Assembly (NCBI RefSeq): GCF_036785885.1
Contig: NC_092329.1
Span: 3,844,001 to 3,908,000, forward strand
Reading direction: 5' to 3'
Length of the DNA: 64,000 bases
DNA from: Coffea arabica
Taxonomy: Eukaryota > Streptophyta > Magnoliopsida > Gentianales > Rubiaceae
Both the position numbers and the translations under genes were made by a program. Below, one piece after another: positions 1-64,000 of the stretch (its first letter is position 1; each line of letters opens with the position of its first letter). Under the pieces are notes generated by a model. It saw only the letters and a program-made list of their open reading frames with translations. It ran no database searches and had not been told where the DNA came from.

Positions 1-1
1 A

Positions 2-6652
<6,651 letters not shown>

Positions 6653-6968
6653 CGGTTTTTATTGATTCATTTTCAATTATAAAGTACCGGGGAACTTGAT
6701 TAATTTGTAAATCAAAATGTACATAATAGACGCACTTTGGATTTCTAAAAGCTCATTTAAGGACATGTACAAATGTTTTGGGAGGACATGTACAAATGTT
6801 TTGGGAAAAAGCATTTTTGAAGACATTGATCAGAAAGAACTCGGGACATGTACAAAGACGTTCAACCGCCAGGACCATGACAAAACTGCTGTAGAAGCAA
6901 AGATGTAAGATACCATTTCAAAAGTATTCCTAAAATAACAGAGAGGAGATCCTCGTAACTAACATCCT
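6653..6968. other. Convergent intergenic space between IRE4-like and CSN4, with short tandem repeat
   Basis: These 316 bp separate the two stop codons and must hold both 3' ends. A 23-bp unit beginning GGACATGTACAAATG occurs at 6761 and 6784, and its first 13 bases recur at 6844. No gene is seen here. Confidence 0.75.
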
Positions 6969-9900
6969 TCAGACAGGAATTGGTAAGCCCTTCTTTGCCA
7001 TGCTATCGAGGACATCATTCAGAGCTTGGCACAGCCCAACAATCTGTCAAAAGCAGCATAATATGTCAGAACGAACAATTAAATAAAGTGAAAGCTGCCA
7101 ATCATGCATTTTATTTGAGTGACTCTGCCAGACGGCATGAAAATGACCTGACCATCTAGGAAAGGCAGGGCAACATAAGCAGAAATTTACCTGTTGATCC
7201 CACTGTTGTAATTCCTCTGAATCATCCTCAAAATGTATGACACCTTCAACCTGACAAGATGGATCCCGTATTAGAAAAGGTCATGAGAAACGGTGCATTC
7301 ATAATTTCTGAGCTTCGATGGGCATGAGCGAGGTTGTGCAATAACAAACAAATGAAAGAGAAATGTAGAAATGTAGAGAACTCCTCGTCGCTGAAAAAGA
7401 TGTAGGATCTACCTGGTCAATAGATCCCCTCATTCGATCTTCACATATCATTCTTGAAGCAATTTTCTCAGCCTGAAAAGAAAATACAACATAGGTTCCG
7501 AGGGCCAGAAGACATGTAGGTTTATACACACGTACCTATGCACTAAGAATTCTACAGATTAAATAGTGTAAAATAATTGCATTAAACCCGTTGAGAAGAT
7601 GCAAACAACACTTGAAAATGCTGGCTACTATTTTCCAATGAGATTAATTGACTGCATATTCCAATGACATATATAATCAAGAATTCTCCAACATAGGTGG
7701 GGATAGCCTCTGTACTTCAATGAATGAATACAAAATGAACTCCAAAATAACCACTAACGAGCAAACACACCTAGAAAACATAGAAATTGACGAGAATGGC
7801 ACCAAATACTTGAAATTGGCAGAAAGAAACAGACCTTTTGAGGAGCAATGCCCAGCAAGGTCCCTAACTCATCAAAGCTATTTCAAAGAGACAATGCAAA
7901 ACCACATAAGCACATGTAGATACAAATACAACAACAGGATATATTGAAAGCAAAAAGAAAGTTGAAAAATTTGTAAATAGTAGGAGTAATATCAAATGGT
8001 TTTTCCACCTTATATTTGTGTAGAGTTTACTAGCACTCAAGAGATTGTGTTCAATCATAGCACGATCCAGGACAGTAAAATTGTCGGGCAGAAGCGCTTT
8101 CTGCAATAAATTTACACAATCCAGGGATCAAAGCAGTAATTAGAAACAGCTGCATCTAGCATCACATCCAAACCACCAATTAGAAAGTAAGTTAGACCTG
8201 ATGTGGTTTCAGCTCTTCTGCAAAAGCATCAATTTCTGGTTTTCTCAAAATCCTCTCCAAATAAACCTAGAATCAATGTTAAAAATCAAAAGACAAACAT
8301 AAAGGAAATGAAAAGGTAGAAGACAACAAAGAACTACATGCCTTGATATGCAAATCTACTGCATCACATTATTATGCTTATGAATCAGATAACATGCAAG
8401 TTTCAATAACGTTTACAGGAAAACAAGTTGTAGAAAATACCTTCTGTAAGATTGGATAAATCTTCAACTTGGAGCACCGTTCATCCTGCAACAAGGTAAT
8501 GAAATTTTAGGGGAGGAAAAAAGATGAAAGGAGTCAAAGGCCCATCAGAAGCACTAATTTTGGCAAAACGACTCATCTCATTATTATTATCACATCGTAC
8601 TAGCCTAATTTTAGTAACTACTCAAAGCTTATTCATAAGTTTCTTATAGGAGAAACATTGTTCGATCCCAACAACTATGACTACAAAGATAGATGTTATA
8701 GACAGTATTCTACCCACAACGTTGAGGCAAAACATATCTTTTCAAGTGATGAAAATCAGGGCTTGACCCTCTTCTGTAAAGATAAATCGGAAGTAAAGTA
8801 GCAGAAGAACTTTTGAAGAAATAGAGGAAACTTATAAAAGTGATAATAGCAAAACCCCATTTTCCTTTGATTGTAGACACAATTTCAGAGAAGGATACCA
8901 TGTACTGATTGTTCAACACGAGAATACAAAGATGAAATTTGCTGTGTAAAACATATCTTTTCAGGCTATGAAAATTAAGGGTTAACTGTCTTTGCCTGTA
9001 AAGATACATCAGAAATAAAGTGGCAGAAGAAATTTTGAAGAAATAGAGGAAACTTGTAAAAGTGATAATAGTAAAACCCCATTTTCCTTTGACCATATCT
9101 CATGAAAAATCAAGAGGTATATATTAGACACAATCTCAGAGAATGATACCATATACTGATTGTTTAACATGATAATGCAAAGATGAAATTTGTCTGGTTA
9201 AAAGAAAGAGCAGGAACCCTATCACGTTAACACAGGGATTAACCCCTTAGGGTAATTAAGCCTAACCAAATTCAAAACAAAGCATATAGAAAGCTCATGC
9301 AATCTAGTTTCTCATTATTATTAACCTTGTACAATGTGGCAAGAACACGTGAACGCTGAGGACCTGCTGCAGCCAAAATTGTGCATGTCACAGCAGCTGC
9401 TAGAGCTTGCTCCAACGCTTCTTCATCAAGCTCTCTGCAACAAAAATCATACTCATGAAGCACATACACAATACCAGTATAGATGTTCCAGAATCACTAC
9501 GAAAAAGAATGAATCAAAGTCTCATGAGAGAGATTTTTATTAAGGCTTGTATATTCTTGAGGACATTCAGTATCTATTTCCCAATGCAAATCACCCCTTT
9601 TTACATCTAATTCTTAAAGTACAAATGTTGACAATTATCTGTATGCAGATTTGGCTTCAAGGAGGCAGTTTAAGTCTAGAAAACTTACTCATCCCCAATT
9701 TGCCGCTTCTCTATTTGGGAAATGTCATAATAACGTAGAGCAGCTTCCAAAAATTTTCTTTTCAGATCAAGAACCCTAGCATAGCAAACCTGGTACAATC
9801 AAGATACAATGATTAAAGCATAATAATGTCGTTTCCAGCCAAAAGATATTCTTAACATCAGATAATGTCTACCTTGTACTGCAAATTCAACACTTCGTGT

Positions 9901-12900
9901 CCACTGTTGCTAACCAAAAATGAAGCTTTGTTGATAAAGGCTTCTGCATTAACAGCATCATCATCCTGTCCAGGTAACCATGAATGCAGTTATGGCAGAT
10001 TGATTCCACGCAATGACCATGCAGACAAGCTACCAAGACAGATGCATAAAAAGGCTCAATTGTGAAGCCAAATGTCAATGGCAAGACCAATTTGGCTATT
10101 CTTTTTGAGATCAGGTAAAATGCTTTCCTAGATCATCCATCATGGTAAAAAAGAATCCAATATGTGAAGGAAATGATGAAAACATCAATTGAATGTCTCC
10201 TCCATCAATTTAAAGAACATATGCTTTCGGAAAATGAATATTGTGATAAGCAGAGAGAAGTACAGAGGTTTGTGAGATTGACAAAGTTTCCAAACTGCAG
10301 TGATGCAATACGTTTGCACTAACAAAGTGTAGCATCATGTGGACAACTATCCCAGAATATCATAGTGATTGCGCAAACAAACATGCATTTCTTTGAGATT
10401 TATTGCACGCTCGCAGCTACTGAGACAGCAGATATTTGCCAGCATAAATCCAGTGAAAGCTGCATCCCATTGACTCAATGCAAAGGGTTTAATGAGGCAA
10501 ATACTCAACAAGGAGTCAACCTGTGCCCAGTCCAACTCATTAGTGAATCCGCTCACAATGCCTTGACCAGACAAGCCTTCAAAAGATAAGAAAACAATGC
10601 CAGTCCTTTCACTGTTACCTGGGAGTAGAAGGCTAGCTACTCTATACAGTGATTCATGTAAAAGAGGAACGCCAGGGTTTGGCATTGTGACCCCCCAAAG
10701 TTCCTGTCCAAAAACAATTGCATACTTTTTTGTTTCTTTTTTGGTTCATTTTCATAACATTATTCTTTTTGGCAGTAGATGGCTAGCTACTCTATACAGT
10801 GATTCATGCGAGAGTGGAACTATCTGGGTTTGGTATTGGAGCCCCAAAGTTCCTGTCCCAAAAACAGTAGCACACTTTTATTTGTTGGGTTCATTTTCAT
10901 AACAAATTTTTTCTCTTTTGTTCTTCACGCATTTGAATTGCATGAATCCAAATAGCAGATACATAAATACAACTGCTGTACGAGGTACATATCTGTACAA
11001 ACAATAATTGATACTTGGAACTAATTCTTTAAGTCCCGTATTTGTAATTGTTCTAAGATCCAGCTGATTTTTGGAAAATATTAATTATTTTTTTAAAGTG
11101 ACAATGATTGTGCCAGTTTCAAGTCAGATTTCAGTAATAGTTACAGTTTCATGCGTCCTAGGATCTCCAGGTAACCAACCCCCTGCACAGCTTTCATCAA
11201 GTTCAAGGACACTTGACGCACATCCTGTCTAAAATAAGTTATTTACTAGATTCCACACTTTGTATCAGCACATATATGTATGTGTAAATAGTTACAAGTA
11301 ACTAAATCTACTAACAAATAGAACAAGTACCTCAAGGTAAAGACGGGCAATTTGTACACACTTTGATAGCTTGAATGTATCATCAATCACTCTAGAAAGG
11401 CAGCAGAGAAGCAGAAAATTAGCTTTTGCAGATTAACCGAGATACCTGGTAGTTGTACTGTAATTGTTAAAATTGTTAACAAACCTCATTGCAGAATCTA
11501 GATCAATGCCGCTCAGCATCTGTGCAGCTTTTGACCACAATTGTTCAGATTCATATAACTCTGCAAGCTTCTCTCGGATTATCAGCACCTATAACCCATT
11601 TTTATGAGGCACATTCAGCAAAAGGGATAAATCCAACCATATAAACCACATCAATGAATAAGCGTCTGTGTTGTGCAATTCAATATTGTCAAAGAACGAA
11701 AAAGTAAACAAAGAGAAGAGGATGAGTGATGGACATATTAGACATACAACAAATTTTATCTCCCAGCAGTTACTGATTACCACCACCTTATGACTCAAAA
11801 GATTTGAACAGTAAAAAGCAACCACACAATACTCCTAGTGAGAATATGAAGCTATGCATACAGTAGACATGTTTTAAAACTAATTGGACACCACCAGCTA
11901 AACCTCCCTTAGACATTCGTGGGCAAGGAGAATCAAAAGAATAAATAGAGATCAGCATCATAATTCAGTCAAGTGATAAAGCCACTAAACAAGACGCAGA
12001 TGTAAGAAGAACCGATGCAAACAGCAATTCTAGCATTTCTGGTACACAAACAAATACCACAGGTGCTAAAGAGTAATTCGTTAGAACAATTCCTTTCCAA
12101 TCAGGAACATTAGTACTATTCACACAGCAAAAGCCAAATCTCATGATAATGTTTCACTTTCATGCATTTTGATTAAACATGGATAAAATACATCAACAGT
12201 TAAGAAACAAAACTTTTGATGCCTAAATACCCCTAAAATTTCCCATCCCCTAGCCATGAAGTCCTCTATTCCCCAATAACTCTACTGTCGTAAGTTTAAC
12301 CAGCTTTGTGTGCACTATGTCTTCCTAAAAAAGAATCCAAAAGGATGAAGAAACACTTGAGTGAGGCAATCAGCAGCTTCATTCTAGGCCTAATTAAATC
12401 AGGTTAATTATACAAGCAATTTCATCACAAATAGATAACGAGAACAAAAAGTAGACGTTAATTCTACAATAACCAAAGCACGAAATTTCAGTTTCAATTC
12501 CCGACCGAAAGCAGCATTGAGGACAATCCTGGTAAACATACTATCACTAAATCGAAACCTGTTCCTCAAAGGACACAACGCGAGGCTGAATCTGATTAAG
12601 AGCATAATGCGCAATCTCCTTTTGTGCCTCTGGCTCCAAATTCCTAAGCTCTTGCGCGAACGTCAGCAAAAGCTGCCTCGATACAACCAGAGGTACATCG
12701 TCCGATAACACTGAAAATTTTTTCACAAAATTCATGAAAAACTAAGTAAATAAAATCATCAAACCTAGAAAATTAAAACGCAACCCAAACTCAATAGAAT
12801 GTCGACATCGACTGTGTGTTTACTGTGATCGATGAACTTTTTGGCTTGTGCGGCATCGTTTGAGGCGAGTACGGTGGAGAGAATGTGCTTGTACTGCTCG

Positions 12901-12953
12901 ATTTTTTGCCTCTGATCACTGATCCCAGAGGCGCTAGCGAATGCCTTCTCCAT
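6969..12953 (-). CDS. CSN4: COP9 signalosome complex subunit 4
   Basis: Fourteen exons on the minus strand, in coding order: 12953-12824, 12710-12559, 11588-11485, 11391-11331, 9965-9873, 9789-9689, 9434-9326, 8485-8441, 8266-8198, 8100-8009, 7877-7835, 7472-7413, 7250-7191, 7043-6969. They total 1,194 nt and encode 397 residues, the length I know for Arabidopsis CSN4. Recognisable stretches include ISDQRQKIEQYKHILS at the start, PRVVSFEEQ, EQALAAAVTCTILAAAGPQR and DRAMIEHNLLSASKLYTNI. The C-terminal half is the PCI domain that assembles CSN and lid subunits. CSN removes NEDD8 from cullins in the nucleus; CSN4 is a structural subunit, not the MPN+ catalytic one. The start at 12953 is the first ATG and gives the standard N-terminus. 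No break was found. Confidence 0.96.
8728..9191. repeat. Imperfect tandem repeat in a CSN4 intron (about 220-250 bp unit)
   Basis: Unit 1 (from 8728) and unit 2 (from 8947) begin with AAACATATCTTTTCA and run in parallel to ...AAAGATGAAATTT, ending at 8940 and 9191. Offset is 219 at the start and 251 at the end, because unit 2 carries about 32 extra bases near 9090-9125. It lies in the intron between exons 7 and 8. Confidence 0.85.
10632..10904. repeat. Imperfect tandem repeat, 150-bp offset, in a CSN4 intron
   Basis: GCTAGCTACTCTATACAGTG occurs at 10632 and again at 10782, followed in both by a matching tract ending near TTCATTTTCATAACA. It lies in the long intron (9966-11330) between exons 4 and 5. 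No coding content. Confidence 0.85.
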
Positions 12954-14302
12954 AGTTCTCCGTCGTCGTTAGCCTAGGGTTTAGACTTCAGAGATTTCCG
13001 AGATTTTGGTGTTTTGCTTTTCTAGTAAGATTGTGGAGTAGTAAGGAATAAACCGGGGAGACATTTGAGCAAGCGAGGTTTTTATAGGACAAGGTGGTGC
13101 AGAATGGGATGCAAAATAATAAATTTGGATTTGATCTTACCTTTCCTTTTCGTTTCCTTAATTGTAAAATTTAAATGGTCATTTTGTACTAAAATGCAAA
13201 ACAAAATAAATTGTTTACACAGTTCACAAAAACCCAAAGAATTAGCATTCATTAATTAATTGGCCATTAATTTTTTGTTAACAATGCTTGGACTCATTTA
13301 ACTCATGTTAAAAGATTTTACCCCAAAAAAAAATGGTAAAAAGATGAAAAATGTACACATCAGTTTAATTACAACTTTATGTAAAGCAGATCGTCATAAA
13401 TTTAATAAAAAAGTATTTTTATCTAATTAAAAATGATTAAGGGGTTATAAAGGAGGTGTCTTTAATAAATAATGAGGTGCCAATGCCATTAACATTTGCC
13501 AAGACAAAGAAATAGAAGAAAAAACAAATAGTTTTTAATATGTTCTTACCCTGACGCTGACGCCAGCCAAATAAACAGACAACTAGAGATTTTTCCCACT
13601 TCTGCTGATTCGCCGGATCACCCCCTCCTGGTGTGCCCGCCCTCCTTCTTCCGCCACTGCCTTTTTCTTCTCATCGCCTTTCTGTCTCTCTGTTCTATTA
13701 TCTATACGGTAACGATCTCTTTGTTTCTTAATTTGTCTTTATTTTTAACAGGAATCAACAAAATTTTCAGTTCAATACTGTTACAGAGCCACTCTAACCA
13801 TCCCCACCTCCGCTATTAAAGGTAAGAAATGCTTCCTGGGAGTTATTTTTTTCCTGCCGGAAGTTTCTTATGTGTGCTGACAAATATAACTTTTTGGAGC
13901 CTCGAACGTTGAGATGATTATTGCCTGAGATCCAAAAGTTTGGATTGCAAAAGGTTTTTGGATAGCACTGGTATTAAGATAGTCTTTGATACCTGGTTAA
14001 GTGGGTAGTAGATCCAAGAAAGCAACTTTTTATATCTAATGACCTTTTCTTTTTGGATAATTTCTTTTCATGTTAATAGTTCATTTTAGAGCTTCAATTT
14101 GCATTCAAAAACCACTATCCGTTAATGGGTTCAAATTGGAAAATCTTGTTTTTGAAGTTTGGATTACATCTAGTAGTCATATAGTTGTGTGCCTTATGCA
14201 TGCAATGCATGTGTCTCTGGTCCTAATTTCTTCATACGGATGGAAATTGCGATTATTTGGTTTTCATTTAATTGTTTCTTGTTGCTTTTAGGTGTAAGTA
14301 CC
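12954..14302. promoter_or_regulatory. Shared divergent promoter region of CSN4 and the SPT small-subunit gene, with 5' leader exon and intron of the latter
   Basis: CSN4 reads left from 12953 and the SPT small-subunit gene reads right from 14303, so both promoters lie here. A likely non-coding first exon of the right-hand gene ends at 13821 (AAAG then GTAAGAAAT). A 5' leader intron runs 13822-14291, and the coding exon resumes just before the ATG. The transcription starts are not visible from sequence. Confidence 0.6.
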
Positions 14303-16226
14303 ATGAACTGGATTCAACGCAAGATTTATCTGTATAATGTTACTTTTGGACTCTACATGTTGGATTGGTGGGAGCGTTATCTCTTCAGTATCCTTCATTC
14401 GCTTCAACTTTAGAAACTTGATATGCTTGATTTATACTCTACGCTTGCTCATGTAAGATTGTCCAAAATTGCTCATACTTGCACAATCCGGTGCTGCTGA
14501 AATTGGTGAATTTGGTAACTGTCTTGATCAAATCTTGTTCTGGTCAATGTCATCCTGAGATATGACATGGCCAATCATGTCATTCAAAAGGAGTTGTAGT
14601 CATTGCCTCCTGAAAATGATGTTTGGAACCGGGGGTGGTGCAAGTAGTTAGGCCTGGTGGTTAAGTTCTGGTTATAAACTTATGATAGTGTTGATGGATG
14701 ATTTTTATTTTTTATTTTAGCATTCGATTGACAAATGTTTTAAAATGCTGTCCCAACTACCAGAGTTTGTAGAAAATGAAAGTGCGTATCTTTTTTACTG
14801 TTTAAGCTTGTACGAGCAGTGATGAATATATTAGTTAAGGCAGTACAGTGCTCAAGGTCATTCTTCTGAAGGTTTGTATTTTGTGCAATGTTCACCTTAA
14901 TCTGAAAGATACTCTGATTATTGTGTTGATGTGGTTTATTTTCTACAACACCTCAAAGTTCATCAGTGATTTCTGTAAAAGGTAAGTCTCTGTTCTCATC
15001 ATTGTACTGCTAATATCATGGCATTTGGATTCCATTTTGTCTGTCCTTGCCTGATCAATATGTTCATGAAAACTGTAGAATATTTCCATAATTGAGACTT
15101 TTCTACATGTAAAATCATCGAACTGGTAACCATATTTTGAGACAATATACTTCTTGTTAATTAACAAAGTTACCATTTCAATGAATAAGACATGGTTGAT
15201 GTGATCTTAAAGGACCGCTATATTCTTTGAGAGAGCTTTACATTTAGTGACAAATTTTAAATGCTGTCATTTCAGAATGAAAACTCTTAATTTAGAATCA
15301 CTTTTGTTGATATATGATTTTGCATGAATTTTCTATTGGTCCAGGGCTTGCAACTTTGAAAATGTCAAGATCTTGTAGATACGGTGATAGTACAGTCCTC
15401 GTTAACGAGTTATTTGACTATTGCATTTGTTCGAACCAATCTGAGAGATAATCAGTTTTGAAGTTGCAAGAAAAACCCGTTCTTCTTTATTCCAAACTCT
15501 GTGATCTAGATTTGACGGCATGCTCTTTGACTGCTTGTAGACTTCCTATAGGGGTGATCTGGTGAAATAACTAAATCAGGTTATAGCACATACCCGCCAA
15601 GTAAGAGTCTGGTGTCTCTAATTGCAGCTAAAAGCACCTCTCTTTTAGTACTATGTCGTTGGCATCTTCTTTTCATTAGCATCATTGGGAATAACAAAAT
15701 ACCACAAAAAGCTGATTATCACTTGTTGGCATGCAACTAAAATAGACACTAGTGCTATCCAACATCACCAGACAGAATGAGAATATCTTCTTATTGTCGA
15801 CCCTAAGATGGACATGATGAAGTACTTGAATGGTTAAGAAATTCATTTAGGGATGATTAAATTGCATTTTTAGTAGTTTGGAGGTGGATCCAAGGATTTG
15901 ATTGTTATGGAGAATTGGACTTGCTGAGTGTTGCTTGCATTATTTCATCTATTTTCGTGTTTTAAAACAGGTATATTGTTAAGTTTAATTTGCAGTACAT
16001 TATCAGATACCTCTATAACAAGTTTAGGCCTGTTTTGTGAAGCAGGAAGTCATCATCTTAGGCAACTTTATCATATACAAGTGCCTCTTTTTTTTTTGGG
16101 GCTATGCAAATCGGTCTAATTAGGCTAGTGTGCTAAGATTTGTATTAGTAATTTCATAGATTCATATTCTGATTTTAGTTCTCTTCGTGGTTGTAACTTT
16201 GTATATTTTCTTTCAGGCATTTATGA
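14303..16226 (+). CDS. ssSPT: Serine palmitoyltransferase small subunit (55 residues, split over three coding exons)
   Basis: Three coding exons join in phase: 14303-14387, 14909-14981 and 16217-16226 (168 nt, 55 residues plus stop). The protein starts MNWIQRKIYLYNVTFGLYML, continues DWWERYLFNT, then a single hydrophobic helix LIIVLMWFIF, and ends ISDFCKRHL. This is the conserved plant small activating subunit of serine palmitoyltransferase, which makes the long-chain base in the endoplasmic reticulum; Arabidopsis ssSPTa is about 56 residues. Known role: it binds the LCB1/LCB2 heterodimer and strongly raises its activity. The last coding exon is only 10 nt and supplies the final residues, so the gene is easily missed by length-based gene finding. 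All junctions are GT-AG. Function call strong; a or b type not assigned. Confidence 0.9.
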
Positions 16227-17740
16227 GTTTGGTGCAATGGAGGCACCCCTATGATGCAAGGAGATTGCGCAGTATAGTTTTGAATGGATACGGGATTCTG
16301 GCATAATTATCCATTTTGTTCTGTGTTATTTGACCATGTGTTGTAGATTTTGGTCTTTTTGTTCACGGTATTGAAATTGATCGAGCTATTGTGTTTGTAC
16401 GCTGTTCCACAAAAGCAACTTGTAGCTGTGCAACAGAACCAATGATTGAACCAACGGCCCCTACACCGCAAAGGCACCAAAGATGGAGGTCAACGTTTTC
16501 TCGAACCTTACTTCCCATCAATTAGTACTCTACGTGGCTTTTTCAAATATTTTTTAATCTAGAAATGGTTTATCCCCTTGGATTTGTGACGATCCATTGC
16601 TGCTTTATGTGGCTTTTCCAAGTACCGCTGATCTAGAAGTGGTTTAGTCTCTTCTATTTTTTATGATCCAGTTGGGTCTGTCCCTTCATCATAGTGTAGA
16701 AGTAGGAGTAGGTATAGGTGTAAATTATTGATGTTTGACAAAAAAGAAAAAAAGAAAATTCCATGATTGACACGAGAGATGGATCCCATTTGGTCCTGTA
16801 CATTTTTGCCTGGGATTAGTAGCCTTTCGTTCCCTCGCAAGCTAGGTTCGTAACACTTCGATTCCAAATTGTTTGTCACAATTCGTTCTAAACGTTTTTG
16901 TTTTTTTGCCACACACTTTTTTGAAGGATTGCCACATACTTTTAGTACTTATATGTAAGCCAGTTGTAGAAGAAGCAAGGTATTTTTGCCACTTGAACTA
17001 AATTTAGAGACATTAGCGACTTTATATCCATTAATTTCCGGCTGCAGCTAGCTGATTGGATTCGCAATATCAATAGTTCGAAGGACGCATGATTGTGGGT
17101 TGAATTTTGGTGTAATGTGGGGGGGTTGGGGTTCGCCCCACGTTCTCTTTCTTTCTTTGTAATGAGTCCGAGATGGCGAAACGGAATCATGTGCTACAAA
17201 GAGATGTCAGCAAAACTGAACAAAGTGCCGATCCTTAACCTATTTTGGGTATGGTGCTTTTGTTGGTTCTTTTCATTTTTGGGCTTTTTCTGCACGGGCC
17301 TCCTGCACAAGTATTCATTATGTCTACTCTGCCTTCCCGTGGCCCTTAACCGACATGATTTAAACCCAGGAAAATTGCTGGTATATTTTAGCTGCCACGT
17401 AACCAGATAAATCCATAGCATGCCTACCATCCTTCCACGCCCACGTTCCACTCACTCCACCCCCAAACTGCCACGCCTCCACTTCCGTATCCACGTTGAT
17501 AATAACCCTTTAAATCCACGGAATAGCAAATCGTGGCCTGGTCTTATCATCTTCCGTCACCTACATAAAATATCGACTCAAGCCAAAAAAAAAAAACCCA
17601 CCCACGAACGATCATCTCTCTGCAGTCGAAGCGCGATCATTACCTGAAAATTAGCTCTCCGAACATCTCTTTAATTAAGAACTAAACTTGTTGATTTATA
17701 GAAGCTAATTGAAGTCGCAAATTAGTATTCGGCGCCAACA
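16227..17740. promoter_or_regulatory. 3' end of ssSPT gene and promoter/leader of the DUF4091 gene
   Basis: The first few hundred bases are ssSPT 3' untranslated sequence. No gene is seen to 17740. Between 17393 and 17500 the ACGT core occurs three times in a CCACGT context (near 17394, 17442 and 17491), with further CCACG motifs. These resemble bZIP/bHLH (ABRE or G-box-like) sites, probably belonging to the gene that starts at 17741. Confidence 0.5.
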
Positions 17741-20700
17741 ATGGAAAACTCTGGTAACTATCAAACTTCGTTGATTATAACTCTTTTTTTTCTTCCCTTT
17801 ACATATGCTGTATTTCTGTTAAATTTGTCATGCGATGGTTTAAATTTCGGATGATGCATATATGTTTATCCCAGTTATTTTGCTGTTTTTTCCTAGTCTG
17901 TTCAGATTTAGTTAATTTCTTGGTTTTTAATGTTGATATGGGAATGGATTGTGCTTCACTTGAGCTAATATTTTCTGATTATCTCTGAATTCGTTGCGAA
18001 GAGCTGTGGGTGTCACTTTTGGATATCTCATGGACTATTTTTCCTCGTATATAATATGTTGGCTATGATTCATGTAAGAACCCATCAGCAAGCTGGAATC
18101 CGATGGCATCCCACTGGTTGGTTGCCTAGGAAATTTAAAGAGAAAAGTTGGAAGCTTTGGGGAAGTTCACATGCATCTATATGTATATGCTATTAATGTT
18201 TGTGTCAGTACGTGAAGCGGTGAGCTAGAATATGGATAGTTGACAATGAATTTTGTTGTTGCTTTTCGATGATCAAGAGTTTAGAGTCTAAAAGAACTTT
18301 TCGAGTGAAGATAGAAAATTGATAAACAGAATACAAAAAAATAAATAAAGAAGTAAAAGGTGGTCAAGAAGATGTATTAGGATGGAAAAGAGAGGTAAAA
18401 GTGTATATAATTGCACATTGCAATGCCACCGAAATAAGATGTCAATGCAATGGATGAGGTTATCACAAGTTTTGTCATGGGTTCCTTTTTATCTCAATGT
18501 CTATTCCATTCTATGTGAAGCAGAGAATCATCAAGGAACGAGGGTGCCACCAGTTGAAGGTATTGCTGGAGGAGGGACAGCGTACGGATGGAGTGATAGT
18601 AGTGTACATGATCCAAGTAAACTCAGGGGGTCTATTGATCCTATGAAGGTTCCATCTTCAGAATTAATTCATGTATGGTGCATGCCAAGCACAGCTAACG
18701 TCGGACCTCAGGATATGCCACGATCATTCGAACCTGTGAGTGTTCTAATGACAGGTTCACTGGTGGTTTTGCTTTGTTACGAGTTCATGTTAGATATTGT
18801 TCCTTTACAACCATCCCATGTGCCAGTTGGTATGTTAATTCTGTGTGTTCCCAGACTGTATGCTTTTTCATCAGATCTTCTGGTGGACTAATTGGTCCCA
18901 AGGATTCAGGCCGTTATTTCTAGAATGCCCTGTCTTGCACCACTTTAATGTCCCATTCTCTGTCTGCGCTCATTATTTATCCTTAATTCTTAGGAGTCAC
19001 AGTACAAGTTGTTAGCTGAGAGACGCTTGCCTCGGACTCCGATACTGTCTGGCAATGATTGTGCTTGTAATCATCCTTATGAAACATAAAAATAGTGATT
19101 TTACATCATTTAATCTTTACAGTCTTCAATGGTGCCTGGGCAATGTAAAAGTATCATATTTGAAGAGTGCATTTGCATCTGATTTTTGGTTTATCTTGCA
19201 GATATCTCTTCTAGCAGCAAGAAATGAGAGGGAGAGTATTCAAATTGCTTTACGTCCAAAATTGTCTTGGAGTGGATCTGGTATTGCAGGGACTATACAA
19301 ATTCAATCTACAGATCTATGCTCTGCTTCAGGAGAAAGGTTCATTTCTTAGCTCTGCTATTTCGGTGCTTTAGATTTACTAATGATTAAAATTCCATGCT
19401 GTCAATGGTACATATCTTGTGTGCAGACTGATAGCTGGCCAGTCACTGACACTACGGCGAGTAGTTTCCATGTTAGGAGTTCCGGATGCTCTTGTACCTC
19501 TTGATATGCCAACCTGTCAAGTAAATTTGTTTCCAGGGTATACAATTATGCTCATGTTTTAGTTGGCATGGCTTACTTATTGAGCTTTGTCCTTCTGGGA
19601 CACTACAAATTTTAATGAGGACTTTTTTCTAATTTTTATTTTTGTAGTGAAACAACAGCAATTTGGGTTTCTGTAGATGTTCCAAATGCACAGCCCCCTG
19701 GTCAATACGATGGAGAACTCATAATTACTGCCATTAGAGCTGATGCAGAGTGATTGTCTATCCTGTTTACTTAAGTTAAATGTTATTTTTATTGTGTTAG
19801 ATTTATTCCGTGACCAGCTTAATTATTTTGTTTCCGTGTTACTGATGAATTGTTTCAATATGGTTCACTTTACTTCTGGGGATGTTACTTGCTGATTTAT
19901 TTACTATGCCTTACCGCAGGTCTGCAGCAAATTGCCTTGGTAAAGCCGAGAAGCATCAATTGTACAAGCAACTTAGAAACTGTTTTGAAATTATGGAGCC
20001 AATTGATGGAACACCATTAGATGAAGTGGTTGGTAGTCTGGAATGGATCTGAAGCTGTTGCAATTTTCTTTGACCTAGGGTTTTTACTCACACAAGTTCT
20101 CTCTTTCTAGGTAGAAAGGGTCAAATCAGCTAGCTCATATCTCAGAATGGCTCTGGTGTCCCCATCATTTTCTGATTGCTTTCCAGATAACGGCCCAGTA
20201 GATATGATGGATGAAGATGCTATTTCAAACCTTTCTGTCAGACTGAAGATAAGTTTGACGGTTTGGGACTTTGTTCTACCAGAAACCCCTTCCCTTCCTG
20301 CTGTTATTGGTGTATCCTGCACATCTTAGTGTGGTTGAAAGCTGAATTTGATGGGCTAACTTTGGAAAGTGTTTGCTATTCGAGTTTCTTGTACCCTATT
20401 TGGCTGTCTTACAGAGTAGTAAATGACTTGATTTATGAGTTTGATCCAAGGAATCTACTTATTTTCAGTTCCAAATACTGCTATTTATGAGGTTACGTTC
20501 TAACCAAGTATGGTGCTAGTCTATTACTACAAATGATGTGAAATGTTGGCTCGTTTATTTTGTCTGAGCTGTTGTTGGAATAGTTAACATTCCATTTGTA
20601 ATGTGTTATTATGCTGTTTTGGCTTTTGAATGCTAATGGATGTACTTATGCTGAATAGGATACTGAAATTTTGATGTTTATAGGAGAGACTTGTTTTTCT

Positions 20701-23700
20701 CCTTTTCTGGATGGCCAGCTTGCATTTTAATCTCAATGAGATACTACTGTAAAATAGTGGACCATGTCTCCTTAGCTATATTAGGTATCTGATACAGTAA
20801 TTGAAGATCGTTTTGGTGTTGAACATGGAAGCAGTGACTGGTACGAAGCACTGGATCAGCATTATAAGTGGCTGCTTCAGTACAGAATCAGTCCTTACTT
20901 TTGCAGATGGGGTGAGAGCATGAGAGTTTTGACATATACCTGCCCATGGCCAGGTATTAGAGAGAAGTTGCTTTACAATATGTCTACATTAATGTGTTTT
21001 GAGACTCAGCACTTTTAGATAATTAATTAACCTGCTGACGCCAATAATAAAAGAGTGCTGTAACTTTGGTTTTCTTAAGCATGCTGTTGAACATGTGCTG
21101 CTTATTACCTAATTTATTATTACGCTATTTATCATAGTGATAAATTTTTATTCACTCCCTCTCTCTCTCTTGCTGTAGCTGATCATCCAAAATCAGATGA
21201 GTATTTTTCTGATCCTCGACTTGCAGCATATGCTGTACCATATAATCCAGTTGTATCCAGGTATGTAAAGACTTGTCTTTTTAAAGATATGTCAGTTGCT
21301 TTCCTGGCATCAAATGTTAATGAGTTTCTTTTGACCTTTTGACTCCCATTAGTGGTGATACAACGGAGGAATACTTGCATAAAGAAGTTGAGATATTGAG
21401 CAAAAAGAATCACTGGAGAAAGGCGTACTTTTACCTGTGGGATGAGGTAAGAACGTGGTATTACAAAGTTCCTGAGACCTGTATCTTGTTCTGAAGAGGC
21501 TTGAGGTTTAAATTCTGTGTTTTATCTTTTCATTTCCCATTCTTCTGTGAGCTTTATTTTTTAAATTTAGTTATTGTGGTTCAAGTGCTGTTAAAAAGTT
21601 AAATATATAGTTTATCTACTGGTCTTACTATAACTGCTGTCAAACACTGGGAATTTCCCTAGTTTGGCCTATATATTGCATTGCTGATTTATGTTCTGAT
21701 TTTTTTCAGCCACTAAATGTGGAACATTATGATTCAGTTCGCACCATGGCCAGTGAGATTCATGCCTATGCACCTGATGCTCGAATCCTTACTTCATACT
21801 ATTGCGGTGCGGATTGGCCTGTCTTTCTAAATATGTTATTGCTATTTATTTATTCTCTTCTCTCCGCTCCTCCTTTCCCTTTGCCTCCCCTCCTGCGGGG
21901 GTGAATGTGACATTAAAATTTGCATATGGTAGTTGTCTTTCATGTAGTGTAGTCTAGTTACTGGTTTTCTGGATCATGTAACTGATTTGTTGGAAGAAAA
22001 GATAATGGTACTAATTAATAGTTTTATCAGTATGATTTGGTGGAATCAGAAACCATAGATATCAAAGCATGGTTTCTTAGGAGGTGCACAAGGAGAAACC
22101 ATGGATAGGAAATTGAGAGTAGCAAATGGAACTTATTAGCTTATATCTGAAATTCAAAATGATTCAGAGTACTATGTTTGGTACCATTTATAGGGTAAAT
22201 AATGAAGAAAAAGCCTAGTCTGGCAAAATTGGTGTTCATTGATGGTTTTTACTTCACATAACTTAAACAAAATAGAGTGAGATCAAAATCTTTAAATAGA
22301 ATTTTTCCAAAATACGGCCTGAACTGGATCCATTTTGGCCTGAATAATGCAGGCATAGTATCCTTTTATGTTACATTTACAATAATATGATGAGTTTCTA
22401 TTTTATATTTTCCACAATTTTCTTCTTTCCATAAATCATGCAACTTCCTCATTTGGACCCTGCATTATTTGGATTTTGTGCATCAAGTCTTCTTTCTTCT
22501 TTAATTTCTTCTTTTTATTCCTTCCTTTTGGTTGGCTGATGTTATTAGTATTTTGGCTATCACTGTTACTTCAACTATAATTTGTAAAATGAAAACTAAT
22601 AAATTAGCCTACTTTTGTTGCATTCTTAAGTTTAGCTTCAGGTGCACTTTTTTAACAAACTATGAATTAATTACTCCCACCATTTCAAACTGAATTTGCA
22701 ACTTGTACTTGGGATGAGTTTCAATATGAAGTGGGCAAAGTGTTCGTGTATGAGGGAATGTCAGGTCCTGTGACTTAGCTTTGGATTATAAGCATTCAGA
22801 ATTGTCTTAGCGTGTCTAAGGAGTATGTTTATTGTGGTTTTCATCCTTTTTTGTTATAAGTTGACTTCATTGTTTTTCATGCAGATACGTGTGTCATAAA
22901 GCTTAAAATATTTGGACTTAGTATAATTTTCTAATATTTACATAAGAACAAATTATGGATATGCATCAACTCAACTTTTTTGTTGATGTAAGAAAAAAGA
23001 GAATACAAGATATCATTGTGCTTCTGATTGATTTTAACTTCATCTGGCAAATGATGTGAGCATGAAACTTTGTAAAGTGAAGAATTAGATGTGACTAATA
23101 AGCAGCTTTATTTCTGGATTTGCCTAAAACTTTGGGAATATCTATCATTTGTCCTGATATTCTCATCTTGCCCTTTTCCTTACCACTAGACAAGTTCCCA
23201 TTGCTCTGTTACAGAATGCAGATTTAGAGCTATCCATTAATGCCTCTTGAACTTTATTCAGGTCCAAGTGATGCACCTCTTGCTTCTAATAGTGCTTCTG
23301 ATTGATTTTAACTTCATCTGGCAAATGATGTGAGCATGAAACTTTGTAAAGTGAAGAATTAGATGTGACTAATAAGCAGCTTTATTTCTGGATTTGCCTA
23401 AAACTTTGGGAATATCTATCATTTGTCCTGATATTCTCATCTTGCCCTTTTCCTTACCACTAGACAAGTTCCCATTGCTCTGTTACAGAATGCAGATTTA
23501 GAGCTATCCATTAATGCCTCTTGAACTTTATTCAGGTCCAAGTGATGCACCTCTTGCTTCTAATAGTGCTTCTGATTGATTTTAACTTCATCTGGCAAAT
23601 GATGTGAGCATGAAACTTTGTAAAGTGAAGAATTAGATGTGACTAATAAGCAGCTTTATTTCTGGATTTGCCTAAAACTTTGGGAATATCTATCATTTGT

Positions 23701-26477
23701 CCTGATATTCTCATCTTGCCCTTTTCCTTACCACTAGACAAGTTCCCATTGCTCTGTTACAGAATGCAGATTTAGAGCTATCCATTAATGCCTCTTGAAC
23801 TTTATTCAGGTCCAAGTGATGCACCTCTTGCTTCTAATAACTTTGAGGCTTTTCTTAAAGTTCCGGAGTTTCTGCGCCCACATACTCAAATATATTGTAC
23901 AAGGTATTAGCGTCATTTATTTTCATTCATGGTACTTATGTGTCTCTAAGGAGGATGAATCTGCATCTGTGTAATTAAATGTTAAATTACATTTCACCAA
24001 TTTAAAAAGGCACTAGCATTAATTTTTTTGATGAATTGACTCTAAAAAATGTTAAATGAGAATTTTGGACACATACGTGCTATGGTATCTCTACGAAGCT
24101 CAACTGCGCCACATATTTCCAGGACACAGATGTCTAGACATGTCTTTCATGAACAAATTTGTGTTCCCTCTTTCATTTCTCCACTACAAAACAAAAAAGT
24201 TTTTGTCTTGCTTGAAGGCTATATCTTTATTTGTGAGTAAGCAAATTGATTTTAAGGGATATCAAATGACTAGTTTAACTTCTTTACCCTATTGGTCGCT
24301 GTCTTCACTTGAATTGGTAAGTTGGGCTGAAATGGTACTACAACAGGAACAGTGAAATCCTTTCCGCATGTCTTTGATATTCTTCTTACTTACTGATTCC
24401 CATGATTAAGGGTAATATGTTAGGATCTCATTTCCTTTTTCTTTTTTCCTGTGGTTAAATGTGATTCTCATTCATCATGCTTATCCCTGATTAACACTCT
24501 TCTGATGGAAAGGTAGTTGTTTTATGATATTTAGCTCTTGATGCACTTTATTATTTGTTTATTATTTTTGGGCTTCAGTAAGGAAAGTTTAGTAGATCTG
24601 TACATTTGGTTTGGATTTTAAATTGTAGAACCTTTGGCTGCAATTTAAGTGCTCTCTTTTGATGATTTTCTGTCTCTTTGCAGTGAATGGGTGATTGGTA
24701 ACCGAGAGGATTTGGCTAAGGATATCATTGCTGAAATACAACCTGAAAATGGTGAGGTAATGTACACTGAGGGTTCACTAAGAGTCTACACTCATAACTA
24801 GTTTTCTACTTTGTGCGTCTGATTTGACATTCTTGTCTCCTTTAGCAAGCTAATTCTGGCCTGGCCTGTTTATAAAGAGCTCAAGATTAGTTCCCAATTT
24901 TGACGTAACTTTTGTCGTGTTGATATTATTGAATCATGTCAATAACCCATTAATGTAATATAAACCACATTTCCAAATGCCATTTTTTAAGGTCCGGTCC
25001 ACAATTTTTGATAGGGCAACTTTGATCTGATTGGTTCCTTGCATCAAGTTTTCCACCTAGAAGATAGCGCATGTTTCTTCAGCAGATCATGTTCCTGATC
25101 ATTATAACCAGTTGCTTGTAAACTTTTTCACTTATGAGATCCGCTTTCATACAGGAATGGTGGACATATGTGTGTATGGGACCGTCTGATCCTCATCCCA
25201 ACTGGCACCTTGGGATGCGAGGTACACAACATCGTGCAGTGATGTGGCGTGTATGGAAAGAAGGGGGAACAGGTTTTCTGTATTGGGGTGCCAACTGTTA
25301 TGAGAAGGCCACTGCTCCAAGTGCTGAGGTTTTTTCATGCGTCTCTATGTCGTCAGCTGTTTATTATTAGCAGTTTTATCTTTTATGTCTGATACTCTGT
25401 GCTATTATATGCCTTTTTGCAGATAAAGTTCAGGCGTGGCCTCCCTCCAGGGGATGGGGTCTTGTTTTACCCAGGTCAAGTATTCTCATCTTCACAACAA
25501 CCTGTTGCTTCACTAAGACTTGAGCGGCTTTTGAGTGGCTTGCAGGTATTGCTTTATCACATTGAAATTTCTATGCAATTCTCTCATTTTACTTTGCACA
25601 ACCTTGCGCAGCGTTAAGCCTTCTATAAAGCACAACGTTGTGCTATGCTACTTTATACTTTGTTTCACATATTGATCCATGAATGGCAAGTAATCATCTT
25701 TATTTTCATGCTTTGATGAGATGTTTTGGTGGGAGTATGGAAACTGGGAGGGGTTATTACGTATGACTTCCATGCCTTGCCTGATTGAACTGGATCTCAT
25801 TAGGTATCAGGAAGAAGAATTCCTCCATTCCAAGGTCCACCTTTTATTTACTGGTTCCTGAAATTATCCTGAAAATTTATGATTTCAGAACCTTCTCTAT
25901 TTTCCTTCCTTCTAATAGATATCTTAGTTACAAGACTGTATCTTCGGTTTTCTGTCTCCCTATTTCCTGTAGATATCTGTCTGCTGGTGTTGGCTGTATG
26001 CTGAATAGCGTCCGCTAGCATGCAGTGAAATGCAATTTGGTTTTGAACTTAAAACTGATAGCCATATATAACTGGTATTGATATGAAATGAAAAGAAATA
26101 AAGGTTTAGTGTATGGTATTGATTTAGCCATGAATAGCTGCTCCCAGGGTGGCATTGAGCTTAGCTGATAGCCCTATTACTGGATTTCATCGTTTCAACA
26201 ACCTTCCATGCTTGCTATTGGTAGTCAAGCTCATTGAGCTTTTTCTTTCCTCTCTCGTTTAGACCACTGATGGTTGGTTATTTTCGGTATGTCTACTCTC
26301 TGTCGGTTCACCCAGGACATTGAGTACCTCAGGCTCTATGCTTCAAGATTTGGTAGGGATGAAGGACTTGCTCTGCTGGCAAAGACAGGCGTGTACTTGG
26401 GTCCAGAGCGATACACTCTTGAACACACTCCAATTGATGTAATGCGTGGTGAGGTGTATAGGACTTGCCGATCATGA
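17741..26477 (+). CDS. Glycoside hydrolase 123-like protein with DUF4091 domain
   Basis: Sixteen exons join in phase: 17741-17753, 18521-18735, 19202-19338, 19427-19537, 19648-19749, 19920-20028, 20111-20311, 20785-20953, 21179-21260, 21353-21446, 21710-21806, 23810-23903, 24684-24756, 25155-25328, 25423-25545, 26316-26477. They give 651 residues. The sequence matches the conserved single-copy plant family annotated as DUF4091/GH123 catalytic domain. YFYLWDEPLN places an Asp-Glu pair at about 410-411, the pair GH123 beta-N-acetylgalactosaminidases use for substrate-assisted catalysis. No signal peptide is seen, and the plant substrate is unknown to me. The first coding exon is only 13 nt; it is chosen because its phase fits and MENSAENHQG reads naturally. 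An ATG at 18382 in an extended exon 2 is the alternative. The exon 12 acceptor lies in a triplicated segment, described separately. Confidence 0.88.
23018..23839 (+). repeat. Perfect three-copy 274-bp tandem repeat spanning an intron-exon boundary
   Basis: Copies are 23018-23291, 23292-23565 and 23566-23839, and I see no difference between them. Each holds 244 bp of intron ending in ...TTTATTCAG plus the first 30 nt of exon 12 (GTCCAAGTGATG...). In copies 1 and 2 the 30-nt exon piece is followed by GTGCTT. In copy 3 it continues into the rest of exon 12. Confidence 0.95.
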
Positions 26478-27322
26478 AGAGAACTTTGCTGTTTGTACCT
26501 TTCTTGGGCGATGCTTATTTATTTTGACCAGTTTTGTGCGCAGACGGATATTGACATGTGTCTTTTGTTATTACGCATACACTAGTTGCAGCACATTTTG
26601 TTTTGAATGATAGAATGAGCAGAATTTGGCAAAGAACGGTCTGAAATCTCTAGTTCCTTTTGTGTGAATGGAAATCAAAGTGTAGGGGATGCTGACATAG
26701 TCATCAGAGTTACTCAAACAATAAATAAGTGGATCCATGGACCAACAGATTTGGATGATAATGTCCGACCCTACAATGTTTTTATAACGTAGCCTATATC
26801 ATAATAACAAAGATAGGTCGTGGGCTCTCACCTTTGCATGATAAAGCTTTAGAAAAAATTGGTACTGGGGACAGAAATCGCTATCAAGTTTTCGAGAAAG
26901 ACGTTTGTTGCCAATTGGAATCGGGAAAGGTGAAAAGCAGAAGGACGAAAAGATAATCAAACTGCCGATGATTGCTTTGGTAGATCAAACTTGTTCCTTT
27001 CTTGACATCGTATTCTGCTTGTCCAGCGGCCTCACAGCTGTAATATCAATGGAATGAGACATTTGCGTTCTTCATTTCGTCAAAAGTGGAGTGATCAAAC
27101 CTTTGTATGTCCGTATTTTATTTATTTTTTTTAGATTAATGCTTGTATGTCCATGTGAACATAATTATGAACATACGACTATTCAACAAGATCTCAATAA
27201 GCTTTCTCATTTAATTTCTTTATTGGAAATTCAAGTGAGATAATTAAGAGGGAAGGTTCCAGATGGGGGTGGCTCTAGAACGCCAGTCCTAGGGGTCCAG
27301 ATTTTGGGTTGAGTGTTGATCC
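26478..27322. other. 3' region of the DUF4091 gene and intergenic DNA
   Basis: It probably contains the 3' untranslated region in the first few hundred bases. I see no coding region, structured RNA or repeat in the rest. Confidence 0.5.
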
Positions 27323-27992
27323 CGTTTGGATTAGTTATTTTTTAAAGTGTTTTTTAAATATTTTACTATAACAGTGTATATGAAAAATTTTATACTATAA
27401 ATGTTTTTTGTGATGTTTTTAGAGGTTTTTTGGGATATGTTCTTTAGAATATTTTTAAAGTTAAATTTTTTTTTTTTGATATTTTTAAAAATTACCGCTA
27501 CCACCACGTCCCTCCTCTCCCTCTCTCTTCCTCCTACTCCCTTCCTTCTTCATCTTTTCCCTCCTCCCTTCCTCTCCCTTTTTCCACCACGCCTCACCCC
27601 TCTTCTTTTTCCCCGATCTAGCCGAGTTTAGATCAAGACCTCTGGTCATGACATCGCGGCCAGATCATAGTCTCTGCCCGAGGCTTGATTTGAGAAGGAA
27701 TGGAAGGGGTGGGGTGCGGCGGGAAAAAGGAGAGGAAGGGGAAGGGAGGAGGGGAGGAGAAAGAGGGAGGGAGAGGAAAGAGGAAAAAGGAGGGGATGAT
27801 ATCGGTAGTGGATAAGAGTGATGGTAATAAATGGAAAAGGAAAATAGTATAAATTTTATTTTTTTGTATATTTAGAATTGTTTTTTTATATATTGTATTG
27901 ATATAATATTTTTTAAATTGTTTTTGTTTATATATTAATGTAGTATTGCATATGAAAAAACTTGTTTTTAAAAAAATGAGAAATCCAAATGG
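27323..27992. mobile_element. Foldback transposon with pyrimidine/purine stem (family P, copy 1)
   Basis: The left end CCGTTTGGATTAGTTATT pairs with the right end, whose reverse complement reads CATTTGGATTTCTCATTT. The interior has a CT-rich block (about 27505-27610) followed by an AG-rich block (about 27690-27800) that can pair with it. There is no transposase, so it is non-autonomous. A second member lies at 56842-57427. Confidence 0.8.
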
Positions 27993-28940
27993 AGTGGTCT
28001 GCGAAGTAAAATGACTTGGAACATTTTTGCGAATTGGAAACTACAAGAGCTTATTCATATTCGTTAGACGCTAGAGATTATGATTGAATATCTTTAATAC
28101 AAGTTACAAGACTTTCTAGTCTCGAACGTGAATTAATCTGATAATTGGCTTTGATATTTTAATCTGTGCTCTTAGCAAAATAAAAAATTGATACGTATGA
28201 TGTTTTATTTGTTAGCGGGCGCACTTGCACCCAAAAACTGAGACCATATCTGATCGGCTGATCCTTAATGATTGACTCTCAAATTGTACAAGGCCCTTGA
28301 TAAGCATGTGACCATATGCTGTTTCTCCCTCCTGGGTCCTGGGTCGAAAAAGCAAGCCTCAGGTTGGCTCGACATCTGTGGTTCGGGTATCTACCCCGAA
28401 TCGGATCTAAGGATTTTACAATTGTCATTCCAAAGTGCACTATACAATGTATACACTGGCAAAGTATGCTTATTTACCAGAAATTATAGCGCGCATGCAT
28501 GCAAGAAGTTCTCTCTCTCTCTCTCCTTCAAAAGAAGAAACATCGGTTATTACAAGTTATAAAATCATGCAGAAATTCTACCATCTCTTTTACTCGTATT
28601 TTCGATATCATTCAATAATTTAAACTCTTAAAACCATGTAAGAGGTGATATCTCTACCTCTATGATTATCATGATTTTAGGGATTATCATGTTTGTATCT
28701 ATCGTTTAATAATGTGATGCTGCTTTTTATAAGTGAATATCAAACTCTTATGATTTTCAGTTTTTTTACCCAAAAATTCTAAAATTAATTTTTAAAATCA
28801 GTTAAAAACACAACAAAATAGCTTTTCAAAAGTCAAAAACTAAAATCATATTTTCAAAATCAATTGAAAACATACCCTTACTAAAAGTTAACTCGCACAA
28901 CCAAGCTCATCATACACATCATCTTTCTTTTTCTTAATGC

Positions 28941-29676
28941 TAGGGGTAGGCGCGAGTTGGATATCTGCTCTGTCCACCATTTGGCTGACCCGACCCTCAC
29001 CTTGCGGGTCAGCCATTTTCTGACCCTTACCGTCCCGTATATCAGCGGGTATTCGATTATAGGGTACTCGTTGAGATAAGATCGAGTCAATAAATACCCG
29101 TCCCACTCCATTTATCATTTAATTTTTTTTAAAAATAATTTATACTAATTTAATTTTATATTTTACACATTCATCTAAGATTTAATAAAGATTTTTTCTC
29201 AAAAAAATCTCCCACCAAGAAATAAGCATGCAAAGAGAATACAAGATCAAACAAAAAAATTAAAAGAATTCAAAATCAATAAAAGTCTAAAATAAGTAGC
29301 ACATTTTTTAAATATATGTTCCACATTAATTAAACTCTTTTTTATAAAACATAAGATTATTACCTGTACAAATGAATCTTGTAAATAAACTATAATCTTT
29401 TATATTTGAAATGCAATTTGTTCAATAAAATTACTTATTTAGTTCTAAATTATTATTTTATAGTATGTATTTAAAGGTAAAAATAAATAAAAATATATAT
29501 ATGCGGGGCGGGTCGGATACCTGTAGGTTTTTTAATTATGTGACCGTAACCCGTTTCGCATCTTAACTGGTATCTGACCATCTTTTGACTCGATCAAATA
29601 ATAAAAATCAGGTATTCTAATTTTCAAATCAGATATGATGAAAATTCTAGTTAGTGGATAATTTTGGCCACCCTAC
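28941..29676. repeat. Probable transposon remnant rich in GGGTC/GACCC motifs
   Basis: The region begins near TAGGGGTAGGC and ends near GGCCACCCTACTA. It contains a clear hairpin with arms TGGCTGACCCG and CGGGTCAGCCA (about 28980-29017) and further GGGTCGGATACC-type motifs near 29508. The middle is very AT-rich. Exact ends and class are uncertain. Confidence 0.45.
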
Positions 29677-29976
29677 TAAGAGCCAACTAAACTAATTTAT
29701 GTTGGCATCATACACATCATCACGACCATTAGTTGCACCACGCAATTGTGAGACAAGTTGCGAAGAATCCCAATACATCCCAAATTAGAGGGGATGCACC
29801 TCTTATACCGGCATTCATTGCGTGACATGAGAAAACCTCGAGCTAAGTGGCATGAACCAAAGGGTGACAACTTCCAATAAGTTATCGTTGTAGCCCCTCG
29901 TTTTCTAATCTCTGCAAATTACTCGTTGTTAATCGTCACTAACAATATGATGAGCTAACGAAGGAAACTAATTCAT

Positions 29977-30141
29977 GGAGATTCTCGCAACACATGCCAC
30001 TTGATTGGGTCCTCATTGGATTTTTCCACTTTGATGCAAACCTTGGTAAACAGTGGTCGGAGATTCTCGCAAAGCATATGCAGCTTGATCGGGTCCTCGT
30101 TGGATTTTTTCACTTTAATGCAAACGTTCGTAAACAGTGGT
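29977..30141. repeat. 82-bp tandem duplication, two copies
   Basis: GGAGATTCTCGCAA starts at 29977 and again at 30059. The two units stay parallel through GGGTCCTC-TTGGATTTTT to TAAACAGTGG, at roughly 90 percent identity by eye. No coding function seen. Confidence 0.85.
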
Positions 30142-30244
30142 TGGAGGGAGGGGGTGACCTGTGACCGGCAGTGGCGGTCAGCCCTTAACTTTTGAGAGAT
30201 TGCATTTGTTACTTACAAATATTTTATAACATAACATTTGGCTT

Positions 30245-31039
30245 TAGGGTCCGTTTGTTTCAGGTGAAAATGTTTTCCAGCAAAATATTTTCCTAATTTC
30301 TCGTGTTTGGTTGCACAAAAGTTACTGAAAACATTTTCTTATGTAAAATATTTCCATTCATCTTATGGAAAACAACTTCCCTTCCAAACTTATTGAAGTT
30401 GTTTTCCGAAATGCATGCATCCCGCCTGTAGTATGTTCCAAACTTACTGAAAACATCTTGTAGTATGTTCTTTTTTTTTTTTAGTGTAAACAGGAGGACT
30501 CGAACCCAAGACTTCTTCCTTACACTCCCTCCCACGTACCACCCAACCCTCCCCCTAGTATATTCAAAATAAAAAAAAAAACCTCATCTTGCCCATCCTA
30601 TGCTAGTAATTAATTATGTATAATAGGGACATTCTTTTCTAGAAAAACTTTCAGCAGTGAGAGTGCAAGATATATGTCACAATAAGCATTACATGTGATT
30701 GATATTTGACACTAAATGGCTAGCAATTTGTTTATTGCTTAAGGAGATATTTTTTATACATTTCTCCAAGATTTTTTAAAGTTAAACAATGCGATAAATT
30801 TTCTTATTTTGCATGGGAAGAAGTATGTAGTTATAATGTGTAGAAAGTAAAGATAGAGATAAAAGTGAAAATATTTCAAAAGTTAAACAAACACCAGAAA
30901 AATGAAGTAAGAAAATATTTTCAATAAACTAACCAAACACCTGAAAATGATGAAAGGGAAATGATTTTCATGGAAAATTACTTCCACGGAAAATATTTTC
31001 CCAAGGAAAACATTTTACTTCCAACCAAACAGACCCTTA
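30245..31039. mobile_element. Large foldback element (about 795 bp), GGGTCYGTTTG ends
   Basis: The left end TAGGGTCCGTTTGTTT pairs with the right end, whose reverse complement reads TAAGGGTCTGTTTGGTT. Both arms are packed with GGAAAA/TTTTCC motifs that pair. There is no open reading frame of transposase type. A target-site duplication could not be fixed by eye, so the superfamily is not assigned. A tRNA-like B-box fragment lies inside it. Confidence 0.75.
30471..30560 (-). repeat. SINE-like fragment with Pol III B box
   Basis: On the minus strand the sequence GGGTTCGAGTCCTCC contains GGTTCGAGTCC, a match to the Pol III B-box consensus GGTTCGANNCC. It is followed by an A-rich tail (the T run at about 30472-30483 on the + strand). 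No convincing A box or full tRNA fold is seen, so a tRNA-derived SINE remnant is more likely than a tRNA gene. Confidence 0.45.
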
Positions 31040-31151
31040 ATTTCTAATTTCCCCCCTACAAAAAATTTGTTAAACTTTCCTCTCCCCCATCCACTTGTTC
31101 CTTTTCTTGAAACTTATCTTTCATTAATTGTTTTAGTACCTCGTGTTATTA

Positions 31152-31231
31152 ATTTGTTAATAGAGAATTAATTTATTCATTTAATCATATGATTTGTTGA
31201 TAGAGAATTAATTTATTGATTTAATCATATG
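31152..31231. repeat. 40-bp tandem duplication
   Basis: ATTTGTTAATAGAGAATTAA at 31152 and ATTTGTTGATAGAGAATTAA at 31192 start two 40-bp units that differ at only about two positions. AT-rich, no known function. Confidence 0.85.
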
Positions 31232-32497
31232 TAGCATCGGACTATAGATGTATAATTTTTGTACTTTCACACGTAGCATTGTATTATAGGTGTAATCTTT
31301 GTATTTTTTTCTCCTTCATGCCTAGACAAATACTCCATTTATTTATTCAATCAATTTATATATATTTGCAACAGTCGTTTGTAGCAATAAAAATTTAAAC
31401 TTTTACTTCTTAATTGGCATTTAAGTATAAAAGAACCACAACTTGACACCGTAAAACAACTTAGATCTAGCTTAGTTATCACTGAATTCGTCCCTCTACC
31501 ATTAAATCTTGACTCCGCCACTATTCGTAAAATACTTATTGGTATCTTGACATTCATAATTAAATCGTGATTTAATTTTGAAAAAGTTCTCACCGCCTCA
31601 CACTTTCTTCACATCGAAGTTTATTCTCAGTAATTTTTCAAAGAAGAAAATATCTTTTAAGCAGCCATGGCAAAAAAAAACACTATCGACCAGCCATGGG
31701 AGTATTGAATCGCACGGGCCACGTGAACCTCAAGCCGAGCTCCAAGCGCAAAAAATCCTCTAACCGCAACAACGTTGATTAGACAAAGCACAAACATGAA
31801 ACATCGACTCTTTTCTTTAAGGTTTGCGAAGTGCCATCCTCCTTTTTGTGGTTTGTCTGTATCAGATGGTGGGAGAGAAAAACAGATGGCTTTAGCACGG
31901 AAAGTGAAAAATGTCTTCGCCTTTTCACTTTCAAGTTAGCGTCGTGTTCTGTGAGAAGCAAAATCTTCTCTCACCTCGCGCGCCACGGCGCCACCCTAGC
32001 ACGCACGCGTTTTATATACAGCCAGTAAAGATCAATTCATGCGCCGCCGCCCCCCCTCCCCAACAAAACAAAAACAAAAACCAAAAAAAAAAAAAAAAAA
32101 ACTGAATTGGTATGCTAATCCTTGATATTTTGATAAACATATTTTCAGAAAAAAACTGATATATTTTCAGAAACATATTCTGAAAATGGCCACCTAGCCA
32201 TTCCATAGTTTCTTGATTTCTTGAACGAATTTGACCTTACCCTTAAATCCTTAATAAAATGAACTAACACTAAAATAAATATTGAAGTCGTTCTTTATTA
32301 AATTAAGCAAAAACAAAATGTTTTATATTATGAGAATTGGGAAGTGGCTAAACTTTGATATTCGAAGCACCACAGTGTTTTAGTTGACGAATTAACAACA
32401 ATCGTCAACGCTAAAGCTCTAAATAGAAAATTACTCCATCAACGTGAAAGCATTTGAGGATCGAATATAGCTCAACCATGCAGAGTTTTTTTTCACA

Positions 32498-32983
32498 GGC
32501 ATGTTTGATAAAACTGAAATTTGAATATAAATTGTGAATCTATTAAATGCTAAAAATATTAAGTTGTTAAATTGGTTAAATTATATCTATTTGATGCCTA
32601 ATTTGATTATAACATTAAATTGAAATTTCACTCACACAAATATCATGTGTTATTTTTAAAAATTTTTCTTTATTTTTGTATTTGGAGAAAAAGAAAAAAT
32701 GCACATGTGTGTGAGAGAGAAAATAATGAAACAATACAGAGGTACGAAGAAAACAGAGATACCACATGCGAGAGCAGTATGAGAGTGTGTTATGTATACG
32801 AGAAGTATAGCACATGTGTAGTTACTTCAGAAGAGTAGTAAAAAAAAAATTACTTAAAATTTTGTACACAAATCAAGTGCTTAATACATTAAATGGTAAC
32901 GTATTTTTTGTTATCAAATATGCTGAATTCAAAAAATTTTGAATTAATTTTCAACACTAAATAAAAAGTTATCAAACAGGCCT
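32498..32983. mobile_element. Foldback element with GCMTGTTTGATAA ends
   Basis: The left end CAGGCATGTTTGATAA and the right end TTATCAAACAGGCCTCG are inverted copies of each other. The interior is AT-rich with a polyA/polyT-rich core. The pattern (short terminal inverted repeats, no coding capacity, about 485 bp) fits a hAT-type miniature element, but the target duplication was not resolved. Confidence 0.7.
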
Positions 32984-35600
32984 CGAGGTCAACTTTTACT
33001 CTTCTCGTTTAAGGCTACAAGGAAAGCAAGCCTATGGAAGTCATGCTCAGCTGGTTCAGCCGATTCAATTATATGTATTTGTAATAATTTTTGTTATTGG
33101 CAGAGAATTACATGCATGTATCTTATATTTTTATTATATGTTAGAACGAAACATCCATTTTTTCTATTTTAAAATATTATAATTATATATATTTATTTAT
33201 TTAAACTTAATAAAACTCGAAATCCAACTCGACTAAACTTAAACTTGACTTTGATTTTGAGTTGAGTTTTACGCAGAGAGCTTTTTCGAGTTCAAGTTTG
33301 ATAAATTTTAGTCAAACCCGGCTGAGTGATGCAAAAGTTTGAATCCACTTGTTAACGATCCTAATCTCATTCTCCCTTCTTATTTTGTTCACGCCATATT
33401 GTATTTGTATAATTACTTATCATAATCCCCCAGCAACGCCTAAACTTGTAACAGGTATCATAACTGGATATAAATTAATCAAACTTTTGATTGTAAAATT
33501 AAACAATTCTACGGAGTAGGAATTTGATTTCTTCCGTGTGTAAAGTTTGCTCTCTGCAGTCTGCAGTGATATGTTATGTCTGAAATAAAAAAAAAAGGCA
33601 ACCAATCAAATTTGGACTGGAGACGAAAATTTACCCATCGATTATAGAAAAACAGAGAGTAGTAAATGTTGGTTGCTCCCCAATAATTTTTTTGCCGATA
33701 ATGGCAATTCAAACACATGATAATTCTTGGGGTTCAAGGTTTGAATAAAGCTCCTTTCACGCATGTTTTTGAGAATCAAAAATCAACACGGCTAAAGTAC
33801 ACGATTGGAACAGTGGAAGGAAAGTAGCAAGTCGGAAGAGGCTGGAGGAGGAGGACTTGGAGTAGTATTCTCGTTTGACCTTAGCACAAGTTTGGCAGCA
33901 TTCAAACAGCTGGTTCCAACGTTCGGAAAATGGACTACTTTGGCAGCAGAATCACGGCCAAGCCACTCCATAGCCGACAAAACAGCCCGCTATTGGCCAT
34001 TGTGGTCCATCGTCCTTATCCTCGTGGCATTTTTGGTACTACAGAAGCCGCCAGAAAACTCATCTTCCTTCGTAAGCGCCTTGCTGCTTGCATTTCACAT
34101 GTACCTATTGGTTGGTTTGGATTTTAGTTTATTTGCCAATTTCTGCTTGTTTGTATTACCAATAAATATATTTTTGAATCACTTTTTTTACTTTACATGC
34201 ATCATATTAAAAAAAAAGTGTTATAATATTTTTTTCAAAAAAAAAATATCTCAAATAATCTATTATTCAAATACACTCCATATATGATAATAAGACGTTA
34301 CGATTAATATGAAGAAAAAAAGGATAATGACCACAGACACATTACAATCCGCACTACTAAAAAATTTTATAAAAATAAACACATATTTCTTTGATCTTGT
34401 CCATCTAGTACCGTATGCAAATCATATTCGAGAAATTTATATTTGAAAAATCCGCACTGATGAAAAACTTCAAAAAATTGTCATGCTACAAGGAATTTCT
34501 TTTACCTTTTTTTTTATTCACATTATGTGCTTTTAGCAATGTCAATAATGTCAAGGAGATTGAACAAAATAGCCCGTATATATTTGATTACTTTGTTGAG
34601 AGATGGTAATATATGATAAATGCAAACAAGAATATGCAATTTAAAGAGAAAAATGGCTGAGCAGAAACATGTACTTGAATTGACTATCATACTTTTAAAA
34701 AGATTTTTTTTTTTACATCACAATAAGTTTTTCTTTTTTGGTATGAACAAATAAATTTAATAATCTTTTATCCAAACACACCATAATTTCTTCATTTTCT
34801 TCCATGGAGGAACCTACCTATGATTTTTTTTTTTAGTTACATAACACTTTTTAACAAAAAATGTTTAAATATTTTTTTGTAAATATATCTTTCGACCACT
34901 TTTTTTATCTCACATACATCAAGTCATTACAGTATGCTTTTCTACAGAAATTTTAGACATTCTACTATGAGTTTCTTCTCATCATAATATAATACGTACT
35001 CTCTCTCCCATATTGTCATCCTTTCCATTTTTTAGATATCCCAAAATATATTTATCATGTTAAAAAAATTAAAATCTTTTTTAGTCTCTCATTTTAACAT
35101 AATCTCTCATTTTAATCATACGGATGTTGCCATTCAAATTCAAATTATGAATATATATATATATAGATAAAATTGGAAAGAGGCGTAGAAACATCACAAT
35201 CAAAAGTGTTATTTTTAAAAAATTTTAGACTTCCGAAACTTGACAAATAAATTGTGAATAGAGGAGTGTAAATCGATTGATCGTCCATCATTTGGAGCTT
35301 TGCGGCTGCATGCTAATACACAATTTCTTTTTCGTTTGAATTTTCTACTATAGCACGTAATACTTAACCATTTCTCCTACAAAACAAAACCAGGACACAA
35401 GGCGAAACCCCAAAAGCATCCATTAGGCTAGAAGAACACAAAAATGGAGAAGCGGATAGAATCGTCTTTTCAGCATCAGAAATTCAGATTATGGAAAGAT
35501 GAAATAAATAGGATCAAGTTTCGACGAAGTTCGAAAACGACAAAACAGTCCACCGCATAGTCCGAGTTTCTCCGACAAGTGTCGTCTGTGGCTCAACTAA
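32984..35600. other. Intergenic AT-rich DNA
   Basis: This stretch contains A/T runs, a short (TA)n tract near 35155 and GAGTTCAAGTTTG-type motifs near 33240-33300 that look like degraded transposon sequence. A 160-codon open frame at 33805-34287 was considered and not accepted as a gene. No RNA gene recognised. Confidence 0.4.
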
Positions 35601-35602
35601 GC

Positions 35603-36218
35603 CACGTGGACGGTGGAATTTGCAGCAAAAAGATTTAGAAAAAACAAAGGGAAAAAAATTGAAAAACAGTAACCGTAGTTAGCTCATGGCTGCCGCCGCT
35701 TCAAAAAACAGCCATTGTTTAATGACTTAATCCCACCCTTTATACTTAGTTGTAACTTCGTTCAAATCTCCATGCCTCTCTCTCTATCGCTCTTTTACAG
35801 CTACTAATACTACTGCAATCTTTCTCTCTTTTAACAAAGTGACAACGACGCCATGGTGTGAAGATGGTTGCTTATGCTCTTGTCTTCTTCGGTCGCGACT
35901 CTTGACTCAAGGGATTAATTTGATTTTGCTTTCTCATCATTTCTCTAGATTCCATAAAAATGTCCTGAATAAAGATTTTCTTGGGATTCTTGGTTCATTT
36001 CTCAAAAAAGTCTTGCGCCTTTCTTGGTAAATTATTAGGAGCTTCTTCCAGCAGCTTCTGCTTAGCATTCTCCTTTTGCTGTAAGATTTTTAGGCCAATT
36101 CACCACCTCAGCTTAAAGGGTTTTTGTTCTCAAAGTCTTGAAAGTTTGCTACAAAGTGAATCCCGCTGATTTTTCCTGGGAAAAGAAAGGAAAAACGGAT
36201 TGTAGAGAGTTGGTGGAT
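35603..36218 (+). promoter_or_regulatory. Promoter and 5' leader of the IDD gene: G-box, TATA-like box, upstream ORFs
   Basis: A perfect palindromic G-box CACGTG lies at 35603-35608 within GCCACGTGGAC. A TATA-like CTTTATAC lies at about 35738-35745, followed by a CT-rich initiator-like tract from about 35770. If transcription starts near 35770, the leader carries short upstream ORFs, including ATG-GTG-TGA at 35853-35861 and a 13-codon one at 35864-35905. No leader intron was proven. Confidence 0.5.
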
Positions 36219-38779
36219 ATGAATAATTCATCAGCAATGGCAACAGTCCCTTCGGCTTCTGAAGAAGCTAGTGTTTCCTCAGCTGGCAATCCAATGATAG
36301 CTGCTCAAGTTGGACCCGTCAAGAAAAGGCGTAACCTTCCTGGAATGCCAGGTAGCTGCTCATGAATCATCACTATATAGCTCCTCAAATCGTACTTGTA
36401 CCTTCCTAATTTTTTATCTTAAAAAACTAGTGCTATATTTTTCTCTTTTCTTTTGTTTCTTTTTGGGGCATTTATCCGGTAGTTTGTATGTAGATCCAGA
36501 TGCAGAAGTGATAGCCTTATCACCAAAGACTCTCCTAGCAACAAACCGATTTGTATGTGAGATCTGCAACAAGGGTTTCCAAAGAGACCAGAATTTGCAA
36601 CTACACAGAAGAGGCCATAACTTGCCATGGAAACTCCGGCAGAGAAACGGGAAAGAAGTTAAAAAGCGCGTGTACGTCTGCCCTGAAGCAACCTGCATTC
36701 ATCACGACCCCTCCAGAGCACTTGGGGACCTAACTGGCATCAAAAAACACTTCTGCAGAAAACACGGCGAGAAGAAATGGAAGTGTGAACGGTGCTCTAA
36801 GAAGTATGCCGTCATCTCCGATTGGAAAGCCCACACGAAAACTTGCGGCACCAGAGAATACCGCTGCGACTGCGGCACCCTATTTTCCAGGTCATTCCAC
36901 TAGAACGAAGCTAAACTCAACGAGTTTTCTCATTCGTTTCTTAATGAACATTTTCCCCCTTCTTTTTCCTTGTTTGTTTTCTCTTTTATGAAATGAAGGC
37001 GGGATAGCTTTATCACGCATCGGGCGTTTTGTGATGCCTTGGCGCAAGAGAGCGCGCGGTCCCAAACCCAAACTTTGGCTATAACTAATGAGGAGGGAAC
37101 GTTGAAGGTCCAGGCTCAGACGACGACGACGAGGACGTCGTCATCGAGTCCTCCACCGCCTCCGCTTACTCCGTCAACTGGCGTGCTGTCTCCGGTTTTG
37201 TCTATTCATAGCTCAGGTGGGTGACGTGTATAGTCTTCATCTTTGTCCACATTCTTTTTACTAATATTATTGGTTTTTCTCGTCGTAAGCCAAGACAAAA
37301 ACGTGGATACTATGAACCGTTAACATAATAAAAAGAGTATTAGTACTAACTTTCCACCCCACCGTAGACGTTCCCCTACTCTCAAGGTTGTAGAACTTGT
37401 GAGTTGTGAGTGAACCTTTTGCTTTTGTCCCTTTGTGTCCTTGTTTTCATGTGTGACTGTTTCTGTGTGTGTGTGTGGGTTTGTGTGAGAGAGGGTGCTA
37501 CTCTACAGTCTGTGCAACGTATCTCCCTCTGAAATCTGCGTTTCCGAAAAATCTTGTTTGTTGATCTGGAAACTTTAGAGGGGTTTTTTTTTTTTTTTTT
37601 TTCAAATGTGAATCGGATAGCTCAAGGATCGAAGAACTATCAAAGGGGGAAGAGATGATTCAATGACTGAAAGGATTGCATGATTGCCTTTGCTTTTACA
37701 GGAAAGGTCCTTAAGTGCAATTTGTTGGATACTGAGTTTAATAATAAACTTTCAGGCAGGATCTGAAAAAGGCCTTGAAAGCCTTTTCTTTTGCTGGAAA
37801 GGGTGTCATACTATCTTTTTTGTTATTCCTAGAAGTATTTCTCAACTGTCTCAATCTTTCCTTCATTTTCTTTCTTTTGATTGTAGAAATGCCGGAAAAT
37901 CTGATTGGCCGTTCACAACCACAACCAGGAACGCCTCAGCTATCCGCTACATCTACCACCTCGGCAGCTGCAGCCACTGCCGGCAACTCTTCCTCGCCTT
38001 CCGATGCTAACGTCAGTAGCACCACTGGTGTATTTGCTAGTATACTCGGAGCCTCAGGCTCAGCTGGGCTGTCGCGATCTTCGCAGTCTCCTTCATCTTT
38101 CTCTGGCCTACTGTGTGCGATGGGCGGACCAGAGCGATCTGCTGTCGAACCCATATCGCTCTCGTTGTCCTCTTCGCTCTACCTCTCCAACCATCCATCC
38201 ACATTGTTCCCAAGCACGCCCCAGGATCATCATCCTAGGCACTATTCGACGAACCCTCAGCCAGCATTGTCTGCAACTGCATTGCTTCAAAAAGCAGCTC
38301 AAATAGGCGCGGCATCATCAGGATCATCTTTTCTTCGCGGTCTCGGTTTGGCAATGCCATCCTCATCCGACCTTCAAGATACCTGTGCTAGTCCAAGCAC
38401 CGCCACCGCCCCCGCCACCGCTAGTGCATCTGCATCCACTGCAAATTGGATGATGAGCCATGTAAAGCCAGAGAACGGTTCAGTCGCACCTGGGCAGCTT
38501 GGACTAGGACTAGCTTCCGATCATGCTGCTTCTGGTTTAACCGACCTAATGATGGGGCCACCAACAATCTTTGGTGGCAAGCCCACCACACTTGATTTTC
38601 TTGGCCTGGGAATGGCTCCCGGTGCTCCATCTTCGGATGGGATATCTGCATATCTGAGTTCAATGCGAGGAGGGGGTCTTGATGTTGCGGCTGTGGCTGC
38701 AACCTCAACATTTGGTGGGATTAACTTGGGTGGCAGCGGTTGGGATGATTCTTCTGACAGGAAGCCTACTTTACTCTAA
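36219..38779 (+). CDS. INDETERMINATE DOMAIN (IDD) C2H2 zinc-finger transcription factor, IDD4/IDD5-like
   Basis: Four exons join in phase: 36219-36351, 36494-36890, 36999-37216, 37887-38779, giving 546 residues. An N-terminal basic KKRRNLPGMPDPDAEV signature leads into the four-finger ID domain: finger 1 FVCEICNKGFQRDQ (about residues 64-86), finger 2 YVCPEATCIHHDPSRA, the CCHC finger WKCERCSKKYAV and the last finger YRCDCGTLFSRRDS. The long tail is Ser/Ala-rich and ends with the family motifs TALLQKAAQIGA and TLDFLGLG. Such proteins are nuclear and bind DNA with DELLA and SHR/SCR partners. An in-frame ATG at 36138 would add 27 residues; 36219 is preferred because MNNSSAMATVPSASEEASVS resembles family N-termini. 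The exact IDD number needs a tree. Confidence 0.94.
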
Positions 38780-39967
38780 GCCAGAAGTTCCTTGTTTAGT
38801 TAATTAATTAGAAGCTCTCTATCCGTCAATATCATATCACTCTCTTGTTTATTTTTTAACTCGGGGAGAGGTTTTTTTGTTTATATTTTATCCGTAGTTG
38901 CTTCCATATATAGATATATAATCTATATTTTGTAATGTATATGTATGAATGTAGGGTAGGCATGATCATGAAACTCCCTCTGCAGTTCAGTTAATTATAC
39001 TTCAGTCTTTTTTTTTTTTGGCTACCACCCAATGGTGAGGCGGCATAATTTTTCTTCTCCTAGCGGGGATTATGAGAATGTTAGAAAAACTTCAGTTTCT
39101 GTGTGTGGATTGGAAGTGTTAAAAGAATGGATTAATCAGTGTATATGATGATATTATCATCGTTAGATACATTATGGGAGCGTTCTTGGGCTCGTTTGTT
39201 ATGCATGTGGCTTAAGAAATTACCATATGGAGGTAAATTGGATCCTATGCTATGTTTTACTTCATGTAAATTTATTGTATGTTCCCCTTTTTAAAAAAAA
39301 AAAAAAAAAATTATAGTTAGTTTCATATGAAACTGAGAACAGGTTTCGGGGGATATTAAAATAGGAATATGTGAGTCTACCATTTTTTTGTTTTTTTGCA
39401 ACAAAGTAGTAATAATATGTAGAGAAGGTTCTGTAAAGATGCTGCATATGCATGGATTTGAAGTTGATTAAAAATTACTAGTAGTAGTTACTACTTTGGG
39501 ATAGATATAGAAACCGGGATAAAGGTAAAAATGGATGGATTCCAGCTCAGCCAAGGCATATTGATAATTGATGGATGAATGATGATCAAGATCCTCACAA
39601 GAGAAAACCACTATTAATGATCAAAAGTTGGTCCCCTCTCGCTGACAAAATCTATATATAACGTGCTCCCGCGGAGTTATCCTCGTGCAAGTTCAACGGA
39701 AGTACTCATTGCAAATTACAATGAGGGATCATGTTACAACAGTACTACCGTTACCCACCAACCATTGCACTACTCCCCTCCTTACTTACTTACACCTTCA
39801 ATTATGCTCCTATCTACTGTAGGACTCGCCAGTTGCTAAACTCCAAACTTTTGTTACCCCCTTTTCTTTCTTTTTTTTCTTCTTTTTGTTTTTTAAACAT
39901 TTTTTCTTTCTGCAAAGGAGAGATATAAATTCAAAACTTCTTATTTCTGAAATCGAGAGCTCGGTTG
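38780..39967. other. 3' region of the IDD gene and intergenic DNA
   Basis: It includes the IDD 3' untranslated region (polyadenylation-like AT-rich sequence near 38900-38960) and homopolymer A/T tracts. No gene seen. Confidence 0.5.
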
Positions 39968-40104
39968 TGTTTGGATTGCATTTTCCGTCATTTTTTATGG
40001 AAAAATTATTGTAGCGATTTGATATATGTGAGGGAAAAAGGTGATAGGAAAATGTGATCACGAAAAACGATAATATTTTCCGATGAAAACAAGCAATCCA
40101 AACA
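39968..40104. mobile_element. Miniature foldback element, 137 bp, TGTTTGGATTGC ends
   Basis: TGTTTGGATTGC at 39968-39979 is the exact inverse of GCAATCCAAACA at 40093-40104, and pairing continues inward through TTTTCC/GGAAAA-type sequence. It is too small to encode a transposase. Confidence 0.8.
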
Positions 40105-40583
40105 AGGCCGAAACTTTCGTTACCTTTGTTATTTATTGATGATGATGTAAATAATTTGTTATTCACCAAAATATGTTTAGCTCAATTTGGTAATGGTGAC
40201 TGGTAAGGTAGAGTCACTACTTTCAAAGGGCACACAATAATTTGAGTTTCATTTCTGATACTACAAGGAATATGTTGGAAAGAAAGTATGTGTAAGGACA
40301 ATGATGTAAGTCGCGTCCTGTACCGTAATGGTTACGGGAGGAAAATCCTTCCAAATTTTTATTTACATAAAAAAAAAAGGTCCATCTTGAGTTCGAAAAA
40401 GCGTTGGAATTGTGGACTGGAGACAGCTCAAAATGTGGGGACTGGGGGACACAAGTGCACCGTGGCGGCAGGAAGGGGTTGGGAGAGGAAGTGCTATTAA
40501 ATTGAAGAGTTCCAAATACTTCCTCTCTTAGTGTTGAACCGGACAGGACGCAGCAGGCGATGATGTTGTTAGTGGTGGTGGTG

Positions 40584-40970
40584 GGGTTAGGATCCTCCGG
40601 TTGGATTTCTCTCCATTCATATATTTATTTATTTATATATCTAAATTTAAATAATGTTATAAAATTATGCAATTATGTCATCACTTTTTTTTTATCCCTG
40701 GATTAATATGCTAAAAAAATGATATATTTTTAAAATATTTTGACATTCAATTTACACGAAATATTTCAACGGCAAAAATGAATCAGAATTGTGACGAGAT
40801 TTGCAATGATTAATCAGACATCAAAACTCGGTCAATTTCATACGAAATTTTATGTACCATTAATACAAGTAATAAAATATATTATGAACGATGTTGATTT
40901 TTAAAAATAAATTTTAAATTAATTTTATTAAAGTATAATTGAGAGAGAAATTAATTATCTCCAATGCAAT
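40584..40970. mobile_element. Non-autonomous repeat family Q, copy 1
   Basis: It shares about 380 bp with 51704-52080, including GGGTTAGGATC at the left, CGGTCAATTTCATACGAAAT in the middle and AACGATGTTGATTTT further right. Short inverted ends are TTTCTCTCCATT and AATTGAGAGAGAAA. No coding capacity. Confidence 0.75.
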
Positions 40971-43161
40971 TGAGTGAAGCCCACTCCGGTGGTGGTGGAG
41001 TGGGTCCAACTCCCAAGCAGTCAAATTCGAAATCCGAAATTTACAAAAGGCATGCATTTGCATGTATGACCGTGGTTTGCTCAGGTCATTGGATCAGAAA
41101 GAAAGACCAGACGAATTTAATGCAAGGGTGTCGAGTCTGCAGAGACCCGAGAGACAGGAAGGATGGACAAGTCCCTCTCTTCTCTCTGGCATGGCGTGGA
41201 CTAATTTCATCTTGGCTATTTTCTTTCGTTACTTTTTGTTTCAATTTAGATGTTCCGTTGCCGACTCCTAGAATGGGGAACTTTGCCTATCAATATCACC
41301 TCGTCCCCTGTTAGAGTTTTCTCTCATTAATAGCCACAAAAAATACTCGGAATAATTATCGACGGGAAAAAAAGTTCATAATCTCTTTTTTTTTGCTCGC
41401 CCATAGGGCATTTCTCCTCGAGCCCCAGCTTTGCAGATGGGCTTTTTCCACTGATACAACGACCATTATCCAAATTTGATATTGCTGAACCTGCATGACT
41501 GAGAGACGGACATACAAATAAACAGAAGGAGCCCGATTAAAAAGCCCAATAAGCCATCGTCATTGCCCCGAAGGATCTTCAGAGCAAGATGTGGATTTAC
41601 GACGGAAAAATGTGAATTTAGCTCCTCCTATACCAACATGGGATGTACAAATCCATGACTAGTGTAAACAATATCACAATTTTTGTACAAAACACATATA
41701 CTCATAGTGTGCGGTAACATGACAACTTTTGGTTTGAAGCTTCAACTGTTAAGATTTCACCATTTATAGTAGTTCTTATATATAATATGATGTAAAGTCT
41801 AAAGCTAAATAAGGTGTGACATGGGTACATATCTGCCCATGGCAGAGCTAAGTATCACCTAGCAGGGGCAAACATGTGTGTTTGGATTTGAAAAATTGCT
41901 ACGTTTCTTCGTAGACACATTTTCGAATCACTTTTTTATCTTGTATATATTAAATTGTACAGTAATTTTGCTACAAAAAATTCAGAAAAATGCAATCCAA
42001 TCCCCCCTCCCCGCGCGGCTCTGCTCTGAATTTTCTGAAAAATACTACAATTCTCCCTTGGTATTGCCCCTCATAGTTTGAAAAATTCTCGCATTGCTCC
42101 CCTAAATAACTATTGGGTGTCTCTCCTATGTTAAAGTTGTTTTGGAGCTATTAAAGTAAAAATTCGGTACAAGTTGAAAAAATAACTTCTAAAAATTTAA
42201 AACCAAGAACTCATATTAAATACATATCTTAATGATGTAATGCTGATATCAACTTAAGATACTTTTTTCCCCCTTTCTTTTTTTTTGGGGGTAAATAAGA
42301 GGAGTTATTTCACATTCCATTACTAATAATAGAAAAATTACCCCCACTGGCAAGTAGGTTATTCTGACTGTCAGTGAGTACCAGTGCTCAAGCACATTAG
42401 TGAGTTAGTTATTTCATGTACTAGTGAATTAATGAAACAACTTACACGGCATGCTAGAGCTAGACCGACAATAATCGAATTTAGAAGCCAAATCCAAATG
42501 GATCGGATCCTGAACTGGCATCCGTTTTCTTTCTCCCCTACGTTTGACTCCTCGTATAGTACTGTAGCTAGTTTGGGACTTTGGGAGTCTTGGATACTCT
42601 TGCTCCATCTGGCATGTCTCTTCCGATTAGTCCCCCTCTTACGTTTCCCTTTCCCCCCTGTGCCTCGAAAGTCAGCAAACATCACTTCTGTCTTTTTTTG
42701 TCTGTACTCTTCTTTGTGCCTCCCCAGCCTCAAGTACAGATCCAGTTTGTAGTTTTGCTTTGCCAATCAGTTGGCCTTTGTCACCCGTCACCTGTACGGC
42801 TGTACTAGTAGCTTAAAACTTCAAATTCATTAACATGCCCAAACCTTTTGTCCTAAAACTCTTACCTACGTTACAATTTGCAGAGATTGTGTCCAAGTCT
42901 CTCTCTTTCTTCCAACGGAGTCATCAAGATAATACAATTTGCACTATTATATTTTTATTTAGTCCAAAAATTCAACGCCTTGCTGAAGTTTGATTAAGCT
43001 ACAGACCCCCACCATTTCATCTTCTCTTTCCCAAGTCCAAAGACTCCAAACCATCTCTGTCTACCTGTCTAAACTCTCGTTCACTCTCTAAAATAACACA
43101 GCACAAAAAAAAAAAGAAAGAGAGCTCAGAACCATAAGTTCTCTCATTTCTCTCTGCCAAT
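40971..43161. other. Intergenic DNA and promoter of the first P450 gene
   Basis: There are only short unconvincing open frames. The last about 100 bp is CT-rich and then A-rich just before the P450 ATG, and is probably leader sequence. Polypyrimidine tracts occur near 42630 and 42900. Confidence 0.4.
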
Positions 43162-45887
43162 ATGCATCTTCTATTACTCCTGATCTTGGTTTTACTCATT
43201 AGCTTCATCTTGAAATTTGTGTATTCGATCATCTGGGTCCCATTAAAAATTCAACGTCACTTCCGGAAACAGGGGATTGAGGGTCCGGACTACCATCCAA
43301 TCTTTGGAAACACGGCCGAGATCAGGCGGCGGATGATCGCTGAAGCTGAAGCAGAGCCCATATCTTTCGTCTCTCATGAAATAGTTCACCGGGTGATGCC
43401 ACACTACTATAACTGGTCAACGCTGTATGGCAAGACTTTTCTATACTGGTTCGGGCCGAAGCCCAGATTGGCGGTAGCCGACCCAGACATGATCAAAGAG
43501 ATTTTGCTCAACAATACCGGGTCCTATGAGAAAGTCAAGTTCAACCCTTTGTCTAAGTTGCTATTTGGAGAGGGACTTGTTAGGCTGAGTGGTGAGAAGT
43601 GGGCTGTGCACAGGAGAATCACCAGCCAGGCCTTCAATATGGAGAGAATAAAGGTAAACTCTCTCCTGACAGCTACTTAAATACTGCCTAGGACTTCTTT
43701 ATTTATCTATTTGTTGATCTGACACCTTAAAAATGGACAAAAATCGGAAGCACTATTTGTCCAAGTAGGACATGTGGAAATTAGTTATCTAAATATCTCC
43801 TTAAAACTAGAAATTTGGGCATGGAATGAAATATTACTCTGGTGAAATTCCATTTTGTTTTCTTTGGAAGAAGAGTGCCAAGCCAGTGAACAATGTGATG
43901 ATTCTAATGCAGCACTCAGCTGATTGATTCTGGGAACTTCTGAAATGTGACATATCCTGCTCTTTGATTGGTTTCGGGATTTGGGTATTGGGTTGCCTGA
44001 CTACGGCACTTAAATGTGTTTATTTTTAATAGGATTGGGTTCCAGAAATGGTGGATAGCACTAAAATGATGCTGGACAGGTGGGAGAAAGAAAGAGGAGA
44101 AAGAGATGAATTTGAAGTGGACGTGTTTAAAGAACTGCATAACCTCTCAGCTGATATCTTATCAAGAACAGCTTTTGGAAGCAGCTTTGAGGAAGGGAAG
44201 CGTATTTTCCAGTTACAAGACCAGCAAGCGAGCCTTGTTTTGCAGGCCATAAGAAGTGTATACATACCTGGATTCAGGTATTACTCACTCCCCTCATGCC
44301 GATAAAATGCTAGAATCTTGTTCCTTTCTTATCATCGGAGGGTAGTTCGACAAAAACTTTTGATATTGGACCAGTAATTTCAAACATTTGGAAAATCCTG
44401 ACAACAAGAGCTGATATTCAACACCCATCTGTTGTGTGCTACTGTCAAGAACTTGATTTTCCAGAAAAGTTATGGCAAATGGTATGCCAAAGTTGCCAGA
44501 ATTGATTTGGTCATGTTCCAGGCCATCAAAACAAGATAACGTATTAAAAGTTTTTGCGTGTCCTTTGATAATGTTGTTCACATTTATAACAAGAAATTCG
44601 GCATGGAGGTGGCTTGATTAGTGATTCTATTCTTTCCAAGGAATCACTAGTTTTTGGTAATTTGGCAGTAAGACTAAGTGCTACCTTTTTCTCATTGTCT
44701 GACCATGTAACTGGATGCAGGTTTTTGCCAACGAAGAAGAACAGAATGAGGAGAAGGTTGGAGAAGGAAACTCGAGACTCAATTAGGAAATTGATTGGCA
44801 ATGGTACCAATATTCAGGAAAACCCAAAAGCTTTGCTTGCATTACTAATGTCTCCATACAAGAACCAGAATGATGAACAGGAGAGATTGAATGTGGAGGA
44901 AATCACAGATGAATGCAAGACATTCTATTTTGCTGGAAAGGAAACAACTGCTAATCTCTTGACCTGGATATTCATCCTTTTAGCATTGCATCAAGATTGG
45001 CAAAACGAGGCAAGGGAAGAGGTCTTAAGCACATGTGGTGACAATAAACTTCCCTCTGCAGAGAATTTAGCTGACCTCAAAATCGTAAGTTCAGTTTTAT
45101 GTCATCCTATCACCTTCAGTTATTAGGCTTGAAATGAAATCCATATCTTGCTTCACCAGTTCTGTTGCTTAAGATGGTACTGAAAATTGTTTTAACTAGC
45201 TAGTAAAAATGGTGGACGACTTAGTAATGCTTTTTTTATTCTAGTGACCATAGTCCATTTATATTGCTCTGAATGTAACTTTGTTATTGGCAGACTCGGC
45301 ACAATATTTGTAAAATGTGTTTTCCAAAATTTTGGAGCACTTTGATTTGCAGAAGCTAAGCAGGATAAGCTTTTGGTTAAACATGGTTTTTACTATTTTG
45401 AACTTCAAAATCACTCTAAGCCTGGTGTTTAGAGTTTGGTTCTGATGTACATTCTGTTCATTGACAGGTGAACATGATTATAAACGAAACTCTGCGACTT
45501 TACCCCCCAGCTGTGATGTTGATGAGGCAAACATCTAAGGATGTCAAGCTTGGGAGCCTCGACATTCCAGCTAATACCCAATTCTATTTGGCCATGACTT
45601 CTGTACACCATGACCCTCAAATATGGGGAGAAGACGCAAACAAATTTAACCCTCTGAGATTCGCTAACACTAGAAAGCATATAGCTTCATTCTTTCCATT
45701 TGGATTGGGTCCAAGAATTTGTGTTGGTCAGAATCTGGCTCTGGTTGAGGCAAAAATTGTCCTGGCTGTTATCATCAGACAATATTCTTTCGTGCTTTCT
45801 CCATCTTATGTTCATGCTCCCATGCAAACTATGACCCTACAACCTCAGTACGGTGCACAGATTATCTTTAGCAGGATTCAACGCTGA
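43162..45887 (+). CDS. Cytochrome P450, CYP72 clan, CYP749A-like (gene 1, canonical type)
   Basis: Four exons join in phase: 43162-43653, 44033-44277, 44721-45084, 45468-45887, giving 506 residues. A single N-terminal membrane anchor (about residues 2-22) would hold it on the ER face. Key P450 motifs are present: I-helix AGKETT at about 317-322, K-helix ETLR at 374-377, FNPLRF, and heme loop [10 protein letters not shown] with Cys at about 452. P450s of this type insert oxygen using a reductase partner; the substrate is unknown. CYP749A members such as cotton CYP749A16 are linked to herbicide tolerance, but that cannot be carried over here. First gene of the array; its closest partner in the window is the gene at 60426, which has the same exon 2-4 lengths (245/364/420 nt). 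Confidence 0.93.
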
Positions 45888-47159
45888 GGTTTACACGTTT
45901 CGAGTGTTCCTTTCTTTTTCTTTTGTTTTATTTCCTTTCCCCAAACAGGTTTAAGCGTATTTATTCCTATATGTTAGCGGAGTACGTGCGGTTTTCTTAT
46001 GTAATTGTAAATAGAACTGTAAAAGTGCCTGTAACTGCAGCACCATATACGTTTTGTGATCGAGATTAGGAGAATTTAGTTAGGCTAAACCAAAGAGAAA
46101 AGTTAATTTGTTTTGTCTGTTTACATTTTACGCAATTTTCGCCCTTTACAGCATTTCATTCAAGATCAATGTTTAGAAACAAAAAAGATGAGTGATTAAC
46201 TGAGGTATGGGATCTGCATTCTGAAGAAATGAATTGCTGAAACGTTTTTATATATCTTTGTTGAATCCATTTCCTTGCACATTTATATCCTTTCATCGAA
46301 TTGGTGCCATTCTGATTCAGTTCTGTAGTATCTTTGATGGTTATCCTTCTTTGATAGGCGCATTTGCACTTACTTTCCCAGCTTTATCATAAAATTTTGG
46401 TAAAGAACCATAGAACCCAAATGTGATCTTCCAAAAGGTTTACTTCCTAGTTCCTACAGCTACATGGAGGTTCAATCACCCCTCTTCAATTCCTCCAAGT
46501 TCCTGCCTCCAGTCTGAAAAAGCTGATCACTTTATCGTTTTCGTTTTTTTTTTTCCCAAAGAAAAAAAGATAGCACTCTAGCAGTTGCTACATATGTGAG
46601 TTCACAACATGTTCCTTCTTTAATTCATTTCATTCATATTAAAATGCCCTTTAAAAGATCTTCAAAAATAAGTTGCTGTCAACATATTTATTGCTTCAAG
46701 CTCGGTTGTTTGTATCACTTCACTTGACTTACTTAGAATGTATATTAATAATAAAATGAGATGGAAAAGAGGAGTGAATTTGTGCATAAAAATAAATAAA
46801 ATAAAGCAATCTACGTCAATATCCGTTAAATGGTTATTACGATTGTTATAAAGTAAGACCAACCTTTTCAGAACATAGAAAAGAAATTCTCTTTTTGAGC
46901 ATTGCAAGAAATTGTATGATCAACTATTAGATGATTATGTGAGAGTTATCAAACCAGGCGTGCATGTCAAGGTTTTTTTATATGCATTCTAGAACTCATT
47001 TCGAGAATGATCTCATCTCAAGTGCGGAAGAAGAGAGCTTTTGCAATCCCACAGAAAATCCACATTACATGGAGGAGGCTATAGCTAAATCAAAAGCAAA
47101 AATATTGTAAGATAAACGTATTCTTGTCCTTTCTTGTATTTTTCGAAGGAAAATGTTAA
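45888..47159. other. Intergenic region downstream of P450 gene 1
   Basis: It includes the 3' untranslated region of gene 1. I see no P450 exon 1 or exon 2 remnant here belonging to the broken copy further right, and no other gene. Confidence 0.5.
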
Positions 47160-47285
47160 CAATATCCCACTTTTTATTAATGGCACTCCCACTATTTATT
47201 TTATCACATAGTCTAATAAACGAAAATCATATTATATGATAAGAATCATAATGCAAGTGCCATTAACAAAAAGTGGAGTGTCATT
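47160..47285. mobile_element. Miniature foldback element, about 125 bp
   Basis: CCACTTTTTATTAATGGCAC at 47166-47185 pairs with GTGCCATTAACAAAAAGTGG at 47258-47277 (one mismatch). AT-rich loop, no coding capacity. Confidence 0.75.
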
Positions 47286-48114
47286 ACAAATATTTTTTTT
47301 TTTTTGGGATTGCTTTCATCAGAAATTTCCCTTTGCAAAACTTGGTGGTTTATCCCACCAACCATCATCATCTAAAGTTATTGGCAGATCTTGGCCAGCA
47401 TACAAGCCACATTTTAATACTCTTTTAACGTAGACTTTTAGTGATTGAGCTTTTTTATTTGGGATAGATTCCTTTTTTTCTGCTATTTGTTCTCGTTGGT
47501 CCATTATTCTCGAACTTGACCTAAGAATTATTAAATACCTAAAACTTCTCGTCCATTTCCTTGGAACATGGACGGGTGCACATGCCAATTTAACTTTTCA
47601 AAGCGTTTTGATATTTTATTAGTTTCATTAAGCAAATTAAAAATGTGAGTAGGTAAAACAGTAGTTGATTTCTTTTGAATATTTGAACTAATCATAGAAC
47701 CGACTTGAGATCAAATTTAAGGCTTCATTCATCGTATTAATGGGTTAAAGCAATACAACCAAAAACAAAACAGTGGCCTTGACACAATTTTAATCATGGA
47801 TTTTGGCAAATTGGGTTGTGATGCAAAGAAATAAATTGTTTAGATACTTAGTTTATAAAATTATGCCATTGTTAAATGTACGTATCTGTTTAAAAGTTTT
47901 GTGTACGATCAATTATTAATCAAGTATGTCCAACCACTCTTTCTCAACCACTTGCGGCGGCTAACAGTTGAATACATTTTTGTTTTGGGTGGCGCAATTT
48001 AAAATTAGTATACATGATGCTAACTAATCAATCGTTGATTTGCTGCTCAACCACTATAATTTAGTATTTGTCGGGTGAAATAATTTATTACCACGACATA
48101 AAGAGATTTAGTGT

Positions 48115-48261
48115 AATCTTTCCTACACTAAAAGTATATACATTATCATCGTTGGATTCATGACATGTGTGCAAAAGTTAAATTTTAAATTCAAATTTTA
48201 CACAATTATCATTCATCTAACGCTGATAGTGTATACACTGTCAGTCAGTGTAGGAAAGATT
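48115..48261. mobile_element. Palindromic MITE (family T), copy 1
   Basis: Perfect 15-bp terminal inverted repeats: AATCTTTCCTACACT at 48115 and AGTGTAGGAAAGATT ending at 48261. The interior has AGTGTATACACT-type palindromes. It shares layout and interior with the element at 49302-49445. Confidence 0.82.
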
Positions 48262-48787
48262 AATCATATATATTGGTAAGCTATCTTAATTGTTTCCTGT
48301 CGACGCTAGCTGCTAAAGGAGGAACAGCGGATCATGTTTTCTGGATATTCTCCGCACGAATGTGTGCTGACTTCATTTTCAAGGTTCTTCATGATTATGA
48401 ATACAGAAAATGTTACCGTCCCTCCTTTAGAGTACGATATCCATGATTCTAATATGCTTATATCTTGTCTAATCATTTAGTGATTTAAACTCTTAAAGTA
48501 ATTTAATTATGATTGATAACTCTTATAATGTATTCAGTGGTAAATTTAATTTCATCGGTATACCATACAATCTAATAGTATGATTTCTATATTTATTTTG
48601 AGTTAATTTTTATAATAATTTAGTACAATTTAAAGGCTGGGCCTTGGGTTGAGAAGAAGTTGAAAAAAAAATAAAGTTCATAAAAAAATAAATTTTTAGC
48701 ATGCAAAATTGAATTGGTGCTAGATAAAAATACCCCAGACAATTAGTAGGGTTTACCTCAGACAATAATGTGTGCTATGTGCAAGTT

Positions 48788-49680
48788 TTTGCCTGCATAT
48801 GACAACAGAATGAGCTGGGCAATATTGAAGAAAATTCGAAACGCAATTAGAATGATCATCAATGAAGAGAGCAAAATAAATCAAAATTCGAAGAGTCTGA
48901 TAAGCCTGTTTGCTTCAGAGGGATTGCCGGTGGAAAAAAAAATCATGGATGAATGCCAGACATTCTACATTGCAGGAAAGGAAACAATTGCTATTTTATT
49001 GGCTTGCGCGATACTGCTACTGGCGTTGCATCAAGATTGGCAAGACAGGGCACGAGAAGAGGTTTTCCGAGTTTGCAAGGACGGTGATCTTCCGAGTTTG
49101 GAAGATTGCAAGTCCATTTCCAAAACTTGCCCCGTTTCACATATGAATCTTTATTTACACTGATATACAAAAATAAATAATTTTGATGTTATGCCCCAAC
49201 TTTTTGCCAAAATTTGACGCAGCATCCTCCAGAGTTTAATATATAAACTCCCCCACCACCCCCCCCCCCACCAAAAAAAAAAAGCGAATAAAAAAGGGAT
49301 TAATCTTCTATACACTGACAGTGTATACACTTTCACTATTAGATGCATGACACATAATCCGAATTTGAATTTAAAACTCAAATTTTGTATATGTGTCGTA
49401 TATCTAACCGTGATACTGTATACACCGTCAGTGTATATAAGATTTACTCATAAAAAAGAGCAAAACTTAACGCCTAAGTAAGCTAGTTTATGCAGAAGTT
49501 AATTATGGCGTCTTTTTGATTGTCAGTTGACCATGATAGTGAACGAAGCACTTCGACTCTACCCTCCTGTTCCATTCCTGATGAGGCATGCTGCTGAGAA
49601 TGATCAAGTTGGGAAAGTTAGACGTTCCAGCTGGTACACAATTCTACTTGGCCCCCGTGACAGTGCACATTTGCTGGGCA
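48788..49680 (+). pseudogene. Broken CYP749A-like P450 (exons 3 and part of 4 only)
   Basis: An exon 3-like piece (about 48788-49108) encodes FLPAYDNRMS, GLPVEKKIMDECQTFYIAGK, ETIAILL and ALHQDWQ. An exon 4-like piece (49527-about 49680) encodes LTMIVNEALRLYPPVPFLMR, shifts frame near AAEN, continues with DVPAGTQFYLAP in the other frame, and stops before the heme loop. Exons 1 and 2 are absent, the exon 3 acceptor lacks the usual AG-G, the donor reads GC, and residues are missing near the exon end. It therefore cannot make a heme-binding P450. The short exon 3 (GLPVE before DECQ) groups it with genes 2 and 3, but it keeps AGKET. The flank near 49766 matches that of gene 2 near 54748. Confidence 0.88.
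49302..49445. mobile_element. Palindromic MITE (family T), copy 2, in the P450 pseudogene intron
   Basis: The left end AATCTTCTATACACTGACAG and the right end CTGTATACACCGTCAGTG...TAAGATT are inverted copies. It is of the same family as 48115-48261, with the shared interior TTTGAATTTAAAACTCAAAT-type core. It sits between the exon 3-like and exon 4-like pieces. Confidence 0.82.
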
Positions 49681-50118
49681 AGTTGTAATATATATCGGGT
49701 GTAGTAAATTCTTCTTAAAAGCTAGTTTGATGCATCGATCTCTTTGATTTTGATTTTTGTTTTCAACTTATATTAAACATTGAAAATTGATTTTCTAATC
49801 CAGTTTACCATTTTCCTCTAAAATTGAGATGTAAAGATCAAGCAATATGCAGGGGAACGAAGAAATGCTAAAATAGGTGGGAATCCATGCAAATAAAATT
49901 GCAGAAAAATTGGAGAGGAAGTACTCCAGTTCTACTTGTCATACACATTAGGTAAGGTGATGAATAGGCCTCTGTTACGGGTATCATTTGCTGGCAAGAT
50001 TGGTCGGTTGGTAATTAGTTGCTTATAATTTCCTGCTATTTGATTCCTGATTCTGATCTATTAGGAACTAAAATATAGCATACACAGCCATACGCGACTG
50101 CCAGAACCACTTTTTTGG

Positions 50119-50809
50119 GATAAATTACCTTTTATTCCCCATAGTTTGGTGCTTTACCACATAAAACCCTATAGTTTAAAAATCTACATATAACTCCCTC
50201 ATAGTTTGGATTAATTATCACAGTTAGTTTTTCCATTAAATTAATGATCATTAGTAAAAAGTCGAAGATAACTAATAAACTGATAAATTTATCCTTTCAT
50301 TATTTCTTTTTTCCCTCCAAACATAGAAAAGAAGAAATTTAAATAAAAAATAGATAAATAAGAAATTGAAAATACTATTAATGGTTTGGTTTAAAAACCT
50401 ATAAGGATATTTGTAGTAAAAAAAAATGTTTGGTATTTTTTGTTTCTTATTTATTTGTTTTATATTTCCCTTCCATCTCTTTTGTTTCTTATTTATTTAT
50501 TTTTTATTTCCCTTCTATCTCTTTTATATTTCCTCAAAATTAAGATTTGATAGGCCAAATTAAAGTATAGGTTTTCAAAATCATCTCTTCTCTTCCCGAG
50601 AGAGAGAGAGAGAGAAGAAAAAAAAAGTAGTGAAAGGATGAATTTACAATTTATTAGTTTGATTTTGATTTTTTACTATTAACTATTAGCTTTTACAGAA
50701 AAACTAACGGTGATACTTTATTTCAAATTATGAGGGGGTTATATATAAGTTTTTAAATTATAGAGGGTTTATGTAGCAAAGAACTAAATTAAGTAAAAGG
50801 TACTTTATC
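50119..50809. mobile_element. Foldback element of about 690 bp with ATAGTTT/AACTAT arms
   Basis: The left arm (TAAATTACCTTTTATTCCCC, then CACATAAAACCCTATAG) pairs with the right arm, which reads in reverse GATAAAGTACCTTTTACTTA, then ACATAAACCCTCTATAA. Pairing extends for over 150 bp on each side. It lies between the broken P450 and gene 2. No coding capacity. Confidence 0.75.
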
Positions 50810-51088
50810 ATTTTTTTAGTCTGGAAAGACAAGTATACTGATTAAATCTTCTTTTGCTATTCTATTATTTAGAAGCAAAATTCAATAGCCAAACAAAAAA
50901 AAATTCTTTCAACTTTTGACCAAAAATTGCTACAGTATTGCAATATTTAAGGAGGAAGGACCGTCTCGTCTTCGTCTTCACAGTTCACATACTGGTTCAA
51001 GGTGCAGAACTCCCAGGAGACTACTAGTAGCCAGATTTTAGAGCTAGGGGATACTGTACTTCTTTTGCTCTCAAGTCTGACCAACACA

Positions 51089-52974
51089 ATGCATCCCTTC
51101 TTTCTTCCAATTTTGATGGTCCTTTTACTACTACTAATCCTCTTGATCAAGTTCATATACTCCATACTTTGGGTCCCCTACAAAATCCAGAGACACCTAT
51201 ATAAACAAGGCATCAGGGGCCCTGGCTACCGTCCGATTGTAGGAAATTCTGCCGCGTTCAAACAGGAATACGATGCAACATTGAACAAACCGATGGCATT
51301 TTTCAGCCATGACATAGTCCATCGTGTGGATCCATGTTACCACAAGTGGACTTTCATGTATGGGAAGACCATGCTTTTCTGGCATGGCTCGACCCCGCGG
51401 CTGGCTCTAGCCGATCCAGAAATGATAAAGGAAGTTTTGCTGAATAAATCCGGGCACATCGTAAAGGTCAAGCTTACACCACTGGCTGAGCAGCTCTTTG
51501 GGAAGGGACTCATTGATTTGCACGGTGAAAAATGGAGTATCCACCGAAAGCTCGCCAATCCAGCCTTCGTCATGGATAGAGTTAAGGTGATGTTCATAAT
51601 ATTAGTACATATTTTCTTCTTTTTTTTTGTCGTTTATATTTTAATAGAGACATACTATAGTGTTGAACTCAATATTTTTGAATATCCCTTGGCACTGGTC
51701 GCAGGGTTAGGATCATTTCTATTAGACTTCTCTCCATTGTTCTCTCCATTTATTTATATATGTAATTTTATAACTTCACAAATTCATCCGATTGTGTCAT
51801 TATTTTGATTAAATCTCAGATCAACATACTAAAAAGCGATATTCTTTTGCGAATATTTGGCATTCAATTTGTACGTAACATTTGAACAGTGAAAAACGAG
51901 TCAAAATTGTAACAAAATACGTAATATTTAATTAGAAGGAAAATTCGGTCAATTTCATACGAAATTTAATGTATAACTAATACAAGTGATGAAATATATT
52001 ATTAACGATGTTGATTTTCAAAAATAATTTTTAAATTAATTTTATTGGAGTGTAATGGAGAGAAATTCTATTCAATGCAATGAAGAGATGCTTAGTCCCT
52101 TGTTTGCATCAGCATTCCTCACATCTCATTGGTTTTTGGCATTGCAGAAAATTTATTTGCCGCACACAACAGAAATTTCCTTTATCAATTTATTTTCTCT
52201 TTTCAGCCACAGTTTTGGAATTTTAAATTCATGGATGGGGTCCTGCTCAAATTTATGATATTAGACTATTAGAGGGTTGTCTGCAAGTATCATTGATCAC
52301 AGTTGAAACATTGAAGAGGACACTTGTAGCTAATTTAGGGATTATATATATAGTTCACGGGATTCGATGGGATTAGTTTAGTTTGGACGGATAAAACAGC
52401 TTTATGTTGTTTCGTGTCTTCATTTGTAATGTTTCTTTCAACCATGGTTTCTCTAATCATACGTGAAATTTATTTTGTTATATGTAATCCAATACCCCAT
52501 AAGAGCTTACTTTCTTTTTTTTTTCCGAAACGAAATCAAACCCACACACACAATAATGCAAACAGACACGCAGGAGTTAGCAGCAAACCGATCCGAAGGT
52601 AATCTAAGCGGGACCCACAAGACACAACCATCCAGCCAATTGGTTAAGAGCTTACTTTCTTTAGTGGGGGTTAAATTATGCTTATTTACCTTATGATACA
52701 GTAAAAAGTCGAGGCCCTTTATCTAGTTTTATAGAATTTCGATGATTTCCCCATCAACATTGTTATGCTTTAGGTTTCTTAATCCTATGATATAGTTTTA
52801 TAACATAGAGCGGCTATAGGCATAGGCACTGGTCCAGGGGCTTCTTCTTCCGTCGGGGGCCGATATTCATTGCATCCATGTATTTAGATACTTTTTTAAA
52901 TTAATAATAATTTAACCAAAAAAAAAAAAAAACTAATACCTGTGGCCCTTGGGCACCCTATGGCCAAACCTTTT

Positions 52975-53013
<39 letters not shown>

Positions 53014-54576
53014 AAGGTATTCTATCTTCTTTTAAGTGGAAATGCTGGCTGCTATGCAATATTTTTCTTTTAATTTTTTCCGGGTAATGCAGGCGTGGGT
53101 TCCTGAAGTTGTGGAAAGCACTCAAGAGGTGCTAAACAAGTGGGAAAATGGGATAGGAGAAAGAAATGAAATGGAAGTGGATGTGCTCAAAGAGTTTCAT
53201 ATACTGTCTGCAGAAATTTTATCAAAAACAGCTTTTGGTAGTGACTTTGAAGAGGGAAAGCACATATTTGAACTACAAGACCAACAAGCCATGTTGACCT
53301 TAGAGGCGCTGAGGACCATATACATTCCCGGTTTCAGGTGATTATTATCGATCGGTATATTCTTTTTTTTGTTTTTTTGTTTTTTTAATGTGTGCTCCCA
53401 GTATGAATGATTACTTTCATATAATTATTGACCTGTCTTGTAAGCAACAAATCAGCCAGTATTCTTGTTAAATTTTGCAGTCAATTATTCTATTGATTGT
53501 GTGAACTAATTATGCAACAATTAATGCATAGGTAGTTCAAGTCAAAAGATAATTTTCTTTTGTGTTTGTTGACTATGGACTACCTCAGCCAAATTCAGTT
53601 GAAATACAGGTTTCTGCCTACACGCGACAACAGGATGCGGTGGAACGTAGAGACGGAAACTCGACGTTTGATAAAGAATTTGATTTATAGAGAAAAGAAA
53701 ACGGGAGGGAACTCAAAATGTCTGCTTAGCCTCTTGTTATGGGGTGGGTTGCCGGTGGAAGAAGTCATTGATGAATGCCAGACGTTCTATTTTGCTGGAA
53801 AAGAAGCTGTTGCCATATTTTTGACTTGGACGCTTGTGCTTCTGGCGTTGCACCAAGAATGGCAGATCAAGGCAAGGGAAGAAGTTCTTCAAGTTTACAG
53901 CAACGATAAGGTTCCGAATGCAGACAGCCTAAGTGACCTGAAGATTGTAAGTCCAATCCTTCTGCATTTCAGATGCAAGCAATTTTAATAATTCTTGATG
54001 GGAAACTCTTGATTTACAGCCCTCAGTGATTGGACCATGAAACTGTCTTAAAAATATCAAATCTTAAAGATGTGTTTCTCACGAAAACTTTTCTAATTCT
54101 TTCAAATCTTAATCCTTCGCCATTTCATGATTCATGCGCTGCTCTTGATTAACCAGGTGGGTATGATACTTAACGAAGCACTCCGGCTCTACAATCCGGT
54201 TCCAGATTTGTTCATGGAAGCCACTCAGAATATCAAAGTGGGAAACCTTGATGTTCCGGCTGGTACACAGATCTACGTGCCTGTGACTGCAACTCATCAC
54301 AGCACCGAGATATGGGGAGCGGATGCAAATGAGTTCAATCCGCAAAGATTTGCTCAGCCTCGAAAGCATCTCGCCTCATTTTTCCCATTCGGCATAGGAA
54401 GCAGGATTTGCATTGGTCAAAATTTTGCGTTGATGGAGGGGAAAATTATCCTAGCTATGATTCTCAGACAATTCTCTTTCGCATTGTCACCATCCTATGT
54501 TCATGCTCCTGTCACATTTCTCACCGTCCAGCCTCAGTTTGGTGCCCAGATCCTTTTCAGGAGGCTCTCAGGCTGA
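51089..54576 (+). CDS. Cytochrome P450, CYP749A-like (gene 2, I-helix threonine absent)
   Basis: Four exons join in phase: 51089-51586, 53093-53337, 53610-53946, 54157-54576, giving 499 residues. The N-terminal membrane anchor, K-helix EALR (about 367-370), FNPQRF and heme loop FGIGSRICIG (Cys about 445) are intact. The I-helix reads AGKEAV at about 310-315 where P450s normally have AG-x-E-T-T. The post-K-helix LYPP is LYNP, and HHDPxIWG is HHSTEIWG. All exons are open and splice sites normal, so this looks like a functional but altered enzyme rather than a pseudogene. The start at 51089 matches the start of gene 3; the in-frame ATG at 51002 would add 29 residues with no counterpart. Intron 1 (1,506 bp) is swollen by inserted elements. 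Confidence 0.92.
51704..52080. mobile_element. Non-autonomous repeat family Q, copy 2, in intron 1 of P450 gene 2
   Basis: It aligns with 40584-40970 in the same orientation, sharing GGGTTAGGATC, CGGTCAATTTCATACGAAAT and AACGATGTTGATTTT. The right end has AATGGAGAGAAATTCT, an inverse of the TTTCTCTCCATT-type left end. It is absent from intron 1 of gene 3. Confidence 0.78.
52500..52662 (-). mobile_element. Short retroposed insert with 18-bp target duplication
   Basis: TAAGAGCTTACTTTCTTT occurs at 52500-52517 and again, identical, at 52645-52662. The 127-bp insert between them begins on the + strand with a T run, i.e. an A tail at the 3' end of a minus-strand insert. Target duplication plus A tail is the hallmark of LINE-type retroposition. 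The source sequence is not recognised. Confidence 0.8.
52971..53013. repeat. T-run followed by 29-G homopolymer in intron 1 of P450 gene 2
   Basis: A T tract (about 52971-52984) passes directly into G29 (52985-53013), only about 80 bp upstream of exon 2. Such long G runs are rare in plant introns and are prone to sequencing or assembly error. Confidence 0.85.
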
Positions 54577-55171
54577 TCAATCGTTGCGAAAGAAGAATCT
54601 GGTGACAATAAAGTTATTCATTTGCATTAGTAGTTCTCTGTGTAATGATGGTGCTACGCTCTATGTACGCCTCAAAACCATGAATGTCATTTCGTCCCCC
54701 GTGAATGACAATAAAGTTTTTTTTTTTTTTTTTTTCCAAACTATTCTTTTCAACTTATATTAAACATTGAAAATTGATTGCAGAAGCAGGTTTCCATTTG
54801 CCTTACTTCTAATAAACATCAGGTAAAGTGGATAGACCTCTGTTCGTAAGTATCATCAGGTAAAAATCGGGCTTCCATCATGTACGAAGTCAACATTAAT
54901 TAAGCTAATATATATTTTGTCTGCAACTCTTCTTGTTTCTGACGCGACCATTTCATCAAAAGAAGCTCAGCAAAATTAAAATATGAAAGAACGGAAAGAG
55001 GAAATCCAGAAAGGCAAGAACGACCATTCGAATTTTTAATAATATATAGTCACAACCAGGAAAGCAGTGATGCTACAGTATTAGTCTAGTTAAACACCTT
55101 TGACAACGAAAGGGAAAAAAATCTTTTCTCTGGAAAGAGTCGTAAATCTTCTTTTGACTGCTCCCTTAACT
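54577..55171. other. 3' region of P450 gene 2
   Basis: It includes the 3' untranslated region and a T run near 54720. The stretch from about 54748 resembles that downstream of the broken copy (from about 49766), sharing TATTAAACATTGAAAATTGA. No gene. Confidence 0.55.
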
Positions 55172-55656
55172 GAAAGCGAAATGGTAAATTACTAATATTC
55201 TCCTGCAGTTTCATCTATTCTTAAATAACACCCTAATGTTTCAAAATATCAATTTTACTCACCTATAGTTTCATGTAAATTAGAAATTTGACGAAACTAG
55301 TCTATGTAATATCTTTAGTTAAAATATCAGTAGTGGCCTTACTTAAATGCTAAATCAAATGATGACTTAACCACCTTGTATAAAATTATAGGGAGATTAT
55401 ATAGACAAATACAAAAATTATAAGGAGAAATAGATTTTTATATAATTATAGAGGGCTAAGTGAATATTATGATTTTATCATACGCACTTTTAGTGCCTGT
55501 GATCTAATCACTGTAATTGATGATGTATTCCATCCATTTTTCATTTTATATAAAACTATATAAGGGTTACGTGGTTATTTTGAAATCTTAGAAGAGTCAT
55601 CTAGTATTATACAAAATTATAGGGAAATTATATGTAATTTACCCAAAGCGAAATTA
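55172..55656. mobile_element. Foldback element of about 485 bp upstream of P450 gene 3
   Basis: The left end GAAAGCGAAATGGTAAATTA and the right end AATTTACCCAAAGCGAAA are inverted relatives, and the arms hold repeated TATAGTTT/AAATTATAGGG motifs. It looks related to 50119-50809 but has its own ends. Confidence 0.6.
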
Positions 55657-55665
55657 TATCATACC

Positions 55666-55873
55666 AGGTAAGATGTTTCTTCACCTTTGAACTTAGCAGC
55701 AGGTCTCCTGCATAGGTTGTTATCCTACATCGGGGTTGGGGGGGATTTTGGGTAGGTTTATTAGTCTCCTCAGGAACCATAAGAGTTACCGGCTTTTGTG
55801 ATTTCCTGTGAATTAAGGGTAGTAAAATATCAAGAGTCCTTCGTGGCTTGGAAAAAAGGTAAGATGTTTCTTC
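55666..55873 (+). mobile_element. Short retroposed insert with 17-bp target duplication, upstream of P450 gene 3
   Basis: AGGTAAGATGTTTCTTC occurs at 55666-55682 and 55857-55873. The 174-bp insert between them ends in a short A run immediately before the second copy, as expected of a retroposon on the + strand. Its right edge lies 197 bp upstream of the gene 3 ATG, in the promoter. Confidence 0.78.
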
Positions 55874-56070
55874 TATTTTACAACAAAAAAAATTCTATTT
55901 TATGACCAAAAATTGCAATAGTCTTACCATATTTAAGGAGTAAGGGCCATCTCGACGACATAACTGTCCCTCAACTAGCTACAAGAGACATCTGGCTTCT
56001 TCTTTCCTACTGAGTAACCAGATTTCAGACCCAGGGAGTACTTTCTTTGCTCTGAAATCTGACCAACACC

Positions 56071-57655
56071 ATGCATCTCTTCGTTCTTGCAACTTTGATG
56101 GTCCTTCATCTACTTATAGTCCTCTTGATCAAGTTCATATACTCCACTTTTTGGATTCCGTACAAAATCCAGCGACACCTGTATAAGCAGGGCATCAGGG
56201 GCCCTGGCTACCGTCCGATATTCGGGAATTCTCCCGAGTTCAAGCTAGAATTCGATGCAACATTGAACAAACCAATGGCATCATTCAGCCACGACATAGT
56301 CCATCGTGCAGATCCATGTTACCACAAGTGGACTGCCATGTACGGGAAGACCATGCTTTTCTGGCACGGCTCCACTCCCCGGCTGGCTCTAGCTGATCCC
56401 GAGATGATAAAGGAGGTTTTCCTAAACAAATCCGGGCATGTTATAAAGGTTAAGCTTCCACCGCTGGCTGAGCAGCTCTTTGGGAAGGGACTCATTGATT
56501 TGCACGGTGAAAAATGGAGTATTCACCGAAAAATTGCCAATCCAGCCTTCATCATGGACAGAGTTAAGGTGATATATATCCATGGTAGTAGTTTTGCATT
56601 TTCTTTTTTTTTTATTCTAATATGAGAACATTTTATTTATTTTTCCCATCATAGTTTTAGAATTACAAATTCATTCTGTGGGTCCTACTTAAATTTATGA
56701 TATCACACTATTGGAGGTTGACTGCAAGTATCATTAGTGAAAGTTGAAAATATCCAGAGGAGTCACTGTTGTAGCCTTGTAGGGGGATGCACCTGTTACA
56801 CTGGAAGCTAAGTCTGGATTGTTTGGTTATCCATGGTTTCTCCGATTGGATTGGCTTATTAATCAAAAACTAATTTTTAAAATATAATATTATAATAATA
56901 TACAAATAAAAGTAATTTAAAAAACATATCATCTATACAATATATCAAAAATAACTTATAAATATTAAAAAAAATAAATTCTACAACTTCTTGTATCTAT
57001 CACCACTATCCACCACTGTCATCTCCCCCGTCTTCCTTCCCTCCTCCTCCTTCTGACCTTTTCCTCCTCCATCTCATTCCCTTTCCTCTCTTCTCTTTTC
57101 CTTTCCTTCCTTGCCACCCCCACCCCTTCCCTCCCTAAATCAGATGGGGGCAGAGAAGGGGCGGGGATGGAAAAAGGGAGGAGGAGGAGGAGAAAGGAAA
57201 GGAAGAAAGGGCAGGAAGAGGAGGAGAAAGAGCGAGATGATGATGACAGTGATGGATGGTAGTATTAGTTTTAAAAAAGTATCTTAAATTTTTTTTAATT
57301 TTAAAAGATATTTTAAAATATATTTTAAAATCACTTCCTAAACATCACAAAAAACATTTACACTAAAAGTTTTCATAGAATTACAGTAAAACAAAAATAC
57401 CTCGAAAAATAGCTAATACAAACGGAGACAAAAATTGCGAATGCTAAGCAGCTCGAGTTATCATAGATATGATGCAATGATTTCCTACCGTGTCAAATCT
57501 TGTTATCAACTAATTTGATGCAGGCAAAGCTCAGCTAGATTGCATCTACTCCAAGTTCGATTTGTCTTAAAGAGCTCGTGTTCAAGCCAGTTTATTTATA
57601 TTCAAATTGAAGTGGAAACTGGAAAGAGGCTTGCCTTAAACCGGCTGCCTGTTCC

Positions 57656-57689
<34 letters not shown>

Positions 57690-59975
57690 AAATTTAACAA
57701 AGTTGTCCTGGTTATGCAGGCATGGGTTCCTGAGGTTGTGGAAAGTACTCAGGAGGTGCTTAAGAAGTGGGAAAAAGGGATACGAGAAAGAAATGAGATA
57801 GAAGTGGATGTACTGAAAGAGTTTCATATACTTTCGGCAGAAATCTTATCAAAAACAGCTTTTGGTAGTAATTTTGAAGAGGGAAAGCACATATTTGAAT
57901 TACAAGACCAACAAGCCTTGTTGACTATACTGGCTCTGAGGACCGTGTATATTCCTGGTTTGAGGTGATTATTATCGGTATATGTTTTTTTTCCCCCGGT
58001 ATTAGTGACTACATTCATAATTCTTGACCTGTCTTTTGCGGAGTAAATCTGGTTAATGAACTAATTTTGCAGTTCCACACAGACACTAACACGTGAATCA
58101 TGTTCTTGCTAAGACTGCTCATTTTCCCAGACAAAAAAGCACTGACACCATACCGCCCTTGATTTAATAATGCTATAAGAAAGACAAAAAACGTATAGGT
58201 TGATCAATTATAAACCAACAGTAAAGGTGGGGTGCTCATGTTTCCCGTTACTGTTGTTGCTTGTTGTTCTTATCGGATAAGATTTGGCTTCTCTTTTTAG
58301 TTTATGATTAAATCAATCGAAAGAAAATATGTGCAATTATGTCATCATGAAACAAGATTGATTTTTAAACCATGTATTTGTATCACATTTCTGGATCTGG
58401 CAATGTCTGAGTGATATTTTTCTGTTATTGAGTGAAATACATAGAGTGCATAAGTTTTGTCTTTGGCTTCTTTTCCGCAAGGAACCACAACGATGTAGTG
58501 GAAAAAAGTAATTCTGAGAAGAAAAATGTATAAATCAAAACAAAGAGTGTCATGAATCGGCACCTCCACTTCAAAATCCGACGTTTACTTGATATTGCAA
58601 TAACAGGATGTGTTAATTCTCTAAAATCATTCCACATACAGCAATTAATTGTTTTCCTGGTTGCAGTCTCATAAAACAACGCATAGGTATTCAGGGCAAA
58701 AATGGAAGTGATCCTGTGATATATGCTCCACCTACAACAATAATTATGATATGTTTCTTTTGCATTTGCTGATTATGAACTACCTTAGCTTAATTCAAGG
58801 TAAAATGCAGGTTTCTGCCTACGCGTGACAATAGGATGAGGTGGAAAGTAGAGAAAGAAACTCGACGGCTGATAAGGAAATTGATCGATAGAGAAAAGAA
58901 AGCAGGCGGAAACCAAAAATGTCTGCTCAGCTTTTTACTTTGGGGAGGATTGCCAGTGGAAGAAGTCATTGATGAATGCCAGACATTCTATTTTGCTGGA
59001 AAGGAAGCTGTCGCAATATTCTTGACTTGGACACTTCTGCTTCTGGCGTTGCACCAAGAATGGCAGACCAAGGCAAGGGAAGAAGTATGGCAAGTTTGCA
59101 AGAATGATGAGCTTCCAAATGCAGACAATCTAAATGACTTGAAGATTGTAAGTGCATCTCACAACTCCATAACTATAAGTCGAATCCTTCCCCTCTTCAG
59201 ACTAAGTAATTGAAAATTTTTTATGGAGAAACACTCTTGGTCTACAACCCTCAGTTACTGGATCATAAACTGTCTAAAAGGATCAAATCTGCACAATGAA
59301 AGAGAGGCCGTATCTCGGGAAGACTTTTGTAAGCTTTCAAATCTGAATAACATTGATTTTATTGTCTTGGGAAGACATGACACCTTTTAATTATGAAGAA
59401 CAATTCAGCAGCCAAGTATTCTGCCCCTAATCCTTGAAACTTTTGGTGCTGTTGTATGAATATTTCCTTTTGGCTAACAAATATAATTGTCTGTCTATAC
59501 TGTAAATGTTTGCCATCCCTATCTAATGACTTATGCACTGCTCTTGGATAACCAGGTGGGCATGATACTTAATGAAGCACTTCGACTCTACAATCCGATT
59601 CCAGATTTGTTCAGGGAAGCAAATCAGAATATCAAAGTGGGAAGCCTTGATGTTCCTGCTGGCACCCAGTTCTATTTGCCTGTGACTGCAACTCACCACA
59701 ATACTGAGATATGGGGAGAGGATGCGGACGAGTTCAATCCACAAAGATTTGCTGAGCCGCGAAAGCATCTTGTCTCATTTTTCCCATTTAGTTTAGGATC
59801 CAGAATTTGCATCGGTCAAAATTTTGCCGTGATGGAGGGAAAAATCATCCTTGCTATGATTCTCAAACAATTCTCTTTTGAATTGTCACCATCCTATGTT
59901 CATGCTCCTGTGACATATCTCACTGTCCAGCCTCAATTTGGTGCTCAAATCCTTTTCAGGAGGCTTTCTAGTTGA
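56071..59975 (+). CDS. Cytochrome P450, CYP749A-like (gene 3, I-helix threonine absent)
   Basis: Four exons join in phase: 56071-56568, 57720-57964, 58811-59147, 59556-59975, giving 499 residues with exon lengths identical to gene 2 (498/245/337/420). It has the same membrane anchor and EALR, heme loop FSLGSRICIG (Cys about 445) and FNPQRF. It shares with gene 2 the AGKEAV I-helix, LYNP and an altered HHDP (here HHNTEIWG). Promoter, leader (GAAATCTGACCAACACC just before ATG) and intron 1 also align with gene 2, so the two are a tandem duplicate pair. Splice sites are normal and no stops are seen, so it is likely expressed. Substrate unknown; the altered oxygen-activation site makes a standard hydroxylase role uncertain. 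Confidence 0.92.
56842..57427. mobile_element. Foldback transposon with pyrimidine/purine stem (family P, copy 2), in intron 1 of P450 gene 3
   Basis: The right end in reverse reads CCGTTTGTATTAGCTATTTT, matching the left end of the element at 27323. The interior again has a CT-rich block (about 57020-57140) and then an AG-rich block (about 57150-57240). It is absent from intron 1 of gene 2. Confidence 0.8.
57655..57689. repeat. T-run/A-run hairpin immediately upstream of exon 2 of P450 gene 3
   Basis: About 20 T are followed directly by about 12 A, about 30 bp before the acceptor of exon 2. It may replace the normal polypyrimidine tract or fold as a hairpin. Confidence 0.7.
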
Positions 59976-60425
59976 ATGCTTGTAGGGAGTTTTTTTTCCT
60001 TGTGTTCTATAGTCTTCCTGTATCCTGTCACAGTTGTTACTTGTTAGTGATATCCTAAGATGCTGTACCACTTGGAATCTTATTCCCTGCGGTAATGCAT
60101 TTTCCTGTGCTGTGCAAGTTGTGATAAATTTATAGTATGCCGACTGCTTCTTCAAGAAAGCTACTTAATTCATTAAATTAATTGGTTATGCCGGCCGTTT
60201 CTAAATACTGTGTTATCATAAACTTGGGATCTACTTATTTAATTCTGCAGTAGTGCTTTTATGTATTCCTGGTGACTTGAATGATGAATGATGAATGATG
60301 ATGTACAGTCCAGATATTAATTAGAAATACATGGTCTTAGCGAGACAGAAAGAATTGATCTTTCATCTAATCCAATTCAGGGTCTGTAAGAGCATAGTAA
60401 AAACTCTCTCTTCAACCGTTCTGTC

Positions 60426-63297
60426 ATGTGCCTAACAATTCCTACCATTCTGCTAGTACTTGTAATCACTCTGTTCAAATTCATATACTCCATCATTTGG
60501 GTACCATTCAAAATTCAGCTGCATTTCAAGCGACAAGGAATTGAAGGCCCTCGGTACCATCCATTATATGGAAACTCTGAGGAGATCAAAAGGCAGCATA
60601 CTGAAGCGGCTTCAAAACCAATTTCATTCAACCATGACATCTTGCACCGTGTGGCGCCTTTCTACAAGAAGTGGTCAGCCATGTATGGAAGAACATTCTT
60701 GTTCTGGTTTGGTCCTACACCGCGTCTAACTCTGGCCGATCCAGACATGATTAAGGAGCTTATGCTAAACCATACTGATTGTGTCGATAAGCTCCCATTT
60801 ACCCCAGTTTCTAGGCAGCTCTTTGGACAGGGACTCGTGGGATTGTTTGGTAAAAAGTGGGCAGTCCGCAGAAGGATAAGCAGCAAGGCCTTCAACATGG
60901 AGAGGGTTAAGGTGATTTCCATCCCTCTTTTATGCCCTTTTCAATTTGTTTTTTCATTGAATCAGCCTAATAGATGCCCCATTTAGGATTTTAAGATGCC
61001 TGTTTCTTTTTTCTATCTTCCCTTCTTTTTGTTCTGAATTATTACTCTTTCTTTCTTGTTGGCCTTTAATTTTTGTCCATTTTTACCTTAAACTACAATT
61101 ATTGATAGAAAAAAAAAAGACTCAATTGCACATAAGCAACAAAGCATCCCAATATCAGCTTATCAATTTATTTGTCAATTTTCTGAAACTTTCCTTCCAT
61201 TTTTAGGAGCACACTCATATGACGGAATTCCCTTATCTTAACCATTCTTAAGTACTGCCGAATCTAGTTAGAATTGGGACACAAGTTTGACCTGAAACCT
61301 TCAATGGCTCTAGTTTTCCTCTCGGTTAACATCAAGTTCCTAAAAGCTTTCATACTGGCAAATGCAGATACAATTTAGATAACTAATCATATTCAATTAA
61401 TTGGCTTATGTATACATAGGGAGGGTTGGAGTTTGGGGGGGGGGGGGGAGACATTGTAACCCACACCATTGTATATTTCCCTTTATTGGTTTTTGTTTAC
61501 AATTTGGAGTTGATAACCTTTAAGAGTTAAGTGCATGGTTTTCAGGATTGGGTGCCTGACATCGCAGGTATTACCATGAAGTTACTAAGGAAGTGGGAAG
61601 AACAAAGAGGAGGAAGAGATGAATTTGAATTGGATGTACACAAAGAACTTCATGATCTCTCAGCTGAAATAATTTCTATAACAGCTTTTGGGAGCAGCTT
61701 TGAAGAAGGGAAGCGTATTTTTGAGTTGCAAGACCAGCAGATCAACTTTACCTTTCAGGCTATGAGAAGCATCTATATCCCTGGATTGAGGTGATCTACT
61801 TTCTTATGAATCGTGGAAATGCCTAAAGATAAGCTTAGATCCACGTGGTGTTTTTCGTAGCCATGCTACCATTAATTTTGTCCGCCACATTTAGGTGTAG
61901 GGAAATTTTTGTTACATGTGCTTCTGTTGTTCTGATTCTGCTCTATTAGCGGAATCCTTCATGGAAAAATCTAAGGATTTATGCACTGCATAGACCTTCG
62001 ACTTTGAGCTTGCAGATCTGTTCAAGTGCACAGGCCACTTTTATATGTGACTTGAAGTGCCTGACACAAGTTTGCTTCGTTGGTAATGACTAGTCTATTC
62101 CATGTTTGTGAATCTCCCAAAATGGAATTAAATGCAGGTTTCTCCCAACAAAGAGTAACAGGATCAGGGAAAAGCTAGAGAAGGAAACTCGCGACTCAAT
62201 TAGGAAACTGATTGAGACAAACAAGAATGAAGGACAAAAGTCGAAAATTTTGCTTCGTCTGTTAATGTCTGCCAATAAGAATTTTGATGACAAAGAAGAG
62301 GGATTAGATGTGGAAGAAGTCATTGACGAATGCAAGACATTCTACTTTGCCGGAAAGGAAACAACTGCAAACCTCTTGACTTGGGCGCTTCTTCTTCTAG
62401 CACTCCATCAAGAATGGCAAGATAAGGCACGAGAAGAAGTTTTTAGAGTTTGCAAAGGCAGTTTGCTTCCAAATGCTGAGAACATGGATGACTTAAAACT
62501 TGTAAGTTTCAATTTTTAGTTAATTGGATGTTTTGGGTTCACTGGTAGTACAGATATTCTGATTATCCACTGGATAGGATTCAAACAATGTTTGGCCTTC
62601 AAAGTAAAAACTTCTCCAAACAATGACGATGCTTGTGAACTCCTGATAGAACTGCTCAAAATAGCAATGCCTTGCGTGGAATCAGAATCAGATGAAATAG
62701 AAAGATGGAAGGATGCCAACTTCTAACTTTTAACAGCTGCAAATTCTGTTCTTATATAATGGTGAATTCAGTGGATTTCTCATGCTAAAATCCCGTTTTC
62801 TACTTGTAGCCAGACTGCTGTTTACCGTAATAATCACAACCTTCTCCATGTTTAACTTTTTTTTTTTCTTCTAACAGCTTACCATGATCATAAATGAAAC
62901 GCTTCGGCTCTACTCACCAATAGCCCAACAGACGCGGAGAACATCCAAGAGCATCAAGCTGGGAAAGCTAGATATTCCTGCTAAAACAGAGTTCTATTTA
63001 GCACTCACTGCAGTCCATCATGACCCGGAAATATGGGGAGAAGACGCCAATGAATTTAATCCTCTTAGGTTCACTGAGCCTAAAAGGCATCTAGGTTCAT
63101 ATTTTCCGTTCGGTTTAGGGCCCAGAATTTGTGTGGGCCAAAATTTAGCAATGGTTGAAGCAAAAATTATCTTAGCCATGATTGTCAAACAATTTTCCTT
63201 CAGGGTGTCACCTTCATATGTTCATGCTCCAATCATGTACCTCGCCGTGCAGCCTCAGTATGGTGCTCCCATCCTGTTCAGGACCGTCTCAGCCTGA
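60426..63297 (+). CDS. Cytochrome P450, CYP72 clan, CYP749A-like (gene 4, canonical type)
   Basis: Four exons join in phase: 60426-60911, 61546-61790, 62138-62501, 62878-63297, giving 504 residues. The first helix (about residues 4-22) is the membrane anchor. I-helix AGKETT (about 315-320), K-helix [18 protein letters not shown] and heme loop [10 protein letters not shown] (Cys about 450) are all standard. Exon 3 is 364 nt as in gene 1, against 337 nt in genes 2 and 3, so genes 1 and 4 form one subtype flanking the other. All splice sites are GT-AG. A run of 14 G (61435-61448) lies in intron 1. ER-anchored monooxygenase of unknown substrate. Confidence 0.93.
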
Positions 63298-64000
63298 ATA
63301 CTAGTGCAAGAAGGGAAGGGAAGGAGAGATTATTTGCCAATTTGAAAAGCATAAAAATTATCACCATTACACTTTGAATAGCTATTCAAATATGTGGTTC
63401 GGCCAAGCTGTCAGAGACTCTATTTGCTGCTAGTGCAATTGGAAATGGGCTAATTTTCCTTGTGTTCTTAGTTTTCATCAATATGTTAGGACAACAAAGG
63501 GCCGAGAGAAAGGGAAATCTTGAAAGCACAATGCTTTGGTGCTGGAGTTCTGGTGGCCTCATAAAAGATTTTGGATGACAAGCTAGAAAATACTCCGCTT
63601 ACAACACCTTAGCTTGCGTAGAACCAATTTACGGTACAATAGAGGGTCAGCTTGATCACGAGCTAGAATCTGATGTAGTTTTACTGTTCTTAATCTGCTT
63701 CAACTTTACTCTTTAGGAAACACATGTATACTCAGAGTAATAATGAGTGAAATTACCAAGCTGTTCACCAAGCATTGCCTCCTATGTGAGAGGCGAAAAA
63801 TTTGGGTAGGCCTGATCTTGTAGATTAAGTGATTTAAACACTTGAATTGATAAGATGATGTAACAAATTTTGAACCATTAGATCTACAAAGACAGAGTCT
63901 ACGCAGGTGTTTGCCTGTGTGAGAAATCTTGTGCTTTGTTTATTAAAGCCCCATTCTTTCCAAACATTCAACAGCATACTAATATGGGCACAGAAATCAA
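63298..64000. other. 3' region of P450 gene 4 and flanking DNA
   Basis: No P450 exon, other gene or recognisable repeat is seen. The first about 300 bp is probably 3' untranslated sequence. Confidence 0.5.

Follow-up and report, generated by a model that had tools for sequence, protein, structure and literature searches.

The window analysed here is a 64,000-nt stretch of the Coffea arabica genome (contig NC_092329.1, positions 3,844,001 to 3,908,000 of the forward strand), and it contains a 16-exon gene whose exon model can be translated in an intact frame (Table 1). The exon borders were set by eye, based on the frame, the GT-AG rule and plant homologues, and were afterwards supported by the alignment with PDB 8k2h; for intron 6, a second border is equivalent and leaves the protein the same. 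A GH123 catalytic domain (GH123_cat, DUF4091) was identified in the product (Pfam E 1.3e-20; 74.5 bits, cut-off 23.1), and phmmer aligned residues 11-649 with 8k2h at 1119.5 bits. The catalytic DE motif occurs as WDEP at residues 408-411, aligned to the WDEP of 8k2h, and the protein without any insertion shows no gap against 8k2h in the exon 12 region. As judged from its sequence, the product is therefore assigned to the plant GH123 Group-2 (NgaAt type) beta-N-acetylhexosaminidases. We take 8k2h to be NgaAt (AT1G45150). In the available text of one report, NgaAt is the Arabidopsis GH123 Group-2 beta-N-acetylhexosaminidase (PMC11087588).

Table 1. Features of the GH123 gene and of the array at intron 11 and exon 12. 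A slash marks a splice border; predicted U1 pairing is in kcal/mol.
Feature	Position	Strand	Basis or remark
16-exon gene, GH123 Group-2 type beta-N-acetylhexosaminidase, 650 aa, intact frame	17741..26477	+	exon model translated, Pfam, phmmer
Exon 11, donor GCG/GTGCGG	21710..21806	+	exon model; donor context same in C19
Intron 11 in its most likely spliced form, 2003 nt	21807..23809	+	548 nt over the length without two extra units
Unit copy 1 (244 nt of intron end, then 30 nt of exon start)	23018..23291	+	Tandem Repeats Finder, direct comparison
Candidate 30-nt microexon 1, acceptor CAG/GTCC, candidate donor ATA/GTGCTT	23262..23291	+	in frame; U1 pairing -0.3
AG/GT at acceptor, CAG/GTCCAA, re-splicing possible (zero-length exon, normal mRNA)	23262..23267	+	U1 pairing -5.6
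Donor CAA/GTGATG, would yield 6-nt in-frame exon	23268	+	U1 pairing -1.7
Unit copy 2	23292..23565	+	Tandem Repeats Finder, direct comparison
Cryptic donor GAT/GTGAGC in copy 2	23330..23335	+	U1 pairing -4.4; with acceptor 1, 68-nt exon with in-frame TGA
Candidate 30-nt microexon 2, same sequence as microexon 1	23536..23565	+	in frame; U1 pairing -0.3
Unit copy 3, continuous with remainder of exon 12	23566..23839	+	Tandem Repeats Finder, direct comparison
Candidate branch site TTAAT, about 22 nt upstream of third acceptor, repeated per copy	23785..23789	+	consensus match only
Exon 12 in its most likely form, 94 nt, donor AAG/GTATTA	23810..23903	+	exon model; gap-free against 8k2h here

The end of intron 11 and the start of exon 12 form a tandem array at 23018-23839, with a period of 274, 3.0 copies, 100% matches, 0 indels and a score of 1644 in Tandem Repeats Finder. 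Direct comparison of the three 274-base units gave identical strings, so that the perfect triplication claimed in the original prediction is borne out. The same holds for the three identical acceptors, whose AG sits before 23262, 23536 and 23810 and is followed in each case by the same first 30 nt of exon 12, and for the GTGCTT directly 3' of the 30-nt piece in copies 1 and 2, at 23292 and 23566. The array is a tandem genomic duplication across a 3' splice site, that is, head-to-tail units made of intron end and exon start, with a single-copy relative elsewhere. In the 1.198-Gb genome, a search for the unit with very common words skipped gave 4 matches at E <= 0.001, which are these three places and one 98% single copy on C19. 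Consequently, a chance origin of the array is excluded, and the same result gives no support to a transposable or dispersed repeat. No Rfam match at gathering thresholds was found within the window in a search for known structured RNA. We rejected the view that the array belongs to a repeat-prone region, as the six other tandem repeats of the window (period >= 40) match at 77-95%. Five of them have a C19 counterpart (periods 58, 150, 84, 40 and 42/41) and the 46-bp repeat has none, the base rate being taken from the 64-kb window plus 80 kb of C19.

The C19 homoeolog carries one copy of the unit, and its alignment runs through both breakpoints once two units are omitted; therefore, the array arose in the C20 lineage, C20 being probably the eugenioides-derived homoeolog. 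In both homoeologs the exon model is open over 650 aa, with 5 amino-acid differences between them. The C20 and C19 units differ by 3 substitutions and 3 gap bases by one count, and by 5 and 1 in another alignment. An array dating back to the homoeolog split should have gathered 7.7 mutations among its copies, as reckoned from the noncoding rate of the gene; 0 differences are observed, so the array is younger than the split, in agreement with the recent origin first proposed. The argument is weaker at the unit's own C19 differences (3-5 substitutions), where 4.5 mutations are expected at the low count (P 0.011). The rates used in dating include a homoeolog substitution rate of 1056/35245, with window positions 7766-31038 left out, and a second estimate of 360/11988 is nearly equal. 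In 500-bp bins from 22500, homoeolog divergence is 1.2, 1.7, 1.1, 2.4 and 2.4%, with no clear shift at the array.

Then, which of the three acceptors would be joined to exon 11? Acceptor choice at intron 11 is judged here from the sequence and from analogy with published experiments. We consider it probable that the array is a real, recent tandem triplication in one GH123 homoeolog (C20), with the third acceptor giving the normal mRNA and copies 1 and 2 being removed as extra intron. Most transcripts would join exon 11 to 23810, since this is the only acceptor followed by the complete exon 12 with its donor, and the protein would be normal. This explanation is preferred because the 8k2h alignment is gap-free without an insertion, the frame is open in both homoeologs and ATA/GTGCTT is a weak donor. 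Duplicated beta-globin 3' splice-site constructs were reportedly made by Reed and Maniatis in 1986. In a duplicated-acceptor test in mammalian extract, as far as the accessible portion of the source goes, splicing used the distal site only and was inefficient, and concurrent occupancy of the duplicated acceptors inhibited it (PMC5389562). Because identical acceptors can be occupied simultaneously, intron 11 would be expected to be spliced less efficiently. Occasional use of acceptors 1 or 2 would be a further side effect, mostly giving mRNAs that run into a stop at codon 457, and the array perhaps yields some decay-prone mRNA. As for the candidate branch site TTAAT, the C19 homoeolog carries GTAAT at this place, which argues against TTAAT as the branch site or for a change there.

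A second reading, which we regard as possible but rather unlikely, is that the upstream acceptors are used or co-occupied as decoys, so that the 68-nt GTGAGC exon is included, the exon is extended or the intron is retained. The output of C20 would be lowered, because the 68-nt exon and the extension products, with their stop at codon 457, would be degraded. Of the candidate donors 3' of the upstream acceptor, GTGCTT is poor and GTGAGC good, but the exon of the latter would carry a stop. Six of the 10 GTs between acceptors 1 and 2 pair with U1 better than ATA/GTGCTT does, and the strongest intronic hexamer among the six is GTGAGC (rank 9 in human data quoted in PMC12480690), which by unit identity recurs at 23604 after acceptor 2. 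The TGA at codon 457 appears in 4/4 tested exons longer than 30 nt and also in plain read-through from acceptor 1. The inhibition by double occupancy (PMC5389562, in its accessible portion) favours this reading too, but the distal preference would spare most transcripts, and both the hexamer ranks and the occupancy data come from human or mammalian systems.

The original prediction proposed instead that acceptors 1 and/or 2 are paired with ATA/GTGCTT to give one or two 30-nt microexons. Its reckoning of phase was right: one or both pieces would add 10 or 20 codons with the frame kept open, giving isoforms of 660 or 670 aa instead of 650. The PSDAPLASN motif would indeed be part of the insert, although the decapeptide, inserted once or twice, would more exactly be SPSDAPLASN. 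The insertion point, after residue 452, is near the active-site region in the chain and yet lies 42 residues downstream of E410 of the DE pair, not beside the motif. However, such exons appear improbable from their donor: ATA/GTGCTT has a predicted U1 pairing of -0.3 kcal/mol, worse than any of the gene's 15 inferred donors, which span -0.5 to -9.6. It also scores lower by a small gene-trained donor matrix (-2.47 against -0.85 to 5.66), but the 15 inferred donors used for this comparison were the matrix's training set as well, so the U1 pairing carries the argument. Other weak donors are apparently in use in the gene (GGT/GTATCC, -0.5, and AGA/GTGATT, -1.7; borders by eye); use of GTGCTT is therefore still conceivable, which counts against the preferred explanation. 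In GH123 enzymes, added loops have set substrate specificity. It would be quite improbable, in our estimate, that two new 30-nt exons are seen here at birth, with C20 transcripts containing 0, 1 or 2 of them and a catalytic-barrel loop longer by 10 or 20 residues; if so, the unchanged C19 homoeolog would be a control within the same nucleus. In the parts available of the relevant sources, a potato RdRp gene provides a plant tandem duplication over a 3' splice site that created a new exon and intron, a point in favour of such exons and against the preferred explanation, but it relied on a cryptic GTAAG donor (PMC4974935), microexons are described as less efficiently spliced than regular exons (PMC8831610), and the duplicated-acceptor test used the distal acceptor (PMC5389562).

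Recursive splicing, in which acceptor 1 is used and CAG/GTCCAA then serves as donor to the next acceptor with no bases added, likewise seems quite improbable. AG/GT is present at every acceptor, and its U1 pairing of -5.6 is the best among the 10 GTs tested, but GTCCAA is a very weak donor hexamer in human data (rank 241, SSE 0.038; PMC12480690) and the gene-trained matrix scores CAG/GTCCAA at -1.47. It also counts against this route that it would be visible only in intermediates, because its end product equals normal splicing. Finally, an assembly error hiding a true single copy (or two), which the original prediction kept as an alternative, would likewise yield perfect identity but is highly improbable, as the C19 homoeolog was assembled as a single copy and, if the assembly is that of PMC11018527 as described in the text available, the 822-bp array fits inside single HiFi reads, which were made from 20-kb fragments, and the line is di-haploid, without a second allele to confuse the assembly. 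According to the same source, RNA-seq and IsoSeq reads were also produced for predicting genes, and 39 accessions were resequenced.

The array may have formed in two steps. A break, or paired nicks separated by 274 bp, with one end in intron 11 and the other 30 nt into exon 12, would have been followed by fill-in and end-joining without microhomology to give a tandem duplication, and unequal exchange or slippage between the identical units would have supplied the third copy. Junction microhomology is 0 nt, which rejects slippage at such microhomology and agrees with the precise, microhomology-independent duplication of patch repair. A 7-mer, TGCTTCT, occurs near both breakpoints, away from the junction itself. 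Vaughn and Bennetzen are said to have described patch-repair tandem duplications in rice in 2014. In the available excerpt on rice, tandem duplications are attributed to the repair of adjacent nicks, and their share of events drops from 70% to only 5% by 200 bp (PMC7971508). The coffee array resembles them as a perfect plant tandem duplication with adjacent-nick repair, not slippage, as the proposed cause; it differs in its 274 bp and three copies, whereas the rice share, in that excerpt, declines past 125 bp. As rice tandem duplications are scarce by 200 bp, a 274-bp event is long for this mechanism, which counts against the first step.

The array can be seen as a natural counterpart of the duplicated-acceptor experiment, in which the 244 nt before and the 30 nt after each acceptor are the same and only distance and the sequence further downstream set the acceptors apart, and with a closely similar single-copy homoeolog in the same nucleus. 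It could reveal which acceptor plants choose, whether identical acceptors can block one another and whether a donor as poor as this one is enough for a new exon to arise; if none of these effects occurs, it would show how harmlessly a plant gene absorbs such a duplication. Compared with NgaAt, a whole-length relative that shares the DE motif and the YYCGPxDAPLA stretch, the triplication is confined to the coffee C20 gene copy, NgaAt having no insertion at this point. The beta-globin constructs, in the portion of their description available, also place identical acceptors within a single intron, with an exon stub after the upstream one (14, 55 or 205 nt; 30 nt in coffee), but they are artificial, mammalian and two-copy, whereas the coffee array is natural, from a plant and three-copy. 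The array is thus a further case of a known kind, with the potato RdRp gene PGSC0003DMG402000361 as a close precedent. There too, according to the text available, a plant duplication spans an intron's 3' end and the 5' part of the exon that follows, carrying along branch site, pyrimidine tract and acceptor; in the potato gene there are two copies, which show ten differences, the donor is a cryptic GTAAG, and the new intron is supported by 106 RNA reads (PMC4974935), whereas the coffee array, known here from genomic sequence, has three identical copies and a poor donor.

Tandem Repeats Finder reported a period of 274 bp in three copies with 100% matches and no indels, and direct comparison showed that the three 274-base units are identical strings; the triplication in the original prediction was right in coordinates, phases and lengths. 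Each unit is composed of the last 244 nt of intron 11 and the first 30 nt of exon 12, and the acceptors 1, 2 and 3, numbered from left to right, lie in identical surroundings (244 nt on the upstream side, 30 nt on the downstream side). The genome searched, in which the window occupies C20:3844001-3908000, comprises 1,197,963,845 bases in 131 contigs and is very probably the published HiFi assembly of C. arabica, which is described in the relevant part of its report as 132 scaffolds and 1,198 Mb from a di-haploid reference line, with the DNA sheared to 20 kb (PMC11018527). The alternative that the copies are an assembly error was judged unlikely.

Coordinates of the features within the window and on other contigs
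Feature	Position	Strand	Remark
GH123 gene	17741-26477		16-exon model
Tandem array	23018-23839		three units
Splice acceptors	directly before 23262, 23536, 23810		one per unit
GTGCTT after 30-nt exon piece	23292, 23566
TGCTTCT 7-mer	23019-23025		1 nt inside left end of unit
TGCTTCT 7-mer	23281-23287		4 nt from right end of unit
Candidate branch site TTAAT	23785-23789		GTAAT in C19
Blocks colinear with C19	1904-63984		several separated by gaps
Sequence lacking relative to C19	~7766		~5.4 kb extra in C19
Divergent 500-bp bin	27500-28000		~15%
Zinc-finger exon	36301-36903	+	BIRD-IDD type
ORF	37748-38779		343 aa
P450 gene pieces	43138-63297	+	PF00067
29-G run	52985-53013
Methyltransferase cluster	C17:35.90-36.06 Mb		caffeine type
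Methyltransferase cluster	C18:32.88-33.06 Mb		caffeine type

The gene model has an uninterrupted reading frame of 650 aa, and the predicted protein matches GH123_cat in Pfam and the PDB chain 8k2h across residues 11-649 (1119.5 bits). Judging from its molecule name and sequence, 8k2h would be NgaAt (AT1G45150), the Arabidopsis Group-2 beta-N-acetylhexosaminidase whose structures are described in PMC11087588. The DE motif is located at residues 409-410, exon 12 starts within the stretch YYCG|PSDAPLASNN, and the decapeptide from inclusion of a microexon would sit after residue 452. According to the passages concerned in PMC11087588, the specificities of the GH123 groups are told apart by added barrel loops and hairpins, the named ones belonging to strands 2, 3 and 8; this is what would make an insertion in a further loop of the barrel interesting.

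The homoeologous contig, C19, contains only one unit, and the C20 sequence minus two units aligns to it across both breakpoints, gap-free there. The single copy is taken as the ancestral state, contraction in C19 being formally possible. The unit differs between C20 and C19 by five substitutions and one gap base, or three and three, depending on the alignment used. The C19 gene is also open (650 aa, five amino-acid differences), with differences at 12/1952 coding and 116/6226 noncoding sites. The sole TTNAY-like branch-site candidate at the usual distance from the acceptor is altered in C19 by one of these differences within the unit, and the homoeologs may differ in branch site. The C19 stretch compared lies opposite the window from 1904 onward, with 1-1903 outside it. 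Over the gene, homoeolog divergence per bin ranges from 0.4 to 3.2%, and one bin stands out (see the table).

As for the subgenomes, the Methyltransf_7 matches sit on numbered contig pairs, such as C1/C2, C13/C14, C17/C18 and C19/C20, and caffeine-type clusters occur on both C17 and C18. The C1 exon shares 125/127 positions, read by eye, with the dimethylxanthine methyltransferase 2efj, and the C17 exon shows a 98% match to the xanthosine methyltransferase 2eg5, while the matches on C2 and C18 are less similar and may in part be paralogues instead of true counterparts. Since we take 2efj and 2eg5 to be C. canephora proteins, the odd-numbered contigs look canephora-derived and C20 eugenioides-derived, as far as two genes can indicate.

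Elsewhere in the window, PF00067 was found in 6/10 ORFs scanned, all six in the P450 stretch, where the presence of four N-terminal exons points to four or more P450 genes in tandem. The zinc-finger exon matches C2H2-2nd_BIRD-IDD (E 1.8e-22), and a G-rich 18-base piece at the 29-G run is absent from C19.

No differences were found among the 3 x 274 bases. Had the array been as old as the homoeolog split, 7.7 mutations would be expected at the noncoding rate of the gene (P ~0.0005). The two wider rates predict 12.3, and the low count of differences in the unit itself predicts 4.5 (P 0.011). The 95% upper bound of its age is 24-39% of the split for the first three rates and 67% for the last. With the species split 4-6 million years ago, as stated in PMC11018527, the array is less than about 1-2.3 million years old (4 by the most lenient estimate); the rate 1.3e-8, used there for LTR dating, puts its age below ~0.28 million years. 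Compared with the polyploidy dated in the same source to 0.35-0.61 million years ago, the array may pre- or postdate it. The first duplication could be older than the copies suggest if gene conversion or unequal exchange has acted on them. The unit junction has no microhomology; a TGCTTCT 7-mer lies near both breakpoints and does not form the junction. The first duplication might have arisen from a staggered break or paired nicks by fill-in and end-joining, which fits such a junction and, in the pertinent section of a rice study, is proposed as the cause of most insertions (PMC7971508). In rice, the share of tandem duplications among events declines from 70%, reaching 5% by 200 bp (PMC7971508), a length that the present unit exceeds. 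For the third copy, unequal exchange alone would suffice.

Then, which acceptor is used? The full 94-nt exon 12 with its donor AAG|GTATTA (U1 pairing -5.7) is present only behind acceptor 3. Ten GTs occur between acceptors 1 and 2, three of them without stable U1 pairing; the top ones are CAG|GTCCAA (-5.6, a zero-length exon) and GAT|GTGAGC (-4.4, 68 nt). In the part of the donor ranking from human data concerned, GTGAGC ranks 9 and GTCCAA 241, and GTGCTT is absent from the main text (PMC12480690). Among the seven exon ends tested, those of 0, 6 and 30 nt leave the reading frame intact, whereas each of the four longer ones runs into a stop at codon 457. In a duplicated-acceptor experiment in mammalian extract, splicing went only to the distal site and was inefficient; a passage of the same paper notes an earlier report that found acceptor choice to be affected by exon length (PMC5389562). 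Therefore, the likeliest outcome is normal protein via the third acceptor, possibly with reduced splicing efficiency. The proposal of two 30-nt microexons is sound in that the phases match and the frame stays open; however, the donor ATA|GTGCTT has a U1 pairing of only -0.3, while the gene's 15 inferred donors range from -0.5 to -9.6. Use of the microexons is conceivable but not favoured, and we regard it as quite improbable. The weak inferred donors of the gene, GGT|GTATCC (-0.5) and AGA|GTGATT (-1.7), are the same in C19.

The array is filed under a known class, that of recent tandem duplications spanning a 3' splice site. In the potato RdRp gene, as described in the passage concerned, a duplication yielded an RNA-supported new exon and intron with a GTAAG donor (PMC4974935). 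Both are the same kind of event with a common anatomy. However, RNA support belongs to the potato case only, and the two differ in copy number, in the identity of the copies and in the single-copy homoeolog alongside. The coffee array is a good natural experiment on acceptor choice.
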